From: an uncultured Flavobacteriaceae bacterium
GTDB lineage: Bacteria; Bacteroidota; Bacteroidia; Flavobacteriales; Flavobacteriaceae
DNA: 60,393 nucleotides
Assembly (NCBI GenBank): GCA_947500445.1
Contig: CANMSB010000031.1
Span: 1 to 60,393, forward strand
Direction of reading: 5' to 3'
Position 1 is the first letter of the stretch, and each line of letters begins with the position of its first letter. A program made the translations under genes and the position numbers. The notes beneath the pieces are model-generated. The model had not been told where the DNA came from and searched no databases. It saw only the letters and a list, made by a program, of their open reading frames with translations. Shown in pieces: positions 1-60,393 of the stretch.

Positions 1-87
1 TCCCATAGAAAAAAGAACGCTCTTATTCAGGGAAATTGGGAGGATTTAGTCACTTTTTCTAAAAACTATACCCAAAATAAAACAAAT

Positions 88-308
88 TCCTCGACAGGCT
101 CGGATTGACAAAGCGTTGATCATTTGGCAATGGGTCAAATCGGAACGCCGTTGTTGTTTCGAGTTTAGCAGTTCAAATTGCAATGAAAGTATAGTTGAAT
201 AAGCTAAAGAGCGGGTCCTCGACAGGCTCGGACTGACAAAGCGTTGGTCATTTGGCAAGGTGCCAAAACGGGACACCCCTGTCATGCTGAGCTTGTCGAA
301 GCACTTTA
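88..308. repeat. Long direct repeat, copy 1
   Basis: This 221-bp segment is repeated base for base at 398-618 by my reading. Each copy holds the short motifs CCTCGACAGGCTCGG and ATGCTGAGCTTGTCGAAG, which are imperfect reverse complements of each other and can fold into a stem. The motif type (CTTCGACAAGCTCAGCATGAC) is a common intergenic repeat in Bacteroidota genomes. ORFs through this stretch are repeat-encoded and show no protein family. Confidence 0.85.
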
Positions 309-397
309 TCGTAAGGTGAAATGGGAACATCGTTGTTGTTTCGAGTTTAGCAGTTCAAATTGGAATCGAAGTATAGTTGAATAAACTAAAGAATAGG
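309..397. repeat. Diverged partial repeat unit between the two long copies
   Basis: The spacer between the two 221-bp copies is itself a diverged copy of the inner part of the unit: TTGTTGTTTCGAGTTTAGC, then a GAA-GTATAGTTGAATAA stretch, seen near 150-213, 332-397 and 460-523. The region therefore looks like a repeat that grew by stepwise tandem duplication. Confidence 0.7.
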
Positions 398-618
398 TCC
401 TCGACAGGCTCGGATTGACAAAGCGTTGATCATTTGGCAATGGGTCAAATCGGAACGCCGTTGTTGTTTCGAGTTTAGCAGTTCAAATTGCAATGAAAGT
501 ATAGTTGAATAAGCTAAAGAGCGGGTCCTCGACAGGCTCGGACTGACAAAGCGTTGGTCATTTGGCAAGGTGCCAAAACGGGACACCCCTGTCATGCTGA
601 GCTTGTCGAAGCACTTTA
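398..618. repeat. Long direct repeat, copy 2
   Basis: Perfect second copy of 88-308, offset 310 bp. It ends 18 bp before the metG stop codon, so its final CTGAGC/CTTGTCG half-stem lies just beyond the 3' end of metG and could act as part of a transcript-end structure; this last point is inference. Confidence 0.85.
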
Positions 619-635
619 ACAAACAACCTAAATCA

Positions 636-2714
636 CTAACTAATCCCCGCCCCATTGCCAACACCATCTTCGTCGGGATTGACAAAAACTAGTTTTCCAT
701 CGGCGTTTTCCGTCATCAAGATCATTCCTTCGCTTTCCACGCCGCGGAGTGCCCTTGGGGCGAGGTTTACCAATACGGTTACCTTTTTGCCTATTATGGC
801 TTCGGGGGCAAAGCTTTCCGCAATACCGGAGACTATGGTGCGGGTGTCCAAACCAGTATCGACCTGCAACACCAGTAATTTTTTGGTCTTTGCCATTTTT
901 TCGGCCGACACAATGGTCCCGACCCGTAGATCGAGTTTTGAAAAATCGTCGAAGGCAATGGTGTCTTTTTGCGGCATAGGTTCTTTTTGGGCGTTTTCGT
1001 TCGCTTTTTTGGTCGCTTCCAATTTTTCGAGCTGTGCTTGGATTTCGGAATCTTCTACCTTGCGGAACAAGAGTTCACTTTTGTGAATGCGATGTGCCGC
1101 CGGAAGCAAGGTTTCTTGGGAAGCAACAGCGTCCCAGACCATACCTGAAGGGCCCAGGTCCATATTCAGCATTGCTTTTAATTTTTTGGACGTAAATGGC
1201 AAAAAGGGTTCGCTCAACACGGCGAGTCCCGTTGCAATCTGCAAGGCAATGTACATGATGGTCCGTACGCGACCTTCGTCATTCTTGATTACCTTCCAGG
1301 GCTCCTCATCGGCCAAGTATTTATTTCCCAAACGGGCCAGGTTCATTAATTCCTGACCGGCTTCCCTAAAGCGATAGCGTTCAATGGAACGTGTAATTTT
1401 TTCAGGAAAGGTCTTCATTTGGGCCAAGGTATCCCTATCGACTTGAGTGAATTCCTCCGGATTCGGTACCGCTCCCTCATAATACTTATTGGTCAAAACG
1501 ACCACCCGATTGATGAAATTGCCAAAAATGGCGACCAGTTCGTTATTGTTTCGCGCTTGAAAGTCTTTCCAGGTAAAGTCGTTGTCCTTTGTTTCCGGGG
1601 CATTGGCAGTTAGGGTATAGCGCAAAACATCTTGCATTTCGGGAAACGCCTCGAGGTATTCGTGCAACCAAACGGCCCAGTTTTTGGAGGTGGAAAGTTT
1701 GTTGCCCTCTAAATTCAAAAATTCGTTCGCCGGTACGTTTTCGGGTAAAATATAGTTGCCTTCGGCCTTTAATATGGCCGGAAAAATGATGCAGTGAAAA
1801 ACGATATTGTCCTTTCCAATAAAGTGGACCAGTTTGGTGTCCTTATCTTTCCAATAGGGTTCCCAGGCCTTTCCTTCCCTTTCGGCCCATTCCTTGGTAG
1901 CGGAGATATACCCTATGGGCGCATCGAACCATACATAAAGTACCTTTCCCTCACCGCCCGGTGCCGGTACGGGAATACCCCAGTCGAGATCACGGGTAAC
2001 CGCTCGTGGTTCCAAACCACCATCGATCCACGATTTACATTGGCCATAAACATTGGCTTTCCAGTCGTTTTTGTGCCCTTCTAAAATCCACTTCCGTAAA
2101 AAATCCTCGTAGCGATCGAGCGGTAAAAACCAATGTTTGGTTTCTTTTAAACTGGGCACATTGCCCGTTATGGTCGATTTTGGTTGTATAAGATCGGTAG
2201 CGTTCAGGGACGAACCACAGTTTTCACATTGATCGCCATAAGCTTCTTCGTTTCCGCACTTGGGACAGGTTCCGGTGACAAAACGGTCCGCAAGAAACTG
2301 TTTGGCTTCCTCGTCATACAACTGTGCGGTGGTCTCCTCTATAAAGTCCCCTTTTTCGTTCAGGGTCGTAAAAAATTCCGATGCGGTTTTATGGTGTATT
2401 TCGGCGGAGGTACGGGAATAGTTGTCAAAGGTAATCCCGAAGTCCGAAAACGATTTTTTGATGATGGCGTGGTACCGGTCGATAATGGCCTTGGGCGTTA
2501 CGCCCTCTTTTTTGGCCTTCATGGAAATGGCAACACCATGTTCGTCACTACCGCAAACGAAGAGTACATCGTTCCCCGTTCCCCGCAGGTAACGGGCGTA
2601 AATATCCGCTGGCACATATACACCGGCCAAATGACCGATATGGATGGGCCCGTTGGTGTAAGGTAAGGCGGCCGTGATGGTATAGCGTGCAGGTTTTGAT
2701 CTGTGTTCCGACAT
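636..2714 (-). CDS. metG: Methionyl-tRNA synthetase
   Basis: Charges tRNA-Met with methionine in the cytoplasm. The 692-residue product has the class I HIGH motif in the form HIGH at residues 25-28, a zinc-knuckle insert with CPKC and CENC pairs near residues 150-175, a KMSKS-type loop written KLSTSKN in the middle, an anticodon-binding helical part, and a C-terminal tRNA-binding OB-fold ([12 protein letters not shown] onward), as in other long bacterial MetG proteins. An upstream in-frame ATG at 2762 would add 16 residues, but a Bacteroidota -7 box (TACTTTTG, minus strand 2742-2735) lies inside that extension, so the start at 2714 ([13 protein letters not shown]) is preferred. Monocistronic; its 3' end abuts the direct repeats. 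Confidence 0.97.
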
Positions 2715-2734
2715 TGCTTCGTTTGTTGAAGGCA

Positions 2735-2742
2735 CAAAAGTA
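2735..2742 (-). promoter_or_regulatory. Putative -7 box of metG
   Basis: TACTTTTG on the minus strand matches the Bacteroidota TAnnTTTG consensus and lies about 20 bp upstream of the chosen ATG. No clear -33 TTG is seen at the expected distance. Confidence 0.45.
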
Positions 2743-2930
2743 CTGATTTGGTCCGATACCATTTTGAAATGGAATTAAAATAACGGACCTCATAACTGCA
2801 GTTTTGAAAGACAACGGCAAATGCGGTTCATCGAATTTTTAGTTTTTGAGGGGGTCACTCGTCGAAGAAGTATACGAAAGTTGCTATAACATAGTTTTAT
2901 TTGTAGGAAAAAACTTAAAAATTAATAACT

Positions 2931-3110
2931 ATGAGCAATGGTAATCCCAAAAAATTAAAACTTGCAAAGGACTTGTTGGAAACAACACTTTTGACCGAAG
3001 CTACGCTACCCGAGGATAATGGACAGACCAGGGTATATCGGAAAAAGAACAGTCGGGTTAAAAAAGCGTTGAATTTTGAAACCGGTAAAAACAAATCAAA
3101 ACTCGGCTGA
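2931..3110 (+). CDS. Small hypothetical protein, 59 residues
   Basis: Starts MSNGNPKKLKLAKDLLE and ends TGKNKSKLG. It is strongly basic (many Lys/Arg) with an acidic middle part (TEATLPEDNGQ), has no membrane segment or signal peptide, and matches no family I recognise. Support for a real gene: a near-consensus -7 box (TTTATTTG at 2896-2903) about 28 bp upstream, an A-rich leader typical of Bacteroidota translation starts, and a strong hairpin terminator 31 bp after the stop. It stands alone on the plus strand between two minus-strand genes. A cytosolic nucleic-acid-binding peptide is possible from charge alone; this is a guess. Confidence 0.55.
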   Translation: MSNGNPKKLKLAKDLLETTLLTEATLPEDNGQTRVYRKKNSRVKKALNFETGKNKSKLG

Positions 3111-3140
3111 TAAAACGGGATATACCGTTCCCCTAAAATG

Positions 3141-3190
3141 AAAAAGCCTTCGAATGCTCCATAATAGGATGCGGTTCGAAGGCTTTTTTT
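3141..3190 (+). terminator. Rho-independent terminator of the small gene at 2931
   Basis: AAAAAGCCTTCGAA pairs with TTCGAAGGCTTTTTTT, giving a 14-bp stem around an 18-nt loop and ending in a T run. Because both sides are A/T-flanked it may work in both directions and also end the minus-strand DUF1501 transcript. Confidence 0.85.
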
Positions 3191-3288
3191 ACTTCGGGGG
3201 CAATACCATTTTTACTTTAAAATTACCCAAATAAAAAGTAAAAAGGGCATAACTTCGATTCGAGGACGAAATGGGTGTTTTCCTTAAT

Positions 3289-5004
3289 TTACGCGACCAT
3301 CACCGATTTGCTCATTTTTTGATCTTGAACTTCAATACGGTAAATGTATTTTCCGTTCGCCAAATGCGATGGAATACGCTCCCGAATATTGATTTCCGTA
3401 GATCCTTCCATCATCATTTCATTGAAAACGGTGCCTACTTTTTGTCCGAGGATATTAAAAAGTTGAATATCCACATGGGCGCTAAAGGGCATTTCCAGAT
3501 AAATATGGGGCGTACTGTCGGTCGGGTAGAACGGTTTGTGCACCACGGCATCCAACAGTGCCGGATTCGGATTTGTTGGGTCTACCGATTCTGGTTGGGT
3601 CGGTACGGTGGGTTCGCCATCGCTATAAGCGATATCCGCAAAGTCCACACCACTACAATTGAACCCTAGGTTGATGGGTGCGTAGGTCTTTTCATTGAGG
3701 TATACGAATTCTTCCACCAAGGGAACGTCGATACAGAGCCATTCTGCCATAACGGTAGCATAAAGGTCTCTGAAATCTGTAGTCATGTTTAGGTTTCCAG
3801 TACGATCACCATCTGAAATATCGGGATGATCTCCTACAAAGGCACTACCATTAAGCCCGTTTCCAAAGAACAGGGTTGGAGCGGCTTTACCGTGATCGGT
3901 ACCGTTAGATCCATTTTCGAAGATACGCCTCCCGAATTCGGAGAACGTCATGCTCAATACTTTTTCGTCATGCTGGGTAAATGCCAGATCATCGTAAAAA
4001 TTATCGATAGCCACCGATAGATTGGTCATCAATCGTTCGTGGGCCAACGGCTGATTGCCATGGGTGTCAAAACCGCCCATGGATATCATATATACCTTGG
4101 TGCCCAAGTTTCCTTTTATCAATCTGGCAAGCAGTGCAAGCTGCCTCGCAAAACCATTGTCTTGATACTCCACATCATTTCTATTGGCTTCGTAGGCTCT
4201 CTGAATGGTTTCGGCGTAATCGTAGGTTACATTGGCAACACCTCTTAAAAAACGCAATTGGTCGCCATACATGCATTCGTCAAAAAGGGCCTGTTCCACA
4301 TCGTATTGTAAGCCCCTTTGGGCAATTTCGGTCAATTGCTCCACATTGGAAGCGGTGAATGCATAGTTGGTTTCCTCTCCTTGAAAAACAAGATTTCCGA
4401 AACTTCCGATCTGTACCGCCGCCGGTGCATCCGGTCGACCTCCACGCATCAGATAGTTGGGATATAGGTTTTCAAAATGACGCCCCATCCAGCCGGTATT
4501 GAGCCCTGAAAAACCGTTGGTCTCCAAATCAGTGTTGGCAAAAATATCCGAACCGGTAAAGTGGGAAAGGCTTTGCCCTTCATATCCTACTCCGTGGACG
4601 GCCTTGAACTGCCCTTCGTCCCACATGGACTGTAGCGACTTCATATAGGAGGGAACACCGAACTCGTCGGTGAGCTTTAAAATTTTACTTTCCGGAATAT
4701 AGATGTTCGGCCGTGCATTGGCGTAGGCATCGAACTGCGCTATCGGCATTACGGTGCTGAGCCCGTCATTACCCCCGGATAAACGTATCAGTATCAAAAT
4801 ATTATCGGTTTCGGCCGATGCAATGGCCTGGGTAAACCTAGAGGGGGCCGAAGCGGAAAGATAGTTACTGCCCAAAAGCATTGAACCACTTCCGGCGATT
4901 CCCAAAGCCTGTAAAAATGATCGACGGCTCCACGCTTTGTGTTCGTCATCGTGACCTTCGTGTTCTTTCCCCATATGGGGACTGTTGTCGTTTATATCAC
5001 ACAT
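3289..5004 (-). CDS. DUF1501 family protein with Tat-like signal and T9SS-type C-terminal tail
   Basis: 571 residues. After a His/Asp-rich 23-residue lead comes a twin-arginine motif (WSRRSFLQALGIAG, residues 25-38) and a hydrophobic segment, as in DUF1501 proteins of Planctomycetota, Proteobacteria and Bacteroidota. The body carries the DUF1501 signatures RLSGGNDGLSTV, GGFDTHGNQ and SEFGRR. The last 75 residues form a beta-rich module (VDIQLFNILGQKVGTV ... YIYRIEVQDQKMSKSVMVA) resembling the type A sorting domain of type IX secretion. DUF1501 is related to the alkaline phosphatase/sulfatase superfamily by fold; its substrate is unknown. It lies 10 bp downstream of the DUF1800 gene, its usual partner, in one transcription unit. 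Its product is probably exported and anchored at or released from the outer membrane. Confidence 0.88.
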   Translation of the reverse strand: MCDINDNSPHMGKEHEGHDDEHKAWSRRSFLQALGIAGSGSMLLGSNYLSASAPSRFTQAIASAETDNILILIRLSGGNDGLSTVMPIAQFDAYANARPNIYIPESKILKLTDEFGVPSYMKSLQSMWDEGQFKAVHGVGYEGQSLSHFTGSDIFANTDLETNGFSGLNTGWMGRHFENLYPNYLMRGGRPDAPAAVQIGSFGNLVFQGEETNYAFTASNVEQLTEIAQRGLQYDVEQALFDECMYGDQLRFLRGVANVTYDYAETIQRAYEANRNDVEYQDNGFARQLALLARLIKGNLGTKVYMISMGGFDTHGNQPLAHERLMTNLSVAIDNFYDDLAFTQHDEKVLSMTFSEFGRRIFENGSNGTDHGKAAPTLFFGNGLNGSAFVGDHPDISDGDRTGNLNMTTDFRDLYATVMAEWLCIDVPLVEEFVYLNEKTYAPINLGFNCSGVDFADIAYSDGEPTVPTQPESVDPTNPNPALLDAVVHKPFYPTDSTPHIYLEMPFSAHVDIQLFNILGQKVGTVFNEMMMEGSTEINIRERIPSHLANGKYIYRIEVQDQKMSKSVMVA

Positions 5005-5014
5005 AATCGTAGGT

Positions 5015-6526
5015 TTATTTTAGTTGAAATTCGGGTTCGCTTACCATATGTACTAAAAGGTCCCTTACTTGGCCTGGTGCACCGAGATGGGTCATGCTCC
5101 ATGAATTTGATTCATATATCATCGTATCTTCCAGGGGTGCACGAAACTTCGTTATGGCCACACTATAATCTACTTCGGTGAGCAGCCCTTTAGGCGTGAG
5201 TTTATCGATGATGGCACGCGCCACCTCATCCGGATTGGTCGTAGTTGCTCCATTGGGTCCGGTCGCAGCAATTCCAAAGTCCCGAAATTGGTCAGTATTG
5301 TTCGCATAAAATTCCTCAATGAGCATTTCACAGGTAAGCCAACGCCCAATAATAAAATTGGTATTGATCCAAGTACGGTTCCGTTGCCATCCGGCAACAT
5401 CTACCGGTGAAAAGAGTTCTTGGCCCAAAAGCTCACAATGGTCGTAGATGCTTTCTAGAATGTCGTTATTGAAAGTGAAGCCGGTTTCCTTAATTAAATT
5501 CAGGTACAGATCATAAGGGCTTTTGATAATGACCCCTACAGTAGTGTCGTCAAAGAAGTGTTGACTTTTAAACAATTGTCGCAATACCGGCGCAATTTCA
5601 AAATTGTTGGCCAGCATGGTATTCGCCAGTTCTTCCACAATGCCCTGCGGGTGTCCTACGGCGTACGTGCCTCCGGGGTTATATTCTTCCCGTTTGCTAT
5701 CGGGGTGCACGAAAAACTCGTATAGTTTGTTACAGATGAACCGGGCAATGGAATCGCCCCGTTGTTCGAAAAGGATATCGATTACATTGTCATAGCCCCA
5801 ATCTCCAGTTTGTCCGAAAATGGTCTTGGTGTCGGTATTAAATCGTTCCCGATTAAAGGCGACCGGTGTACAGCCGACCTCTCCACGTTCCACGTAACCG
5901 GTCAAGGCTTTGGCGGTCTCTTCTATATCGCTTTGGTCGTATTGGTTTCCCTCGCCCAAGGTAAAGAGCTCGTAAAGTTCCCTTGCATAGTTTTCATTTG
6001 GTTCGTTCCCATTATTGAAGGCACCATCCAAATAATAGAGCATGGCATTGGTCAATCCTATCTCGCTAACGAAAGTCCGAAAGTTACCGAGAGCGTTACG
6101 CTGCAGGCAGTCGGTATACTCCGCTAAAAAGGCGGCACACTCGTACACGCGGTATTCCGTTACGAAATGGTTGAGCCAAAAGAAACTCATTCGGTCCTTT
6201 AAACCATTATTGAGCAAGGCATTGATGTAGCCGTTGCGCCAATCGTTGACCTGTCCCCGGCGAATGGCCCTGGCCTGATCATCATCTTCCGGATAGTTGG
6301 CGTTGGTCCAAGCTGCCCAAGGGGGGGCGGCCATGGGTGGGGCGGCAACCGCCTGATCGACCAAATTGTCCACCAAGGCACCGGCATTGCTGTTAACGGC
6401 AGTGCTTATCGTTTGTGCCGAAGCGCTAAATCCCAATCTCCTATAAAGGTGTGCCGCCTTGGTAGTATCCAAGGGAGTGGTGTACGGCACCAGCGTCGCA
6501 ACATTACAGTTAACGAAATATTCCAT
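5015..6526 (-). CDS. DUF1800 family protein
   Basis: 503 residues, starting MEYFVNCNVATLVPY. The DUF1800 hallmarks are present: AAHLYRRLGFSAS near the start, FWLNHFVTE, NYARELYELFTLGEGN, ALTGYV and a C-terminal WQRNRTWIN / MVSEPEFQLK. The family occurs almost always next to DUF1501, as here (10-bp gap, same strand), and the pair is thought to act together outside the cytoplasm, although no reaction is established. No obvious signal peptide is seen, which raises the question of how it would join its exported partner. First gene of a two-gene operon. Confidence 0.88.
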   Translation of the reverse strand: MEYFVNCNVATLVPYTTPLDTTKAAHLYRRLGFSASAQTISTAVNSNAGALVDNLVDQAVAAPPMAAPPWAAWTNANYPEDDDQARAIRRGQVNDWRNGYINALLNNGLKDRMSFFWLNHFVTEYRVYECAAFLAEYTDCLQRNALGNFRTFVSEIGLTNAMLYYLDGAFNNGNEPNENYARELYELFTLGEGNQYDQSDIEETAKALTGYVERGEVGCTPVAFNRERFNTDTKTIFGQTGDWGYDNVIDILFEQRGDSIARFICNKLYEFFVHPDSKREEYNPGGTYAVGHPQGIVEELANTMLANNFEIAPVLRQLFKSQHFFDDTTVGVIIKSPYDLYLNLIKETGFTFNNDILESIYDHCELLGQELFSPVDVAGWQRNRTWINTNFIIGRWLTCEMLIEEFYANNTDQFRDFGIAATGPNGATTTNPDEVARAIIDKLTPKGLLTEVDYSVAITKFRAPLEDTMIYESNSWSMTHLGAPGQVRDLLVHMVSEPEFQLK

Positions 6527-6715
6527 AGTTTGTAGGCTTTAAGAACGTTCATGTGTGTAGGGATAAATTCTTAACGCTTAAACCTATTGGATAGTGTTTC
6601 AATCCTATTATTTTCGACGTACGGTTTGGGAATTTACGTAGAGAAACGCAATAGAGACGTTTAAATGCGTTTTTTTTCGATGAAATGCATTTTTTTAACA
6701 TTTTAATAGGTCCGT

Positions 6716-7075
6716 TTGGGTAAGCATAACGAGTTTGGAAAAGAAGGCGAAGCCATTGCAACTGCGCTTCTGGTAAAAAAAGGGTATCACATACGGGAGC
6801 GGAATTACCGATACCTGAAGGCCGAAATAGATATTATTGCCGAAAAGAATGGTATTCTGGCCATCGTTGAGGTACGCGCCCGAAGTACGGACCGTGTGAT
6901 ATCGATCGCCGAAACGATTACCAAAAAGAAAATACAACTTTTGGTGGCCGCGGCCGATCATTATGTTACCGAAAAATCCTTAGCGGTGGAGGTACGCTTC
7001 GACATTATTGCGATTTTAAAGAACCGCTATCAATTTAAGGTCGAACATTTGGAGTCAGCTTTCTTTCATTTTTAA
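6716..7075 (+). CDS. YraN/UPF0102 family nuclease-like protein
   Basis: 119 residues beginning (TTG start) GKHNEFGKEGEAIA. The signatures of UPF0102 are complete: G-x-x-GE-x-A near the N-terminus, LKKGY-type strand, RNYRY, the catalytic-like EIDIIAEKNG and VEVRARS (a PD-(D/E)xK core with E and D-x-I then E-V-K/R). No ATG is available upstream or nearby in frame, so the TTG at 6716 is the likely start. The family is restriction-endonuclease-like; its cellular role in DNA or RNA processing is unproven. Confidence 0.85.
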   Translation: MGKHNEFGKEGEAIATALLVKKGYHIRERNYRYLKAEIDIIAEKNGILAIVEVRARSTDRVISIAETITKKKIQLLVAAADHYVTEKSLAVEVRFDIIAILKNRYQFKVEHLESAFFHF

Positions 7076-7102
7076 ATATTTGTTTTATTTGTAACATATT
7101 GT

Positions 7103-7110
7103 TATATTTG
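7103..7110 (+). promoter_or_regulatory. Putative -7 box of the ACT-domain gene
   Basis: TATATTTG matches TAnnTTTG exactly and lies 16 bp before the ATG at 7127. A TTTTATTTGT stretch lies just upstream; the same string precedes the genes at 2931 and 23210. Confidence 0.55.
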
Positions 7111-7126
7111 CTTCAAATCGTAAAGA

Positions 7127-7786
7127 ATGAAAACTATTTCGTCCGTCGTTGAGGATTACATCAAGAAAAAACCATTTTTGCAGAGTGCCTTGGCACAGGG
7201 CATCATCAATTTAACCTCTTTGTCCAGAATCGTAAAGCCGGAGATTCAAGATGAACTGGGCAAGGATGTGCGAAACGGGGCCATTGTCATGGCCTTGAAA
7301 CGACTTTCGGACGATTTGGAATTTCGTGCCACCCATAAAATCGTAAAGGTGCTGAAGAATATTGGGGAGATTACGGTGCGGTCGTCCCTTACCGATTTTA
7401 CTTTTTTGGTTTCGGATACCATTTTGGCGCAACAGGCGAAACTTATTGAAGTGGTGAACGCCAATCAAGACGTTTTTTACACTTCTTCCCGTGGGGTCAA
7501 CGAAATGAACATTGTACTCAGCGATACCATGAGCGGTGAGGTAGAAAAACTGTTCAAGGCCGAAAAGTGTACTCAAAAAGCCGAGAACCTTTCTTCCATT
7601 ACCGTAAAACTTCCTGCGGAGAACGTATCCGTTCCCGGAATTTATTATTTCATTTTTCAACGACTGGCCTGGGAGGGTATTGTATTGTATGAAGTTATTT
7701 CTACCACCAACGAATTTACGATATTGGTAAACGACGATCAGGTAGACATTGCTTTCAAGACCATTAAGGATTTAAAGACCCTTTAA
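7127..7786 (+). CDS. Stand-alone ACT-domain, aspartokinase-regulatory-like protein
   Basis: 219 residues. The N-terminal third is helical (VEDYIKKKPFLQSALAQGIINL), followed by two regions that look like ACT folds (ITVRSSLTDFTFLVSD and PGIYYFIFQRLAWEGIVLYEVISTTNEFTILVND, the latter being the ACT signature). Flavobacteria encode this protein separately from aspartate kinase, and automatic annotation often calls it aspartate kinase. It lacks the kinase domain and the KFGGxS motif, so it cannot be a kinase; it is better seen as an amino-acid-sensing regulator. The true kinase is at 23745. No operon partner. Confidence 0.7.
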   Translation: MKTISSVVEDYIKKKPFLQSALAQGIINLTSLSRIVKPEIQDELGKDVRNGAIVMALKRLSDDLEFRATHKIVKVLKNIGEITVRSSLTDFTFLVSDTILAQQAKLIEVVNANQDVFYTSSRGVNEMNIVLSDTMSGEVEKLFKAEKCTQKAENLSSITVKLPAENVSVPGIYYFIFQRLAWEGIVLYEVISTTNEFTILVNDDQVDIAFKTIKDLKTL

Positions 7787-7836
7787 GGCCGGCGCCATAA
7801 GTAGGGTCCGTACATGGTATTGGCAGAAAGAAAGGG

Positions 7837-8988
7837 TCAATTCCATTTTTGATATACTTTAATGGCCGTCGCTATCATTTCGGTCTTCCATGCTTCCGTT
7901 TGCCAATCGGTAAAACCTTCTCGAACATCCTCGACCTTACGCGCCTTGGAGAGCACCGTTTCCAGGTTCCGCTGTTGCCGATAAAGTACCTCGTCGTTCA
8001 ATTGGGTCTTTGGTGGAACCGCGGTATTTCCCCAAGCTTTTTTTTGATGGTCTTTTGATGCGTTGCCAACGACCTGTTTTAATCGATAAAAATCCTTTTG
8101 AAAATGAAGCTGGTCTTTTTTTTCTTTAAAAGCGCTTCCCAACTGTTCCAATAGTACATATTCTAGATAGGGACATTTTTTAAGGACTTCCGGTAGCACC
8201 TCGAAAATCACCTCAGGTACGCCGCCATCGTGCGTATCCCTACGTATCCGTTTATTGTCCGCACCAATATGGTCCCAACTTCCACCTGAAACATGTATTT
8301 CCCTCACCAGATCCAACGGGTAGGACCCGATCAACTGCATGATATCGATATTGAAATTATGGGCCTGGCAATAGCAGTTATGAAGGTCCAGGATCAGAAA
8401 GCCGTTAACCGGTGCCACCATTTTTGCCAGGAATGCCCCCTGCCGTTTTACATCGTCCTCGGTAAAGGCCAATGCCAAATTTTCTACCCCAACGGGAACT
8501 TTGGCGACCTCCTGTATGCGCATCAATCGGTCTATGCCCAAGTTCAGCACATTTGTCGTCAAAGGTACGGGAAGTGGGCATCCCATGTGAAAATCACCAT
8601 GGGTCATATATCCGAAGTGTGCTGTTAGCTGTTGGTAACGATGGGTATTGCCCTCTTTTTTTAATGCGGTGATCCATTGGTCGTGTTCGGGGCTCCAGCG
8701 ACCGTCCAATAGCGAAAAAAAGACCTCATGGCCCAATAGCCTATCGGCCGCACCATATTCTTCGAGCATTTGATCGAGCCATAGGGGGGTGTGGGCGGCA
8801 TCGGTAAGGGTGTCAAAAGACCACTCGATCACATCGATGTCGGCATTTTGGAAAAGGGGCAGTGTCGCTTGAACAAAAGCGGGTTCTGTGGACAGTGCAA
8901 TGCCTACTTTCGGTAGTATGCCATCGTTACCCCCTTCCACACCCGGGGCAGTTGAAATAGAAATCAATTTCCGACGGCTTTTTGTCAC
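7837..8988 (-). CDS. DUF692 multinuclear non-heme iron oxygenase-like enzyme (MNIO)
   Basis: 383 residues with the DUF692 TIM-barrel pattern. Candidate metal ligands by motif, numbered from the ATG at 8988: His87 (LLGHEVFF), His124 (TAHFGYMTHGDFH), Glu169 (VGVENLA), Asp201/His203 (LDLHNCYCQAHNF), His232 (EIHVSGG), Asp251/His253 (RRDTHDGGVPEV) and Glu281 (LLEQLG). Known members (MbnB, bufferin and chryseobasin enzymes) modify cysteines in ribosomal peptides. About 100 residues follow the barrel and match nothing I know; no separate partner protein gene is next to it. The ATG at 8988 overlaps the upstream peptide gene by 62 bp; a GTG at 8940 would shorten the overlap to 14 bp and start just before the conserved KVGIALS strand. 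Either start implies translational coupling with the peptide. Confidence 0.85.
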   Translation of the reverse strand: MTKSRRKLISISTAPGVEGGNDGILPKVGIALSTEPAFVQATLPLFQNADIDVIEWSFDTLTDAAHTPLWLDQMLEEYGAADRLLGHEVFFSLLDGRWSPEHDQWITALKKEGNTHRYQQLTAHFGYMTHGDFHMGCPLPVPLTTNVLNLGIDRLMRIQEVAKVPVGVENLALAFTEDDVKRQGAFLAKMVAPVNGFLILDLHNCYCQAHNFNIDIMQLIGSYPLDLVREIHVSGGSWDHIGADNKRIRRDTHDGGVPEVIFEVLPEVLKKCPYLEYVLLEQLGSAFKEKKDQLHFQKDFYRLKQVVGNASKDHQKKAWGNTAVPPKTQLNDEVLYRQQRNLETVLSKARKVEDVREGFTDWQTEAWKTEMIATAIKVYQKWN

Positions 8989-9193
8989 CTTTTAAAGTAT
9001 TGGGCCTTTTGGTGTTTTTCTGGTGAAGGCTATCCTTTTTTTGGTGGGCAATGGAATCCATAACGACACCTTTTTTCTTTGGAATCTTTTTTCCGGCCAA
9101 AGTATCGCCTGTTTTGATCGCAACGGAATCTTGTGCCATGGTAACGGCGCAGGAGGCCAGCATGGTAGTCAATAAAAAAGCGGATACTTTCAT
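8927..9193 (-). CDS. Short secreted peptide ending in a CPGCG motif; candidate MNIO substrate
   Basis: 88 residues from the ATG at 9193 (a longer start at 9223 adds 10 residues before the signal peptide). It has a Sec signal (MKVSAFLLTTMLASCAVTMAQ), a hydrophilic Lys-rich middle and the C-terminus FYFNCPGCGRG. The only cysteines outside the signal peptide are the two in this terminal motif. Its 3' end overlaps the start of the MNIO gene. MNIO substrates known so far are short Cys-containing peptides encoded next to the enzyme, often with a signal peptide (bufferins), so this is the obvious candidate. A lipoprotein reading (LASC) is possible but the Ala-Gln cleavage site after it is more likely. 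Product and modification are inference. Confidence 0.65.
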   Translation of the reverse strand: MKVSAFLLTTMLASCAVTMAQDSVAIKTGDTLAGKKIPKKKGVVMDSIAHQKKDSLHQKNTKRPNTLKGDKKPSEIDFYFNCPGCGRG

Positions 9194-9288
9194 AAAAAAA
9201 GGTTTATAAATTTGACTTAGCATCTTGCGGAGACAAGAAAAAGCGCTGTTTCCACCTTGCTCATAGCTAACGTTTATTGCGTGGTTTT

Positions 9289-9450
9289 ATACCATTTCTA
9301 CCTTGAAATCACCCACTAAAAATTGCCCTTTTCCGCTTAATACTTCAAAATAAAAAACAACCGTAGCTACTGCTATGCTTGATTTTTCTTTTTCGTCCAA
9401 GCAAAAAATGACGGCTTTTTATTTGGGTAATTTCAAAGCAAAAATGGTAT
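9289..9450. repeat. TIR-bounded repeat element, copy A (diverged)
   Basis: Begins ATACCATTTCTACCTTG and ends with the near reverse complement CAAAGCAAAAATGGTAT; inside lies AACCGTAGCTACTGCTATGCTTGA, matching the core of the copies at 24995, 27228 and 29135. The left flank (AGCGCTGTTTCCACCTTGCTCATAGCT, 9243-9269) is also found, inverted, beside copy B. No ORF; it fills most of the gap between the CPGCG peptide and the NTF2-like gene. Confidence 0.65.
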
Positions 9451-9525
9451 TATTTTTCGTGTCCAAAGCGAAATTCCTTTGGTTTTGTTGGCTGCCGGTT
9501 TTTTGGCATTTCATTAATCGGTCGG

Positions 9526-9975
9526 CTACTGTTCAATTTCATGGGTGTCCCTGACCTTGCTGAACGTCAAGTCCAACAACTTCCAACCGGTTTCTCCCTT
9601 TTTATAGATTTCGGTAACCGTAAATTCATTGGATACGTCGTTCCCTCTTACATGTGCGACCAAGGTTATTCGGTTCCATAGTACGGCGGTAGTATCAAAA
9701 ATTTCTACGGCAACATCATGAACATCGGCTTGCTTGTACCAAATACTGCCCGTTTTAATGATTTCGAGTTCTCGGTCTTTGTTCCAAGTCCCGCTCATGT
9801 GCACGAACTTTGATCGGTCATCAAAAAGTCTGGCTAGCTCCTCTATATTTTTGTCCGCCATCCATGTCCACTTGTTCTTTGAAAGGGTTTTAATTTCATC
9901 TTCGGTAACCTCCTGTGAGTAGGTTAGACCCGAACAAGCGATGACCAAAATAAATCCAAGTACTGACTTTTTCAT
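9526..9975 (-). CDS. Secreted NTF2-like (SnoaL/DUF4440-type) protein
   Basis: 149 residues with a Sec signal peptide (MKKSVLGFILVIACSGLTYSQ). The mature part shows the cone-fold pattern of DUF4440/NTF2-like proteins: WTWMADKNIEELARLFDDRSKFVHMSG, strand TTAVLWNRITLVAHV, and EFTVTEIYKKGETGWKLLDLTFSKV. Such proteins include ketosteroid-isomerase-like enzymes and non-catalytic binders; no catalytic residues can be assigned here. Monocistronic, periplasmic or lipoprotein-free secreted. Confidence 0.75.
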   Translation of the reverse strand: MKKSVLGFILVIACSGLTYSQEVTEDEIKTLSKNKWTWMADKNIEELARLFDDRSKFVHMSGTWNKDRELEIIKTGSIWYKQADVHDVAVEIFDTTAVLWNRITLVAHVRGNDVSNEFTVTEIYKKGETGWKLLDLTFSKVRDTHEIEQ

Positions 9976-10054
9976 TTCCGTTTTTTTAGGTTGCCGATAC
10001 TATTATGACTAAAAAGGTTCAAACGTCATACCAAACCTAAATGATTGCCGTACA

Positions 10055-11377
10055 TTAATCTTCAAGAAACGTCAATACGGCCTTTGCATTCTCCGGTTTT
10101 GCAACAATACGTTTCTCTTTGTCCAAAATAAAATAGGTCGGTGTTTTTTGTATGTCGTATACCTTGGCATAGGTACTTTCCCATTTTCCCAACGCGATGG
10201 CATGTTCAAAATCGGGCAAGATGGCCGATTGATTTTTCCAAGTATCCTCTCCTTCTTCAAGACCGACAGCTATTACCGTAGCAGCTGTATTGGTTTTCAA
10301 TTTTTCGTGCAGGGGCGGTATTTCTTTAAGGCAGTGGCCACAGGTACTGCTCCAAAAAATCAGTACCACGTAGTTGTCGGTCGTAGTCGTGGTCAACCGT
10401 TTGGTTTCCCCTCCCGAGATCCATTCGATTTCCGGCGCTTTTTTTCCGATACGGAGCCGGTTGTCGGCAATAATGGTGTTAAGGGTCTCTTTGTCGTCCT
10501 TGCCTTCGGCGTTGGGTGTAAGGTAGGTATTCAAAACATGGTCCGATACGCGAGTTAGGTTTTGCGCCGCTGATCGCTTCCATATTTTGTGAAAGAGGGA
10601 GAAGCGATAGGCCTTTGAACTTCCGTTCAGTTGCGTGTCGAGCACTGCTAGGTTTTCCTTGATCGTAGTATGGAACACTTCCCTATCGGTAAGGCTGTCC
10701 GTGGCTTGTCCCATGAATACATAGTTGATGGCCTTTTCGCTCAACAGGTCCGATGCCTGAAGGTCGGGGTCGGAAAAATCGAGATAGTCAAAATAATGGT
10801 CTTTTTTGTGTTGAATGTATTGCTGTTTTGTTTCCATGCGCTCTGGAAAATAGCCTCTGTTGGCGGTAATAAAGGTATGGATAAAGGTGTTTTTTGTTAG
10901 TTCTTCATAGTAGTCCTGTCGTTCTTTCCAGGTTGCGGTCCGCTGTTTAAAAACAGACTTGCCGTCCGTGTCATTTTCGTAAAACGAAATAAGGTCGCGC
11001 TCCAGGGTGTCCATTTCCTTAAAGTAGGACAGAAAAAGTTTGTTTTCTTCAGAAGTGGTGAAGTGTACGCCTTGGTCCAGATCGAATTCCAAAACAACAT
11101 CCTCGGTATTGCCGAACACGATATCAAAATAAAACTCCTCTTGGGGTATGGCATATACCATACGGTATATTCCGGGCTTCGCATTTTCGGGAACTTTCAT
11201 TTCGAATTTTCCATCCTTGATACCAGTATCGGCGATATAGCTTTGTGCGGTAGGGGTAAGGCGGTATGCGATCAGCCAACTGAATTCTTCGGCGGGCGAA
11301 AAGGTTCCCGAAATGGTATGTTGCGCCTCCAAGCCGAGCATTGCAAACAACATCACTATGGTCCATTTTGCTTTCAT
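10055..11377 (-). CDS. TlpA-like thioredoxin-fold protein with N-terminal DUF4369/DUF5106-like region
   Basis: 440 residues, with a signal peptide ending near EAQH. A beta-rich N-terminal part (SGTFSPAEEFSWLIAYRL ... IYRMVY) and a long helical middle are followed by a thioredoxin domain from about residue 305: KAPEIEW, then VLIFWSSTCGHCLKEIPPL with the redox CGHC pair, and the cis-Pro loop TPTYFILD. This architecture is common in Bacteroidota envelope thiol-disulfide oxidoreductases of the TlpA/ResA group. It probably acts in the periplasm on protein thiols; the partner is not shown by context. Confidence 0.85.
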   Translation of the reverse strand: MKAKWTIVMLFAMLGLEAQHTISGTFSPAEEFSWLIAYRLTPTAQSYIADTGIKDGKFEMKVPENAKPGIYRMVYAIPQEEFYFDIVFGNTEDVVLEFDLDQGVHFTTSEENKLFLSYFKEMDTLERDLISFYENDTDGKSVFKQRTATWKERQDYYEELTKNTFIHTFITANRGYFPERMETKQQYIQHKKDHYFDYLDFSDPDLQASDLLSEKAINYVFMGQATDSLTDREVFHTTIKENLAVLDTQLNGSSKAYRFSLFHKIWKRSAAQNLTRVSDHVLNTYLTPNAEGKDDKETLNTIIADNRLRIGKKAPEIEWISGGETKRLTTTTTDNYVVLIFWSSTCGHCLKEIPPLHEKLKTNTAATVIAVGLEEGEDTWKNQSAILPDFEHAIALGKWESTYAKVYDIQKTPTYFILDKEKRIVAKPENAKAVLTFLED

Positions 11378-11548
11378 ATCCTTAACAGTTCAAAAACCTT
11401 ACCAATTGTATTCTAAAGATTCGCTATTTGGTTTTGCAACGACAGACCAGGACAACTTTGTCCGGTTAGCAGTATCCACGGGGAAATCTAAAGTTAAAGC
11501 TAATCGAACCGCGGTGCCAAATAGTTTAGGGCAGCTCCCTTGAAATTC

Positions 11549-11890
11549 CTAATACGGCTCCATCTTTTCGAAAATACCGATTTGGGAAAACAATTCCGTA
11601 ATCAAGGTGATTTCCTTTTGGTGCACAAAACCATCCGCTTTGGCCATTTCTTTTAACATGGTTGCCAAGGCCGCCTTTTTGGGCGAGTCCATTCCCCGTA
11701 AAATGATGTTGCCCTGTTCGGGGATGACGTTCCGGGCCGAAATAATGAAATTGGTATCGAAATCGATAACCTTCATCAGTTTGCCAAGGGCATCGATTTC
11801 CCCTTTATGGATGACGCCATCGGCTTGGATAACGGAATCGATAACGTGTACGATGGCCAATTTTTCGGATAATTCAAACTTCATGTCCAT
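11549..11890 (-). CDS. TerB-like (tellurite-resistance B fold) protein
   Basis: 113 residues, all helical. The acidic metal-binding pattern of TerB is visible twice: VIQADGVIHKGEIDAL and AKADGFVHQKEITLI. It starts 3 bp after the mfd stop codon and so is translated from the mfd mRNA. TerB folds bind metal ions and occur in stress and phage-defence operons, but a lone copy behind mfd does not imply tellurite resistance. A second, unlinked TerB-like gene is at 21571. Confidence 0.75.
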   Translation of the reverse strand: MDMKFELSEKLAIVHVIDSVIQADGVIHKGEIDALGKLMKVIDFDTNFIISARNVIPEQGNIILRGMDSPKKAALATMLKEMAKADGFVHQKEITLITELFSQIGIFEKMEPY

Positions 11891-11893
11891 GAT

Positions 11894-14800
11894 TTAAGGA
11901 TTGGGTAAGATAGCCTCTTTTTCTTTGGATTCAAAAGGCTTCAAAACCGACAACCCCTTTTTTACCGAATTGATCTGTTCGAATACCAGCAGCAATCGCA
12001 GCCCATTTCGGGTCTTTTTTTCTTTTAGGCGACATTTTGCAGGGTTTTTTTGCGCGTATTGAAGCACCTTGGTGAAACCGGCACTTTGATAAAATTCCGA
12101 TTGTTGATCGGCAATAAAGTAACCGATGAGCTTTCCTTTTTTCATCACCACCTTTTCCAACCCAATGCCATTTGCAATCCATTTGATGCGTACGGAATCC
12201 AATAGATCCAACGCTTGGGTGGGCAATTCGCCAAAACGGTCTTTCAGTTCGGCTTCAAAAGAAAGCAATGCGGTCTCTTCCTTGATCTGGTTCAGTTGCG
12301 TATATAAGGTCAGCCGTTCCGTAATGTTATTGATGTAATCGTCCGGGAACAAAAGTTCAAAATCGGAATCGATCTGGGTCTCTTTTACATATACTTTTTC
12401 CTTTTGGCCCTCAACTTCGTCATAGAGTTCTTTAAACTCGTTCTCTTTGAGTTCGTCTATCGCTTCGGCCAGTATTTTTTGATAGGTTTCAAAACCGATC
12501 TCGTTAATAAAGCCACTTTGCTCCCCGCCCAAGAGATCCCCGGCACCGCGGATTTCCAAATCTTTCATGGCAATGTTAAAGCCGCTGCCCAAAGCCGTAA
12601 ACTGTGCCAATGCCTCTATTCGTTTTCGGGCATCGGCAGTCATGGCCTCATAAGGAGGGGTAATGAAATAACAAAAGGCCTTTTTGTTGCTGCGGCCGAC
12701 CCTTCCCCTCATCTGGTGCAGGTCGCTAAGGCCAAAATTATTGGCATTGTTTATAAAAATGGTATTGGCGTTGGTCACATCAAGCCCGCTTTCTACGATA
12801 GTGGTGGACACCAGAACGTCAAACTCACCGTTCATAAAGGCCAACATAAGGGTCTCTAATTTTTTACCGTCCATTTGCCCGTGGCCTACGGCGACCTTGA
12901 CATCCGGGACGAGGCGCTGGATCATTCCGGCTACCTCCTTGATGTTTTCGATTCGGTTGTGAATGAAAAAAACCTGTCCCCCGCGTTGCATTTCATAACT
13001 CACCGCATCGCGGATGGTTTCTTCCGTAAACCGTACCACCCTACTTTCAATGGGGTAGCGGTTGGGAGGTGGGGTATTGATCACCGAAAGGTCCCTTGCG
13101 GCCATTAAACTGAATTGCAGGGTTCGGGGAATGGGCGTTGCCGTAAGGGTCAATACGTCTACATTTTCCTTGATCGATTTTAGCTTGTCCTTAACGGAAA
13201 CACCGAACTTTTGTTCTTCATCCACGATCAGTAGTCCCAAATCCTTAAAAACGACATTTTTATTCACCAATTGGTGTGTTCCGATGATAATGTCCACCTT
13301 GCCCTCTTCCAATTGCAGTAACGTTTCCCTACGTTGTTTCGCGGTTCTAAAACGGTTAAGATAGGCCACTGTTACGGGCATTTCCTTTAAACGTTCGCTA
13401 AAGGTGCGGTGGTGCTGAAAGGCCAATATGGTAGTAGGCACCAATACCGCTACCTGTTTGCCATTGTCCACGGCCTTAAAAGCGGCCCGGATGGCAACTT
13501 CGGTCTTTCCAAAACCTACATCGCCACAGACCAACCGGTCCATGGGCCGTTCGCTTTCCATGTCCCTTTTGATGTCTTCCGTAGCTTTGCTCTGGTCCGG
13601 GGTATCCTCATAAATAAAAGAGGCCTCCAGTTCATTTTGAAGGTAACTGTCCGGTTGGTACCGGAACCCTTTTTCCAAACGACGTTTGGCATAGACCTTG
13701 ATCAGGTTGAAAGCGATTTTCTTGACCCGTGTCTTGGTTTTTTGCTTTAATTTTTTCCATGCCGTAGATCCAAGCTTATAAATTTTGGGAACGGCGCCAT
13801 CCTTGCCGTTGAACTTGGAAATTTTATGAAGGGAATGGATGCTGACATATAAAATGTCCCTTTCCCCGTACATCAATTTAATGGCTTCCTGTTTTTTGCC
13901 CTCTACGTCTATCTTTTGAAGTCCCCCAAACTTGCCGATACCATGGTCGATATGGGTAACGTAATCCCCGATTTCAAGTTTGTTCAGCTCTTTTAGGGTT
14001 ATGGCCTGTTTTTTGGCGTAGCCATTTTTAAGGTGGAATTTGTGGTAGCGTTCGAAAATTTGGTGGTCCGTAAAACAAACGATTTTAAGGTCGTCCTCAA
14101 TAAAACCTTGATACAATGGCAGTACGACCGTTTGGTACTGCACCTGTTCGTTTACCTCTTCGAATATGGAATGAAAACGTTTCGCCTGTTGCTCACTGGC
14201 GCAGAAAATGTACGTTTTATATCCTTCGGCCCTGAAATCGTTCAGGGTCTGGATCAGAAAATCGAACTTTTTATTGAAAGCGGGTTGTGGCCGTGTTGTG
14301 AATGCGAGGATCGGAGCGCCCTTTTCGGCCGTATCGGTATTTTCGCTCGTCAGGCATTGGAACGTATCGAGCTTCTTGGAAAATTCGTCCCCATTGGTAA
14401 AAAGCTTGGCCGGTCCCGCTTGCCGAACGGTTCCCGATAGCTCGGCAAAGGCTTTTTCGGCTTTTTCAAAAAAATCGTCCAACCGGTTTACAAGAACCGC
14501 GGTGTTTTTGGTGTAAATAAGGGTTTGGCGGGAAATGTAACGCAAAAAACTCTCTCGGGTCTCGTGCAACAGTTTGTTGGCGACATTGGGAATTATCGTT
14601 ATTTTATTGACCGTATCGGTGGAAAGTTGCGTAGCGATATCGAATGTCCGCATGCTATCGATCTCATCTCCAAAAAATTCGATCCGATAGGGTTGGTCAT
14701 GGGAAAAGGAAAACACGTCCACAATACCTCCTCGGACCGAAAATTCGCCTGGTTCTGTTACAAAATCGACTCTCTTGAACTTGTATTCGAAAAGGACCTC

Positions 14801-15283
14801 GTTTAAAAAATCGAGCGATAAGGTATCGCCAAGCTGTATTTTTAAGGTGTTCTTGTCCAGTTCCTTTCGCGTGACCACTTTTTCAAAAAGGGCATCGGGA
14901 TAGGTAACGATGACCACCGCTTTCTTTTGGGAGTTGATGCGGTTCAATACCTCGGCCCGTAATAGCACGTTGGCATTATCGGTTTCCTCGATTTCGTAGG
15001 GCCTTCGGTAACTTCCCGGATAGAACAGTACGTTTTTTTCACCCAACAACCGCTCCAGGTCGTTCAGGTAATAGGCGGCTTCTTCCTTGTCGTTATAGAC
15101 CAATAAAAGCGGTCGCCCACTTTGTTCAAAAATAGCGGACAATACAAAGGAGAGCGAAGAGCCCGTCAGTCCTTGTAACGTTATTTTTTGGGGTGTGGAA
15201 GTTTGGTTTTGGGCAATAAGCTCCTGCAGTTTCCCAAGTTTGGGAGACTGTGCAAATAGGTGTTGAACGGTGGCATTCGGCAA
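11894..15283 (-). CDS. mfd: Transcription-repair coupling factor
   Basis: 1129 residues. Mfd releases RNA polymerase stalled at DNA lesions and recruits UvrA. In order: UvrB-like N-terminal module (GSSLSFVLSAIF ... YPDALFEKV), FSVRGGIVDVF, RNA-polymerase-interacting domain (LKELNKLEIGDYVTHIDHGIGKFGG), the SF2 translocase with Walker A GDVGFGKTEVA, the DEEQ box (VDEEQKFGV), TATPIPRTLQ, and motif V/VI (TTIVESGLDVTNANT, QMRGRVGRS), then the TRCF C-terminal domain. Length fits the family. First gene of a unit with the TerB gene. Confidence 0.97.
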   Translation of the reverse strand: MPNATVQHLFAQSPKLGKLQELIAQNQTSTPQKITLQGLTGSSLSFVLSAIFEQSGRPLLLVYNDKEEAAYYLNDLERLLGEKNVLFYPGSYRRPYEIEETDNANVLLRAEVLNRINSQKKAVVIVTYPDALFEKVVTRKELDKNTLKIQLGDTLSLDFLNEVLFEYKFKRVDFVTEPGEFSVRGGIVDVFSFSHDQPYRIEFFGDEIDSMRTFDIATQLSTDTVNKITIIPNVANKLLHETRESFLRYISRQTLIYTKNTAVLVNRLDDFFEKAEKAFAELSGTVRQAGPAKLFTNGDEFSKKLDTFQCLTSENTDTAEKGAPILAFTTRPQPAFNKKFDFLIQTLNDFRAEGYKTYIFCASEQQAKRFHSIFEEVNEQVQYQTVVLPLYQGFIEDDLKIVCFTDHQIFERYHKFHLKNGYAKKQAITLKELNKLEIGDYVTHIDHGIGKFGGLQKIDVEGKKQEAIKLMYGERDILYVSIHSLHKISKFNGKDGAVPKIYKLGSTAWKKLKQKTKTRVKKIAFNLIKVYAKRRLEKGFRYQPDSYLQNELEASFIYEDTPDQSKATEDIKRDMESERPMDRLVCGDVGFGKTEVAIRAAFKAVDNGKQVAVLVPTTILAFQHHRTFSERLKEMPVTVAYLNRFRTAKQRRETLLQLEEGKVDIIIGTHQLVNKNVVFKDLGLLIVDEEQKFGVSVKDKLKSIKENVDVLTLTATPIPRTLQFSLMAARDLSVINTPPPNRYPIESRVVRFTEETIRDAVSYEMQRGGQVFFIHNRIENIKEVAGMIQRLVPDVKVAVGHGQMDGKKLETLMLAFMNGEFDVLVSTTIVESGLDVTNANTIFINNANNFGLSDLHQMRGRVGRSNKKAFCYFITPPYEAMTADARKRIEALAQFTALGSGFNIAMKDLEIRGAGDLLGGEQSGFINEIGFETYQKILAEAIDELKENEFKELYDEVEGQKEKVYVKETQIDSDFELLFPDDYINNITERLTLYTQLNQIKEETALLSFEAELKDRFGELPTQALDLLDSVRIKWIANGIGLEKVVMKKGKLIGYFIADQQSEFYQSAGFTKVLQYAQKNPAKCRLKEKKTRNGLRLLLVFEQINSVKKGLSVLKPFESKEKEAILPNP

Positions 15284-15337
15284 TTCCCTAAAATTTGTGC
15301 AAAGATATGCCCTAGGTCGGGGCGACGCAAAAGAAGA

Positions 15338-15973
15338 TCAGATTTTTATAACGCTGTTTTCCACGAGTGGAAATACTTGGTCGTCCGGTTTCGGTTGGAG
15401 TACGTAGCTGCCGGTAAACGCTCCAAAGGCGGGTAGGATGAGCTGGTGGGGCGATTTAAAGAAACAGGGGAGGCGTAGGGATTGCTTTCCCGTGCCCCGG
15501 AGCTTTACCGCAGGGTGTATGTGGCCCGAAAAGTTGAAAAAACCCTCCCGTTCTTCGGGATGGTGGGTCAGCAAAAAACCGTCCGAACGGATTTCGGAAA
15601 CCGTACGGATCCCCAATGCTTTGTACTTTAAAGGTGAAATAATATCGTGGTTGCCGACCACCAGAACAATTTCGGCTACCGTTCCTTTGGTCCAGGTTTC
15701 GAACAACAGCCACTCCTTGTTTAGCGCGGAATGAAACAGGTCCCCCAAAAAGCAGATGAGGTCCGGGGCAAAAAAAGAGACCACTTCGTCCAAAAGTTCA
15801 AAATTTTGTGCTATCGCGGCTTGCGGTACCGCTGCACCAAATTTGCGAAAATGGGATACCTTTCCCAGGTGTACGTCACTGATCAACAGCATGCGCTTAT
15901 CTTCCCAAAACAACGCTCCCGAGGGGTGCATGACAAACTGCTGGCCCTGTATTTCAATCCCATGCGTTTCCAA
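15338..15973 (-). CDS. pdeM: Ligase-associated DNA damage response endonuclease PdeM
   Basis: 211-residue calcineurin-like metallophosphoesterase. Metal-binding motifs are complete: SDVHLGK, FLGDLFHS, VVGNHD, LTHHPE and FSGHIHPAV. The C-terminal FFKSPHQLILPAFGAFTGSY segment is characteristic of PdeM. In many bacteria this nuclease sits with an ATP-dependent ligase, an MBL-fold exonuclease and an Lhr-like helicase. Here only the helicase (18898-21363) is near, separated by three plus-strand genes. Only 54 bp separate it from mfd on the same strand. Confidence 0.85.
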   Translation of the reverse strand: METHGIEIQGQQFVMHPSGALFWEDKRMLLISDVHLGKVSHFRKFGAAVPQAAIAQNFELLDEVVSFFAPDLICFLGDLFHSALNKEWLLFETWTKGTVAEIVLVVGNHDIISPLKYKALGIRTVSEIRSDGFLLTHHPEEREGFFNFSGHIHPAVKLRGTGKQSLRLPCFFKSPHQLILPAFGAFTGSYVLQPKPDDQVFPLVENSVIKI

Positions 15974-16054
15974 GCGATAAAGGTACTAAATGGATTCTTG
16001 TTTATATGAACAGTAATTCCTACTTTGGGCGTTTAATCCTTTAAGTAAATACAA

Positions 16055-16963
16055 ATGAAGAACATTACCATAGTAGGAAGTGCAAATACCGATATGGTGG
16101 TTAAGACCGATCGTTTTCCGGAACCTGGAGAAACGATAATCGGGGGCGACTTTTATATGTTTCCGGGCGGTAAGGGCGCCAATCAGGCGGTTGCCGCTGT
16201 CAGGGCCGGTGGCGCGGTACAGTTTGTATGTGCGCTAGGGGACGATTTTTTTGGTAAAAATGCGCTGGCGGGATACCAAAAGGAAGGCATAGCCATCGAC
16301 ACGGCCTTGGTGATTCCGGGCGAGGCTTCGGGAGTGGCCCTTATTACGGTAAACGGGCAGGGAGAAAATGAAATTGTGGTCGCGTCCGGCACTAACGCCG
16401 CGCTTTCACCGGAACATTTGGAAGCTTCGTGGGGTTCTTTTTTGGAATCCGATATTTTTTTGACCCAATTGGAGACACCCCTGGCCACGGTCGGTTTTTT
16501 GGCTGAACGCTGTAAAGGGGAAGGGCGTCGCCTGATCATCAATCCCGCTCCGGCGCAACCGCTGTCCGATGCTATTTTGGATGGTCTGTTTTTGATTACC
16601 CCGAACGAGACGGAGACCAAGATATTGACGGGTATAACGGTCGAAGACGACGCGAGCCGGGACCAAGCGGCCGAGTCGCTTTTGGGCAAAGGTGTCCAAA
16701 ACGTAATCATCACCTTGGGCAGCAAGGGATCTTACTTTAAAAACTCCGAAACCGCTTTTACAGTGGAAAGCCCCAAGGTGAAAGCGGTGGATACCACTGC
16801 CGCTGGCGATGTGTATAATGGGGTATTATCGGTATGCTTGGCAAAGCGGATGGGGTGGCGCGAAAGCATGGCCTATGCCAGTAAGGCCGCGGCCTTGTCG
16901 GTAACACGAATGGGTGCCCAGGATACGGCCCCGACATTAACAGAAATCAACCAATTCCAATAA
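16055..16963 (+). CDS. rbsK: Ribokinase
   Basis: 302-residue PfkB-family sugar kinase that phosphorylates ribose at O5. Visible: NITIVGSANTDMV at the start, the first PfkB signature GGKGANQAVAAVRAGG, the substrate loop, the ATP site ITPNETE, GSKGSYF, and the catalytic DTTAAGDVYNG with the base Asp in the second PfkB signature. It is followed after 3 bp by the sugar transporter gene, so the pair is a compact ribose uptake/activation operon. Confidence 0.92.
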   Translation: MKNITIVGSANTDMVVKTDRFPEPGETIIGGDFYMFPGGKGANQAVAAVRAGGAVQFVCALGDDFFGKNALAGYQKEGIAIDTALVIPGEASGVALITVNGQGENEIVVASGTNAALSPEHLEASWGSFLESDIFLTQLETPLATVGFLAERCKGEGRRLIINPAPAQPLSDAILDGLFLITPNETETKILTGITVEDDASRDQAAESLLGKGVQNVIITLGSKGSYFKNSETAFTVESPKVKAVDTTAAGDVYNGVLSVCLAKRMGWRESMAYASKAAALSVTRMGAQDTAPTLTEINQFQ

Positions 16964-16966
16964 ATT

Positions 16967-17962
16967 ATGTTCATTATCGAAAATTACACCATTGCGGTGG
17001 TGTTTTGTGTTATTACCATGCTGGCATGGGGCTCATGGGCCAATACCCAAAAACTGGCGGCGGCCTCTTGGCGCTTTGAACTTTTTTATTGGGACTACGT
17101 TTTGGGGATCCTACTGTTTTCAGGTTTGTTCGCCTTAACGGCGGGCAGTATGGGAGAGGGCGGACGCTCCTTTCTTGTCGATATGGCTCAGGCGGACAAC
17201 GCCAATATCGGTTCCGCTTTTTTGGGCGGGGTATTGTTCAACGCGGCCAATATTTTATTGGTAGCGGCCATTACCTTGGCGGGCATGTCGGTCGCCTTTC
17301 CCGTAGGGATAGGTCTGGCTCTGGTGGTAGGGGTGATCGTTAACTATTTGGACGCCCCGGTAGGGAATGCTACCTTGCTTTTTGGCGGTGTTCTTTTAAT
17401 CGTGTTTGCCATATTGTTAAATGCCAATGCCTACCGAAAGCTTTCGGCCCAACAACAGAAGGTGCCCACCAAGGGGTTGGTGTTGGCGGTCGTAGCCGGC
17501 TTGCTTATGGGCCTGTTCTATAAATATGTGGCCAACGCTATGTTTCCCGATTTTGCCAATCCCATCGCAGGGAAGTTGAGTCCGTATACCGCGGTATTTT
17601 TATTCGCGGTCGGCATTTTGGCCAGTAACTTTATCTTCAATACCGTTTTAATGCGAAAGCCGTTCGAAGGGGCGCCCGTAAGTTTCAAAGATTATTTTGC
17701 GGGAAGCGGTAAAAGCCATGCCATGGGTGTTTTGGGAGGTATCGTTTGGTGTGTGGGCATGTCCTTCAGTATTTTGGCTTCGGATAAGGCCGGTCCCGCA
17801 ATTTCCTATGGGCTTGGCCAAGGTGCCACGGTCGTTGCCGCATTATGGGGGATTTTTGTTTGGAAAGAGTTTAAGGGAGCGCCAAAAGGCGTTTCGGGCA
17901 TGTTGAATCTGATGTTGCTGTTGTACGTTGTCGGATTGGGATTGATTATTGCGGCGCGGTAG
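16967..17962 (+). CDS. GRP/RhaT-type sugar permease (RbsU-like)
   Basis: 331 residues, about ten hydrophobic helices and no signal peptide. GRP-family features: N-terminal CVITMLAWGSWANTQKLA, the internal GMSVAFPVGIGLALVVGVIVNY and the late SYGLGQGATVVAALWGIFVWKEF. In Firmicutes RbsU and GlcU belong to this family; coupling to rbsK (3-bp gap) points to ribose as substrate. Inner-membrane secondary transporter. Confidence 0.85.
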   Translation: MFIIENYTIAVVFCVITMLAWGSWANTQKLAAASWRFELFYWDYVLGILLFSGLFALTAGSMGEGGRSFLVDMAQADNANIGSAFLGGVLFNAANILLVAAITLAGMSVAFPVGIGLALVVGVIVNYLDAPVGNATLLFGGVLLIVFAILLNANAYRKLSAQQQKVPTKGLVLAVVAGLLMGLFYKYVANAMFPDFANPIAGKLSPYTAVFLFAVGILASNFIFNTVLMRKPFEGAPVSFKDYFAGSGKSHAMGVLGGIVWCVGMSFSILASDKAGPAISYGLGQGATVVAALWGIFVWKEFKGAPKGVSGMLNLMLLLYVVGLGLIIAAR

Positions 17963-17995
17963 TTTAGCGATAAATGAAGGATTAAGTTCGGAGTT

Positions 17996-18859
17996 ATGAA
18001 AAAATCATTTCTAATAATTTTAGTATACTTTCTTCTAACAACGTTTTGTTCTTGTTCACGAACGACTACGATAACAGAGAACGTGCAAGAAAACAACAAT
18101 GATGAAGAAGTTGAGGAAAAAAATGAAGAAGAAGGAGAAAATGAAAGTTCGGAAGGAAATGATGCTGATTTGGTGCTAAGGGAGAGAAATATCGTTAGAA
18201 TTAAAGCGTCTAATGGAGAAGAGGATATTATTAATAATTGCAAGTATTTTTATTCTGATGGAAAGCTTCGAACAGTTCTTTTAAGAAATAATGAAGATGA
18301 ACCAATCGAAACGAATATAACTTACGAGGATGAAAGAATAGACAGTTTAAGTTATATCAATGGGGCGTCCCGTAAAATTATTTTTACGTATGAGTACCCT
18401 AGTGAAAATCAGATAAATATTAGTAGTAATACCAGAGCAGTGCTATCAGAGTTTTATTTGCAAGACAATAAGCCTGTTAAAGTAAAGGGCTATAAGGACA
18501 ATTTGGAATTAGTTTTCACCATGGAGTTAATGTACAATCGAAACGATAATGTAGATTCTTTGATTGTGATAGATACCTTCGGTTCTCAGACTATTAAAAA
18601 GGTGTTTACCCATACCTATGACAATAAGAATGTATTTTACGAAAATTTCGATTTGGAATATCGGTTACTTAACTTAACCCCGGAGGAGTTGGCAATAAGT
18701 AAAAATAATGTATTGAGCACAACCGTTTACGACGGTGAGGAGCGGAACTTGTTAGAAACCATCTCCTATGAATATAACTCGCAAGGATACCCAATACTAA
18801 TGGAGCGTTTTGATTCCATTAATAGATTACAACAGCGCAATACCTTTAGTTACGAATAG
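17996..18859 (+). CDS. AT-rich hypothetical lipoprotein
   Basis: 287 residues. The N-terminus has a type II signal (LIILVYFLLTTFCSC, lipidated Cys18 or Cys20), then a low-complexity Glu/Asn-rich linker (residues 30-58), then repeated strand pairs of YD-like character (YFYSDGKLRTVLL, ITYEDERIDSLSYING, VFTHTYDNKN, SYEYNSQGYPILMERFD), as in DUF4595-like beta-sheet lipoproteins. Base composition is clearly more AT-rich than the flanking rbsU and helicase genes, which suggests later acquisition. It may ride on the rbs transcript (33-bp gap), but its function is unknown. Confidence 0.7.
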   Translation: MKKSFLIILVYFLLTTFCSCSRTTTITENVQENNNDEEVEEKNEEEGENESSEGNDADLVLRERNIVRIKASNGEEDIINNCKYFYSDGKLRTVLLRNNEDEPIETNITYEDERIDSLSYINGASRKIIFTYEYPSENQINISSNTRAVLSEFYLQDNKPVKVKGYKDNLELVFTMELMYNRNDNVDSLIVIDTFGSQTIKKVFTHTYDNKNVFYENFDLEYRLLNLTPEELAISKNNVLSTTVYDGEERNLLETISYEYNSQGYPILMERFDSINRLQQRNTFSYE

Positions 18860-18897
18860 TAAAGACACAAGATTTTTGAATGGTTTATTAGAAGAAA

Positions 18898-21363
18898 TTA
18901 CTTCTTCGCCAGCAGTGCCGACATCCGTTTGATGCGATCTTTTAGCTTTTCGCTCGATAATTTTTCCCGCAAACGATCGGTAATCAACGGAAAGGAAAAA
19001 GGGGTCGGTTGTTTGCATTGTTTCCAAATGATTTTTTGGGTGGCGATCCGTTCCAGGGATAACCGCAAACGCCCTTCCTCCAATTGGTGCTCGAAGGTTT
19101 CGCGAAACGCTTGCTGAAAAAGCAGGTTGTCGTCCTCAAAGTCGCGAAATACATTGAACAAGAGTTGCGAACTGCTTTGAAGATGCTTCATTTTTATGCC
19201 CTTGTTCGGATAGCCCGTAAATACCAGCCCGCTAATGACCGCAATGTCCCGAAACTTGCGTCTCGCCATTTCGGTGGCGTTTAGGCTTTTTCCAAGATCA
19301 TCGGAAATATACTCCGTAGAAAAGAGGTTGTTGTCGATAACCTCTTGCACGTCCAAAGCTTTGTCCGATAAGAGTTCGAACCCGTAGTCGTTAAAGGCCA
19401 ATGAAAACGTAATGGGCGACAATAAACTGATGCGATAGCCCAAAAGACTGCCCATGGCCTCATGTACAAAACGCCCTTCAAAAGGATAGAAAATGTAATG
19501 ATAACCGTCGCGCGTTTTAAAACTTTCGATTAAAAATTCGTCGGGTTTGGGCACGATACTTTCCAACCGTTGCCGTTCAAAAATATGGGCCAGTGATTTT
19601 ATTTCGGGCGATTGTTGCCGACCTTCCAAACCGGCGGTATACAGTTCATTGCGAAGCAGTTCGGACATTTGGGCGGACAAGGTGAGCCGACCGCCCATCC
19701 AGCTCGGTACCTTGTTGGTTTTTTTGTTGGAATTGCGCACATGTACCTGCATTTCCTTGATGCGAATGAATTCCAGGTTACGGCCGGCAAAGGTGAACAC
19801 ATCGCCGGGAGATAGTTTGGAAATAAAATACTCTTCTATCGACCCGATATAACCGCCTTTCTGATACCGAACGGTAAGGTTCGCATCCCCTACAATAGTG
19901 CCGATCTGGAAGCGATGTCGCATGGCAATACCGCGATTATCTACCTTAAAACGCCCATCTTCCGTTATGGTCACCTTTTTGTATTCGTCATACGATTGTA
20001 GGCTTTGGCTTCCCATGACCAAAAAATTGAGCAACCACTGCCATTGCTCCTCGGTGATGGCCTGAAAGCAGAACGTCTGTCGGATTTCGGTAAAAATCTG
20101 ATCGGGATAAAAACCGTCGGATATGGCCAAGGTCGTCAGGTACTGCAACAATACATCAAAACTGTTGAGGTAGGGAATACGATCTTCTACGGCCTGCTGC
20201 TTTACCGCTTTTTGCAAGGCCGAGGCTTCGATCAGCTCAATGGCATGCGTGGGAAGAAAATAGATGACGCTTTCCTTTCCCGGGCGATGTCCGCTACGGC
20301 CCGCCCTTTGTAGAAAACGGGCGATTCCTTTGGGGCCTCCGATCTGTACCACGGTCTCCACCGGTGCAAAGTCGACGCCAAGATCAAGGCTTGAAGTGCA
20401 GACTACTGCGGTAAGGCTTTCATTTCGGATGGCCTGTTCCACCCATAGCCGGGTCTCTTTGTTGATGCTACCGTGGTGCATGGCCAGCACCCCTGCATAT
20501 TCGGGATGTTTTTCCAAAATTTGTTGAAACCAGATTTCACATTGGCTCCGGGTATTGGTAAACAACAAGGTCGTTTTGCTGTTGTTGATGATGGGGACCA
20601 CATCCTCCAAAAGCCGAATGCCCAAATGACCGCGCCAAGGAAAAGTTTCCATCTCCTTTGGGATGATGCTCTTGACGGTTATTTTTTTTCGCAGTTTGGC
20701 ACGGATGAGTACGGCGTTTTCCAAAGCCGGTCCCGTAGGGCCCAACAAAACTTCCTTGGCCTGTTCCAAGTTTCCGATAGTTGCCGAAATACCCCAAATG
20801 CGCAAGTCTTTCGAAATGGTCTTGAGCCGGGAAAGGCTGAGCTCCATTTGAACCCCTCTTTTTGTGCCCAATAGCTCGTGCCATTCGTCCACCACTACGG
20901 CCATACAATCCTTAAAAACGTTTTCGTAGCCCTTGCTGGACAATAAAAGTTGTAAGCTCTCCGGAGTGGTGATCAACAGATCGGGCATTTGGCGCTTTTG
21001 CCGGGCACGATCTTTTGTAGTGGTATCCCCGGTGCGGATACCCACCGTCATTTGTGTTCCGAGATCGGCGGTCACCCGTTCCGCCGATTGCTTTATTTCT
21101 TGCGAAAGTGCGCGAAGGGGCGTAATCCAAATGGCCTTGAGTCCCTTTTGGTGTTTGGTGCGGTATTCCGGATTTTTTTTGATATACGCCAAAACAATGG
21201 GGAACCAAAGGGCATAAGTTTTGCCACTGCCGGTGGGCGCGTTCAAAAGTCCGTTTTTTCCTTGTAGAAACGCCTTCCAAGTATCCTTTTGAAACGCAAA
21301 GGGTTTCCAGTTTTGCTGTTGGAACCAACCGTTCGCAATGTCGTACAAGGCTGTTCTGGTCAT
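18898..21363 (-). CDS. Ligase-associated DNA damage response DEXH-box helicase (Lhr-like)
   Basis: 821 residues. Motif order: Q-motif region (WFQQQNWKPFAFQ), Walker A APTGSGKT, ITPLRALSQEI, DLLITTPESLQ, DEWHELLGTKRGVQ (DEWH in place of DEAD/H), SATIGN, TNTRSQCE, TSSLDLGVDFAPVE and QRAGRSGH, then the Lhr core winged-helix and beta domains (RRKFRDIAVISGLVF near the end). The family name comes from its cluster with PdeM, a DNA ligase and an MBL exonuclease. Ligase and exonuclease are not in this window. Monocistronic on the minus strand; the start at 21363 is clear. Confidence 0.9.
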   Translation of the reverse strand: MTRTALYDIANGWFQQQNWKPFAFQKDTWKAFLQGKNGLLNAPTGSGKTYALWFPIVLAYIKKNPEYRTKHQKGLKAIWITPLRALSQEIKQSAERVTADLGTQMTVGIRTGDTTTKDRARQKRQMPDLLITTPESLQLLLSSKGYENVFKDCMAVVVDEWHELLGTKRGVQMELSLSRLKTISKDLRIWGISATIGNLEQAKEVLLGPTGPALENAVLIRAKLRKKITVKSIIPKEMETFPWRGHLGIRLLEDVVPIINNSKTTLLFTNTRSQCEIWFQQILEKHPEYAGVLAMHHGSINKETRLWVEQAIRNESLTAVVCTSSLDLGVDFAPVETVVQIGGPKGIARFLQRAGRSGHRPGKESVIYFLPTHAIELIEASALQKAVKQQAVEDRIPYLNSFDVLLQYLTTLAISDGFYPDQIFTEIRQTFCFQAITEEQWQWLLNFLVMGSQSLQSYDEYKKVTITEDGRFKVDNRGIAMRHRFQIGTIVGDANLTVRYQKGGYIGSIEEYFISKLSPGDVFTFAGRNLEFIRIKEMQVHVRNSNKKTNKVPSWMGGRLTLSAQMSELLRNELYTAGLEGRQQSPEIKSLAHIFERQRLESIVPKPDEFLIESFKTRDGYHYIFYPFEGRFVHEAMGSLLGYRISLLSPITFSLAFNDYGFELLSDKALDVQEVIDNNLFSTEYISDDLGKSLNATEMARRKFRDIAVISGLVFTGYPNKGIKMKHLQSSSQLLFNVFRDFEDDNLLFQQAFRETFEHQLEEGRLRLSLERIATQKIIWKQCKQPTPFSFPLITDRLREKLSSEKLKDRIKRMSALLAKK

Positions 21364-21570
21364 GTGTCTGCTAAAATGATACGGAAAGGTACTGATTAAC
21401 TTTTAGCCCGTTGCCCCACTATTCAAAAACTTGATGGCGGCAGTGGCCTTGGGATTTTTTTATCAAATGTAGGGGTTGTAAATAGCAGCCCTCCATGGCT
21501 TAAAATAATCGGTTGGGAACAGCAGTTATAAACTTCAAAAAAATTATATTTGCCGAATAAAATTTGAGAT

Positions 21571-22002
21571 ATGTCGTTTTTAGATTTGTTCGATAGTGGT
21601 TTTAAACAACGCAATCAAGACCATTTTGCGGCCATCGTTAGGGTTGCGATGAGCGATGATGTGATTACCGAGGACGAGCGTGCCTTTTTACAGCGTTTGG
21701 CGACCCGTTTGGATATCAGCGAAGAAGCATATCATACAATCCTTAAAGAGTATAAGACACACCCGATCAACCCGCCTACAAGCTACGATCAACGTTTGGA
21801 GCGGCTTTACGATTTGGCGCGCATGGTGTATGCCGATAACGTATTGGGCGAGAAACAAACGGGAATGCTCGAGCGATTGGGAATCGGACTCGGTTTTTCT
21901 ACCGGAAACATTTCCTATGTGGTGGATAAGGCCCTAAAATTGGTAAGGGCAGGGGTAGATAAGGACAACTTTGTGGAAGAGATCAAAAATATGAACCGTT
22001 AG
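21571..22002 (+). CDS. TerB family protein
   Basis: 143 residues, helical, with the two acidic TerB metal-site motifs (MSDDVITEDERAFL and YADNVLGEKQTGML). It begins with a short Phe-rich stretch (MSFLDLFDSGFKQRN) that could be an amphipathic helix. Single gene with its own terminator. It is only distantly like the TerB gene at 11549 and has a different length. Confidence 0.75.
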   Translation: MSFLDLFDSGFKQRNQDHFAAIVRVAMSDDVITEDERAFLQRLATRLDISEEAYHTILKEYKTHPINPPTSYDQRLERLYDLARMVYADNVLGEKQTGMLERLGIGLGFSTGNISYVVDKALKLVRAGVDKDNFVEEIKNMNR

Positions 22003-22023
22003 AGAACGGTACTGGAAATATGT

Positions 22024-22057
22024 TTTAAAAAGCGGTTTTAAAAACCGCTTTTTTTAT
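22024..22057 (+). terminator. Rho-independent terminator after the TerB gene
   Basis: AAAAAGCGGTTTT pairs with AAAACCGCTTTTTTT, a 10+ bp stem with a minimal loop and a T run. It sits between the converging TerB and fbp genes and is nearly symmetric, so it can serve both. Confidence 0.85.
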
Positions 22058-22094
22058 GTCCGTACTTTACAAAATAAGTTCCGTCTATTACAGA

Positions 22095-23099
22095 TTAGTT
22101 TTCCAGAAACTCCTGTAGTTTTTGTACCATTTTTGGACTTCCACAAAAGAAAGGGACCCGTTGGTGGAGTTCGGTAGGTTGCACATCCAAAATACGAATG
22201 TTGCCATCGGTCGCAAGTCCTTTTGCCTGTTCGGCGATAAAGGCCATGGGGTTACATTCGTATAACAGCCGAAGTTTGCCATTGGTGGAAACGCTACTTT
22301 TCGGATACATATATATACCGCCTTTGATCATGTTCCTGTGAAAGTCGGAAACCAAGGAGCCGATATATCTTGAGGTATATGGGCGGTCCCCATCTTCCTG
22401 TTGGCAATATTTGATATAGTCTTTTACCCCTTGCAAAAAATGGACGTAATTGCCCTCGTTTACGGAGTAAATACTGCCGGTTTCGGGGAATTCCATATTG
22501 GGATGGGAAAGATAGAAAGTGCCTATGGCGGGATTCAGCGTAAAACCGTTTACCCCATCGCCGGTGGTATATACCAACATGGTAGAAGTACCATACACTA
22601 CATAGCCGGCGGCCACCTGGTTTCTACCCGGCTGCAAAAAATCTTCCAAGGTTACCGGGGTCCCGACCGGGGTAACCCTACGGTAAATGGAAAAAATGGT
22701 ACCTACCGAAACGTTGACGTCTATGTTGGAAGAACCGTCCAAGGGGTCGATCAATACAACATACTTATTGCGGTGCTGCTCATCGTTACTGTTGATGCTT
22801 ATAAAATCGTCTTCCTCTTCCGAGGCGATACCACATACAATTTCCCGGTTTCTAAGGGTCTGAATAAACTTTTCATTGGCCAGAACATCCAGCTTTTGTT
22901 GGTCTTCCCCTTGAATATTGGTGTCGCCCGCCCTTCCGATAATGTCCACCAAGCCGGCCTTGTTTACCTCGTGGTTGACGACCTTGGCGGCCAAACGAAT
23001 GGCGTTGATCAGTTTCGAAAGTTCCCCGGAAGAATACTGGAACGATCCTTGATTTTCTATGATGAACTCCCCTAATGTGGTATTTCTGTTTCCAAGCAC
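22095..23099 (-). CDS. fbp: Fructose-1,6-bisphosphatase, class I
   Basis: Removes the 1-phosphate from fructose 1,6-bisphosphate in gluconeogenesis. Starts [34 protein letters not shown]; metal site [17 protein letters not shown], substrate loops [21 protein letters not shown] and the KGGIYMYP segment are intact. A frame-extended ATG at 23207 exists, but the family starts within a few residues of NTTLGEF and a GTG at 23099 gives 334 residues, the usual size. The promoter-like AT-rich stretch would otherwise lie within the coding region. Divergent from the GNAT gene at 23210. Confidence 0.93.
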
Positions 23100-23182
23100 G
23101 GACAATGCGATTTGTTTGCCACAAATATCGGGTATTTTGTGAAACAAAGTAGGATTCCATTTTATTTCGATTTTTAAATTTA

Positions 23183-23190
23183 TAACTTTG
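23183..23190 (+). promoter_or_regulatory. Putative -7 box of the GNAT gene
   Basis: TAACTTTG fits TAnnTTTG exactly, 19 bp upstream of the ATG at 23210. Confidence 0.5.
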
Positions 23191-23209
23191 TGTTTTATTT
23201 GTAACAATT

Positions 23210-23686
23210 ATGGAATATAGCATTCGGGATGCCCAAGTGGGCGATATGGAACAGGTGTTAGGGCTAATAAAGCAATTGGCCGCCTTTGAAAAAGAGGGCG
23301 ATGCGGTGGAAGTGACGGTTGCCGATCTTCAACGGGACGGTTTTGAGAAACGGCTCTTCCATTGTTTTGTAGCAGAGGTCGCCGGCGCTATTGTGGGCAT
23401 TGCCCTGGTATATCCACGTTACTCTACCTGGAAAGGCCCGGTCATCCATCTGGAGGACCTGATCGTTGCCGAGGAAATGCGGGGCAAGGGCTTGGGTAAT
23501 GCGTTGTTGCATAAAGTGGTATCCTATGGAAAAGTGTTGGGGGTAAAACGCATCTGTTGGGAGGTATTGGATTGGAACGAACCGGCAATAAAGTTTTATG
23601 AGAAGCAAGGCGCACGGGTGATGCGGGATTGGGACGTGGTGCAGATGGATGCCAATGGTATGGCGGCCTTTCTAAAAGAGGTATAG
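23210..23686 (+). CDS. GNAT family N-acetyltransferase
   Basis: 158 residues. GNAT motif A is LEDLIVAEEMRGKGLGNALL (acetyl-CoA pyrophosphate loop R-G-K-G-L-G), and motif B is WEVLDWNEPAIKFYEKQGA. The sequence resembles the diamine/thialysine acetyltransferase (SSAT-like) group, including the start YSIRDAQVGD and the PRYSTWKGPVIHLEDL segment, so a small amine substrate is likely. It precedes the aspartate kinase gene by 58 bp on the same strand. Confidence 0.88.
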   Translation: MEYSIRDAQVGDMEQVLGLIKQLAAFEKEGDAVEVTVADLQRDGFEKRLFHCFVAEVAGAIVGIALVYPRYSTWKGPVIHLEDLIVAEEMRGKGLGNALLHKVVSYGKVLGVKRICWEVLDWNEPAIKFYEKQGARVMRDWDVVQMDANGMAAFLKEV

Positions 23687-23744
23687 CCCCAAGGGCCGTG
23701 GTTATCGATATGAATGGAAACAGCAAAAAACAGAAAATAAAGAA

Positions 23745-24995
23745 ATGCGTGTATTTAAGTTTGGTGGTGCTTCGGTAAAGGATGCCGAAGGAGTTAAAAA
23801 TGTGGTAAACGTATTGCGGCAAACCGGGCATGATGGCACGTTGCTGGTAGTTTCGGCAATGGGTAAAATGACCAATGCCATGGAAGCCGTGGTAGATACC
23901 TATTTCAATGATCGGGAACGATTGACCGATGAAATTCAGGAAATCGTGACCTTTCACGAGGCTATTTTGAACGATCTGTTCAGTAGCCCCCAACATCCAA
24001 TCTTTAAAAAAGTAAAGGGACTGATCGAAGAGATACGCGGTTTTTTGGCCTGGAACAAATCCCCGAATTACAACTTTGTATATGATCAGGTGGTGGGCTA
24101 TGGCGAGTTGCTTTCCACAACGATCATTAGTGCTTATTTGAACGATGTGGGCATTGCGAACGACTGGCTCGACGTGCGGGACTTTATAAAGACCGATGCC
24201 AGTTATCGTGATGTAAAGGTGAATTGGGAAAAGACCCAAGAAAACGTATCCAAAGGTATTGACAAGGGCACCCTATACATTACCCAGGGCTTTTTGGGTA
24301 GCGACGACAACAATTTTACGACCACTCTCGGCAGGGAAGGCTCGGATTATACGGCCGGAATTTTGGCCTATTGCCTTAACGCATCCGCCGTCACCATATG
24401 GAAGGATGTGCCCGGTGTGCTGAATGCCGACCCCCGCTATTTTGAGGAGACGCAGCTGTTGCACAACATATCGTACCGAGAAGCGATAGAATTGGCATTT
24501 TACGGCGCGTCGGTAATCCATCCGAAAACACTCCAACCTTTGCAGGGCAAGGAGATTCCGCTACACGTAAAATCCTTCATCGATCCGAAAGGCGCCGGTA
24601 CCACAGTGGGTAAAGGCAAAGGCATTTCGCCACAGGTGCCCTGCTTCATCGTTAAAAAGGACCAAGTGCTGCTAAAGCTATCTTCTTTGGATTTTTCCTT
24701 TATCGTGGAGGATAGTATCAGCGAACTGTTCAAATTGTTCCATGAATACAAAATGAAGGTCGATCTGATTCAAAATTCCGCTATTAGTTTTTCGGTATGT
24801 GTGGACAATAAGTTCGGTAGGCTACAAGAGCTGTTACAGCTTTTAAAGGGGAGGTTTAAGCTCATACATCATGAGGGGGTTTCATTGTATACCATACGTC
24901 ATTTTAACGAAGCGGCCGTTGCCAGTTTGCAAAACGGGCACGAAGTTTTGCTTGAACAACGCGGAAAGGAAACGCTACAACTCGTGGTGAAGTAA
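23745..24995 (+). CDS. lysC: Aspartate kinase (monofunctional)
   Basis: 416 residues. Phosphorylates aspartate as the first step to lysine, threonine and methionine. Starts MRVFKFGGASVKDAEGV (KFGG nucleotide motif), with catalytic-domain segments VVSAMGKMTNAM, TTTLGREGSDYTA and VWIWKDVPG-type (TIWKDVPGVLNADPR). A C-terminal ACT pair follows (LDFSFIVEDSISELFKLF; QNSAISFSVCVDNK). Repeat element copy B begins at the last base of the stop codon. Confidence 0.93.
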   Translation: MRVFKFGGASVKDAEGVKNVVNVLRQTGHDGTLLVVSAMGKMTNAMEAVVDTYFNDRERLTDEIQEIVTFHEAILNDLFSSPQHPIFKKVKGLIEEIRGFLAWNKSPNYNFVYDQVVGYGELLSTTIISAYLNDVGIANDWLDVRDFIKTDASYRDVKVNWEKTQENVSKGIDKGTLYITQGFLGSDDNNFTTTLGREGSDYTAGILAYCLNASAVTIWKDVPGVLNADPRYFEETQLLHNISYREAIELAFYGASVIHPKTLQPLQGKEIPLHVKSFIDPKGAGTTVGKGKGISPQVPCFIVKKDQVLLKLSSLDFSFIVEDSISELFKLFHEYKMKVDLIQNSAISFSVCVDNKFGRLQELLQLLKGRFKLIHHEGVSLYTIRHFNEAAVASLQNGHEVLLEQRGKETLQLVVK

Positions 24996-25179
24996 TACCA
25001 TTTTAGCTTTGAAATAGCACTAATAAATCGTTTCTTTTTCAGCTGTCCTTCGTTAAAAAAATATAACCGTAGCTAAGGCTATGCTAGATCCCCAGTCAAA
25101 CTGGGGACAGGCTTTTTGCCTCGAACAACGAAAAAATAATTCAATTTCTATACGCTCGATTTCAAAGTTAAAATAGTAT
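24995..25179. repeat. TIR-bounded repeat element, copy B
   Basis: 185 bp. Left end ATACCATTTTAGCTTTG, right end CAAAGTTAAAATAGTAT, nearly exact reverse complements. Internal landmarks: AATCGTTTCTTTTTCAGCTG, AACCGTAGCTAAGGCTATGC, and a hairpin insert CCCCAGTCAAACTGGGG. A second shared module (AGCTATAATAAGCAGGGTGG) follows at 25201-25220 and appears inverted beside copy A. Confidence 0.85.
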
Positions 25180-25357
25180 AAGCTGTTCGCACAGGTGTGA
25201 GCTATAATAAGCAGGGTGGAAGCGCTATCGCTGTTACCGAACGGTACCTTCGAGTGAGAAACTATTTCCGAGCACTCTATGTTGTTGGCGGCGGTATGAT
25301 AAAGATGTGTTTTTTAGAAAGTACAAAATAGGCGCGACCTGTAACCTTTTTCCTATC

Positions 25358-25366
25358 TTAGCGGCA
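25358..25366 (+). promoter_or_regulatory. Putative -7 box of the olsF-like gene
   Basis: CTATCTTAG, one mismatch from TAnnTTTG, 21 bp before the ATG at 25387. The 207 bp between repeat copy B and this gene otherwise hold only the repeat-associated module; no gene is visible. Confidence 0.35.
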
Positions 25367-25386
25367 TTCCTAATCTATCGTTTTCT

Positions 25387-27210
25387 ATGGGTCTAGTGAC
25401 CGCTAAAGAAGTAGCAATGGCCACCAAAATCGACAAGTTCGGTTTTGTGGGTACCTTTTTGGCCTGGTTGATTCTAAAAGTGACCAGAATTTCCCAAATG
25501 AACCGTACCTACGACAAAATGAAGCATTTGAAAGGCTTGCATTTTGTCGATCGGATATTGGAGGAATACGAAATCGACTATGAAATACCGGAAAACGACC
25601 TGAAAAGACTCCCCAAAGAAGGCCCCTATATTACCATAAGCAACCATCCTTTGGGTGGTATGGACGGTATTGTACTGCTGAAGTTGATGCTTACCCAGCG
25701 CTCCAATTATAAGGTAATGGCGAATTTTTTGCTGCAACGCTTTGAGCCTTTGGCACCCTATATTTTTCCGGTCAACCCTTTTGAAGATCGCAAAGAGGTC
25801 AAAAGTAGTCTTGCCGGATTTAAACAGGCCATGTTGCACTTACGCGATGGCAATCCCATCGGTATCTTTCCCGCGGGAGAGGTTTCCACAAAAAAAGAGG
25901 GTAAACTGGTAGTGGATAAAATGTGGGAAGAAGCGGCTATTAAGCTCATACGGAATGCCAAAGTACCGGTAGTACCCATTTACTTTCATGCACGCAACAG
26001 TAAATTGTTCTATCGCTTGGCGAGGATCAGTGGCGTATTCCGGACGGCGAAACTGCCTTCGGAAGTATATACCCAACGGTACCGACCCATAAAGGTACGT
26101 ATCGGCCAGCCCATTTCGGTGGCGACGCAGGCGGAGCAAGGTTCGTTGGAAGAGTTTACCGAGCTGCTCCGTAAAAAAACCTATATCCTTTCCAATGCGT
26201 ACGAAAAGGAACGCTTGATCGATCAGCTGCCGACTACCTTAAAACTACCCAAACAGCCTCGAAAAATTGCCAATGCGGTACGAACGGAAGTCATCGAGGG
26301 AGAGATTGAAAAGTTGATCGAGAAAGACCGCCGTTTGCTCCAAAGCAAGAACTATGAGGTGTTTTTGGCCCCGGCCAATGAAATGCCGTTTACCTTGCAG
26401 GAAATCGGAAGGCAGCGCGAGGTAACGTTCCGTGCCATTGGCGAAGGGACGAATAAATCCATAGACATCGACAAGTTCGATGCGTATTACCATCACATGT
26501 TTTTATGGGACAAAAGTGCAAAGCTGATCGCTGGCGCCTACCGTATGGGACTGGGTTCCGATATTTTTAAGGCCCACGGTATCGATGGTTTTTATTTACA
26601 GGACCTATTCCGTTTTGAACCGGAACTCTTTGGAATGATGCGGCAGTCCATTGAAATGGGAAGGGCCTACATCATAAAGGAGTACCAACAAAAACCCATG
26701 CCCTTGTTTTTGTTGTGGAAAGGTATCGTGCATACTACGCTCCGCCATCCGGAGCATAAGTATTTGATCGGTGGAGTAAGTATCAGCAACCAGTTTTCCA
26801 ACTTTTCAAAATCGTTGATGATCGAATTTATGAAGAGTAACTATTGGGACCCCTATGTTGCGCAATACGTAAGGCCCAAAAAAGAATTTAAAGTGAAGCT
26901 AAAAGATGCCGATAAAGAATTTGTGTTCGATGAAACACAGGCCGATCTGAACAAATTCGACCGCATGATCGATGAGGTAGAGCCGGGAAGCCTTCGGTTA
27001 CCGGTGCTCATTAAAAAATACATCAAACAGAATGCTAAGGTGGTCGCCTTTAATGTAGATCCGCTATTCAATAATTCGGTGGACGGCTTAATGTATATCA
27101 AAATTTCCGACCTGCCAGAGGGTACGGTAAAACCGGTAATGGAGGAATTTCAGGCCGAATTGGAACGCAAACTAGTAGAGAACAATAGTACGGGAGAAGA
27201 GGCGTCCTAG
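25387..27210 (+). CDS. olsF: Bifunctional acyltransferase of ornithine/glycine lipid synthesis (OlsF-like)
   Basis: 607 residues in two domains. The N-terminal part (about 60-290) is a PlsC-type O-acyltransferase with the NHPLGGMDG box (catalytic H-x4-D), FPVNPFEDR and the FPAGEVSTKKEG phosphate-binding block. The C-terminal part (about 315-600) is a GNAT/DUF2156-like N-acyltransferase (EVFLAPANEMPFTLQEIGRQREVTFRAIGEG, KLIAGAYRMGLG). This order is that of OlsF from Flavobacterium johnsoniae and Serratia, which makes ornithine lipid in two steps. Glycine or another amino acid could equally be the head group. Membrane-associated. Flanked by repeat copies B and C. Confidence 0.8.
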   Translation: MGLVTAKEVAMATKIDKFGFVGTFLAWLILKVTRISQMNRTYDKMKHLKGLHFVDRILEEYEIDYEIPENDLKRLPKEGPYITISNHPLGGMDGIVLLKLMLTQRSNYKVMANFLLQRFEPLAPYIFPVNPFEDRKEVKSSLAGFKQAMLHLRDGNPIGIFPAGEVSTKKEGKLVVDKMWEEAAIKLIRNAKVPVVPIYFHARNSKLFYRLARISGVFRTAKLPSEVYTQRYRPIKVRIGQPISVATQAEQGSLEEFTELLRKKTYILSNAYEKERLIDQLPTTLKLPKQPRKIANAVRTEVIEGEIEKLIEKDRRLLQSKNYEVFLAPANEMPFTLQEIGRQREVTFRAIGEGTNKSIDIDKFDAYYHHMFLWDKSAKLIAGAYRMGLGSDIFKAHGIDGFYLQDLFRFEPELFGMMRQSIEMGRAYIIKEYQQKPMPLFLLWKGIVHTTLRHPEHKYLIGGVSISNQFSNFSKSLMIEFMKSNYWDPYVAQYVRPKKEFKVKLKDADKEFVFDETQADLNKFDRMIDEVEPGSLRLPVLIKKYIKQNAKVVAFNVDPLFNNSVDGLMYIKISDLPEGTVKPVMEEFQAELERKLVENNSTGEEAS

Positions 27211-27227
27211 ACTATTAAAATGGAATA

Positions 27228-27412
27228 ATACCATCTTAACTTTAAAATAGCACTAATAAATCGTTTCTTTTTCAGCTGTTCTTCGTTAAAAAATAGAACC
27301 GTAGCTAAGGCTATGCTTAGATCCCCGGTCAAGCCGGGGACAGGCTTTTTGCCTGGAACAACTAAAAAATAATTCAATTTCTATACGCTCGATTTCAAAG
27401 TTAAAATGGTAT
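27228..27412. repeat. TIR-bounded repeat element, copy C
   Basis: 185 bp, about 95 percent like copy B by eye. Left end ATACCATCTTAACTTTA, right end CAAAGTTAAAATGGTAT. It carries the hairpin insert as CCCCGGTCAAGCCGGGG, a compensated pair change relative to copy B (CAGT...ACTG becomes CGGT...GCCG), so the hairpin is conserved while its sequence changes. Confidence 0.85.
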
Positions 27413-27481
27413 AAGAACAGTGTTTACCGCCGATGGATGCTGTCCTGTTCCGGTTCGACCGAACCATTAAATTCGTACCGC

Positions 27482-27901
27482 TTATTGGAGTTCATTCTGA
27501 ACAAAATTGCTACAAAACTCCCGAATCTCATTTCGGGCCTTTAAAAATGCAGCATGTTTTTCATCTTCCGAACCGGATACTTTTGATGGGTCGAAAAAAT
27601 TATGGTGTATGCGTTGCGCTTGATCTGCCGGAATAAAAGGACAGTTTTCTTTGGCGTGGTCGCAAACGGTAATAATGTAGTCCCACGAAATTCCCTGATA
27701 TTCATCTACATGATTACTGGTGTGTCCCGTGATGTCGATGCCGTCTTCACCCATGATGGCGACCGCCCCAGGATTTAGACCGTGGGTTTCGATACCGGCA
27801 CTATAAATGGTGGCCAGGCCGTTTTGCAAGGTATTGAGATAGCCATGTGCCATTTGGCTTCTGCAAGAGTTTCCTGTACAGAGGACTAGAACGTTTTTCA
27901 T
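27482..27901 (-). CDS. arsC: Arsenate reductase, low-molecular-weight phosphatase type (ArsC-like)
   Basis: 139 residues. The phosphate/arsenate P-loop CTGNSCRSQMAHG (C-x5-R) is at residues 8-20, and the redox Cys pair of thioredoxin-coupled ArsC is represented by VCDHAKENCP (Cys near 81 and 88). Reduces As(V) to As(III) so that it can be exported. It is the last gene of a minus-strand group with an arsN-like gene, a membrane protein, DUF6428 and arsR upstream. No arsenite pump is recognised in the window unless the membrane protein fills that role. Confidence 0.88.
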   Translation of the reverse strand: MKNVLVLCTGNSCRSQMAHGYLNTLQNGLATIYSAGIETHGLNPGAVAIMGEDGIDITGHTSNHVDEYQGISWDYIITVCDHAKENCPFIPADQAQRIHHNFFDPSKVSGSEDEKHAAFLKARNEIREFCSNFVQNELQ

Positions 27902-28003
27902 TGTATTTTAGGTTTTACCGTAAAAGTTTCAAAAATAAGGAAACCACTTCTTCTATTTTTATTATAGCCCGTTTTTCAAATAAATACCGTTTTGGCAAGC
28001 GCT

Positions 28004-28513
28004 TTAGTCGACTCCTATGGAATTGCTGCGGCGTTCGAATAGCAGGTTGTCCTTCCATTCGCCATGCAGTTTTCCAATACGTTCCCGTTTGCCGATGTAG
28101 CGAAATCCCGATTTTTTATGCAGCGCAATGCTCCCTTCGTTTTCGGGAAAAACACCCGATTGCAAGGTCCAAATGCCTTTCGCCTCACTTTCCGCTATCA
28201 GTGTTCGTAACAGTAGCCTTCCAATCCCTTTTCCCCGATAATCTTTGGCGGTATAAACACTTACTTCTGCAACACCGCCATACACGCATCTGCTGGAAAC
28301 AGGCGATAGGGCGGCCCAACCAATAGCTAGTGTCTTATGGGTGGCCACCAGACGACACCATTCCAAATGGGCCTTATGCCACTCGGTGTACGAAGGGACG
28401 TTTTGTTCAAAGGTCGCCATTCCGGTAGCAATGCCTTCGGCGTAAATACGGGCGACCGCTTCCCAATCGTCGGGAACCATGTTGCGGACCAAAAAAGAGG
28501 ATGTTTTCTTCAT
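28004..28513 (-). CDS. ArsN1-like GNAT acetyltransferase
   Basis: 169 residues from the ATG at 28513; an upstream ATG at 28555 would overlap the preceding gene. Close in pattern to phosphinothricin acetyltransferases: VRNMVPDDWEAVARIYAEGIATGMATFE, VYGGVAEVSVYTAKDYRGKGIGRLLL, LHKKSGFRYIG, GEWKDNLLFERR. Members in ars operons (ArsN1) acetylate arsenic-containing herbicide-like amino acids such as arsinothricin. The ars context here supports that reading over phosphinothricin. Translation is probably coupled to the membrane protein gene (stop at 28519). Confidence 0.78.
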   Translation of the reverse strand: MKKTSSFLVRNMVPDDWEAVARIYAEGIATGMATFEQNVPSYTEWHKAHLEWCRLVATHKTLAIGWAALSPVSSRCVYGGVAEVSVYTAKDYRGKGIGRLLLRTLIAESEAKGIWTLQSGVFPENEGSIALHKKSGFRYIGKRERIGKLHGEWKDNLLFERRSNSIGVD

Positions 28514-28518
28514 AGGAA

Positions 28519-29091
28519 CTAGCAACACTGGAGTTTTATGCGATACGTATTCCAAAACCTATGGCCGCTTTTATGTGCTAAAAACAGATGTAAAAGCGCC
28601 ATGAGTATGGCTCCGGGCAGTAGTTGTTGGGCTATTGTTATAAAAAGACCGTACGCGTTACCCGATATGGGTCCGGTAACCATATATAGCGCCCCGTCCA
28701 AAACCTGCAATTTGGCCGTAAGCACCAGAACGATGACCGTAAAATGAAAGGCATTGGAAAACAGATGAACGATATATTCCCATTTGGGAAGCCCTCCCAT
28801 AAAGCTTCTGCTCTCCGCTTCCGAATAGGCGTCTATCCCCAAGATCAAGGTGTCGACAAGAATCAATGCGATACCGACCAGAAAACCTACCGTACTGGTT
28901 TCGTTCAAAAAGACCGTCCAAACAATCAATGGGAACAAAAGGGCGCGAGCGGTATGGGTCAGATGTTCGAACCTGCTTTCTTTTCTACGAAAAAGCTCAT
29001 ATTTCCAGAGGTGTAGGTACACCCCATCAAAGGTGGCGAGTATTATGAACAATACTAAAAAACCGGAGGATAAATAAAAAAGGATTTCCAT
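28519..29091 (-). CDS. Multi-spanning membrane protein in ars operon
   Basis: 190 residues with five to six hydrophobic helices (FLVLFIILATFDGVYL, TARALLFPLIVWTVF, VGFLVGIALILVDTLIL, AFHFTVIVLVLTA, LLPGAILMALLHLFLA). His and Glu residues lie in or near helices (HLWKYELF, RRKESRFEHLTHT, WEYIVHLFSNAFHF). It is not ArsB, Acr3 or ArsP by any motif I know. A similar gene is seen beside arsenic genes in other flavobacteria as far as I recall; the role is unknown. The stop codon lies 6 bp from the arsN start. Confidence 0.7.
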   Translation of the reverse strand: MEILFYLSSGFLVLFIILATFDGVYLHLWKYELFRRKESRFEHLTHTARALLFPLIVWTVFLNETSTVGFLVGIALILVDTLILGIDAYSEAESRSFMGGLPKWEYIVHLFSNAFHFTVIVLVLTAKLQVLDGALYMVTGPISGNAYGLFITIAQQLLPGAILMALLHLFLAHKSGHRFWNTYRIKLQCC

Positions 29092-29105
29092 GCGTAGTAG
29101 TATTT

Positions 29106-29134
29106 AATACCGTTTCAAAGCTAAAATTGGTGTA
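29106..29134. repeat. Vestigial end of a TIR element
   Basis: ATACCGTTTCAAAGCTAAAA then TTGGTGT: a left-end ATACC joined to a right-end-like TTTCAAAG-TTAAAAT-GGT, directly before copy D. It could be a collapsed earlier copy. Confidence 0.4.
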
Positions 29135-29296
29135 ATACCGTTTTAACTTTGAAATAGCACTAATAAATCGTTTCTTTTTCAGCTGTTCTTCGTTAAAAAA
29201 TATAACCGTAGCTAAGGCTATGCTTAGATTTTTTGCCTCCAACAACTAAAAAATAATTCAATTTCTATACGTGCGATTTCAATGTAAAAATGGTAT
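29135..29296. repeat. TIR-bounded repeat element, copy D, inside the ars operon
   Basis: 162 bp. Left end ATACCGTTTTAACTTTG, right end CAATGTAAAAATGGTAT. It shares the whole backbone of copies B and C but lacks the 23-bp CCCC-GGGG hairpin insert. It lies between the DUF6428 gene and the membrane protein gene, in the middle of the ars transcription unit, so the downstream genes are read through it or driven from within it. Confidence 0.85.
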
Positions 29297-29315
29297 ACGG
29301 TGTTTCGTGACAGGC

Positions 29316-29804
29316 CTAGCAGCAACCGCTACCAGGCGCGCATTGCCCAGCGGACACGGTCGTTTTTTCGACTGGTATTCCACAGCTTTCCTTTGCTTTA
29401 CAATCTGTGGGTCTGCTGCCCAATTGCACGGTCAATCGATCGGCGGTAACGGTAACGTCGTGTACATACAGTTGTGCGGTATGAAAGTGATCGTTCCCGT
29501 ATTCGAATTTTATTTCGACGTCGCGCTCCATCGGTTTTGCGGCATCTACCCGTTTTAAAATCTGTAACGCCTTTCGGGTACTCATATAGGTGAGCGCATC
29601 TTTTTCGGTGGGGCTCTCCCATAGTTGAACGACCGTTTCTTTCCAGAAATCACTTTTCCCTCCGCAATCGACCGTGTCTACGGTAACGTTTTTTACCTCC
29701 GTTATATGGTAGTTTTTACCCACCGATCGGTTGTTGGCATAGGAAAATACAAGACTCTTTTGAGGTGAGGTCTCTAATAATGATAAAAATTCTTTTGTTT
29801 TCAT
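29316..29804 (-). CDS. DUF6428 family protein
   Basis: 162 residues, starting MKTKEFLSLLETSPQKSLVFSY. Pattern typical of DUF6428, a family found in Bacteroidota arsenic operons: YHITEVKNVTVDTVDCGGKSDFW near the N-terminus and a Cys-rich tail (DCKAKESCG ... QCAPGSGCC), where five Cys lie in the last 31 residues. The Cys-rich tail could bind As(III) or another soft metal; this is inference. Co-directional with arsR (105-bp gap). Confidence 0.75.
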   Translation of the reverse strand: MKTKEFLSLLETSPQKSLVFSYANNRSVGKNYHITEVKNVTVDTVDCGGKSDFWKETVVQLWESPTEKDALTYMSTRKALQILKRVDAAKPMERDVEIKFEYGNDHFHTAQLYVHDVTVTADRLTVQLGSRPTDCKAKESCGIPVEKTTVSAGQCAPGSGCC

Positions 29805-29909
29805 CTGTTTATATTTATTGTTTTTTAATGGTCAGATGTAATTTGCCAATAATCATTTCGGTTGGTATCAACAATGGTTATGGCTCATTTCATAGTAAAG
29901 GTTTTTGGG

Positions 29910-30233
29910 TCAACAGCAATTGAACTGCGTTTTTTCAAAAAAGGTGTTGAGCAGTGTTTGAATTTCTTTCCACCGTTCGAGGTCAATGCAATAACACACT
30001 TTTTTACCTTCGATCTCTCCCGTGATCAGTCCTGCACTTTTCAGTTCTTTCAGGTGCTGTGAGATCGTTGGCTGTGCCAAGCCGATTTCGGCGACAATAT
30101 CATTACAGATACAACCCCGTTGGTTGCTTATATACTGCAAAATGGCGATGCGGGCCGGATGGGCGAGTACCTTAAAAAGGCTTGCCAGGCTATTTTGCCG
30201 TTCGTTGAATATTTGCGTTTTCGTTAAACCCAT
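29910..30233 (-). CDS. arsR: ArsR/SmtB family repressor
   Basis: 107 residues from the ATG at 30233 (a TTG at 30248 adds five residues but lies inside the operator palindrome). Winged-helix features: [17 protein letters not shown], metal-site helix [12 protein letters not shown] with one Cys pair element (C-x-C spacing as in ArsR ELCVCD boxes), recognition helix [17 protein letters not shown], wing [10 protein letters not shown], and a C-terminal NCC. Represses its own operon until As(III) or Sb(III) binds. Confidence 0.9.
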
Positions 30234-30239
30234 ATTGTT

Positions 30240-30251
30240 ATATTGCAATAT
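30240..30251. promoter_or_regulatory. Candidate ArsR operator
   Basis: ATATTGCAATAT is a perfect 12-bp palindrome 7 bp upstream of the arsR ATG, with a further ATATTGTTAT half site beside it at 30232-30241. Position and AT-rich symmetry fit autorepression by ArsR/SmtB proteins. Binding is not shown. Confidence 0.5.
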
Positions 30252-30271
30252 TACGATTATAAAATCGAATA

Positions 30272-30303
30272 AAAAAGCCGGTGGATAAAAAAACCGACTT
30301 TTT
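30272..30303 (-). terminator. Terminator of the TM2 gene
   Basis: AAAAAGCCGGT pairs with ACCGACTTTTT with one G-T wobble, lying 26 bp beyond the stop of the TM2 gene and upstream of arsR. Confidence 0.6.
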
Positions 30304-30328
30304 AATGCTGTTTGTGTGTGCCGGTGAT

Positions 30329-30829
30329 TTAGAACCAGGATTTGTTTCCTACTTGATAGGTATTGTAAAATTCCTCATCGGACTTGGTCAAATAAATGAT
30401 ACCTTCTATAAATCCGACGACCGCGGTCGCTGTTAAAATGAAGCCTCCAATAACGAAACATAAGGTGATATAGCCCACAATGGTCGCCCCCAACAACATA
30501 AAACCTTCTTTTTGATATCCCAATATAAACTTGTGCACACCAAAAGAGCCTAAAAAAATGGCAAGGAGTCCTGCAAGTAACTTTTTATTTTCTCCCTCGC
30601 CCCCGCTAAATGCTTCTTTGGCGCTCTCCGTAAACTCGTTCGCCGTCTTTTTGGCCTCATCGGCAAAATCACTGGCTTTTTCCTTTGCTTCTTCAGCAAA
30701 TTCTTTAGTGGCCTCTTTGGCATCCTCAAACGTTTCGCTCGCCTTTTCCCCCAAATCGCTTGCGGTTTCTTTTGCTTTGTCAAAGGCGTCTTCTGCCTGA
30801 TCGCCAAAGTCTTTTTTTTCTTCTGACAT
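30329..30829 (-). CDS. TM2-domain protein with amphipathic 11-mer-like repeat region
   Basis: 166 residues. Residues 1-75 are charged Ala/Lys/Glu repeats ([35 protein letters not shown]), like apolipoprotein or late-embryogenesis-abundant stretches with a roughly 11-residue period. Residues 80-155 form a TM2 domain: [23 protein letters not shown], the family motif G-x-x-G-x-H-x-F-x-L-G, then a second helix. A short tail ends in NKSWF. Probably an inner-membrane protein with a cytosolic or periplasmic amphipathic arm; a role in stress is plausible but unproven. Has its own terminator. Confidence 0.8.
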
Positions 30830-30961
30830 CGTTGTTTGTTTTGGTTGTTAAACGGAATTAAATGTAGGGAATATTTTTAAGAGATGGACCACCGTCGATT
30901 TTTGTTCGGTCTTTAAGCCTGCTTTTTAGGGGAAATAGCTGGAAAACCGTTCGGTATTATG

Positions 30962-31114
30962 CTACATTCTATCCTTGTTTGATGCAACCCGCACTTTTCC
31001 GAGCGCTACTATTTTTGCGACGGTTCGTTTTTCTTCCACTACTGGGTCTCCTACCCCCATGCTTTCTTCCAACTGGTAAAGGACAATTCCTTTTAAAAGA
31101 TTGTGGGCCTGCAC
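30962..31114 (-). CDS. Possible small protein, 50 residues
   Basis: GTG start at 31114, reading MQAHNLLKGIVLYQLEES then GVGDPVVEEKRTVAKIVAL and ending NKDRM. Composition and alternation of charged and hydrophobic residues look coding and no ORF on the other strand competes. It begins 9 bp after the stop of the VOC-family gene, so it would be the next gene on that transcript. Not recognised; a remnant of a longer gene is possible. Confidence 0.35.
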   Translation of the reverse strand: MQAHNLLKGIVLYQLEESMGVGDPVVEEKRTVAKIVALGKVRVASNKDRM

Positions 31115-31123
31115 CGAGCTAGT

Positions 31124-31510
31124 TTACTTAAAGGCCGAATCGATCGGTTCCCAAAGTTCCAATTTGTTCCCGTCGGGGTCCAGTATCCATCCAAACTTGC
31201 CGTATTCGAAAGTTTCGATTTCCCCTACGACGGTCACTCCTTCTTTTTCCAGGGTCTTTAACAACAGTTCTAAATTCGCTACCCTAAAATTCATCATAAA
31301 AGATGATTTGCTGGGTGAAAAGTAGTCGGTTTCCCGGTCCATGGGGCTCCATTGGGTAATGCAATCGTTCCCTTCCGCGTCTTTCCACCAAAAGGTACAG
31401 CCATACCGATCTACGGGAAGTCCCAAGTGTGTACTGTACCATTCCTTTATTTTATCCGGGTTTTCCGTTTTAAAGAAAAATCCGCCTAGGCCCGTTACTC
31501 TTTTTTTCAT
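31124..31510 (-). CDS. VOC (glyoxalase/bleomycin-resistance fold) family protein
   Basis: 128 residues. One VOC pair: GLGGFFFKTENPDKIKEWYSTHLGLPVD and a second half ANLELLLKTLEKEGVTVVGEIETFEYGKFGWILDPDGNKLELWEP, with the terminal metal-type Glu in the DPDGNKLELWEP motif. The substrate cannot be told. It lies in a minus-strand group of small stress-type genes (DUF1801, DUF4199). Confidence 0.85.
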   Translation of the reverse strand: MKKRVTGLGGFFFKTENPDKIKEWYSTHLGLPVDRYGCTFWWKDAEGNDCITQWSPMDRETDYFSPSKSSFMMNFRVANLELLLKTLEKEGVTVVGEIETFEYGKFGWILDPDGNKLELWEPIDSAFK

Positions 31511-31544
31511 CGCAGTCGTTTTATCTGTTCTAGTACCGTCTGGT

Positions 31545-32003
31545 CTATTTGTTTTTTACGTTTTTTTCGTAGGTCGAGATCCACTGCTTTACCGTAATTT
31601 TCTTGGCCAATACTTCCAGTAGCTGATATGGAATATCGTCCATGTACTTGAAGCGGATACAGCTTTTTCCCATATCGAGCTTTCTTTTGCTATGCTTTGG
31701 GTATTCCGTTACGAACCAATCGTGTAGGTCCGGATTCGCATATATTCCCGAATGGTAAAGCGCCACAAACTTTTTTTGGGAAGCAATATTTATAAAGGGC
31801 AAGGGCTGTTCGGGTTTGCAGTGGTACCCGTCTGGGTAAAGGGAATGGGGTACCACAAAACCTAGCATGCCGTAGCTCATTTGCTCTTCAAAACCTTTGG
31901 GGAGGTTTTTTTGGAACAGTGCGCGTAGCTTTTGAAGGGCCTCTTGCCTGTCCGGCGGGGTTTGCGCAATATACGCTTCGGGTGTGTTCGCTTTGTATTG
32001 CAT
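31545..32003 (-). CDS. DUF1801 family protein
   Basis: 152 residues starting MQYKANTPEAYIAQTPPDRQEALQKLRALF, with the family motifs GFEEQMSYGMLGFVVP, FINIASQKKFVALYHSGIY and the closing KSCIRFKYMDDIPYQLLEVLAKK. The fold resembles a YdhG/YjbR group; function unknown. It is 3 bp from the upstream DUF4199 gene. Confidence 0.85.
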   Translation of the reverse strand: MQYKANTPEAYIAQTPPDRQEALQKLRALFQKNLPKGFEEQMSYGMLGFVVPHSLYPDGYHCKPEQPLPFINIASQKKFVALYHSGIYANPDLHDWFVTEYPKHSKRKLDMGKSCIRFKYMDDIPYQLLEVLAKKITVKQWISTYEKNVKNK

Positions 32004-32006
32004 GGG

Positions 32007-32468
32007 TTAGTTTTTTCGTTGTAACAACAGTGCTGAAATTAGGGAAATCACCAAACCGATCAGCATGACCGTTATAAACATGATCATTGCCATAAAGCCG
32101 CTTCCGTAATCGGGAATGGGCTCTTGTGAGCCCTGCGCTTTCATGGTTTCTGCGTATTCCTTAAAAAAATCGGGATTTATATATGCGGTATAGATAAAGT
32201 CGGCAATGGCAATGCCGGCTGCTGCAAAGGCGGCGATGCCAAGTCCTATGGCGATTCCTTTGCCTATGGAAATATGCCCGTTGTTTTTTTGGTCCCTGTA
32301 GTATTTGATGCCAAAGTAAATAAAGGACAACGCTACCACTATAGTGGTATATCCGATAATTTCCTGAACGGTAAAGCTGGCCCCCTTGCCAAAATAGAGT
32401 GCCGCCAAAAAGCAAAGTAAAGCGATTCCCCCGCTGTACGTGCCGAATTTTAAAATGGTGTTTTTCAT
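32007..32468 (-). CDS. DUF4199 membrane protein
   Basis: 153 residues from MKNTILKFGTYSGG (ATG 32468; an upstream frame extension to 32537 is not expected for the family). Four helices: YSGGIALLCFLAALYF, GYTTIVVALSFIYFGI, IGLGIAAFAAAGIAIADF and MIMFITVMLIGLVISLISALLL. The KYYRDQKNNGHISIGKGIAIG loop is typical of DUF4199. Often found with other small membrane proteins in Bacteroidota; role unknown. Confidence 0.82.
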   Translation of the reverse strand: MKNTILKFGTYSGGIALLCFLAALYFGKGASFTVQEIIGYTTIVVALSFIYFGIKYYRDQKNNGHISIGKGIAIGLGIAAFAAAGIAIADFIYTAYINPDFFKEYAETMKAQGSQEPIPDYGSGFMAMIMFITVMLIGLVISLISALLLQRKN

Positions 32469-32696
32469 CTGTTTAAAATTTTGTAGTTTGCTGAAAATGA
32501 AGAAACTAAAAATTACTGCACATTCAGTAATTCGCATAAACTTATTTTAATCATCTCGGTAAGGTATGCTTAAAAAAGTTTATGCTCATTTCATATTTCA
32601 AGTTGTTATGGTTCGGTCAAAAGTACCCTTCACAGCAAGAAATACGGTAGTACTAAAGTACCAAATCATCTTTTTTGGGGGAGAATAGGGGAACGG

Positions 32697-33104
32697 CTAG
32701 ATGATGTTTTGGCGTTTGGCAATATGTACTGCCTGCGTTCTTCGTTTTGCGTTCAATTTGATCAATATATTCGACACATGGGTTTTAACGGTACTTTCCG
32801 ATACAAAAAGCTTCTCGGCAATTTCCCGGTTCGATAGGCCCAAGGCTATTTCTTTCAATATCTCATATTCTCGAGCGCTTAAATCGAGCGATGCTGTTGG
32901 TCGTTCGGGTACGATGTGCAAAGATGGTTGCCCGTCTTTTGATCTTTCCGTTAGCAGCATGCCCATTATAAAAAAAATAAGCGCTACAGGGCCCAAGACC
33001 ACTTCAAGGGAAAGGGAGCCATCCGAAACACTATGCTTTCCAAAACGGAGCAGCAGAGCAAGGGCAAAGGACAAGGTTCCGAACCATACGATCGCATTCT
33101 TCAT
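32697..33104 (-). CDS. Membrane-anchored LuxR-type transcription factor
   Basis: 135 residues. Two hydrophobic helices fill the N-terminal half (AIVWFGTLSFALALLLRFG, 4-22; VVLGPVALIFFIMGMLLTE, 36-53), followed directly by a complete LuxR/GerE HTH: LSAREYEILKEIALGLSNREIAEKLF then VSESTVKTHVSNILIKLNAK. There is no receiver or other sensory domain, so the membrane segment must be the sensor or the tether. Monocistronic; divergent from nothing near, 9 bp from the dehydrogenase stop, so probably co-transcribed with it. Confidence 0.85.
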   Translation of the reverse strand: MKNAIVWFGTLSFALALLLRFGKHSVSDGSLSLEVVLGPVALIFFIMGMLLTERSKDGQPSLHIVPERPTASLDLSAREYEILKEIALGLSNREIAEKLFVSESTVKTHVSNILIKLNAKRRTQAVHIAKRQNII

Positions 33105-33113
33105 GTACTAAAG

Positions 33114-34067
33114 TTAACAAAATTTTGCTTTGATCTTGTCTACAATGGTCTGCGCCAACTTTTGCTTGCTTTCTACGGTCCACCCCGCAACGTGTGGACT
33201 CAAAAGAACGTTTTTGGCTTCAGTGAGGTATTGGAAGGCCTCCGGAAGATTGTTTTCGCCCTTTGTATCCGAGGCGAACATATTTTCAAAGGAGGTTTTT
33301 TCATATTCCAATACGTCCAATCCGGCCCCTAGAATTTTTCCCGACCGGAGCGCTTCGACCAAAGTAGCGGTATCGATGCATTTTCCACGGGCGGTATTGA
33401 GGATCCAAAAGGGTTTTTGAAAGCTTTCTATGAAGTTCGTGTCGATCATTCCTATGGTCTGTTTCGTTTGTGGTACATGAAGGCTTAGCACATCCGTTTT
33501 TTGCTGTAGTTCCAAAACACCGACCTGTCGGGCATTTTCATCGCCTACGCCCCCTAAAATATCATAGCAAAGTATTTCTACATCGAAACCTTGAAGTTTT
33601 TTGGCAAAGGCCTTTCCCATATTTCCATACCCGATAATGCCCACGGTTTTCCCGTCGAGCTCTATACCGCGATTCCCTTCGCGATCCCAGGTTCCCGATC
33701 GTACTTCCCGATCGGCCTTGTTGAGTTTGTTGAACAAGGACAACAACATGCCCAGGGTGTGCTCCCCAACGGCATTTCGGTTGCCTTCCGGCGCGGCGGC
33801 CAAAAACACTCCTTTTGCTTTTGCGTATTTGACGTCGATGTTCTCCAGACCCGCACCGACACGACCGATAAACTTTAAATTGACGGCCTTGTCCAAAAAA
33901 TCGGCATCGATTCGAAATCGACTTCGAATGATCACCCCATCATAGTTATGGATCACTTTTTCTATTTCTGCTTTTGAACTAGTGTAGTCTTCGTCGTTTT
34001 GAAAGCCCAATACGCTGAATTGGGCCGAAAGTAACGAATGGTTGCTGTCGAGATGGAGGACTTTCAT
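33114..34067 (-). CDS. serA: D-3-phosphoglycerate dehydrogenase-like 2-hydroxyacid dehydrogenase
   Basis: 317 residues. Starts KVLHLDSNHSLLS; Rossmann motif GKTVGIIGYGNMGKAFAKKL; catalytic Arg in NTARGKCIDT, Glu in GLDVLEYE, His in LLSPHVAGWT. It lacks the C-terminal ACT domain of long SerA enzymes. Substrate specificity among D-2-hydroxyacids cannot be fixed from sequence; serine synthesis is the common guess in Flavobacteriia, where serC usually is elsewhere. Confidence 0.8.
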   Translation of the reverse strand: MKVLHLDSNHSLLSAQFSVLGFQNDEDYTSSKAEIEKVIHNYDGVIIRSRFRIDADFLDKAVNLKFIGRVGAGLENIDVKYAKAKGVFLAAAPEGNRNAVGEHTLGMLLSLFNKLNKADREVRSGTWDREGNRGIELDGKTVGIIGYGNMGKAFAKKLQGFDVEILCYDILGGVGDENARQVGVLELQQKTDVLSLHVPQTKQTIGMIDTNFIESFQKPFWILNTARGKCIDTATLVEALRSGKILGAGLDVLEYEKTSFENMFASDTKGENNLPEAFQYLTEAKNVLLSPHVAGWTVESKQKLAQTIVDKIKAKFC

Positions 34068-34075
34068 GGGCGGGC

Positions 34076-34447
34076 CTATATTTTTGGGTAATGGGTTTGT
34101 GTAAGGGCATGTTGTACACCACCGGTATGGGCGGTATGTAGCTTTTCGAACAGCAAAAGGTGTACTTCTTCCCCGTTTTTGGTCATGGGGTTGTGTTCTA
34201 CCCCTTTGGGCACCACAATGATTTCTCCTTCTTTCACAATTTCGGTACGGTCGCGAAACTGCATGTATAGCGTTCCTTTCAGTACCTGAAAAAGTTCGTC
34301 TTCGTTTTCATGGGCATGCCATACAAAGCTTCCCTGAATCTTTGCCAGGATTACCTGCATGTCGTCAACTACGGCTATCTGATGGGGATGCCACTGTTTG
34401 TCGAACGCGGCATGTTTTTCTTTAAGGTTGATGGGTTTCATGGCCAT
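34076..34447 (-). CDS. Cupin-domain protein
   Basis: 123 residues; a single cupin with WHAHENEDELFQVLKGTLYM as the metal motif (H-x-H-x3-E form) and the second motif EIIVVPKGVEHNPM. Residues and size match small Bacteroidota cupins. Substrate unknown. It lies 8 bp upstream of the dehydrogenase gene, suggesting one operon. Confidence 0.85.
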   Translation of the reverse strand: MAMKPINLKEKHAAFDKQWHPHQIAVVDDMQVILAKIQGSFVWHAHENEDELFQVLKGTLYMQFRDRTEIVKEGEIIVVPKGVEHNPMTKNGEEVHLLLFEKLHTAHTGGVQHALTQTHYPKI

Positions 34448-34543
34448 ACGATTTTAATGGGCCAAAGATACGATAACCTCAATTTAAACCGCAGTGGAGC
34501 ATTGGCGAACTTTGACCAAGGAGATGAAACCGTAGTACGTGTA

Positions 34544-35314
34544 CTATTGAGCGGTATTGGAGCGGGAAGCGTGATAGTTCCAGCCGCTTAGCACCAACTT
34601 TTCATCGGGATGGTCGATACCCGGTTCGGTAACGTCATCACCGGCGTATAGCTGGATCAATACCGTTTTTCTCGTTTTTTCGGAGACATTGGGCATGGAG
34701 CCATGTAAGGTGAAATAATGAAAAAATACGATATCTCCGGGCTCCGCTTCCAGTATGGTAGCGTTCTCCATAGGATATTTTTCAAGAAATTCGGATTTCA
34801 CCTGTCCGTTACTGTTCGGTATACGGCCCAAACGATGGCTGCCCGGATACACGCGTAGGCATCCCATTTCATTGGTGGCCTCGGTAAGGTGCATAATGCC
34901 CGCGAGCATACTGTCCTTTAAAGTGGGGAAATAGCTCCAGTCCTGATGCATCGGAAAAGGGGCGCCCACAGAAGGTGGTTTTTGAAATAGCTTGGTATGG
35001 TGCAATACCACGTCCTCTCCGAGGAGGGCATTGGCATAAAATAAAAAGTTTGGATGGAACAGCGCCGACATCCACTGTCCGGAATATTGTTGCACATTAT
35101 TGGTGTGCAGGATAACGGAATCTTCCGATTTCATTTTTTTCATGGCCTCGGGGTTGGTCCACCGGGCATTGAGCTCGTCACCGGAGCGTACCAGCTGATT
35201 GACGATGCGGTCGTAGTCTTCCGCCAAGTTGTTCAAGGGATCTCCCGTAAAAACCCGTTTGGCGTGGTAGTATCCGTGTTCTTCAAAAAAGAGTTTTATT
35301 TCGTCGGCATTCAT
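34544..35314 (-). CDS. Phytanoyl-CoA dioxygenase (PhyH) family protein
   Basis: 256 residues from MNADEIKLFFEEHGYYHAKRV (ATG 35314; the ATG at 35383 adds 23 residues of poor character). Fe(II)/2-oxoglutarate enzymes of this family use H-x-D and a distal His: here MHQDWSYFPTLKDS and HYFTLHGSMPNVSEKTRK, with the Arg that salt-bridges oxoglutarate in the latter segment. It may hydroxylate a small molecule; the substrate is not known. The 95-bp gap to the cupin gene holds no other feature. Confidence 0.82.
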   Translation of the reverse strand: MNADEIKLFFEEHGYYHAKRVFTGDPLNNLAEDYDRIVNQLVRSGDELNARWTNPEAMKKMKSEDSVILHTNNVQQYSGQWMSALFHPNFLFYANALLGEDVVLHHTKLFQKPPSVGAPFPMHQDWSYFPTLKDSMLAGIMHLTEATNEMGCLRVYPGSHRLGRIPNSNGQVKSEFLEKYPMENATILEAEPGDIVFFHYFTLHGSMPNVSEKTRKTVLIQLYAGDDVTEPGIDHPDEKLVLSGWNYHASRSNTAQ

Positions 35315-35391
35315 GTTTCCAATGTAAGAATAAGTAGTCTTTTGGGTTAGTAATATTATATCGTTTGATGGTATTATTTTCAAGCGCTAGG

Positions 35392-36744
35392 TTAAATTCC
35401 CAGCACCATTTTAGCGATAAAAAAGTAAATCAAAATACCAAAAATATCATTGCTGGTGGTAATGAACGGCCCGGTGGCGATGGCAGGGTCTATTCCCCTT
35501 TTATCGAGGAACAGTGGTACGAACGTACCGATAAAACCTGCTACAACAATTACCGCGATCAACGAAATGGATATGGCCATCGCGGTTAAAAAATTGCCTT
35601 TCCACACCCAGGTGAACAGTAACAGTATAAGCGCGAGTATAAGCCCATTGAGCAGGGCCAGCAGCATTTCCTTTACCAGCCGATTGCCGATACTTCCCTT
35701 GATATCGTCATTGGCCAGCCCTTGTACGATGATTGCGCTCGATTGTACCCCTACGTTGCCCGCCATTGCGGCGATCAAAGGGGTGAACAGGAACAACACG
35801 GTGTATTCCCGAAACATTTCTTCAAAGCCGCCCATGATCATTGCGGCGCCCGCACCTCCAAAAAGCCCCAAAATCAGCCAAGGCAAACGCGCACGGGTAA
35901 GGTCCCAAATGCTGTCATCGGCCTCTACATCCTGAGAGATACCCGCTGCCAATTGGTAATCCTTGTCGGCTTCTTCCTTAATGACATCTACGATATCATC
36001 AATGGTAATACGGCCCACAAGGCGCCCGATCTCATCGATTACCGGAATGGCCTCCAAGTCGTATTTGCTCATTATTTTGGCCACCTCCTCTGGTTTTTCA
36101 TGAACGCTTACCGAATCTACTTTAGGAATATAGATGTCGGCAATTTGGGTCTTGGTCGCGGTGGTCAACAAATCTTTTAAGGAAAGGCGTCCCTTTAGCT
36201 TTTCTTCTTTGTCCACCACATATATCGAGTGTACCCGGGTCACGTTTTCGGCCTGTAGCCGCATTTCTTTAACGCATTTGAGTACGTCCCAGTCTTCTTT
36301 GACCTTTACCAATTCTTTTGCCATAAGGCCCCCTGCCGAATTCTCATCGTATCGCAACAGCTCTACAATATCCTTGGCATGTTCACGGTCCCCAATTTCG
36401 GAGATGACCTCTTGGATGATTTCCTTGGGGAGTTCGGCGATAATATCGGCGGCGTCGTCCGTATCGAGTTCCTCCAGTTCCTCCGCAATTTCCTTGGTGG
36501 ACAGGTTGCTTAAAATGGCTTCCCGTACATCCTCGTCCAACTCCGTAAGGATATCGGAAGTTTTATCGCTATCGAGCAGCTTGATCAAATAGGTAGCCTC
36601 ATCTTCGTTGAGCTCGTTAATGATCTCCGCTACATCGGCAAAGTGCAAGTCCTCCAAAAGAACCTGAAGCTCCTGATCTTTTTGGTTTTCGATGAGCGCT
36701 TCGATTTCCGTAATTAGCGCTTCGGTAAGTTTAAAGGGTGTCAT
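35392..36744 (-). CDS. mgtE: Magnesium transporter MgtE
   Basis: 450 residues. Full order: N-domain of acidic helical repeats (LNEDEATYLIKLLDSDKTSDIL, LEELDTDDAADIIAELP), two CBS domains (VHSIYVVDKEEKLKGRLSL; VDEIGRLVGRITIDDIVDVI), then five TM helices with the pore region around GNVGVQSSAIIVQGLA and the last helix ending FFIAKMVLGI. Gated by Mg2+ at the CBS and N domains. Single gene 130 bp from the rsmA stop. Confidence 0.95.
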   Translation of the reverse strand: MTPFKLTEALITEIEALIENQKDQELQVLLEDLHFADVAEIINELNEDEATYLIKLLDSDKTSDILTELDEDVREAILSNLSTKEIAEELEELDTDDAADIIAELPKEIIQEVISEIGDREHAKDIVELLRYDENSAGGLMAKELVKVKEDWDVLKCVKEMRLQAENVTRVHSIYVVDKEEKLKGRLSLKDLLTTATKTQIADIYIPKVDSVSVHEKPEEVAKIMSKYDLEAIPVIDEIGRLVGRITIDDIVDVIKEEADKDYQLAAGISQDVEADDSIWDLTRARLPWLILGLFGGAGAAMIMGGFEEMFREYTVLFLFTPLIAAMAGNVGVQSSAIIVQGLANDDIKGSIGNRLVKEMLLALLNGLILALILLLFTWVWKGNFLTAMAISISLIAVIVVAGFIGTFVPLFLDKRGIDPAIATGPFITTSNDIFGILIYFFIAKMVLGI

Positions 36745-36877
36745 ACGGCCGTTACGATGAATTTTAACATCTGCCGCAAAGCTAAAGAAAAAGGTTTAGA
36801 ATGGAGGGGCCGTTTGCGTTTCCACTTCGGAAAAACGCAAGTGCCGTCAAGGCTATTTTATTTTTGAGGAACCGGTA

Positions 36878-37750
36878 TCAATCCTTCATGTCGGTTTCTA
36901 TTTTTTGGGTCAACGCCAAAAAATCGGAGACCTTAAGTTGTTCGGGGCGTTTGTCGAAAATGGGGTCGGCCCGCAAGGTTTCGGAAAGGTCGAACGCCTT
37001 TAAACTATTGCGCATCGTTTTTCTACGTTGGTTAAAAGCGGCCTTGACCACCCTAAAGAACAGTTTTTCGTTACAGCCCAAGGACTGCCCTTCTTTTCTT
37101 TTTAACCGGATTACACCGGACTGTACCTTGGGCGGGGGATCAAAAACCTGCGGGTGTACCGTAAAAAGATACTCGGCATCGTAAAAGGCCTGTACCAGTA
37201 CCGAAAGGATGCCATAGGTTTTACTGCCCTCTTTTTCACATATTCGTTTGGCGACCTCTTTTTGGAACATTCCCGAAAACTCGGGAACACGATCGCGTAC
37301 TTCCAAGAGTTTGAAAACAATTTGGGTAGATATGTTGTAGGGAAAGTTGCCGGTGATGGCAAACGGTTCCCCATTGAATAGGGTACCGAGGTCGTACTTT
37401 AAAAAATCGGCCTCCAATACGGTGAACGAACCTTGCTTGGCCAATACCTTTGGGTGTTCCAAGGGAAAGCTATGGTTCAGGTAAATGATCGATTCCGCAT
37501 CGAGGTCCATGGCTACCAACTCCAGGTCGCGCAGTAACAGGTATTTGGTAAGCACCCCGGTTCCCGGACCTATTTCGATAACGTTGCGATAGCGATCAAG
37601 TGAAAGCGTTTCGGCTATTTGTTGCGCAATGGCCTCGTCCTTTAAAAAGTGCTGTCCCAAGTGCTTTTTTGCCTTTACGGGACGTTGCTCACCTCCGTTT
37701 CTAGCGTTTTTCTTCTCAAAACGGGACGGATATTTTTTCTTTTTGGACAT
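36878..37750 (-). CDS. rsmA: 16S rRNA (adenine1518-N6/adenine1519-N6)-dimethyltransferase
   Basis: 290 residues. Methylates two adjacent adenines in helix 45 of 16S rRNA. The SAM site is [18 protein letters not shown] and [14 protein letters not shown], the catalytic loop is [11 protein letters not shown], and the C-terminal helical part holds [15 protein letters not shown] Lys/Arg-rich lead ([19 protein letters not shown]) of about 30 residues precedes the usual start, as in other Bacteroidota. Confidence 0.95.
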
Positions 37751-37771
37751 GTATCGGTTTAAAATTGGGAA

Positions 37772-38410
37772 TCAGTGATCCTTGCTTACATACACCCATG
37801 CCTTTCTTCCAGAGGCCAGTGTTACGGTAATACGTTCATACAGATTGCCTTCATAGGAGTCCGCAAGCCGTAATTCGTTTTCGGTCAACGGATACACCTC
37901 GCCAACAACATGGTCTTCCCTGTTTTTTGACGGAACAATGTTGGGGTAGGTATCGGCAACCTGTTCGGCCTTAAGGGCATAGGAAAAAAGGGTGTCGGAG
38001 GTATGCATCAGGGTTTTTGAAAAAACCGCTTGTTGTATCGTTTTGTCCCTCAAGGTGCCGTAGGCGAACAACAGTTGTGTGGATGTCTCTTTTGCGACAT
38101 CTTTCTCGCTGATGACTTCCAGTTCTGTTCGGAACGATACAAATTTTCCAGGGAAAAGCTGGTGGGCCTCGTCGCGAAGCTTCGGTGCGTCTTCTTTATA
38201 GTAGCGCTCCAAGGTTTCCCGGTCCTGAACGGTAAATTGTACCGAATAGGTATGGCCGCCCATTTCCTCGGTGACCAGCACCTTTGCCAGTTTTGCATTT
38301 AGGAATTTCCCCGTTGCCAGTACGTCGGGAATGTGGGTCTCTTTCATCCATTGGAGCCATTGCTCGTGAACGATCTGTTCAATATTGGTGGTTACGTTAT
38401 AAATGAGCAT
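37772..38410 (-). CDS. DUF4286 / gamma-glutamylcyclotransferase-like fusion protein
   Basis: 212 residues. Residues 1-102 match DUF4286 (MLIYNVTTNIEQIVHEQWLQWM, HIPDVLATGKF, YSVQFTVQDRETLERYY), normally a free ~100-residue protein next to rsmA in Bacteroidota. Residues 112-210 form a GGCT/AIG2-like domain: FAYGTLRDKTIQQAVF (Y-G-S/T-L motif), EVYPLTENELRLADSYEGNLYERITV with the catalytic-type Glu in the SYEG segment, then VYVSKDH. The two domains are in one reading frame without a stop. The genes for both functions lie 21 bp from rsmA, as expected for DUF4286. The cyclotransferase half would open gamma-glutamyl amides; the combined role is unknown. Confidence 0.75.
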   Translation of the reverse strand: MLIYNVTTNIEQIVHEQWLQWMKETHIPDVLATGKFLNAKLAKVLVTEEMGGHTYSVQFTVQDRETLERYYKEDAPKLRDEAHQLFPGKFVSFRTELEVISEKDVAKETSTQLLFAYGTLRDKTIQQAVFSKTLMHTSDTLFSYALKAEQVADTYPNIVPSKNREDHVVGEVYPLTENELRLADSYEGNLYERITVTLASGRKAWVYVSKDH

Positions 38411-38482
38411 TGTTTATCGGTGTATGGGAAAAGCGGTGCGTAGCACCATCGTTTTTATGGATTTTTGTGCCGGGATCTTGGA

Positions 38483-40270
38483 TCAGTTAACGGGGTCGCC
38501 CCTTAGTTTTCTGAAGTTTTTCCGTGCCTGCGGAAAGTAATAACTATCTTGATACCTATAGATGATCTTTTCGTATTGCGCCTTTGCTTTTTCCGGGGCG
38601 TTCAGTTTGGTTCGATAAAGTTCCCCTAGGGCAAAGTGGGCGTCATCGGCCAATATGCCGTTGGGATAGAATTCGATAATTTTAAGGTAGTTGAATTCGG
38701 CCGCTGTATAGTCCTTCAATTGCTCCAACAACTGCCCCTGTTGGAACAGGGCATCGTCCTCTATTTTTTCGCCCTTGTGTTCTTTTAAAATAATATCCAA
38801 CGTATCTATCGCCGCCCGGGTTCTGTTTTGATAACCTAGCAAGTCGGCACGCGCATATTTTTTAAGGGCGGTCTGTGTGGAATCTTCCAAGGAGTTGTCG
38901 GAGATAAGAAGGCTCAACTGCATGGCATCATTGGCGATCAATTGGGAGGTGGACCCTCGTAATACTTTAAGTTGGGTAAGTGCCCAATCGAAATCGCCCT
39001 TGTAAAAGCTGGTCTGGGCCACTTTGTACCGGGCTTCTTGGCCCAGCATATCGTTTTTTAACCCTTTTTGCGTCTGTGAAAAATAGATCAGGGCCTCGTT
39101 GAACCGTTGGTCGTATACCAATATGTCGCCAAGGGCAAGTTTGATGTATGCTTTTCCCCTGGGGTTCAAAGGCAGTTCCAAACTGTTTTTTAGGATGCGG
39201 ACAGCGGGATCGGGGTCGTTCTTCTCAAAAGTAAGAAAGTTGGCATAGGCCACCTGTAATTGCAAGGTGCCGTTGTCGTAACCGTATTGTTCCATCAACT
39301 CCTCGAAACGTGCTTCTACCGTGTCCAGCGTTTTGGCATCCGCTGTCCGTAATTGCAATGTAATCAATTGCAATTGAGCGTTCAAAAGGTTGTTGGGATT
39401 GTTGTTGTTTTTGATTATATATTCAAAAACCTCGCGGGCCAAATCGTTTTCATTTTCCTCCAGCGCAAGTTTTCCAAGGTTTTCCAAACGTTGTACGGAA
39501 CTCGATTCGGATCGGCGGTAAATGGCCTTTTCTTGGCGGAAAGCACTGCCGAACTGCTTTTGTTGTACAAAAAGCCAACTGAGCAACTCGTTCCACAACA
39601 CATCCGGATTGCGTTGGGCATTCTCAAGTAATATCTTTTTCAGTTTAAGATTGTTCCCGTTTTCGGGGTCTTCCGATATAAAGTCGTCAATACTGCGCAA
39701 TACATTGGATTTGGAGGTTTTGCCCTCGCTGATCAATTTTAGGTAGGCGCCGTACATTTTTTCCACGTCGCCCTTTTCACCGTATAGTTTCGCCAGTTGG
39801 TAATTGTAGTCGAGGTTGGGGTTCAATTCCATGGCTTTGGAATAGGCCGACAACGCTTGGTCCAAAAGGGCATATTTCTGAAAACGGAGCCCTATGGCAT
39901 AGCCGTAACTCGGTTTTTTTTCAATTTGTGCTAGGGCCTTACGGTAGTTTTTTAAGGCTTCTTCTTGTTGGTCCTGTAGCGTGTGGTTGTATCCCAGCTC
40001 TACGTAAAAAGTGGGGTTGGCATATGGTTTTCCCAGTTGTTGCAGCAAATACCCCTCGGCATCCCCATAGCGTTCCAATTGCTGGTAGCAAGCGATCAAC
40101 CCTTCCCCATAATCGGTACGTCTAGGGTTTTGGCGCACCAATTTTTCGTAAAAGACCACCGCTTTTTCAAAACTTCCGTCGTTAAAGTATTGTTTGGCAA
40201 GAAAGTCGTCTTGCGCGCTAAGCGCGCCGACCGAAACAAAACAGCAAAGGGAAAGAAGGAAATGTTTCAT
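38483..40270 (-). CDS. Secreted TPR-repeat protein
   Basis: 595 residues from MKHFLLSLCCFVSVGALSAQ (signal peptide); an ATG four codons upstream gives the same signal peptide. The rest is a chain of TPR helices (AVVFYEKLVRQNPRRTDYGEGLIACYQQLERYGDAEGYLL, ... EFNYLKIIEFYPNGILADDAHFALGELY), about 14 units. Periplasmic or outer-membrane scaffold, as in gliding or T9SS accessory proteins, though the particular partner cannot be named. Neighbours are housekeeping genes. Confidence 0.85.
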   Translation of the reverse strand: MKHFLLSLCCFVSVGALSAQDDFLAKQYFNDGSFEKAVVFYEKLVRQNPRRTDYGEGLIACYQQLERYGDAEGYLLQQLGKPYANPTFYVELGYNHTLQDQQEEALKNYRKALAQIEKKPSYGYAIGLRFQKYALLDQALSAYSKAMELNPNLDYNYQLAKLYGEKGDVEKMYGAYLKLISEGKTSKSNVLRSIDDFISEDPENGNNLKLKKILLENAQRNPDVLWNELLSWLFVQQKQFGSAFRQEKAIYRRSESSSVQRLENLGKLALEENENDLAREVFEYIIKNNNNPNNLLNAQLQLITLQLRTADAKTLDTVEARFEELMEQYGYDNGTLQLQVAYANFLTFEKNDPDPAVRILKNSLELPLNPRGKAYIKLALGDILVYDQRFNEALIYFSQTQKGLKNDMLGQEARYKVAQTSFYKGDFDWALTQLKVLRGSTSQLIANDAMQLSLLISDNSLEDSTQTALKKYARADLLGYQNRTRAAIDTLDIILKEHKGEKIEDDALFQQGQLLEQLKDYTAAEFNYLKIIEFYPNGILADDAHFALGELYRTKLNAPEKAKAQYEKIIYRYQDSYYFPQARKNFRKLRGDPVN

Positions 40271-40282
40271 GTGCGTTACCAA

Positions 40283-40737
40283 AGGTAATTAAGTTGGCAT
40301 ACAATCGTTATCAATAAACTCTTAAACCTGAAATTTATTTGATAAATCGGGGGAATTGGGGCTATGGGACGAAAAGACGTAACCCGGGTAGGACGAAAGG
40401 AAAATTGGGAATAGCTTTTAGCGTTTTGGTCAGTGGTTTTATGTGGTGGATTTTGTTGCAAGAGGTTGTTTTTCTATCCAATAAAAAGGTGCAACTCATG
40501 ATTTTGAATTTTTGGCTTTTATGGGATAACTAGCGTTGTAAATCCATGTGTTTTTGTTTTTCGAACGCGATTTGTCGGGATTGATGAATAATCCAAGCCA
40601 AAAGTTCTCCTTTCCTAAGGTATGAATCACTTCAGTACTTTGCTAGTATGAGGTTATTTAAGCCTTGGTTAACCATGAACCCTATGATGTCATCTAAGCA
40701 GGTAACCAATAAAATAGAGAACACCTACCTTGAACGG
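40283..40737. other. 455-bp region without a supported gene
   Basis: Between the TPR protein start and the SAP/DUF6434 stop. Short frames exist (for example a 61-residue minus-strand frame at 40276-40461) but have no family and poor composition. No clear terminator, repeat or RNA structure found; a promoter for the TPR gene must lie at its left end. Confidence 0.6.
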
Positions 40738-41343
40738 CTAGGTTTCCCCAACAAGCTCCAGATCTGAGATTTCATACACTACAAATCCGGTTTCCGTGGG
40801 GAGCGTTTTTTTTATTTTCCAATGGTGTAGCGCATCCTTAAAGCGTTTTTCGGGGTTGTCGGCCAAAAAGTCGCGTACGTATTGTGCCAGCATATTGTTT
40901 GCCGCAATGGCCCTTTTAAAATCGGGATTCTTTTTACGGTCCTCCAATTCGTGCCAGATCATTACGGCATCTTCCAATGTTTTGCCCGTATTTGCCTTTA
41001 CCCAATCCATAAAATCGGAATGGCACGAAAATCGTTTTCCGACATGCGATTTCATAAAATTCCTGAAGTTGGGGCCAAAACTGACCGAGTCGGTAATTTT
41101 GGTATCCAGGGAAAGAGAGGCGCGGGCCCAGTTAAAGGTCGATTTTTTTACCTTTTTAGGGGCTTTGGGCAAGGGCTCGTTCGGGTGGTCCAGCGCAAAA
41201 ATAATACGGTCGCGCAGTTCAAATTTTCGTCCATTACCGGGAATGTTCGCCTGTTTGCAAATGGCGACCAACTCTTCCTTGAGCCAGTACCATCGGTTGA
41301 ATTCGGCCCCTGTGCGGATGTCTTCAAATGGAGGACGTTCCAT
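40738..41343 (-). CDS. SAP-domain DUF6434 family protein
   Basis: 201 residues. The N-terminal part carries an SAP-like helix-turn-helix (WYWLKEELVAICKQANIPGNGRKFELRDRIIFAL), a DNA-binding motif. The middle and C-terminus hold the DUF6434 core: SFGPNFRNFMKSHVGKRFSCHSDFMDWVKANTGKT, AVMIWHELE, RYVRDFLADNPEKRFKDALHHWKIKK. Probably DNA-associated; the function is unknown. It starts 5 bp after the serS stop, so it is read from the serS mRNA. Confidence 0.78.
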   Translation of the reverse strand: MERPPFEDIRTGAEFNRWYWLKEELVAICKQANIPGNGRKFELRDRIIFALDHPNEPLPKAPKKVKKSTFNWARASLSLDTKITDSVSFGPNFRNFMKSHVGKRFSCHSDFMDWVKANTGKTLEDAVMIWHELEDRKKNPDFKRAIAANNMLAQYVRDFLADNPEKRFKDALHHWKIKKTLPTETGFVVYEISDLELVGET

Positions 41344-41348
41344 AAATA

Positions 41349-42620
41349 CTACCCAATTGTATCGAAACCACAGTAGGGGACCAATACCTCCGGAATATTG
41401 ATGCCGTCGGCAGTTTGGTAGTTTTCCAGGATGCCGGCCAATACTCTTGGCAGGGCCAGTGCGCTTCCGTTGAGCGTATGTGCCAGACGGCTTTTTCCAT
41501 CGGAATCTTTATATCGCAATTTCAAACGGTTGGCCTGGTAGGTTTCAAAATTGGAAACGGAACTGATTTCCAACCAACGGTCCTGTGCCGTGGAAAACAC
41601 CTCAAAATCATAGGTAAGTGCCGCGGTAAAACCGAGGTCTCCCCCGCAGAGGCGCAATATCCTAAAGGGAAGTTGCAGTTCCCTTAAAATGGTTTTAATA
41701 TGTTCGACCATACCGTCCAAAGCGTTATAGGATTCGCTCGGGTGCTCCACACGAACGATTTCTACCTTATCAAATTGGTGTAGGCGGTTCAAACCGCGTA
41801 CATGTGCCCCGTAGCTGCCCGCTTCCCTTCTAAAACAAGGGGTATATGCGGTATAACATATGGGAAAGTCGTTTTCGGCAACTAGTTCGTTCCGCATCAG
41901 GTTGGTAACGGGTACTTCGGCCGTTGGGATGAGGTACAGGTCGTCTTCCCCAACATGGTACATTTGCCCCTCCTTGTCCGGTAATTGCCCGGTGCCAAGG
42001 CCCGAAGCCTCGTTTACCAAATGGGGCACCTGCATTTCGGTATAGCCGGCAGCACTATTTTTATCGAGAAAGTAAGAGATCAATGCTCGTTGTAACCGGG
42101 CTCCCTTTCCTTTGTACACGGGAAATCCCGCTCCGGTAATTTTTACACCGAGCTCAAAATCGATGATATCGTATTTTTTTGCCAGCTCCCAATGGGGGAG
42201 GGCATCCGCGTTCAAGGTCGGTATGGCCCCTTCTTGGAAGATTTCTTCATTGTCCGCTTCGGTAACTCCGGCAGGTACGGAGCTATGGGGAACGTTGGGT
42301 ATTTGATAGAGTGCTTTCTGTAATGCTTCGGCAGAGGTGTTCAAGGTGTCCGTCAAGGTTTTGGACTCCTCTTTTAGCGCGGTGGTCCGTTCCTTTAAAA
42401 CGTTCGCTTCCTGTGCCTTGCCGGTCTTGAACAGTTGTCCTATTTCTTTGGAGAGCTTGTTCGCGTTTGCCAAGGTGGCGTCAAGTTGGGTCTGTGTAGC
42501 CCTTCGTTGCTCATCAAGTTGGGCAACGGTGTCCAACAATGCTGTGGCATCGATACCCCTTTTGTTCAACGCAGCGATCAACGCTTCTTTGTTCTCCCGA
42601 ATCGCCTGTAATTGTAGCAT
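41349..42620 (-). CDS. serS: Seryl-tRNA synthetase
   Basis: 423 residues from MLQLQAIRENKEALIAAL (ATG 42620; the ATG at 42641 would add MHPKIKE, unusual for the family). A long N-terminal coiled-coil (about 25-105) recognises the variable arm of tRNA-Ser. Class II core: motif 2 FRREAGSYGAHVRGLNRLHQFDKVEIV and motif 3 LNGSALALPRVLAGILENYQT, with the TAEVP(V)TN serine-binding loop. Confidence 0.96.
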   Translation of the reverse strand: MLQLQAIRENKEALIAALNKRGIDATALLDTVAQLDEQRRATQTQLDATLANANKLSKEIGQLFKTGKAQEANVLKERTTALKEESKTLTDTLNTSAEALQKALYQIPNVPHSSVPAGVTEADNEEIFQEGAIPTLNADALPHWELAKKYDIIDFELGVKITGAGFPVYKGKGARLQRALISYFLDKNSAAGYTEMQVPHLVNEASGLGTGQLPDKEGQMYHVGEDDLYLIPTAEVPVTNLMRNELVAENDFPICYTAYTPCFRREAGSYGAHVRGLNRLHQFDKVEIVRVEHPSESYNALDGMVEHIKTILRELQLPFRILRLCGGDLGFTAALTYDFEVFSTAQDRWLEISSVSNFETYQANRLKLRYKDSDGKSRLAHTLNGSALALPRVLAGILENYQTADGINIPEVLVPYCGFDTIG

Positions 42621-42681
42621 CTCTTTTATTTTAGGATGCAAATTTAATCTTAATTATACAGGCTACCAATCCAGAGTCGAA

Positions 42682-44016
42682 TCAATTTTCGGTCGTATCC
42701 GCTTCGGGCGAGGGTAAAATAAAAGCATTGTGGTGGAGATGCGACCAGGGAACCGCGGCAAGATCTACGGTCGGGTCAATAAACGGTCTGTACGGTTTTC
42801 CGTTAACGCTTACTTTGGAACCGATAGCATATACGGAAACGGCGATGCCTTTTTCGGCGTAGATGGCCTTTAATTTCTGGGCGAACTGCCAAATGAAATC
42901 CGGATAGGACCCAAGCCGTCGGCGTTGTTTTGCGGTAAGGTATTTTGAAGCGTCGATATACTCTTTCTTCTGGGTGTCCTGGTGCACAATTTGAAACTGG
43001 ATGCGTCCCGCCCTACTGCGGAGCATCATACGCCAACTCAAACGATGCCCTTCTTCCGTCCATAGCACGTCGTCCGGTATCAGATGGTGGCGTAGCGGAA
43101 GGGCGATCTGAACCAGAAAATAGATGCCCAAAACCAAGAGCAAAGGTCTGTTGTATGCCGGGGATGGCTCCGGTGCGTTGCTGTAATGGGGTTTCTTTTT
43201 AAAAAAGAGGTCGTTGATGGTTTTGGTGTCGAAAAAGAAAACGGTGAAAGCTAGCGACAAATAGGGGAAAATTCCGATCTGAAAAACAATAGAATTAAAA
43301 AGATGGAAAAAAATAGAGGCAATGAACGCCGGTTTACGGGTGGGTTTCCATAACAGTGCCGGAATGATCAAAAGGTCGAAGAGGATTCCAAAAACACCGA
43401 TGATCTTATGGATCCAGGGAAGTTGCAATACCGATCCGATAATGGGATACCCTGCCTTTCCCTGCATAAGGATCTTTATAATTCCAAAATCGACCCAATC
43501 ACCGTACATTTTTGCGATAGCTGCATAGGTGTAAACGATAAATAGCTGTAGTACTATGGACCATTTTATCCAACCGGGCATGCTGATGGTACGGATGTTG
43601 GGATTTCGTTTGACATCAAGGGAGAAATAACGGTTTGCCGGAAAAACGGCCATGCATCCCGAAATTAGGACCAAAAGGTAGTAATGGTTGTTGTACGAGG
43701 TCTTTTGCATCAGGTACGCCCCGGTCCAAAGCAAGGTAAAGGCGATGGCACAAAAGCGGTACCGGTACCCTAGGGCAATGCCCACGCCCAAGGTGCCCAT
43801 GATCGCAAAATAGACGTACATTCCAACTCCTGGCAAGGGCTGTAACCATTCAAAGCCAATGAAATTAAAGGTGAACTCGGGCTCAACAAGGGTACGGCGT
43901 ACCCACCCCGTTACGATGGCGCCGTAGCACTCCAAGGCGCAAAGGATGCCGAAAAATACCCTAAAAATGATGAGTGGGGAATTATCGATCCTTCCAAAGA
44001 GCAAATGGCGTATCAT
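42682..44016 (-). CDS. HTTM-domain (vitamin K-dependent gamma-carboxylase-like) membrane protein
   Basis: 444 residues, with a four-helix HTTM region in the first 300 (FGRIDNSPLIIFRVFFGILCALECYGA, YRFCAIAFTLLWTGAYL, YNNHYYLLVLISGCMAVFPANRYFSLD) and a soluble tail (DVLWTEEGHRLSWRMMLRSRAG). The sequence signature SW(R)MM and the NHYYL block are typical. Bacterial members have no proven substrate; a carboxylase function is not supported here because no vitamin K pathway is visible. Its start overlaps the ribF stop by 4 bp, so both genes are coupled. Confidence 0.88.
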   Translation of the reverse strand: MIRHLLFGRIDNSPLIIFRVFFGILCALECYGAIVTGWVRRTLVEPEFTFNFIGFEWLQPLPGVGMYVYFAIMGTLGVGIALGYRYRFCAIAFTLLWTGAYLMQKTSYNNHYYLLVLISGCMAVFPANRYFSLDVKRNPNIRTISMPGWIKWSIVLQLFIVYTYAAIAKMYGDWVDFGIIKILMQGKAGYPIIGSVLQLPWIHKIIGVFGILFDLLIIPALLWKPTRKPAFIASIFFHLFNSIVFQIGIFPYLSLAFTVFFFDTKTINDLFFKKKPHYSNAPEPSPAYNRPLLLVLGIYFLVQIALPLRHHLIPDDVLWTEEGHRLSWRMMLRSRAGRIQFQIVHQDTQKKEYIDASKYLTAKQRRRLGSYPDFIWQFAQKLKAIYAEKGIAVSVYAIGSKVSVNGKPYRPFIDPTVDLAAVPWSHLHHNAFILPSPEADTTEN

Positions 44017-44960
44017 TTTTCGGAGAGTATCTTAAGGGAAATCAGTCGGTCCTGCTGCAATTGTTTTTGGAGCGCTTCCACCGATTCGAACTTGTGTTCG
44101 TCCCGTAGGCGTTTTACCACTTGTATTTGCAATTGTTGGCCATATAGATCGCGATCAAAATCAAAAAAGTGGATCTCGATCCGTTTTTGGAGCGGCCGAT
44201 TTTCATCTTCCCCCGATACGGTAGGATTGTGCCCAATGTTCATCATACCATTTACCGTAATGCCATTAATGCTGCTGTGTACAAGGTAAACGCCATTTTT
44301 GGGAACCAGTTTATAGGTTTCATCCAAATGTAGGTTCGCTGTGGGAAACGCCAATTGTCGCCCCAATCCCTTTCCTTTTTTTATACTGCCGCTGAGCATA
44401 TAATCATATCCCAGAAAGGTATTTGCCGTAACGATGTCACCATCCAAAAGGGCTTTGCGAATTTTGGTGGAACTTACCGAAACGGCATCGATTTCTTGGG
44501 CGGGAATTTCGGCTACCTCAAAATCCAGTGTCGCGCCAAAGGTTTTGAGGTCATCGATGTTCGCGGTGCGGTTTCTTCCGAAACGATGGTCGTAGCCGAT
44601 AATTATTTTTTTAGTGCGCAATTGGTTTACGAGAACATCCCTTACAAAACTTGTAGCCGATAATCGGGAAAAATCCTTTGTAAACGGATGGATGACCAAT
44701 TGATCTAACCCCATTTCCTCCAAAATCCTGGATTTCTCTGAAATGGTGTTCAGTAGTTTGATATCGCTATCTTTCTGCAACACCATTCTTGGGTGTGGAA
44801 AGAACGTCAGTACGGTCGATCGAAGTCCTTTTTCCTTTGCTTCCGCAATCAATCGCTCCAAAATGGTGCGGTGCCCGATGTGTACGCCGTCAAAGGTACC
44901 GATCGTAATGGCCGTGGGGTGCTTTTCGTCGTATTTTGTAATGCCTTGGACTGTTTTCAC
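44013..44960 (-). CDS. ribF: Bifunctional riboflavin kinase / FAD synthetase
   Basis: 315 residues. The N-terminal FAD synthetase half has GTFDGVHIGHRTILERL (nucleotidyltransferase HIGH-type) and IIGYDHRFGRNR; the C-terminal kinase half has GSIKKGKGLGRQLAFPTANLHLDETYKLVPKNGVY and NIGHNPTVSG (T-x-x-x and E-x-F patterns). Makes FMN and FAD. First gene of the ribF-HTTM unit. Confidence 0.95.
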   Translation of the reverse strand: MKTVQGITKYDEKHPTAITIGTFDGVHIGHRTILERLIAEAKEKGLRSTVLTFFPHPRMVLQKDSDIKLLNTISEKSRILEEMGLDQLVIHPFTKDFSRLSATSFVRDVLVNQLRTKKIIIGYDHRFGRNRTANIDDLKTFGATLDFEVAEIPAQEIDAVSVSSTKIRKALLDGDIVTANTFLGYDYMLSGSIKKGKGLGRQLAFPTANLHLDETYKLVPKNGVYLVHSSINGITVNGMMNIGHNPTVSGEDENRPLQKRIEIHFFDFDRDLYGQQLQIQVVKRLRDEHKFESVEALQKQLQQDRLISLKILSEK

Positions 44961-45013
44961 GTAGCGGTTGATCAGAAAAAAACGTATCTTCGGTATTTGG
45001 TAAAACCCCGTAG

Positions 45014-48000
45014 ATGGCCGCTAAATTACGTCTTGTTTTTTCATTTTCCATATTATTTTTATCCTTTTACGGATTCGCACAGCAGAATTACTGGACGCCC
45101 ACATCTGCGAACGGTAGACAGGCGAAGAAGCTTGTCAGCAGGCTGCAGGTAAAGGGAGGCCGTTATTTCTCCTTGGACCGCCAAGCATTTCGGTCCGAAT
45201 TGGATATTCTTACAAAAAATACGTCTGGTTCCACCATTCTTTATTTTCCCGACGAGGCGGGAAAATTAGTTGCGTTCCGTGTTTCGGAGCATTCTGTAAT
45301 GGCTCCAGAACTTGCACAAAAATATCCTGAGATCCGTTCTTATCGGGGCTATTCCTTAACCAACAAAGCGGACCGTATTCGATTCAGTATTTCACACAAG
45401 GGATTGCAGGGAATGACGACCTACGCGGACGAACGCGCACCAACCTTTATCCAAAAAAGCGGTGATGACCGCTATTTGGCGTATGCCCGGGATTCCTATT
45501 CCCGTGCGGATATCGATTTTGTTTGTGACACTAAAGCAAAGGTACATCGCAATGAAAGGGCCTCGGCCTTACGCCCGGTCGATGGGCAGGTCTTGCGGGA
45601 ATATCGATTGGCCGTATCGGCTACCGGGGAATATACCGAGTATCATGGAGGAAGCGTTTCGGATGCCTTAGCCGCTATAAATGCCACAGTAACGCGGATC
45701 AATGCGCTTTTTGAAACCGATCTGGCGGTACGTTTGGTTTTGGTGGGCAATACCGATTCCGTTATCTATACCGATCCGGATACCGACCCTTATACCGGAA
45801 ATTTGAACAATCAGGCCCAAAGTACCCTTACCCGTGAAATCGGGGAGGCCAATTATGATATCGGCCATTTGTTCAATAATGATCAAAACAATGGAAACGC
45901 CGGTTTCATAGGAGCCATATGCGAAGATGGTTCCAAGGGAAGTGCCTTCTCCTCGGGAACTACGCCCGAAGGGGATATTTTTGATCTGGATTTTGTCGCC
46001 CATGAAATTGGACACCAATTGGGGGCCAACCACACCTGGTCCTTTGAGTCGGAGGGCACACAGGTGCAGGCAGAACCGGGAAGCGGTACTACGATTATGG
46101 GCTATGCGGGAATAACGGGGAATGACAATGTCGCCCTAAACAGCGACGATTATTTCCATTATAATAGTATCGTCCAAATTATTGAAAACTTGGAAACGAA
46201 AAGTTGTGGACAATCGATTCCTTTAACCAACACGCCTCCGGTAATTGCCCCACTATCGGATTATACCATACCAAAAGGGACCGCATTTGTGCTGACCGGG
46301 GAGGCAACGGATGCCGATGCCGGTGATGTGCTTACGTATACTTGGGAACAAATAGACGATGGAGTGGTCACCCAGGGAACGTTCGGTCCTTTGAATCCCA
46401 GCGGTGCAAACTTTAGGTCGTTGCCACCGAGCACCGACCCTACACGTTATTTTCCCAACCTTTCTCGGGTGCTGGCCGGACAATTGACCGAGACGACACC
46501 AAACTTTAACGATGATTGGGAAACGGTTTCGGAAGTGGAACGCGAAATGAATTTTGCCCTTACCGTGCGCGACAATGCTACCGGAGGAGGACAGGTAGGT
46601 GCGGCGCTCAGCGCTATCCAAGTCGTAAACGGGGCAGGGCCTTTTGTGGTTACCTCACAAGAAAGCTCCGATGCGGTTACCGCCGGTGATGTAATGACGG
46701 TTACTTGGGATGTGGCCAATACCGATACCGCACCCGTAAACGTCAGTAGCGTAGACCTTTTGCTTTCCACGGATGGTGGAACTACTTTTTTACCGCTCGC
46801 CGAAGGTGTGCCGAACGATGGTAGCCATGAGGTAGTGGTGCCCGGTTTACCGACTACGGCAGCTCGGATTATGGTAAAGGCCCAAGGGAATATTTTTTAT
46901 GCGGTAAATGCGGTCGATTTTGAAATTGTAACCGCCCCGGTCGTTCTTGCTTTTGAAACACTTTCCTATGAAGTGTGCCAAGGTGACGACCTTAGTTTCG
47001 TATTCGAGTATCAGACCTTCGACGGTTTTTCGGAGGAATCGACCTTTAGTGCTACCGCACCAGCGGGAGCCAACGTCGTTTTTTCTCCGGCCACGGCCAC
47101 GGCGAACAATACCGAGGTCACCGTAACGGTATCCAATACAAACGGCGTAGCCGTAGGTGCCTACGAAATCGTTGTTTCGAGTACCGCAACGGGAAATGTT
47201 AAAGAGGTTCCTTTTGCGCTCGGCGTTTTCGATGATGGTTTTGAGGCCGTTACCTTGCAATCGCCAGCAGATGGCGCGGAGGAGGTGACTTCCGTACAGG
47301 AGTTACAATGGGAAGAGAATAGCGGCTATACCGCCTATGATATAGAAATAGCGACGGATGTGGCCTTTGCCAATATTACGGAAAGCGCTACGGTAACAGA
47401 TAATGTATATCTGCCCTTGGCTTTGGAGAACGACCAACAGTATTTTTGGCGTGTACGGCCAAAAAATGTGTGCGGGGAGGGTACTTTTGGAACTGCTTTT
47501 GGTTTTCGGACCATACCGTTCAATTGTATCACAAAAGAGAGTAGAGACGGTGAATTGCAAATTTCGAGTACGGGCACGCCGACGATTACTTCTACCATAT
47601 CCTTTTTTGAAAACCTTCCGGTGGCCGATATCGACGTTATTTTGGATGTGGACCATACTTTCTTGTCCGATTTGGTCATTACGTTGACTTCCCCTGCGGG
47701 AACTTCGGTTACCATGGTATCCAATTCCTGTGGAGATCTTAAGAATATCGATGCCATTTTTGATAATGATGCGGAGCCTTTTCAATGTGATGGCACTCCT
47801 GCGATTTCCGGACGGGTGAGACCGCTGGGGGGGTTGAGCAGTTTTAACGGGGAATCTATTTTTGGGGATTGGGTACTGACCGTAACCGATACCGCCCCGG
47901 CCGACGGTGGTTTTTTAAGGTCGTTTTCCATGGATGTGTGCGTGGAAGGGGAGTTTAGTCCCGATGCCGATAACGACGGTATTTTTGATGACGACGATCT

Positions 48001-48772
48001 TTGCCCCGATACCCCGGACGGTCAGGAGGTCGATGTCACCGGTTGTCCTGTTTTTAGGCTCGATAACGACGCATTACAGATCTCGGTTATCAGCGAAACA
48101 TGTCGTACCAACAATGACGGAGAGATCATAATAGTACCGGATACCGAACTGGACTATTCCGTAAGTGTTGAAGGAAACGGCGTTTCAATAGCGGATACTT
48201 TTACTACGGTCTTTCGTGCCGGAAGTTTGGATGCCGGCACCTATACCGTTTGTGTTCTTGCTACCGATGGCGATATTAAGTACGAAGAGGCCTGTTCCGA
48301 AGTAGTGGTGACCGAACCGGAGGCACTGAGCGTATCGGCAACATTGGCTATGGACAACAGCGCGGTCATCTTAAATTTTGAAGGGGCGGATAGTTATGAA
48401 GTGTCATTGAACGGTGTGGTAAGGGTAGTAACTGAAGAAACCATACGTTTGGATTTGCAAAAAGGCGTTAATACGGTAAAGGTAAACACTGGCTTGTCGT
48501 GCCAAGGTAGTTATGAAGAGCGGTTTTACTTGTTCGACGATTTGGCGGTCTATCCCAATCCGTTCGTAGATAGGGTGACCGTAAAGGTAGAAGAGGCGGG
48601 AACGTACACCATGGAAGTGTATTCCTTGAACGGTAAGCTGGTACTCAGCGATTCCAAAACGATTCCCGGTACGGAAGCGGTACTGGATGTTTCGGGGCTG
48701 GCTTCGGGAACGTATTTTTTAAAGGTTTTTGGGGAGTCCCAGAACGAAACGGTTAAACTGATCAAGCAATGA
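45014..48772 (+). CDS. T9SS-secreted reprolysin-type metalloprotease with FnIII, P-domain and TSP3 modules
   Basis: 1252 residues. Sec signal (SFSILFLSFYGFAQ), a propeptide-like N-terminal part, then the metzincin site HEIGHQLGANHTW (zinc H-E-x-x-H-x-x-G-x-x-H) in residues about 325-340 with a downstream GYAGI met-turn equivalent region. After it: cadherin/FnIII-like repeats (VFTSQESSDAVTAGDVMTVTWDV, LQWEENSGYTAYDIEIATD), a proprotein-convertase P-domain (PTITSTISFFENLPVADIDVILDVDHTFLSDLVITLTSPAG), a TSP3 calcium repeat (DADNDGIFDDDDLCPDTPDGQ), and a C-terminal type A sorting domain (VYPNPFVDRVTV ... YFLKVFGESQNETVKLIKQ). Released or cell-surface-bound protease. The next gene overlaps its stop. 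Confidence 0.9.
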   Translation: MAAKLRLVFSFSILFLSFYGFAQQNYWTPTSANGRQAKKLVSRLQVKGGRYFSLDRQAFRSELDILTKNTSGSTILYFPDEAGKLVAFRVSEHSVMAPELAQKYPEIRSYRGYSLTNKADRIRFSISHKGLQGMTTYADERAPTFIQKSGDDRYLAYARDSYSRADIDFVCDTKAKVHRNERASALRPVDGQVLREYRLAVSATGEYTEYHGGSVSDALAAINATVTRINALFETDLAVRLVLVGNTDSVIYTDPDTDPYTGNLNNQAQSTLTREIGEANYDIGHLFNNDQNNGNAGFIGAICEDGSKGSAFSSGTTPEGDIFDLDFVAHEIGHQLGANHTWSFESEGTQVQAEPGSGTTIMGYAGITGNDNVALNSDDYFHYNSIVQIIENLETKSCGQSIPLTNTPPVIAPLSDYTIPKGTAFVLTGEATDADAGDVLTYTWEQIDDGVVTQGTFGPLNPSGANFRSLPPSTDPTRYFPNLSRVLAGQLTETTPNFNDDWETVSEVEREMNFALTVRDNATGGGQVGAALSAIQVVNGAGPFVVTSQESSDAVTAGDVMTVTWDVANTDTAPVNVSSVDLLLSTDGGTTFLPLAEGVPNDGSHEVVVPGLPTTAARIMVKAQGNIFYAVNAVDFEIVTAPVVLAFETLSYEVCQGDDLSFVFEYQTFDGFSEESTFSATAPAGANVVFSPATATANNTEVTVTVSNTNGVAVGAYEIVVSSTATGNVKEVPFALGVFDDGFEAVTLQSPADGAEEVTSVQELQWEENSGYTAYDIEIATDVAFANITESATVTDNVYLPLALENDQQYFWRVRPKNVCGEGTFGTAFGFRTIPFNCITKESRDGELQISSTGTPTITSTISFFENLPVADIDVILDVDHTFLSDLVITLTSPAGTSVTMVSNSCGDLKNIDAIFDNDAEPFQCDGTPAISGRVRPLGGLSSFNGESIFGDWVLTVTDTAPADGGFLRSFSMDVCVEGEFSPDADNDGIFDDDDLCPDTPDGQEVDVTGCPVFRLDNDALQISVISETCRTNNDGEIIIVPDTELDYSVSVEGNGVSIADTFTTVFRAGSLDAGTYTVCVLATDGDIKYEEACSEVVVTEPEALSVSATLAMDNSAVILNFEGADSYEVSLNGVVRVVTEETIRLDLQKGVNTVKVNTGLSCQGSYEERFYLFDDLAVYPNPFVDRVTVKVEEAGTYTMEVYSLNGKLVLSDSKTIPGTEAVLDVSGLASGTYFLKVFGESQNETVKLIKQ

Positions 48773-49446
48773 GGTTTTTAGGTGCGATACTAGTGTTGGG
48801 GATGTTTATCATCGGGTGCAAAAAGGATCCTGAACCTCCTGTAGCGGCCCTTTTGGTCGCCCCTGCCAGGAATCAGGAATGTACGCCGATAACCTCTGAA
48901 AGTAATGGTGAAAACGTGGTGCGATTCGTTTGGGAGGCCAGTGCGAACACCGATACCTACCAACTAAGGGTGACCAATTTGGAAACCAATGCCGTGGAGA
49001 CCCGTACCATACCTGAAAATAGTGCTACGGTCACCATAGCACAAGCTGCGCCTTTTTCCTGGTCGGTAACCTCTCGTAACGGAGCGGTTTCTGAAACGGC
49101 AAAAAGTGATACATGGTTTTTTTACAGCCCCGGGGCCCTAACCAGTTATGCCCCGTTCCCTGCAGAGATAATCGCCCCTCCGCCCGGCGGACAGGTTATC
49201 CGCAACGGTGTTGGAGAAGTAAGCCTACAATGGTCCGGACGCGATTTGGACGACGATATCGAAGGATATGAGGTGTATTTTTCGACCTCTGATTCCGAAC
49301 AGGAACTCATCACTTCTCCAACGGCAGGTACTAGCAGTTTTAGCGTTGCCGTAGAAGAAGATATTTTTTATTATTGGCGCATCGTTACCAAGGATAGGGA
49401 AGGGAATACTTCCGATACCGGAGTGTTGAGCTTTAAAGCGCTCTAA
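48769..49446 (+). CDS. Fibronectin-type-III-like lipoprotein
   Basis: 225 residues. Lipobox FIIGC (Cys17) followed by Lys-Lys-Asp, then two FnIII-like beta domains (RFVWEASANTDTYQLRVTN and VSLQWSGRDLDDDIEGYEVYFSTSD ... YYWRIVTKDREGNTSDTGVLSF). The second resembles repeats in the upstream protease. Its ATG overlaps the protease stop (ATGA, 4 bp), so translation is coupled; it may hold or localise the protease at the surface, which is inference. Confidence 0.82.
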   Translation: MRFLGAILVLGMFIIGCKKDPEPPVAALLVAPARNQECTPITSESNGENVVRFVWEASANTDTYQLRVTNLETNAVETRTIPENSATVTIAQAAPFSWSVTSRNGAVSETAKSDTWFFYSPGALTSYAPFPAEIIAPPPGGQVIRNGVGEVSLQWSGRDLDDDIEGYEVYFSTSDSEQELITSPTAGTSSFSVAVEEDIFYYWRIVTKDREGNTSDTGVLSFKAL

Positions 49447-49590
49447 ATAGCTTCTTTAATGTCAATGGTCCATTTTAAGGGGCAATTGGTGTACTATCGA
49501 AAAACGAAAACCGTCTTCCTAAAATTTGCGATAGTGTTTCAAATGTGCCTTATCGTTAGTAGTAGTTTGGTTCCCGAAATGATCTTTGGG

Positions 49591-50157
49591 CTATGTGCCG
49601 TTGAATTGGTTCATGGTAATCGCCGTTCCCGACAATACAAAGGAATGTACCATTTGAATGCTTTTTTCCAACCGTTCCTTTAAATCTACTTGCTCTTGGT
49701 CGCTCCATTTGCCCAGTACGTAGTCTACTTGGCGTCCCTTTCCAAAATCGGCACCGACACCAAAACGTAATCTGTTGTATTTTGAACTTTGTAGCAGTTG
49801 TTGAATATCTTTTAAACCGTTGTGGCCACCGTCACTGCCTTTGGTCTTCATTCGCAAGGTGCCAAAAGGGAGGTGAATGTCGTCCGTTACCACCAACACA
49901 TTTTCAAAGGGAATCTTTTCTTTTTCCATCCAATATTTCAACGCCTTACCGCTCCGGTTCATGTATGTGGATGGCTTAAGGCATAGTACGCTTCTTCCTT
50001 TGATCTTGAATTGCCCGACATCGCCAAGTTTGGCGGTGGTAAAAGTAAATTCGTTCGTCTGTTGTAGCGCATCCAGAATGGTAAAGCCGATGTTATGGCG
50101 TGTATCGACATATTCGGAACCGATGTTGCCAAGGCCTACGATCAAAAACTTTTTCAT
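49591..50157 (-). CDS. pth: Peptidyl-tRNA hydrolase
   Basis: 188 residues from MKKFLIVGLGNIGSEYVDTRHNIGF (ATG 50157; a frame extension to 50220 is unlikely). Catalytic His20-type residue in TRHNIGF, with the KPSTYMNRSGKA, VTDDIHLPFGTLRMKTKGSDGGHNGLKD and RFGVGADF motifs intact. Frees stalled peptidyl-tRNA. It sits downstream of rplY and a strong hairpin, in the common prs-rplY-pth order. Confidence 0.95.
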   Translation of the reverse strand: MKKFLIVGLGNIGSEYVDTRHNIGFTILDALQQTNEFTFTTAKLGDVGQFKIKGRSVLCLKPSTYMNRSGKALKYWMEKEKIPFENVLVVTDDIHLPFGTLRMKTKGSDGGHNGLKDIQQLLQSSKYNRLRFGVGADFGKGRQVDYVLGKWSDQEQVDLKERLEKSIQMVHSFVLSGTAITMNQFNGT

Positions 50158-50244
50158 GGGGTCGGTTTGGTTAAGAAGCGTTGCTTTCGTTTTAAAAAGT
50201 GTTCTAAGGGTGGGCCACATAGGGTAAGGATGAACGGGTTAAAA

Positions 50245-50290
50245 ATACAAAAGCATCCCGAAACCCGAAAAGGTTCGGGCAGGGATGCAA
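50245..50290 (-). terminator. Strong hairpin between rplY and pth
   Basis: GCATCCC at 50253 pairs with GGGATGC at 50282-50288, and inside it CCCGAA pairs with TTCGGG, giving a long interrupted stem; on the minus strand it is followed by TTTTGTATTTTT. It reads as a terminator for rplY, with readthrough or a separate promoter needed for pth. Confidence 0.7.
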
Positions 50291-50316
50291 TTTTGTAAAA
50301 GGTTTTGGTCGCGAGG

Positions 50317-50952
50317 CTATTCTTGGGCTTCGCTTTCCGCAGCCGGAGCTTCCGCTCCCTCTGCACCTTCTTCTCCTTCTTCTTCTTCATCGTCGGTGGC
50401 GATCGCAGTACGTGCAGTTTTAACTTGTACAACTACCGTGGTATCCGGATGTAAAATAGTAAAATCGTCATTGATCAAACTGGCAACGGAAATATTTTGT
50501 CCAATTTTCAATTTGGAGATATCAACGTCAAAGAAATCCGGTAACTTGTCCGGAAGGGCCTTAATGGCCAGTTTTCGTTTTCTGAACAACAATCGCCCAC
50601 CGTTTCGTACTCCGGGGGAGTTTCCGGCCAAAACTACCGGAATGTTCATGGTTACCGCTTTGTCCGGGAACAATTGATAGAAATCGATGTGTAAAATCTT
50701 GTCGGTAACGGGGTGAAACTGAATGTCCTGCATTACAGCATTCACTTTGGTCCCGTTTTCGAGTTCAACCACAACAGTGTGTGCGTTGGGGGTATACACC
50801 AAATCCCTAAAACTTAGTTCGTTCGCTGAAAAGTGTATTGGTTTATCCCCTCCGTATACCACGCAAGGAACCTGTCCAGCATTACGTAGTGCTTTCGCTG
50901 CTTTTTTGCCTACGCTTTCTCTTTCTGATCCTTTAATTGTAATTGACTTCAT
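50317..50952 (-). CDS. rplY: 50S ribosomal protein L25 (Ctc type, with C-terminal domain)
   Basis: 211 residues. The L25 domain ([33 protein letters not shown] ... [21 protein letters not shown]) binds 5S rRNA; a second beta domain ([23 protein letters not shown] ... [19 protein letters not shown]) makes it the Ctc form; and a 25-residue acidic Glu/Ala tail ends it. Standard size for Bacteroidota. Confidence 0.95.
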
Positions 50953-51005
50953 TATAGCTATTAAGTATTAATATTCTTGAATTTGGTACTTCGCGCAATG
51001 GGAAG

Positions 51006-51947
51006 CTACATTAAAAATTTTGATGCGATCGATGTATTGTGATGTACGCGTTGCATAACATCGGCAAAAAGGTCGGCACAACTAAGCACCTTTACCTTGT
51101 CATTTTCCGTATGTATCGGGATACTATCGGTTACGATCAATTCCGACAACTGTGACTGTCTGATTTTTTCATAGGCATTGCCCGAAAGCAACCCGTGGGT
51201 TGTAATGGCCCTTACGCTCAAAGCTCCGCGCTCCATCATCAGATCGGCGGCCTTGGCAAGCGTTCCGGCGGTATCTACCATATCGTCGACCAAGACAACG
51301 TTTTTGCCCTGAACGTCCCCTATCAGCTCCATATGCGAAATCACATTGGCTTTGGCGCGCTGCTTGTAGCAGATCACCACATCGCTTTCCAAGGCTTTGG
51401 AGTAGGCATAGGCCCTTTTGGAACCTCCCATATCCGGAGAAGCTATGGTTAAATTATCCATATTTAGCGACTTCAAATAGGGAAGAAATAGGGTGGATGC
51501 GAACAGATGGTCGACCGGTTTTTCGAAAAACCCTTGAATTTGGTCTGCATGCAGGTCCATGGTAATAATACGCGTTGCTCCCGCCGCCTCTAGCATTTTG
51601 GCAATTAATTTCGCCGCTATGGGTACACGGGGTTTGTCCTTTCGATCTTGTCTGGCCCATCCAAAATATGGGATTACGGCAGTTATGTGCCGGGCAGATG
51701 CCCTTTTTGCTGCATCCAACATGAGCAACATTTCCATTAAGTTCTCCGAACTTGGATGCGTGGAACCAATAATAAAGATTCGGGCACCGCGTACGGACTC
51801 CTCAAAGGAAGGTTGAAATTCCCCATCACTGTACCTTGAAATATGCACATTGCCCAAGTCGGTTCCGTAAGATTTGGCAATCTTTTCGGCCAAGGCCCTA
51901 CTGTCGGTACAGGCAAAAATCTTGGGTTCCGGTACTTGATATGGCAT
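51006..51947 (-). CDS. prs: Ribose-phosphate pyrophosphokinase
   Basis: 313 residues. Makes PRPP from ribose-5-phosphate and ATP. ATP/metal sites: DGEFQPSFEESVRG, YFGWARQDRK, MDLHADQIQGFF, and the PRPP-binding P-loop VVLVDDMVDTAGT. Co-directional with rplY (53-bp gap) and pth. Confidence 0.96.
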   Translation of the reverse strand: MPYQVPEPKIFACTDSRALAEKIAKSYGTDLGNVHISRYSDGEFQPSFEESVRGARIFIIGSTHPSSENLMEMLLMLDAAKRASARHITAVIPYFGWARQDRKDKPRVPIAAKLIAKMLEAAGATRIITMDLHADQIQGFFEKPVDHLFASTLFLPYLKSLNMDNLTIASPDMGGSKRAYAYSKALESDVVICYKQRAKANVISHMELIGDVQGKNVVLVDDMVDTAGTLAKAADLMMERGALSVRAITTHGLLSGNAYEKIRQSQLSELIVTDSIPIHTENDKVKVLSCADLFADVMQRVHHNTSIASKFLM

Positions 51948-52113
51948 AGTACAATTGTTATTGGTCCAAAAACGGGCCCATTCGTTTAGGAACTACCTGT
52001 TTTCTAAGGAGGTGCAAATTTAAAAATTAATTTCTGTTGCTAAAGGATAATTGTTGTTATTTTTATTCTTTAAACAAAAATATTTTTTAGCTTTGCAGTC
52101 CGAAATAAAAATC

Positions 52114-52245
52114 GTCGAGTAGCAATCCCGAACGCTCGTGAGTTAAATGCTCGGTTAAAAATAGTGAAGTATCATTATGCTCGAGTGGCGGCCCCGAAGC
52201 ATCGGGAGGTAGAGGCTCGGTCAAATATAATTGAAACACCATAAT
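52114..52245. repeat. Tandem remnants of the tRNA-Leu 5' end
   Basis: Two degraded ~66-bp units lie head-to-tail before the intact tRNA. The 5' piece GCTCGAGTGGCGG occurs exactly at 52179 and 52246 and as GTCGAGTAGC at 52114, and each is preceded by the same kind of spacer (GCTCGGTTAAAAATAGTGAA at 52149, GCTCGGTCAAATATAATTGAA at 52215). They lack the anticodon and T arms, so they are not tRNA genes. Confidence 0.6.
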
Positions 52246-52326
52246 GCTCGAGTGGCGGAACTGGTAGACGCGCTGGATTCAAAATCCAGTTCCTTTGGAG
52301 TGTGGGTTCGATTCCCACCTCGAGTA
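52246..52326 (+). tRNA. tRNA-Leu (anticodon CAA)
   Basis: 81 nt. Acceptor arm GCTCGAG pairs with CTCGAGT (G1-U72 wobble), D arm GGCGGAACTGGTAGACGC, anticodon stem CTGGA/TCCAG with loop TTCAAAA giving anticodon CAA (reads UUG), a long variable arm (TTCCTTTGGAGT) typical of type II tRNAs, and T arm GTGGGTTCGATTCCCAC. Discriminator A. CCA is not encoded. Followed by a terminator. Confidence 0.95.
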
Positions 52327-52330
52327 CTTT

Positions 52331-52367
52331 TAAAACCCTGATACGGATTGTGTCAGGGTTTTTTTAT
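52331..52367 (+). terminator. Terminator after tRNA-Leu
   Basis: AAAACCCTGATAC pairs imperfectly with GTGTCAGGGTTTT and ends in a T run, 4 bp beyond the tRNA. Confidence 0.85.
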
Positions 52368-52381
52368 GGAATGCACTATAA

Positions 52382-52564
52382 CTTTTTGAACGGGGTTCTT
52401 ACCGGTATCAGGTAAACGGATCGGATGGATTCCCAGGAAATTTGACGGTTACCGGCAAGAATGTAATCAATAGGCGTAGCTTTAAAGTTCTCATAGTGAA
52501 GCCTTATACAGGAAAGCCTTCAAATAAAAACATCGAATCCATCAGTTTTCGCTATCTTTTGTAA
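52382..52564 (+). pseudogene. Possible remnant of a galactose-mutarotase-like gene
   Basis: One frame reads YRYQVNGSDGFPGNLTVTGK and further to ISFRYLL before a TAA at 52562. The GFPGNLTVT string matches the conserved (D/E)GFPGNL(T/K)V segment of aldose 1-epimerases, but everything upstream and the catalytic His/Glu regions are missing, the frame has no start codon and it ends abruptly. It lies in the 5' region of the LanC-like gene. The identification rests on nine residues; treat as a hint. Confidence 0.3.
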
Positions 52565-52604
52565 GCCCTAACGCACATTCGATTTGGGTGCTTAAATAAA
52601 ATTG

Positions 52605-53810
52605 ATGAAGGAAACACTGGAACCCCAACTTGTACGGATAGCGGAAATCATTAAGGACGATTATTCCAAATCGGAGCACATCGGTCTGCTTTCGGGCCGT
52701 TCTGGCCTGGCGCTGTTCCAATTTTATTGCGCAAAGTATTTTGATGACGATTCCTATGCCGAGGTCGGTGTTGAAATACTGTCGTCCATTACCGAAAGTA
52801 TCGACAACGGATATTCCTATGCTACCTATTGTAATGGTATAGCAGGGTTTTGTTGGACAGTGCAGCATTTGGTCGAGCATGATTTTATCGATTTGGACGT
52901 AAAGGAGCTGTTGGACCCTTTCGATTCGTTCTTGTTTTTCCAACAAGAGTTTGAACTGAACAATGGAAACTACGATTTTCTACATGGGGCGATGGGGTAT
53001 GCGTTTTACTTTCTAAGCCGATACCTCGGCAGTTCCGATAATGAAAGTCGCGAGAAGTATGAAACCTTTTTGGAAAGCTTTGTTCTCCGCATGGAGGAAA
53101 TGGCGATACCGGACGGCCCGGATTTCAAATGGGAATCGGTATTGGACGAGGAAAAAGGAGATAAGGTCTTTAATTTGGGACTGTCGCATGGTATGAGCAG
53201 TATTGTGTACTTTTTTTGTCGCTTGTACGATGCAAGTATTTTACGGGACAAACTAACACCGTTGATCAACGGGGCCATAGGGTATATATTGCGTTTTGAG
53301 AACAAAGGAGAAACGGGATTTTCCTTGTTTCCAAATTGGATCGTGCCGGGGAGTCCGCCGGAGCATCACAGCCGATTGGCTTGGTGCTATGGTGATATCG
53401 GAATTGCAATAGCCTTGGGTACGGTCGGTAGAACGTTTGGAAAACCGGATTTAGAAACGAAATCCGAAGAAATTCTACTACATTCCGCCAAACGGGTACG
53501 CGTGGAGGAAACTATTGTTGTAGATGCCGGTTTTTGCCACGGTTCTTACGGAAATGCCCATATGTTCGAAAGTTTCGCAGCCCGTTTTAAAAACGATCGC
53601 TTTAAGGAAATTGCGGAGTTTTGGTTAACGGACGGCATCGATAAACATACCGGAGATGCTCTAGAGCCGTACCGGCAGTATAATCATATGCGCGATAGTT
53701 GGGCATTCGATATTGATGTGCTCGAAGGAGTTGCAGGTATCGGACTCTGCATGATCGATTACCTGTCCGAGGAAAACAATACGTGGGATGAATGTCTGAT
53801 GCTACGCTAA
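52605..53810 (+). CDS. LanC-like lanthipeptide cyclase
   Basis: 401 residues from the ATG at 52605 (an in-frame TTG one codon earlier is ignored). Alpha/alpha-barrel repeats typical of LanC: GLLSGRSGLALFQFY, YCNGIAGFCWTVQHL, FLHGAMGYAFYFLSR, GLSHGMSSIVYFF, WCYGDIGIAIALG, FCHGSYGNAHMF, LEGVAGIGLCMI. Zinc ligands are Cys261 (WCYGD), Cys311 and His312 (FCHGS); His195 of LSHGMSS is the usual general base. In class I systems LanC joins Cys thiols to dehydro-residues made by LanB. A GG-leader precursor is encoded convergently 164 bp away, but no LanB is in the window. Confidence 0.9.
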   Translation: MKETLEPQLVRIAEIIKDDYSKSEHIGLLSGRSGLALFQFYCAKYFDDDSYAEVGVEILSSITESIDNGYSYATYCNGIAGFCWTVQHLVEHDFIDLDVKELLDPFDSFLFFQQEFELNNGNYDFLHGAMGYAFYFLSRYLGSSDNESREKYETFLESFVLRMEEMAIPDGPDFKWESVLDEEKGDKVFNLGLSHGMSSIVYFFCRLYDASILRDKLTPLINGAIGYILRFENKGETGFSLFPNWIVPGSPPEHHSRLAWCYGDIGIAIALGTVGRTFGKPDLETKSEEILLHSAKRVRVEETIVVDAGFCHGSYGNAHMFESFAARFKNDRFKEIAEFWLTDGIDKHTGDALEPYRQYNHMRDSWAFDIDVLEGVAGIGLCMIDYLSEENNTWDECLMLR

Positions 53811-53914
53811 GCTTTTTTTCGGGATTTGATTGGTATGGAAGCGTTTAGGGGGATTAAGGAGCTTCCAATTTGTTTAGGATTGTTGTAATCAAAAATAAAA
53901 TAGCGATACCAACA

Positions 53915-53946
53915 GAAAAAGGCCATGGATGTCCATAGCCTTTTTC
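53915..53946. terminator. Bidirectional terminator between LanC-like and precursor genes
   Basis: AAAAAGGCCATGGA pairs with TCCATAGCCTTTTT, one mismatch, flanked by A and T runs on both sides. It lies between converging genes and suits both. Confidence 0.8.
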
Positions 53947-53974
53947 AATTGAATTCATCTTTAAAAGATGCCGT

Positions 53975-54154
53975 TCAATAGCAGCAACCGGCATTTCCGA
54001 TCCTACTACCACAACTCAATGAAGCTGTTCCACCGCCATTGCATCCGCAAGCCGTAGGGTAACTGCCTCCCAATATTTTTTGTTGTGCGGCGCTACTTAA
54101 TTCGCTTACCGTCTTTTTCTTCAAACTCAAACCTACTTTTTTCTTTTTTTTCAT
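53975..54154 (-). CDS. lanA: Class I lanthipeptide-type precursor peptide
   Basis: 59 residues from the ATG at 54154 (a longer in-frame start at 54184 adds ten residues). The leader MKKKKKVGLSLKKKTVSEL with the motif VSELSSAAQQKILGG ends in a double glycine at 29-30, the pattern of Bacteroidota class I lanthipeptide leaders (LNK-type Leu/Ser-Leu, then (I/L)xGG). The core (31-59) is short and rich in Gly, Ser/Thr and Cys: Ser/Thr at 31, 34, 43, 45, 47, 50 and Cys at 36, 38, 48, 57, 58, closing with GCCY. Its anti-parallel partner is the LanC-like cyclase. No LanB, LanT or LanP is seen nearby. Confidence 0.82.
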   Translation of the reverse strand: MKKKKKVGLSLKKKTVSELSSAAQQKILGGSYPTACGCNGGGTASLSCGSRIGNAGCCY

Positions 54155-54296
54155 GACTTCAAGATTTAAAAGGTTAACATTCATTTTACCTCTTGAAATT
54201 ACGAATTACATACGCGAATAAAGTAAAGTAAATCTTACTTTTTTATTAAATTCTTACAGATTATGTTAAGTTGATGTGAAAATCTAAGCAATATGT

Positions 54297-54440
54297 TTTA
54301 AACCCGCTTTATGCATTAGAAAATCTATTACAGCTTCCAGCTACTTCAAAATATGGTGCTGCGGTACATTCATAAAATGTCATATTTTATCGCAGCTAAA
54401 AGCTTCATTACGAAGTTCTAATGCATAATCCGGGTTAAAA
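54297..54440. repeat. Large imperfect inverted repeat upstream of the precursor gene
   Basis: TTTTAAACCCGCTTTATGC (54297) pairs with the reverse complement of GCATAATCCGGGTTAAAA (54423-54440), 20 of about 24 positions. An inner pair GCTGCG (54358) / CGCAGC (54391) adds a second stem. The ~144-nt element has no ORF. It may be a palindromic mobile remnant or a structured leader of the lanA transcript. Confidence 0.6.
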
Positions 54441-54451
54441 GAGAACCTCTG

Positions 54452-55141
54452 CTAGGTACCCACGATCAGCATATGAAATAGCAGTGCTTGAAGCAGCAGA
54501 TCGGTAAGGGTGTCTAGTTGCTGTGCTTCGTCAGTAGTTTCAGGAGAAAATTGCTCCTTAAAGAAATGCATGGCCGAACCGATGGTTATTGGCCGTTCAA
54601 AATGATATAACAGAAAATTTTGATATTCACTTAGGGGTATCTCCAAAACGTTGCTCTGTAAGATCGAATCATAACTCCCCGTTTTTATAAGGGCAAAATA
54701 ATAGTCGCCTTCCCCTGATTCTAAAATAGCTTGAAAATGTACTGCGGCGTTTCCCTTTGGGTCGATATCCCAATTCCTGTCGGATTCGTACGTTTTTATA
54801 TTGGGGTTGACCACAAATGTTTGGTCCATTAGTGTTCTGATCGGTCGGCTCAGCCATTGTTCCCTTTTTTGAAGAAGTGTGGTTTCAAGAGCGAACAGTG
54901 CCGAAACTTGCTGTTGGTCTCCCTTAAGGATATCTTTTTGCTTTTCGATGGCGTAGATTTCCAAAAGTGCCTTTCTTTGGTTTTCGACCGGGACAAGCTG
55001 TTCCAACGCCGAGGTGTGGAGGCCGTCTACGGAACGTGATGGATTTTGCGCCCGCAGTATCGGAATTGCCTTTTCCGGCTCCAATCCCAAGAAGGACAGT
55101 AGCTGTATCGTTCTTCTATATGTAATGGCCGTGTCAGGCAT
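54452..55141 (-). CDS. Unknown protein in the lanthipeptide locus
   Basis: 229 residues, starting MPDTAITYRRTIQLLSFLGL. Mostly helical, acidic, with no signal peptide, membrane helix or Cys motif. A middle block (NPNIKTYESDRNWDIDPKGNAAVHF, EGDYYFALIKTGSYDSIL) and an end block (YHFERPITIGSAMHFFKEQF, LLLQALLFHMLIV) are the most conserved-looking parts. I do not recognise the family. Its ATG overlaps the stop of the DUF6734-like gene by 8 bp, so they are translationally coupled. It may be a scaffold or leader-recognition protein for the precursor; this is inference from position only. Confidence 0.7.
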   Translation of the reverse strand: MPDTAITYRRTIQLLSFLGLEPEKAIPILRAQNPSRSVDGLHTSALEQLVPVENQRKALLEIYAIEKQKDILKGDQQQVSALFALETTLLQKREQWLSRPIRTLMDQTFVVNPNIKTYESDRNWDIDPKGNAAVHFQAILESGEGDYYFALIKTGSYDSILQSNVLEIPLSEYQNFLLYHFERPITIGSAMHFFKEQFSPETTDEAQQLDTLTDLLLQALLFHMLIVGT

Positions 55142-56021
55142 TTGTGTTATTTATAAAACGGATGACGTTTTCGTAGTATTCCGGGTACTCCGTACGCAAT
55201 TGCAACTCCAATTCCCTACAGCGATCAAACCTTGTTTTTGCGCTCCCAAATAGATGCACATATTTACGTGTACCGTACTTCCTCATAAAGTCGGTCAGTT
55301 GCTGGAGTTGTGGCGTACCTTCATCAATATAGTGCGCGACCTCAATGCCTTTTGCCCTGGCCATAACACTGAACAATAATTGCTCGTAAATGAGGGCATA
55401 ACTAGAGCCGACCAAAGAAGGGGTTATTTTGGATCTGTTGCTGTCGATAAAGGAAAATGCACTATCGGCGTATTCTTTGAAAAAGGCGGTGTTCCTTCCC
55501 CCGATAATACCCGCGTTGGTGGCCCTTATCCGGCCTTGAAGGCTAAGGTCGGCGGTAATTTCGCCCGGTATGCCGATGCCATTATTTTTTAAATGCCCGA
55601 GCGCAAAGTCATAGTGTCCCTCTTCCCCATCTACATGCTGCCCTACAAGTTGTGCCTTTTCCAAATGAGCATCAAAGCGTTCCCAAATGTATACGTCGCC
55701 ATCGACATGTATAAAAGGATCATTTTGTATGGAATAGGTGTAGAGCTTACCGATTGCCCACAGTTTTTTGGGATAATGGTTCAGCTGATCTAGTACTACT
55801 TTTACTTCGGTATAGGGAAGTTGTAGTGCATCGATGAGTATCGCTTTTCCCTTTTTATCGGTCACCAGTTCAATGGCACCATATACCTTTTTAAAGGTCA
55901 GGCAGCTTAGCGCCCAGCTCATATAATGGTATTTCCGTTGACGCCAACCCGCTAGTGATTGTCCTACCTCTTCTTGGGAAAGGGCCAGCGGTTTGGACCA
56001 AAAACTGTGTACTATTTTAAT
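55134..56021 (-). CDS. DUF6734-like glycosyltransferase-fold protein, probable ATT start
   Basis: The ATG at 55922 gives 262 residues (MSWALSCLTFKKVYGAIELV) but the frame runs open upstream and encodes 33 further residues, KIVHSFWSKPLALS to QRKYHYMSW, that fit the usual N-terminus of DUF6734 proteins seen in Bacteroidota RiPP loci (a MKIVxSFWSKP beginning). The position of the expected start ATG is ATT at 56021-56019, with a stop just upstream, so translation must begin at ATT, or the gene lost its start by an ATG-to-ATT change. Later motifs: DKKGKAILIDALQLPY, HVDGDVYIWERFD (DxD-like), IIGGRNTAFFKEYADSA, YVHLFGSAKTR. Function in RiPP biosynthesis is unproven; a nucleotide-sugar transferase is a structural guess. 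Confidence 0.72.
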   Translation of the reverse strand: MKIVHSFWSKPLALSQEEVGQSLAGWRQRKYHYMSWALSCLTFKKVYGAIELVTDKKGKAILIDALQLPYTEVKVVLDQLNHYPKKLWAIGKLYTYSIQNDPFIHVDGDVYIWERFDAHLEKAQLVGQHVDGEEGHYDFALGHLKNNGIGIPGEITADLSLQGRIRATNAGIIGGRNTAFFKEYADSAFSFIDSNRSKITPSLVGSSYALIYEQLLFSVMARAKGIEVAHYIDEGTPQLQQLTDFMRKYGTRKYVHLFGSAKTRFDRCRELELQLRTEYPEYYENVIRFINNTNA

Positions 56022-56390
56022 GACTAAAAGGTATTTGAATTACGCAAGGGGATGTAAGATTTCCCATAGCTCCGCTACAATTGTTTCAAATGTAGCTCCT
56101 AAAGTGATTAAGCCGTCAATTGTTTGAAGTTTATTTGAAAATTTACGGCGCTACGACTATTGAACGTTTCCGAATAACCCACTTCAAAATAATTCTCTTT
56201 TCGTTTTCCAAAAAATAGTGTCTATGTTTTTTGTACAACGCATCGTAGTTCTTTTGGTGTAACGCCTATCGTGATCACAAACTGTAAAAGCGAAAAGGAT
56301 TCAAAGACGGTAAGTGGATTGTATTACAGATTATTCTAACCTTATGATATGAAAGTAGGCCTCGGCATTGACTTTGTAGTATTACAAGCA
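56022..56390. other. Intergenic region upstream of the lanthipeptide-type locus
   Basis: No supported gene. One plus-strand frame (about 56191-56328) reads VYVFCTTHRSSFGVTP to YYRLF before a stop and has a coding look, but lacks a start and any recognised family, so it may be a gene remnant. Confidence 0.4.
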
Positions 56391-56420
56391 TTAAAAAAAA
56401 AGCCCAAGAAGGGCTTTTTA
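56391..56420 (-). terminator. Terminator of the Met/His-rich lipoprotein gene
   Basis: AAAAAGCCC-TTCTT-GGGCTTTTTTTT on the minus strand: a short GC stem followed by a T run, starting about 20 bp past the stop codon. Confidence 0.75.
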
Positions 56421-56441
56421 ATACGGTATGTCAAAAAAACA

Positions 56442-56927
56442 TCAGGATTCGATGGTCTTCTCTTTATCCTCCATCATCATTTTCTTGTCTTCCTCGGCAA
56501 TCTTCTCGTGCTCGGTTTTTAGTATTTGATGTTCCTTTTCCATGCTTTCATGCTCGGTGGCCATCATTTCGTGTTCTTTTTTCATTTCTTCAAGGGTCAT
56601 TTCACCCGCAGCGTGCTTCGTTTCCAGGGCTTCGTGCTTCTCCAAAAGTGCGGTGTGGGCATCAATAAGTTTTTGATGCTTTGAAAGCAGTTGGTTGTGC
56701 TGCTTTTCCATTTCGATATGCAAACTATCGTTTTCTACTGCGGTATGGGCGGCGATCATCTGTTCATGATTGTCGGTCATTTTATTATGGTCCATGGTCA
56801 TCGCTTCATGGGCGGTTTCCATTGCGGCGCGCGATGCTACAAGCTCTTTATGCTCTTGGGTTTCAGCGGGGTTTTGCTTACAGCTTATCATAGCGAGCAT
56901 TAGGGTGAAAAATAATACGTATCTCAT
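56442..56927 (-). CDS. Met/His/Glu-rich coiled-coil lipoprotein
   Basis: 161 residues. Type II signal peptide with lipobox MISC (Cys16), then nothing but helix: heptad-like repeats of the type EHEMMATEHESMEKEHQILKTEHEKIAEE, with HE or HxM every 7 residues or so (about 16 His and 20 Met). The regular His/Met/Glu spacing suggests a long coiled-coil that could bind Cu, Zn or another metal at the outer membrane; no family is recognised. Monocistronic with a good terminator. Confidence 0.8.
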   Translation of the reverse strand: MRYVLFFTLMLAMISCKQNPAETQEHKELVASRAAMETAHEAMTMDHNKMTDNHEQMIAAHTAVENDSLHIEMEKQHNQLLSKHQKLIDAHTALLEKHEALETKHAAGEMTLEEMKKEHEMMATEHESMEKEHQILKTEHEKIAEEDKKMMMEDKEKTIES

Positions 56928-57251
56928 GTCTTTATATTAAATGTTATGAGCTGCAAAGATATTTAATTATCTATAGTTGTATGGCAATTCCAAGATAAGA
57001 GCCCGTAATTTTTGGTCAATGGCATCGTTACGGTCGTTCTTCTTGAAATTGTATCATTGAAACAAAACTATTTCCAATGATGGAGCGGATATCGTGTTTT
57101 CATAAAATCTAAAATATCATAAGATCGTGTTGAAGTGTGGAGAAGTAGCTTTAAAGGTGTTTTTCGGCCGCGCATTTTTCAATGGCCACCTCAATAAATT
57201 TTCGTATTTCAAAACAAGATACACCAGAAAATAGGGCCGAATTACAGAAAC

Positions 57252-57301
57252 GCACCGAGTTGTCCAAAAGTGATTTTTATCGCTTTTGGACAACTCGGTG
57301 C
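57252..57301. repeat. Perfect 19-bp-arm palindrome
   Basis: GCACCGAGTTGTCCAAAAG (57252-57270) is the exact reverse complement of CTTTTGGACAACTCGGTGC (57283-57301); a T-G wobble and a G-C pair extend the stem to 21, leaving an 8-nt loop. No T run follows, so it is not an ordinary terminator. Upstream of the histidine kinase by about 160 bp. Confidence 0.85.
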
Positions 57302-57460
57302 AATAATGATGAAATGGGTTTAACGGAAGAAAGGTACTATTGTAGAGGCGATTACGCTATTCCATGGCAAGATTTTTTTTTAGGAAGCATGGAGTCATAA
57401 GGTTAGGAGCGGTTTTTGGCCCGATAAAGCGTTCACTATACCATTTTATTCCCCTTGGTC

Positions 57461-59584
57461 GTGAAGAGAAACAGTTTAAAAAAAGCGGTTTTACTTGGTT
57501 TTTTAGGTGTATTGGCCGTAAGCGGCCGTTCCCAATCGAAAAGTTGGCAAGCCCTGAAAATCGATAGCCTTCGACAATTGTTGCCAATGCGGCCTTCGGA
57601 TAGCGTTTCGCTCTACATTTCTTTGGCCGTCCACTATAACCGAATTGCGAATGATTCTGCTGTGATGTATATCCATAAGGTGAAGCAGGTGCTTAGGGAA
57701 GAAACCGACCCAAGGCTAAAACTGGATCTTCTTGCGGCAGAACAACGTTACTTAAGGAATTTTGGGAAGTATGTGGAAGCCAAAAATACAAATATAAGAC
57801 GCATACGCTTGGCCCGATTAGTGCAGAACCGGCCACAACTTTTTATAGGATATGCTAATCTTGCCTCCTGTTATATGAATTTGCGAAAAGCTGATTCGGC
57901 GGAACACTTTTATAAGTTGGCAAAAAAACGGAGCGTTAGGGTCGAAGACCCCTTGTTACTGGGAGAATTTTACAAAAGCCTTGGGTGGTTCTATATGGAG
58001 GAGGGGAAACTTCGACTTTCTATGGAAAACAAATTAAAGGCCCTTTCTTATTTTGAGGAAAGTGGTGATTTAGTGGGTATCGGAGATATGTATGGCCAAA
58101 TTGGAGGAGTACTGTTCGAAACCGAAAAATATAAGGAGGCCATTGTGAGTTTTGAAAAAGCCATAGCGTATGGCCAGAAAACAGGGAAATTGATTACGGT
58201 ACAACTGGCCATGTACAACCTTACCAATACGTATTTCAGGCTAGGGAATTATGAAAAAGCCATGCAAATGGGCAAGGAGACCGAAAAAGTGGCCCGTGTT
58301 ATAAAAACCCCTTCGGTGCTGGCAGAGACGTACAAAATACTGGGTTTAGTGTTTTCAAAAGAGCAAAATAGAAAAAACTCACAGGCCTATTTTTTTAAGG
58401 CACTTCGATTGTATAGAACTCTTGAAGATTATAGCAATCAAATACGGGTTTTATGGAACTTGGCCTATAATTACAAAGAGCTCGGTGATTTGGAAAAGGC
58501 GAAGGAAACGAACGAGAAAGCGCTTAACATTGGTAGAAAGGAAGAAGATTTTGCTTTTAGAATGGAAATTTTTAAGCTGCGTTCACAATTGGATTCCCTT
58601 GAAGGGAATTATTTGCCGGCTTTAAAAAACTACCAACGCTATACCGCAATTAAGGATTCGGTAAAAAAAGAAGTCGATTTTCAAAAACTGGGCGAGCTAG
58701 AAGTACTGCATAATACCTTGGAAAAAGAGAAGGAAATTCTTGCTTTGAACTCCGAAAACAGGGAACAACTTTTACTGTTAAAAGCGCAGAGGTATCAAAA
58801 TTATTTGCTTTGGGGCGCATTGGTTCTTTTTGTTGTTTGTGCAGCAGGATTCTATTGGATGTTCAAGACCAAGAAAGAAAACAATCGTTTATTATCCTTA
58901 AAAAATATGGCAATAGGCCTTGCCAACAAAAGTTTGGTCGATAAGGGGAAGGAGCTACATCTCGCTTTGCAGGATAAGGATGTGCTTATAAAGGAGATCC
59001 ACCATCGGGTGAAGAACAATTTTCAGTTGGTCATCAGTTTGCTGCGGTTACAGGCCAATCGGTTAGAGGATGAAAAAATTGACTTTTTTGTGATGAGAAG
59101 CCAAAACCGAATTCAGGCCATGAGCCTTATCCATGAGTTATTGTACAGCAGTGACAATATGGAGGAAATTGATTTTCAGCGTTATTTGACCGAACTGTTG
59201 GATGCCGTACACTATACCTTTGGCTTCACTAAAAAGGATATCTCCTATCAAATAGATGCCAAGGGTTTTCGTTATAATATCGATACGGCAGTGCCGTTGG
59301 CCATTGTAATTAACGAATTGGTAAACAATGCTTTTAAACATGGATTTAAAGGACGGAGCAAGGGTTCCTTAACAATAAAACTCTTTAAACGAAATGGCCA
59401 GGACGTAGTGGTGGTCGAGGATGACGGCGTAGGGATAAAAGAAGATCAAACCGAGAAAAAAACCTCTTATGGGCTTACGCTCGTAAATGTAGTAGTAAAG
59501 CAGCTTAGGGGTACTTTGGAAAAGACATCAACTAATGGAACCAAATATGCATTGGCATTTAGTTCTAAAAAAGAAAACCTATGA
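57461..59584 (+). CDS. TPR-domain sensor histidine kinase (HisKA_2 type)
   Basis: 707 residues from the GTG at 57461 (MKRNSLKKAVLLGFLGVLAV, a signal-peptide-like start; a TTG two codons up is also possible). Residues about 60-400 are TPR units (YANLASCYMNLRKADSAEHFY, ... WNLAYNYKELGDLEKAKETNEKAL). One TM helix (LLWGALVLFVVCAAGFYWMF, near 445-465) precedes a coiled stretch and the kinase: phospho-acceptor block DKDVLIKEIHHRVKNNFQLVISLLRLQA, N-box NELVNNAFKHGFKG, G1 VVVEDDGVGIKED, G2 YGLTLVNVVVKQL. Periplasmic TPR sensing, cytoplasmic signalling. ATGA overlap with the next gene. Confidence 0.9.
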   Translation: MKRNSLKKAVLLGFLGVLAVSGRSQSKSWQALKIDSLRQLLPMRPSDSVSLYISLAVHYNRIANDSAVMYIHKVKQVLREETDPRLKLDLLAAEQRYLRNFGKYVEAKNTNIRRIRLARLVQNRPQLFIGYANLASCYMNLRKADSAEHFYKLAKKRSVRVEDPLLLGEFYKSLGWFYMEEGKLRLSMENKLKALSYFEESGDLVGIGDMYGQIGGVLFETEKYKEAIVSFEKAIAYGQKTGKLITVQLAMYNLTNTYFRLGNYEKAMQMGKETEKVARVIKTPSVLAETYKILGLVFSKEQNRKNSQAYFFKALRLYRTLEDYSNQIRVLWNLAYNYKELGDLEKAKETNEKALNIGRKEEDFAFRMEIFKLRSQLDSLEGNYLPALKNYQRYTAIKDSVKKEVDFQKLGELEVLHNTLEKEKEILALNSENREQLLLLKAQRYQNYLLWGALVLFVVCAAGFYWMFKTKKENNRLLSLKNMAIGLANKSLVDKGKELHLALQDKDVLIKEIHHRVKNNFQLVISLLRLQANRLEDEKIDFFVMRSQNRIQAMSLIHELLYSSDNMEEIDFQRYLTELLDAVHYTFGFTKKDISYQIDAKGFRYNIDTAVPLAIVINELVNNAFKHGFKGRSKGSLTIKLFKRNGQDVVVVEDDGVGIKEDQTEKKTSYGLTLVNVVVKQLRGTLEKTSTNGTKYALAFSSKKENL

Positions 59585-60318
59585 AAAAAATACTTATTGT
59601 TGAGGACGAGGCTATCATTGCCGCCGATTTAGAAGTGATTTTGACAAAAAATGGTTGGAGTTGTCTTCCCTGTTGCGACACCGCTGAAGATGCCATTGAA
59701 AGCATCAAAACAAACGCCCCCGATATGGTGTTGATCGATATTCATTTGATCGGCGAACACAGTGGTATTTATGTGGCCAACTACCTTTTGGCCGAGGACA
59801 AGATACCCTATATCTATATTACCTCCCATTCGGATCCAATGACGGTAGATGAGGTTAAAAAAAGTAGGCCCATGGGATACATTTTAAAGCCTTTTAAACC
59901 TGAAATCATTAAAGCTACTATTGAAATTGCTTTTTGTAACCATAAACACAGAAATATTGACCCGGTCCGAAATTCTACCGTACCCAAGAGCGACGTCCCC
60001 TTTAAGATAAGGAAGATCACCGATTATATTGCCAATAACCTGGACAAGAAGCTGGAAGTGGGCGAGTTGGCCGATATGACCGATTGGAAGTTCCATCATT
60101 TTATACGGGTATTCAAAACCTATTTAGGGGTAACCCCATATCAGTATATTTTGGAACAAAAGGTAAGTAAGTCGATCATCCTTCTTAAGGAAACCGATTT
60201 GCCCATTGCCGTTATCGCATACGATTTGGGTTTTCAGAGCCATTCTAATTTTTGCAAGACCTTTCAAAAGAAAATGCAGATGAGTGCGGAGAACTTTCGG
60301 CGAAAGTCTCGGATTTAA
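59581..60318 (+). CDS. Response regulator with AraC-type DNA-binding domain
   Basis: 245 residues. REC domain first: ILIVEDEAIIAADLE, phospho-acceptor Asp53 in VLIDIHLIGEHSG, conserved Thr/Ser in YITSHSD and Lys in YILKPFKP. A linker leads to an AraC HTH pair (residues about 145-245): VGELADMTDWKFHHFIRVFKTYLGVTPYQYI and LPIAVIAYDLGFQSHSNFCKTFQKKMQMSAENFR. It overlaps the kinase stop by 4 bp, so this is a classic two-component pair. The AraC output is less usual than LytTR or LuxR for HisKA_2-type kinases of this clade. Confidence 0.9.
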   Translation: MKKILIVEDEAIIAADLEVILTKNGWSCLPCCDTAEDAIESIKTNAPDMVLIDIHLIGEHSGIYVANYLLAEDKIPYIYITSHSDPMTVDEVKKSRPMGYILKPFKPEIIKATIEIAFCNHKHRNIDPVRNSTVPKSDVPFKIRKITDYIANNLDKKLEVGELADMTDWKFHHFIRVFKTYLGVTPYQYILEQKVSKSIILLKETDLPIAVIAYDLGFQSHSNFCKTFQKKMQMSAENFRRKSRI

Positions 60319-60339
60319 AAAAGGACTATCTCATAAAGT

Positions 60340-60388
60340 GTGTAAGTAGCAAAATAGCGGGGGCATGCCCCCGCTATTTTTTTTAACT
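60340..60388 (+). terminator. Terminator of the two-component operon
   Basis: AAAATAGCGGGGGCATGCCCCCGCTATTTTTTTT-type hairpin: AATAGCGGGGGC pairs with GCCCCCGCTATT, then a T run. Strong, 22 bp after the regulator stop. Confidence 0.9.
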
Positions 60389-60393
60389 TTAAA

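What the first reader, a model, noticed from the sequence alone, without database searches (positions are those of the whole stretch)
52605..56021. Incomplete class I lanthipeptide-type locus: LanC-like cyclase, GG-leader precursor, DUF6734 and an unknown protein, no LanB
A complete LanC-like enzyme (Cys261, Cys311, His312) faces, across a shared terminator, a 59-residue precursor with an ILGG leader end and a Cys/Ser/Thr-rich 29-residue core. Two further genes (54452 and 55134) overlap each other on the precursor strand. In class I lanthipeptide systems LanB must dehydrate Ser/Thr first, and LanT/LanP or a C39 peptidase must cut after GG and export. None is within 20 kb on either side. Either the missing parts act in trans, or the locus works by another chemistry, for example with the unknown 229-residue protein or the DUF6734-like protein taking part. 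The gene order is a minimal set that, as far as I know, is not described as a complete system.
Basis: partly seen in the sequence, partly recalled or inferred. Interest (0 to 1): 0.85.

Follow-up and report, generated by a model that had tools for sequence, protein, structure and literature searches.

The report
Scattered lanthipeptide locus, probable glycosyltransferase pair
A Bacteroidota genome appears to make a ring-forming peptide from scattered genes: this locus holds the peptide, the ring-closing enzyme and a probable sugar-attaching enzyme pair, while the dehydrating enzyme and exporter it seems to need sit elsewhere in the same genome.

Summary
In detail: an intact LanC, a 59-aa GG-leader precursor, DUF6734 and a 229-aa gene, with no LanB or C39 peptidase on this contig. 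A LanB-free chemistry is not needed: the same genome encodes one split LanB beside a C39 exporter on contig C15, a locus with neither LanC nor precursor. In four same-genus genomes LanC, LanB and precursors are linked, and this LanC groups with theirs. The window is best read as a satellite of a class I lanthipeptide pathway whose dehydratase and exporter act in trans. The gene set recurs: with LanB in five loci, without LanB nearby in two more. DUF6734 models as a GT-A glycosyltransferase; the 229-aa partner may end in a leader-binding (RRE-like) domain. Precursors within 1.5 kb of DUF6734 have a leader spacing of 20 residues (14 of 14, against 3 of 24) and a Tyr in the first eight core residues (14 of 14, against 4 of 24). 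I propose leader-guided glycosylation, perhaps of that Tyr, which the papers I searched do not describe for class I. Gene content, fold, linkage and motifs are computed; the chemistry is inferred.

The parts
52605..53810 (+). LanC lanthionine cyclase, Zn ligands C261, C311, H312 kept
53915..53946 (.). hairpin between the convergent LanC and LanA genes, A-run before and T-run after: likely bidirectional terminator
   Evidence: z -5.0; not listed by the simple scan
53975..54154 (-). LanA precursor, 59 aa
54065..54154 (-). leader, LSLKKKTVSEL (LxLxKx5L) to ILGG, spacing 20
   Evidence: motif in PMC7268733
53978..54064 (-). core, 29 aa, 5 Cys, Ser/Thr, Tyr at core position 2
54452..55141 (-). 229-aa partner of DUF6734, possible C-terminal RRE/PqqD-like domain
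55134..56021 (-). DUF6734, predicted GT-A glycosyltransferase; ATT at 56021 where most relatives checked have ATG, GTG or TTG; first ATG 55922

Best explanation
The locus is a satellite of a dispersed class I lanthipeptide pathway. LanA (53975-54154) is made here. The split LanB on contig C15 dehydrates Ser/Thr after binding the LxLxKx5L leader. The local LanC (C31), perhaps with the LanC on C40, closes the lanthionine rings. The C39-ABC/HlyD exporter on C15 cuts after GG and exports. DUF6734 and the 229-aa partner add a further modification: the partner binds the longer leader through an RRE-like domain and presents the core to DUF6734, a GT-A glycosyltransferase of retaining type, which puts a sugar on the core, most likely on the Tyr near its start. 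Shown by computation: gene identities, LanB and exporter elsewhere in the genome, common ancestry with linked clusters, DUF6734 fold, gene linkage, leader and Tyr correlations. Inferred: action in trans, leader binding by the partner, glycosylation and its site.
For: One split LanB and a C39 exporter on C15, where there is no LanC and no leader-type precursor. In the family sample 9 of 11 LanC genomes have LanB, against 18 of 199 overall. G133 repeats the layout: LanC with a LanA-like ORF about 283 kb from a LanB/exporter locus without LanC (its leader is just under the curated cut-off, 21.7 of 22 bits). Four same-genus genomes (G002, G003, G007, G008) have LanC, LanB-N and LanB-C adjacent, with LanA-like ORFs in all four and the C39/HlyD exporter in three (the G007 contig ends nearby). 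The LanC tree joins the C31 and C40 LanCs with these four (96/94), and the LanB tree joins the C15 LanB with the same genomes. DUF6734: LanC in the flanks of 14 of 79 loci, LanB of 12 of 79; five loci carry LanA, DUF6734, partner, LanC and LanB (L125, L126, L127, L129, L133; L126 shows LanB-N only, near its contig end). The window's DUF6734 falls in a clade of 9 (support 1.00). The 50 PDB matches shown for its model are all glycosyltransferases, E from 4e-6. Partner domain in 30 of 79 loci, in some fused to DUF6734. Leader spacing 20: 14 of 14 LanAs within 1.5 kb of DUF6734, 3 of 24 others (Fisher 7e-8). Tyr in the first 8 core residues: 14 of 14 against 4 of 24 (3e-7; thinned for relatives 11 of 11 against 3 of 18, 1e-5).
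Against: No expression, product or interaction data. The Tyr and spacing tests were framed after seeing sequences, with cut-offs of mine; the rows are related, and the 14 come from 12 loci. DUF6734 also occurs beside GG-leader peptides without LanB and, in several (L178, L184, L189, L195), without Tyr in the first eight core residues; a peptide beside it on an Emticicia plasmid also lacks one. The partner's RRE call rests on a low-confidence model (mean pLDDT 59) and Foldseek E 0.013 or worse; Pfam PqqD was E 0.14 on one relative and not listed for three others; a profile search of PDB sequences gave 0 hits. DUF6734 here may start at an ATT codon. The C39 transporter on C2 could also be the exporter. 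Four other same-genus genomes (G001, G005, G006, G009) have no LanB match, so the pathway is not a genus trait.
Confidence: 0.66

Rival explanations
1. Ordinary dispersed class I lanthipeptide: LanB in trans, LanC and LanA here, while DUF6734 and the 229-aa gene are neighbours with an unrelated job such as surface polysaccharide.
For: No LanB match in the flanks of 67 of 79 DUF6734 loci (some flanks are cut by contig ends); SusC-like matches in the flanks of 24 of 79.
Against: The pair sits within 1.5 kb of class I type LanAs in 14 cases, with a leader spacing and Tyr that other LanAs mostly lack; the same pair is in five complete or nearly complete LanB clusters; the partner is fused to DUF6734 or to a LanC-like domain in some loci.
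Confidence: 0.2
2. The locus works without LanB: DUF6734 and/or the partner activates Ser/Thr (for example by glycosylation followed by elimination) and LanC adds Cys.
For: Several loci have LanA with the pair and no LanB within the flank (window, L123, L124, L128, L130, L131).
Against: LanB exists in the same genome and in G002, source of L124; five relatives keep LanB in the same cluster as the pair; I recall no precedent for sugar-activated dehydration.
Confidence: 0.07
3. Decayed remnant: the cluster broke up, DUF6734 lost its start codon and the LanA/LanC unit is no longer used.
For: ATT in place of ATG/GTG/TTG at the DUF6734 start; LanC and precursors are missing from the C15 locus compared with same-genus relatives.
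Against: All four ORFs are open and the LanC ligands, LanA motif and DxD are kept; two LanC+LanA units exist in this genome (C31, C40); a similar split is seen in G133.
Confidence: 0.07

Closest known systems
Class I lanthipeptides of Bacteroidetes with LxLxKx5L/GG leaders and C39 peptidase (Walker et al. 2020, PMC7268733, passages seen), split LanB as in pinensin
   Same: Leader motif, GG end, LanC, split LanB, C39 exporter
   Different: LanB and exporter are on another contig; that survey called a cluster class I only with LanB within seven genes of LanC and discarded unclassified ones, so units like this were left out; DUF6734 not named in the passages seen
Unlinked LanB/LanC genes in Bacteroidetes (Marsh et al. 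2010, PMC3091789, passages seen: Spirosoma linguale 4 LanB and 5 LanC with one pair together; Microscilla marina)
   Same: LanC and LanB not side by side
   Different: Noted in passing there; no precursor-LanC satellites or tailoring pair in the passages seen
Prochlorosins (class II; as described in PMC7268733, passages)
   Same: Precursors far from the modifying enzyme
   Different: One LanM does both steps (recalled); here class I, with LanC beside LanA and LanB shared
Glycosylated lanthipeptides cacaoidin (class V, O-glycosylated Tyr; PMC8068269, passages) and NAI-112 (class III, Trp; same paper and PMC12328550, passages)
   Same: Sugar on a lanthipeptide; Tyr as acceptor in cacaoidin
   Different: GT-2 and GT-4 enzymes in the Streptomyces cacaoidin cluster; here a class I system with DUF6734 and a partner gene
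Glycogenin and LgtC (GT8), GTA/GTB (GT6), UGGT (GT24); family numbers recalled
   Same: Closest solved folds to the DUF6734 model; glycogenin glucosylates a Tyr (recalled)
   Different: TM-scores by query length 0.39-0.52 and sequence identity 10-14% in the rows shown

Membership tests
Class I lanthipeptide system | LanC cyclase with Zn ligands Cys, Cys-His | tested here: met
Class I lanthipeptide system | LanB dehydratase (glutamylation and elimination domains) | tested here: met
   met in the genome, split, on C15; not met on this contig
Class I lanthipeptide system | LanA leader of a curated class I type, core with Cys and Ser/Thr | tested here: met
Class I lanthipeptide system | GG-cutting C39 exporter (for GG-leader members) | tested here: met
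   in trans, C15 and C2; none on this contig
Class I lanthipeptide system | lanthionine in the product | not testable with these tools
   needs mass spectrometry
Class I cluster in cis (survey definition of PMC7268733) | LanB within seven genes of LanC | tested here: not met
   the contig ends about 4.4 kb past DUF6734
GT-A glycosyltransferase (for DUF6734) | GT-A fold | tested here: met
   model pLDDT 81.9, pTM 0.85; 283 PDB matches at E <= 0.001, the 50 shown all glycosyltransferases
GT-A glycosyltransferase (for DUF6734) | DxD metal/nucleotide-sugar motif | tested here: met
   HxDxD in 8 of 8 rows of A2, window included; the 79 later loci were found with this motif as search pattern, so they do not count
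GT-A glycosyltransferase (for DUF6734) | sugar transfer | not testable with these tools
   needs assay
RiPP recognition element (for the partner) | PqqD-like winged-helix domain | tested here: inconclusive
Glycosylated lanthipeptide (cacaoidin, NAI-112) | sugar on the mature peptide | not testable with these tools
   no product data

The most novel reading that the evidence does not exclude
DUF6734 with its partner is a new leader-guided peptide glycosyltransferase system of Bacteroidota. In class I lanthipeptides it recognises a leader about three residues longer than usual and glycosylates a Tyr near the start of the core, giving the first glycosylated class I lanthipeptides that I know of; the set also travels as LanA-LanC-DUF6734-partner satellites served by one shared LanB/exporter locus.
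Probability: 0.42. Interest if true: 0.82.

Novelty: new variant of a known kind. Interest (0 to 1): 0.7.

Why it matters
It explains 'orphan' LanC/precursor loci that cluster-based mining discards, gives a function and an acceptor-site hypothesis to a Pfam family named in no paper of the library searched (DUF6734: 0 papers), and offers a testable enzyme pair for attaching sugars to lanthipeptides. The glycosylated lanthipeptides met in the passages seen are cacaoidin and NAI-112.

Tried and rejected
LanB-free chemistry as the main reading: rejected after finding LanB in the same genome and in five relatives with the same gene set.

Overturned when L124, the same contig with more left flank, showed LanC and LanA about 7-9 kb from DUF6734, and.

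NCBIfam L1a/L1b as names for the two leader spacings: dropped, since short-spacing leaders also score on NF038153 over part of the model, and L128 (spacing 20) scores better on NF038158.

229-aa protein searched alone: 2 of 60 relatives, own genome included; 1 of 395 in the order sample, the own genome, with a two-row profile; genome contigs none. Only linkage to DUF6734 revealed the family.

DUF6734 against LanB presence in 28 hand-picked genomes: 8 of 22 LanB-positive, 0 of 6 LanB-negative; too few and too selected to use.

Insertion at the tRNA-Leu (52246-52327): not followed; GC of the genes is like the surroundings, with a dip to 0.35 between 53800 and 54700.

Rows set aside before the tests: identical peptides were counted once, and 7 of the 45 LanA-like ORFs were far from LanC, LanB and DUF6734 in the stretch they were read from. 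One of the 7 is the G002 satellite LanA (L017 764-967): spacing 20, Tyr at core position 3. In L124, which reaches the LanC, the same peptide lies about 0.7 kb from LanC and 7 kb from DUF6734; counted as 'other' it would make the comparison 4 of 25 (spacing) and 5 of 25 (Tyr). Another of the 7, L092 11539-11709, has spacing 20 and no early Tyr. Cut-offs (1.5 kb, 6 kb, at least 2 Cys) were mine.
Full report
What is there. The window is the whole contig C31 of a 5.18-Mb, 177-contig genome, 99.82% complete. Four genes stand together: LanC (52605-53810, +), and on the other strand LanA (53975-54154), a 229-aa gene (54452-55141) and DUF6734 (55134-56021). LanC and LanA converge on a strong hairpin at 53915-53946 (z -5.0). 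LanC keeps the Zn ligands. LanA passes the curated class I leader model (26.5 bits, cut-off 22) and fits LxLxKx5L with a GG end, the motif Walker et al. report for a number of Bacteroidetes class I precursors (PMC7268733, passages).

Where the missing parts are. The genome has three LanC-like genes (C31, C40, C2), one LanB split in two genes on C15 and C39 peptidases on C15 and C2. The C15 locus reads: SusC/SusD, C39-ABC, HlyD, LanB-C, LanB-N, ribosomal protein S12 (LanB and C39 are Pfam hits, the other names here and in the scripts are my reading of the translations). It has no LanC and no leader-type precursor (gaps examined; genome-wide leader hits over the cut-off only on C31 and C40). Both LanB halves match solved class I dehydratases (9g04, NisB, 5ehk). 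C40 carries a second LanC with a second precursor of the same leader type. So dehydratase and exporter are at one place and LanC with LanA at two others.

Why I think they work together. In 199 genomes of the family sample, 18 have LanB, 11 LanC, 9 both (hypergeometric 2e-9); 10 of 12 genomes with a leader hit at E <= 0.01 have LanB. Of the 19 LanC matches, 8 lie within 10 kb of a LanB and 11 do not; of these 11, two are in genomes without LanB (G110, G153) and some (G110, G210 C10) are a distant LanC type. G133 has a layout like this genome's on one 2.8-Mb contig: exporter plus LanB without LanC, and LanC with a LanA-like ORF about 283 kb away. Of nine other same-genus genomes, five have LanB (G002, G003, G004, G007, G008) and four have no match. 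G002, G003, G007 and G008 keep LanC, LanB-N and LanB-C side by side, with LanA-like ORFs in all four and the C39/HlyD exporter in three; the G007 piece ends at its contig edge just beyond LanB-C. In G002 the SusC neighbour is shared too. G004 has LanB, LanC and precursor together but its LanC and LanB group elsewhere. In the LanC tree the C31 and C40 LanCs fall with those of G002, G003, G007 and G008 (96/94), and the C15 LanB falls with the LanBs of the same genomes, G133 outside them. The trees have open forks and long branches.

DUF6734 and its partner. The AlphaFold model of DUF6734 (pLDDT 81.9, pTM 0.85) matches GT-A glycosyltransferases: UGGT, GTA/GTB, LgtC, glycogenin (E from 4e-6). HxDxD is kept in 8 of 8 aligned rows. 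A scan of the 84,980-species collection with this motif gave 158 relatives, of which the best 80 (79 distinct loci) were returned. LanC lies in the flanks (10 kb or less) of 14 of 79 and LanB of 12 of 79 (BLAST E <= 1e-5). By my arithmetic, one LanB per 4-Mb genome would give about 0.4 of 79 by chance. Five loci carry LanA, DUF6734, partner, LanC and LanB: Flagellimonas meridianipacifica (L125), F. oceanensis (L126, LanB-N only, contig ends), Joostella atrarenae (L127), Maribacter flavus (L129), an Allomuricauda MAG (L133). Like the window, an Ulvibacterium MAG (L128) and G002 (L124, set spread over 11 kb) have LanA, LanC, DUF6734 and partner with no LanB in the flanks; G002 has LanB on another contig. 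A Kordia locus (L123) has LanA, DUF6734 and partner only. These eight and the window form one DUF6734 clade (support 1.00, FastTree). An Emticicia plasmid, found separately, has DUF6734 about 3.5 kb from a gene annotated lantibiotic dehydratase; the other plasmid hit, Hymenobacter, shows none in the stretch. More widely, GG-type ORFs with three or more Cys occur within 3 kb of DUF6734 in 27 of 79 loci, against 9 of 79 at 4.5-7.5 kb (a loose pattern, some hits look spurious).

The partner domain was found in 30 of 79 loci by iterated profile search (E < 1e-3; some matches are fragmentary). It stands alone, is fused to the end of DUF6734 (for example L184, L189, L195), or is fused to a LanC-like domain (L139, L146, L147; Pfam-checked for L146 only). 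Its model is weak (pLDDT 59) but the better C-terminal part is strands followed by three helices, and among its weak Foldseek matches (E 0.013 to about 1.6) are TglHI, TigE, PqqD, MadB, TbiB1 and a lasso B1 protein, several of which hold leader-binding RRE domains (that knowledge is recalled). Unrelated proteins are in the same list. This is a lead, not proof.

Signatures in the precursors. Of 45 distinct LanA-like ORFs in the loci fetched, 14 (from 12 loci, the window included) lie within 1.5 kb of DUF6734, 24 near LanC/LanB but not DUF6734, and 7 neither. From the first Leu of the motif to GG there are 20 residues in 14 of 14 against 3 of 24 (17 residues in 17, 18 in 4). Tyr occurs in the first eight core residues in 14 of 14 against 4 of 24; it is the only one of 20 amino acids below p 0.05. 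Thinning close relatives leaves 11 of 11 against 3 of 18. Spacing-20 leaders without DUF6734 nearby lack the early Tyr (0 of 3, L097 and L119; 0 of 4 in L092), while the G002 satellite LanA, 7 kb from DUF6734, has both marks. So the Tyr seems to go with DUF6734 rather than with the leader form. The window's core has Tyr at position 2. Against: non-lanthipeptide DUF6734 loci often lack it, and I framed the test after looking.

Mechanism. LanB in trans dehydrates, LanC here cyclises, the exporter in trans cuts after GG, and DUF6734 with its partner glycosylates the core, perhaps at Tyr. The first steps are supported by genome content, synteny and trees; the last by fold, linkage and motif only.

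What is known. Split LanB, GG leaders and C39 proteases in Bacteroidetes are known (PMC7268733, passages). Unlinked LanB and LanC were mentioned for Spirosoma and Microscilla (PMC3091789, passages). Walker et al. called a cluster class I only with LanB within seven genes of LanC and discarded the unclassified. Work on Pedobacter lusitanus lanthipeptides is cited in papers seen; the one I tried was not held, so dispersed loci may be described there. No paper in the library holds 'DUF6734'; a search for lanthipeptide, RiPP recognition element, glycosyltransferase and Flavobacteriaceae together gave 0. Most subscription papers are not in that library. Glycosylated lanthipeptides met in passages are cacaoidin and NAI-112.

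Verdict. Real, partly ordinary (a dispersed class I lanthipeptide), with a new and testable part (the DUF6734 pair).

Noticed in passing
L010 9101-13572 (G000:C40): Second LanC + LanA unit in the same genome, with a LytTR-like and a histidine-kinase-like gene between them; leader spacing 17, and the genome's only DUF6734 match is the window's.
   Followed up: partly
L011 8221-9438 (G000:C2); L085 8884-11885 (G208:C76): Third LanC lies beside an S9-peptidase-like gene, with S8-like peptidases, HlyD, C39-ABC and GG-type peptides; another genome also has LanC next to an S9-like gene.
   Followed up: no
G210: 25 leader hits at E <= 0.01 spread over many contigs and one LanB: looks like a class I counterpart of dispersed prochlorosin precursors.
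   Followed up: no
G226: L091, L092: LanB and 14 leader hits but no LanC-like match in the genome.
   Followed up: no
window 56019-56021: The DUF6734 codon aligned to the relatives' start is ATT; either a rare start or a shortened protein from 55922.
   Followed up: partly
L113, L114, L115, L116, L117, L192, L194, L197: DUF6734 beside Cys-rich GG-type peptides (the one in L117 has GA), mostly with a VKOR/C39-like membrane protein (Pfam-checked in L115) and no LanB match in these stretches: apparently a second peptide system using DUF6734.
   Followed up: partly
L146 10899-12668; L139; L147: LanC-like domain fused to the partner domain, next to DUF6734.
   Followed up: partly
L160 7586-10004; L157 11718-12959: DUF6625 gene (Pfam, L160 7586-8812) and similar-looking genes near DUF6734 in LanB clusters; possible further glycosyltransferases (guess).
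   Followed up: no
window 52246-52327: tRNA-Leu (caa) about 280 bp before LanC; possible insertion site.
   Followed up: no
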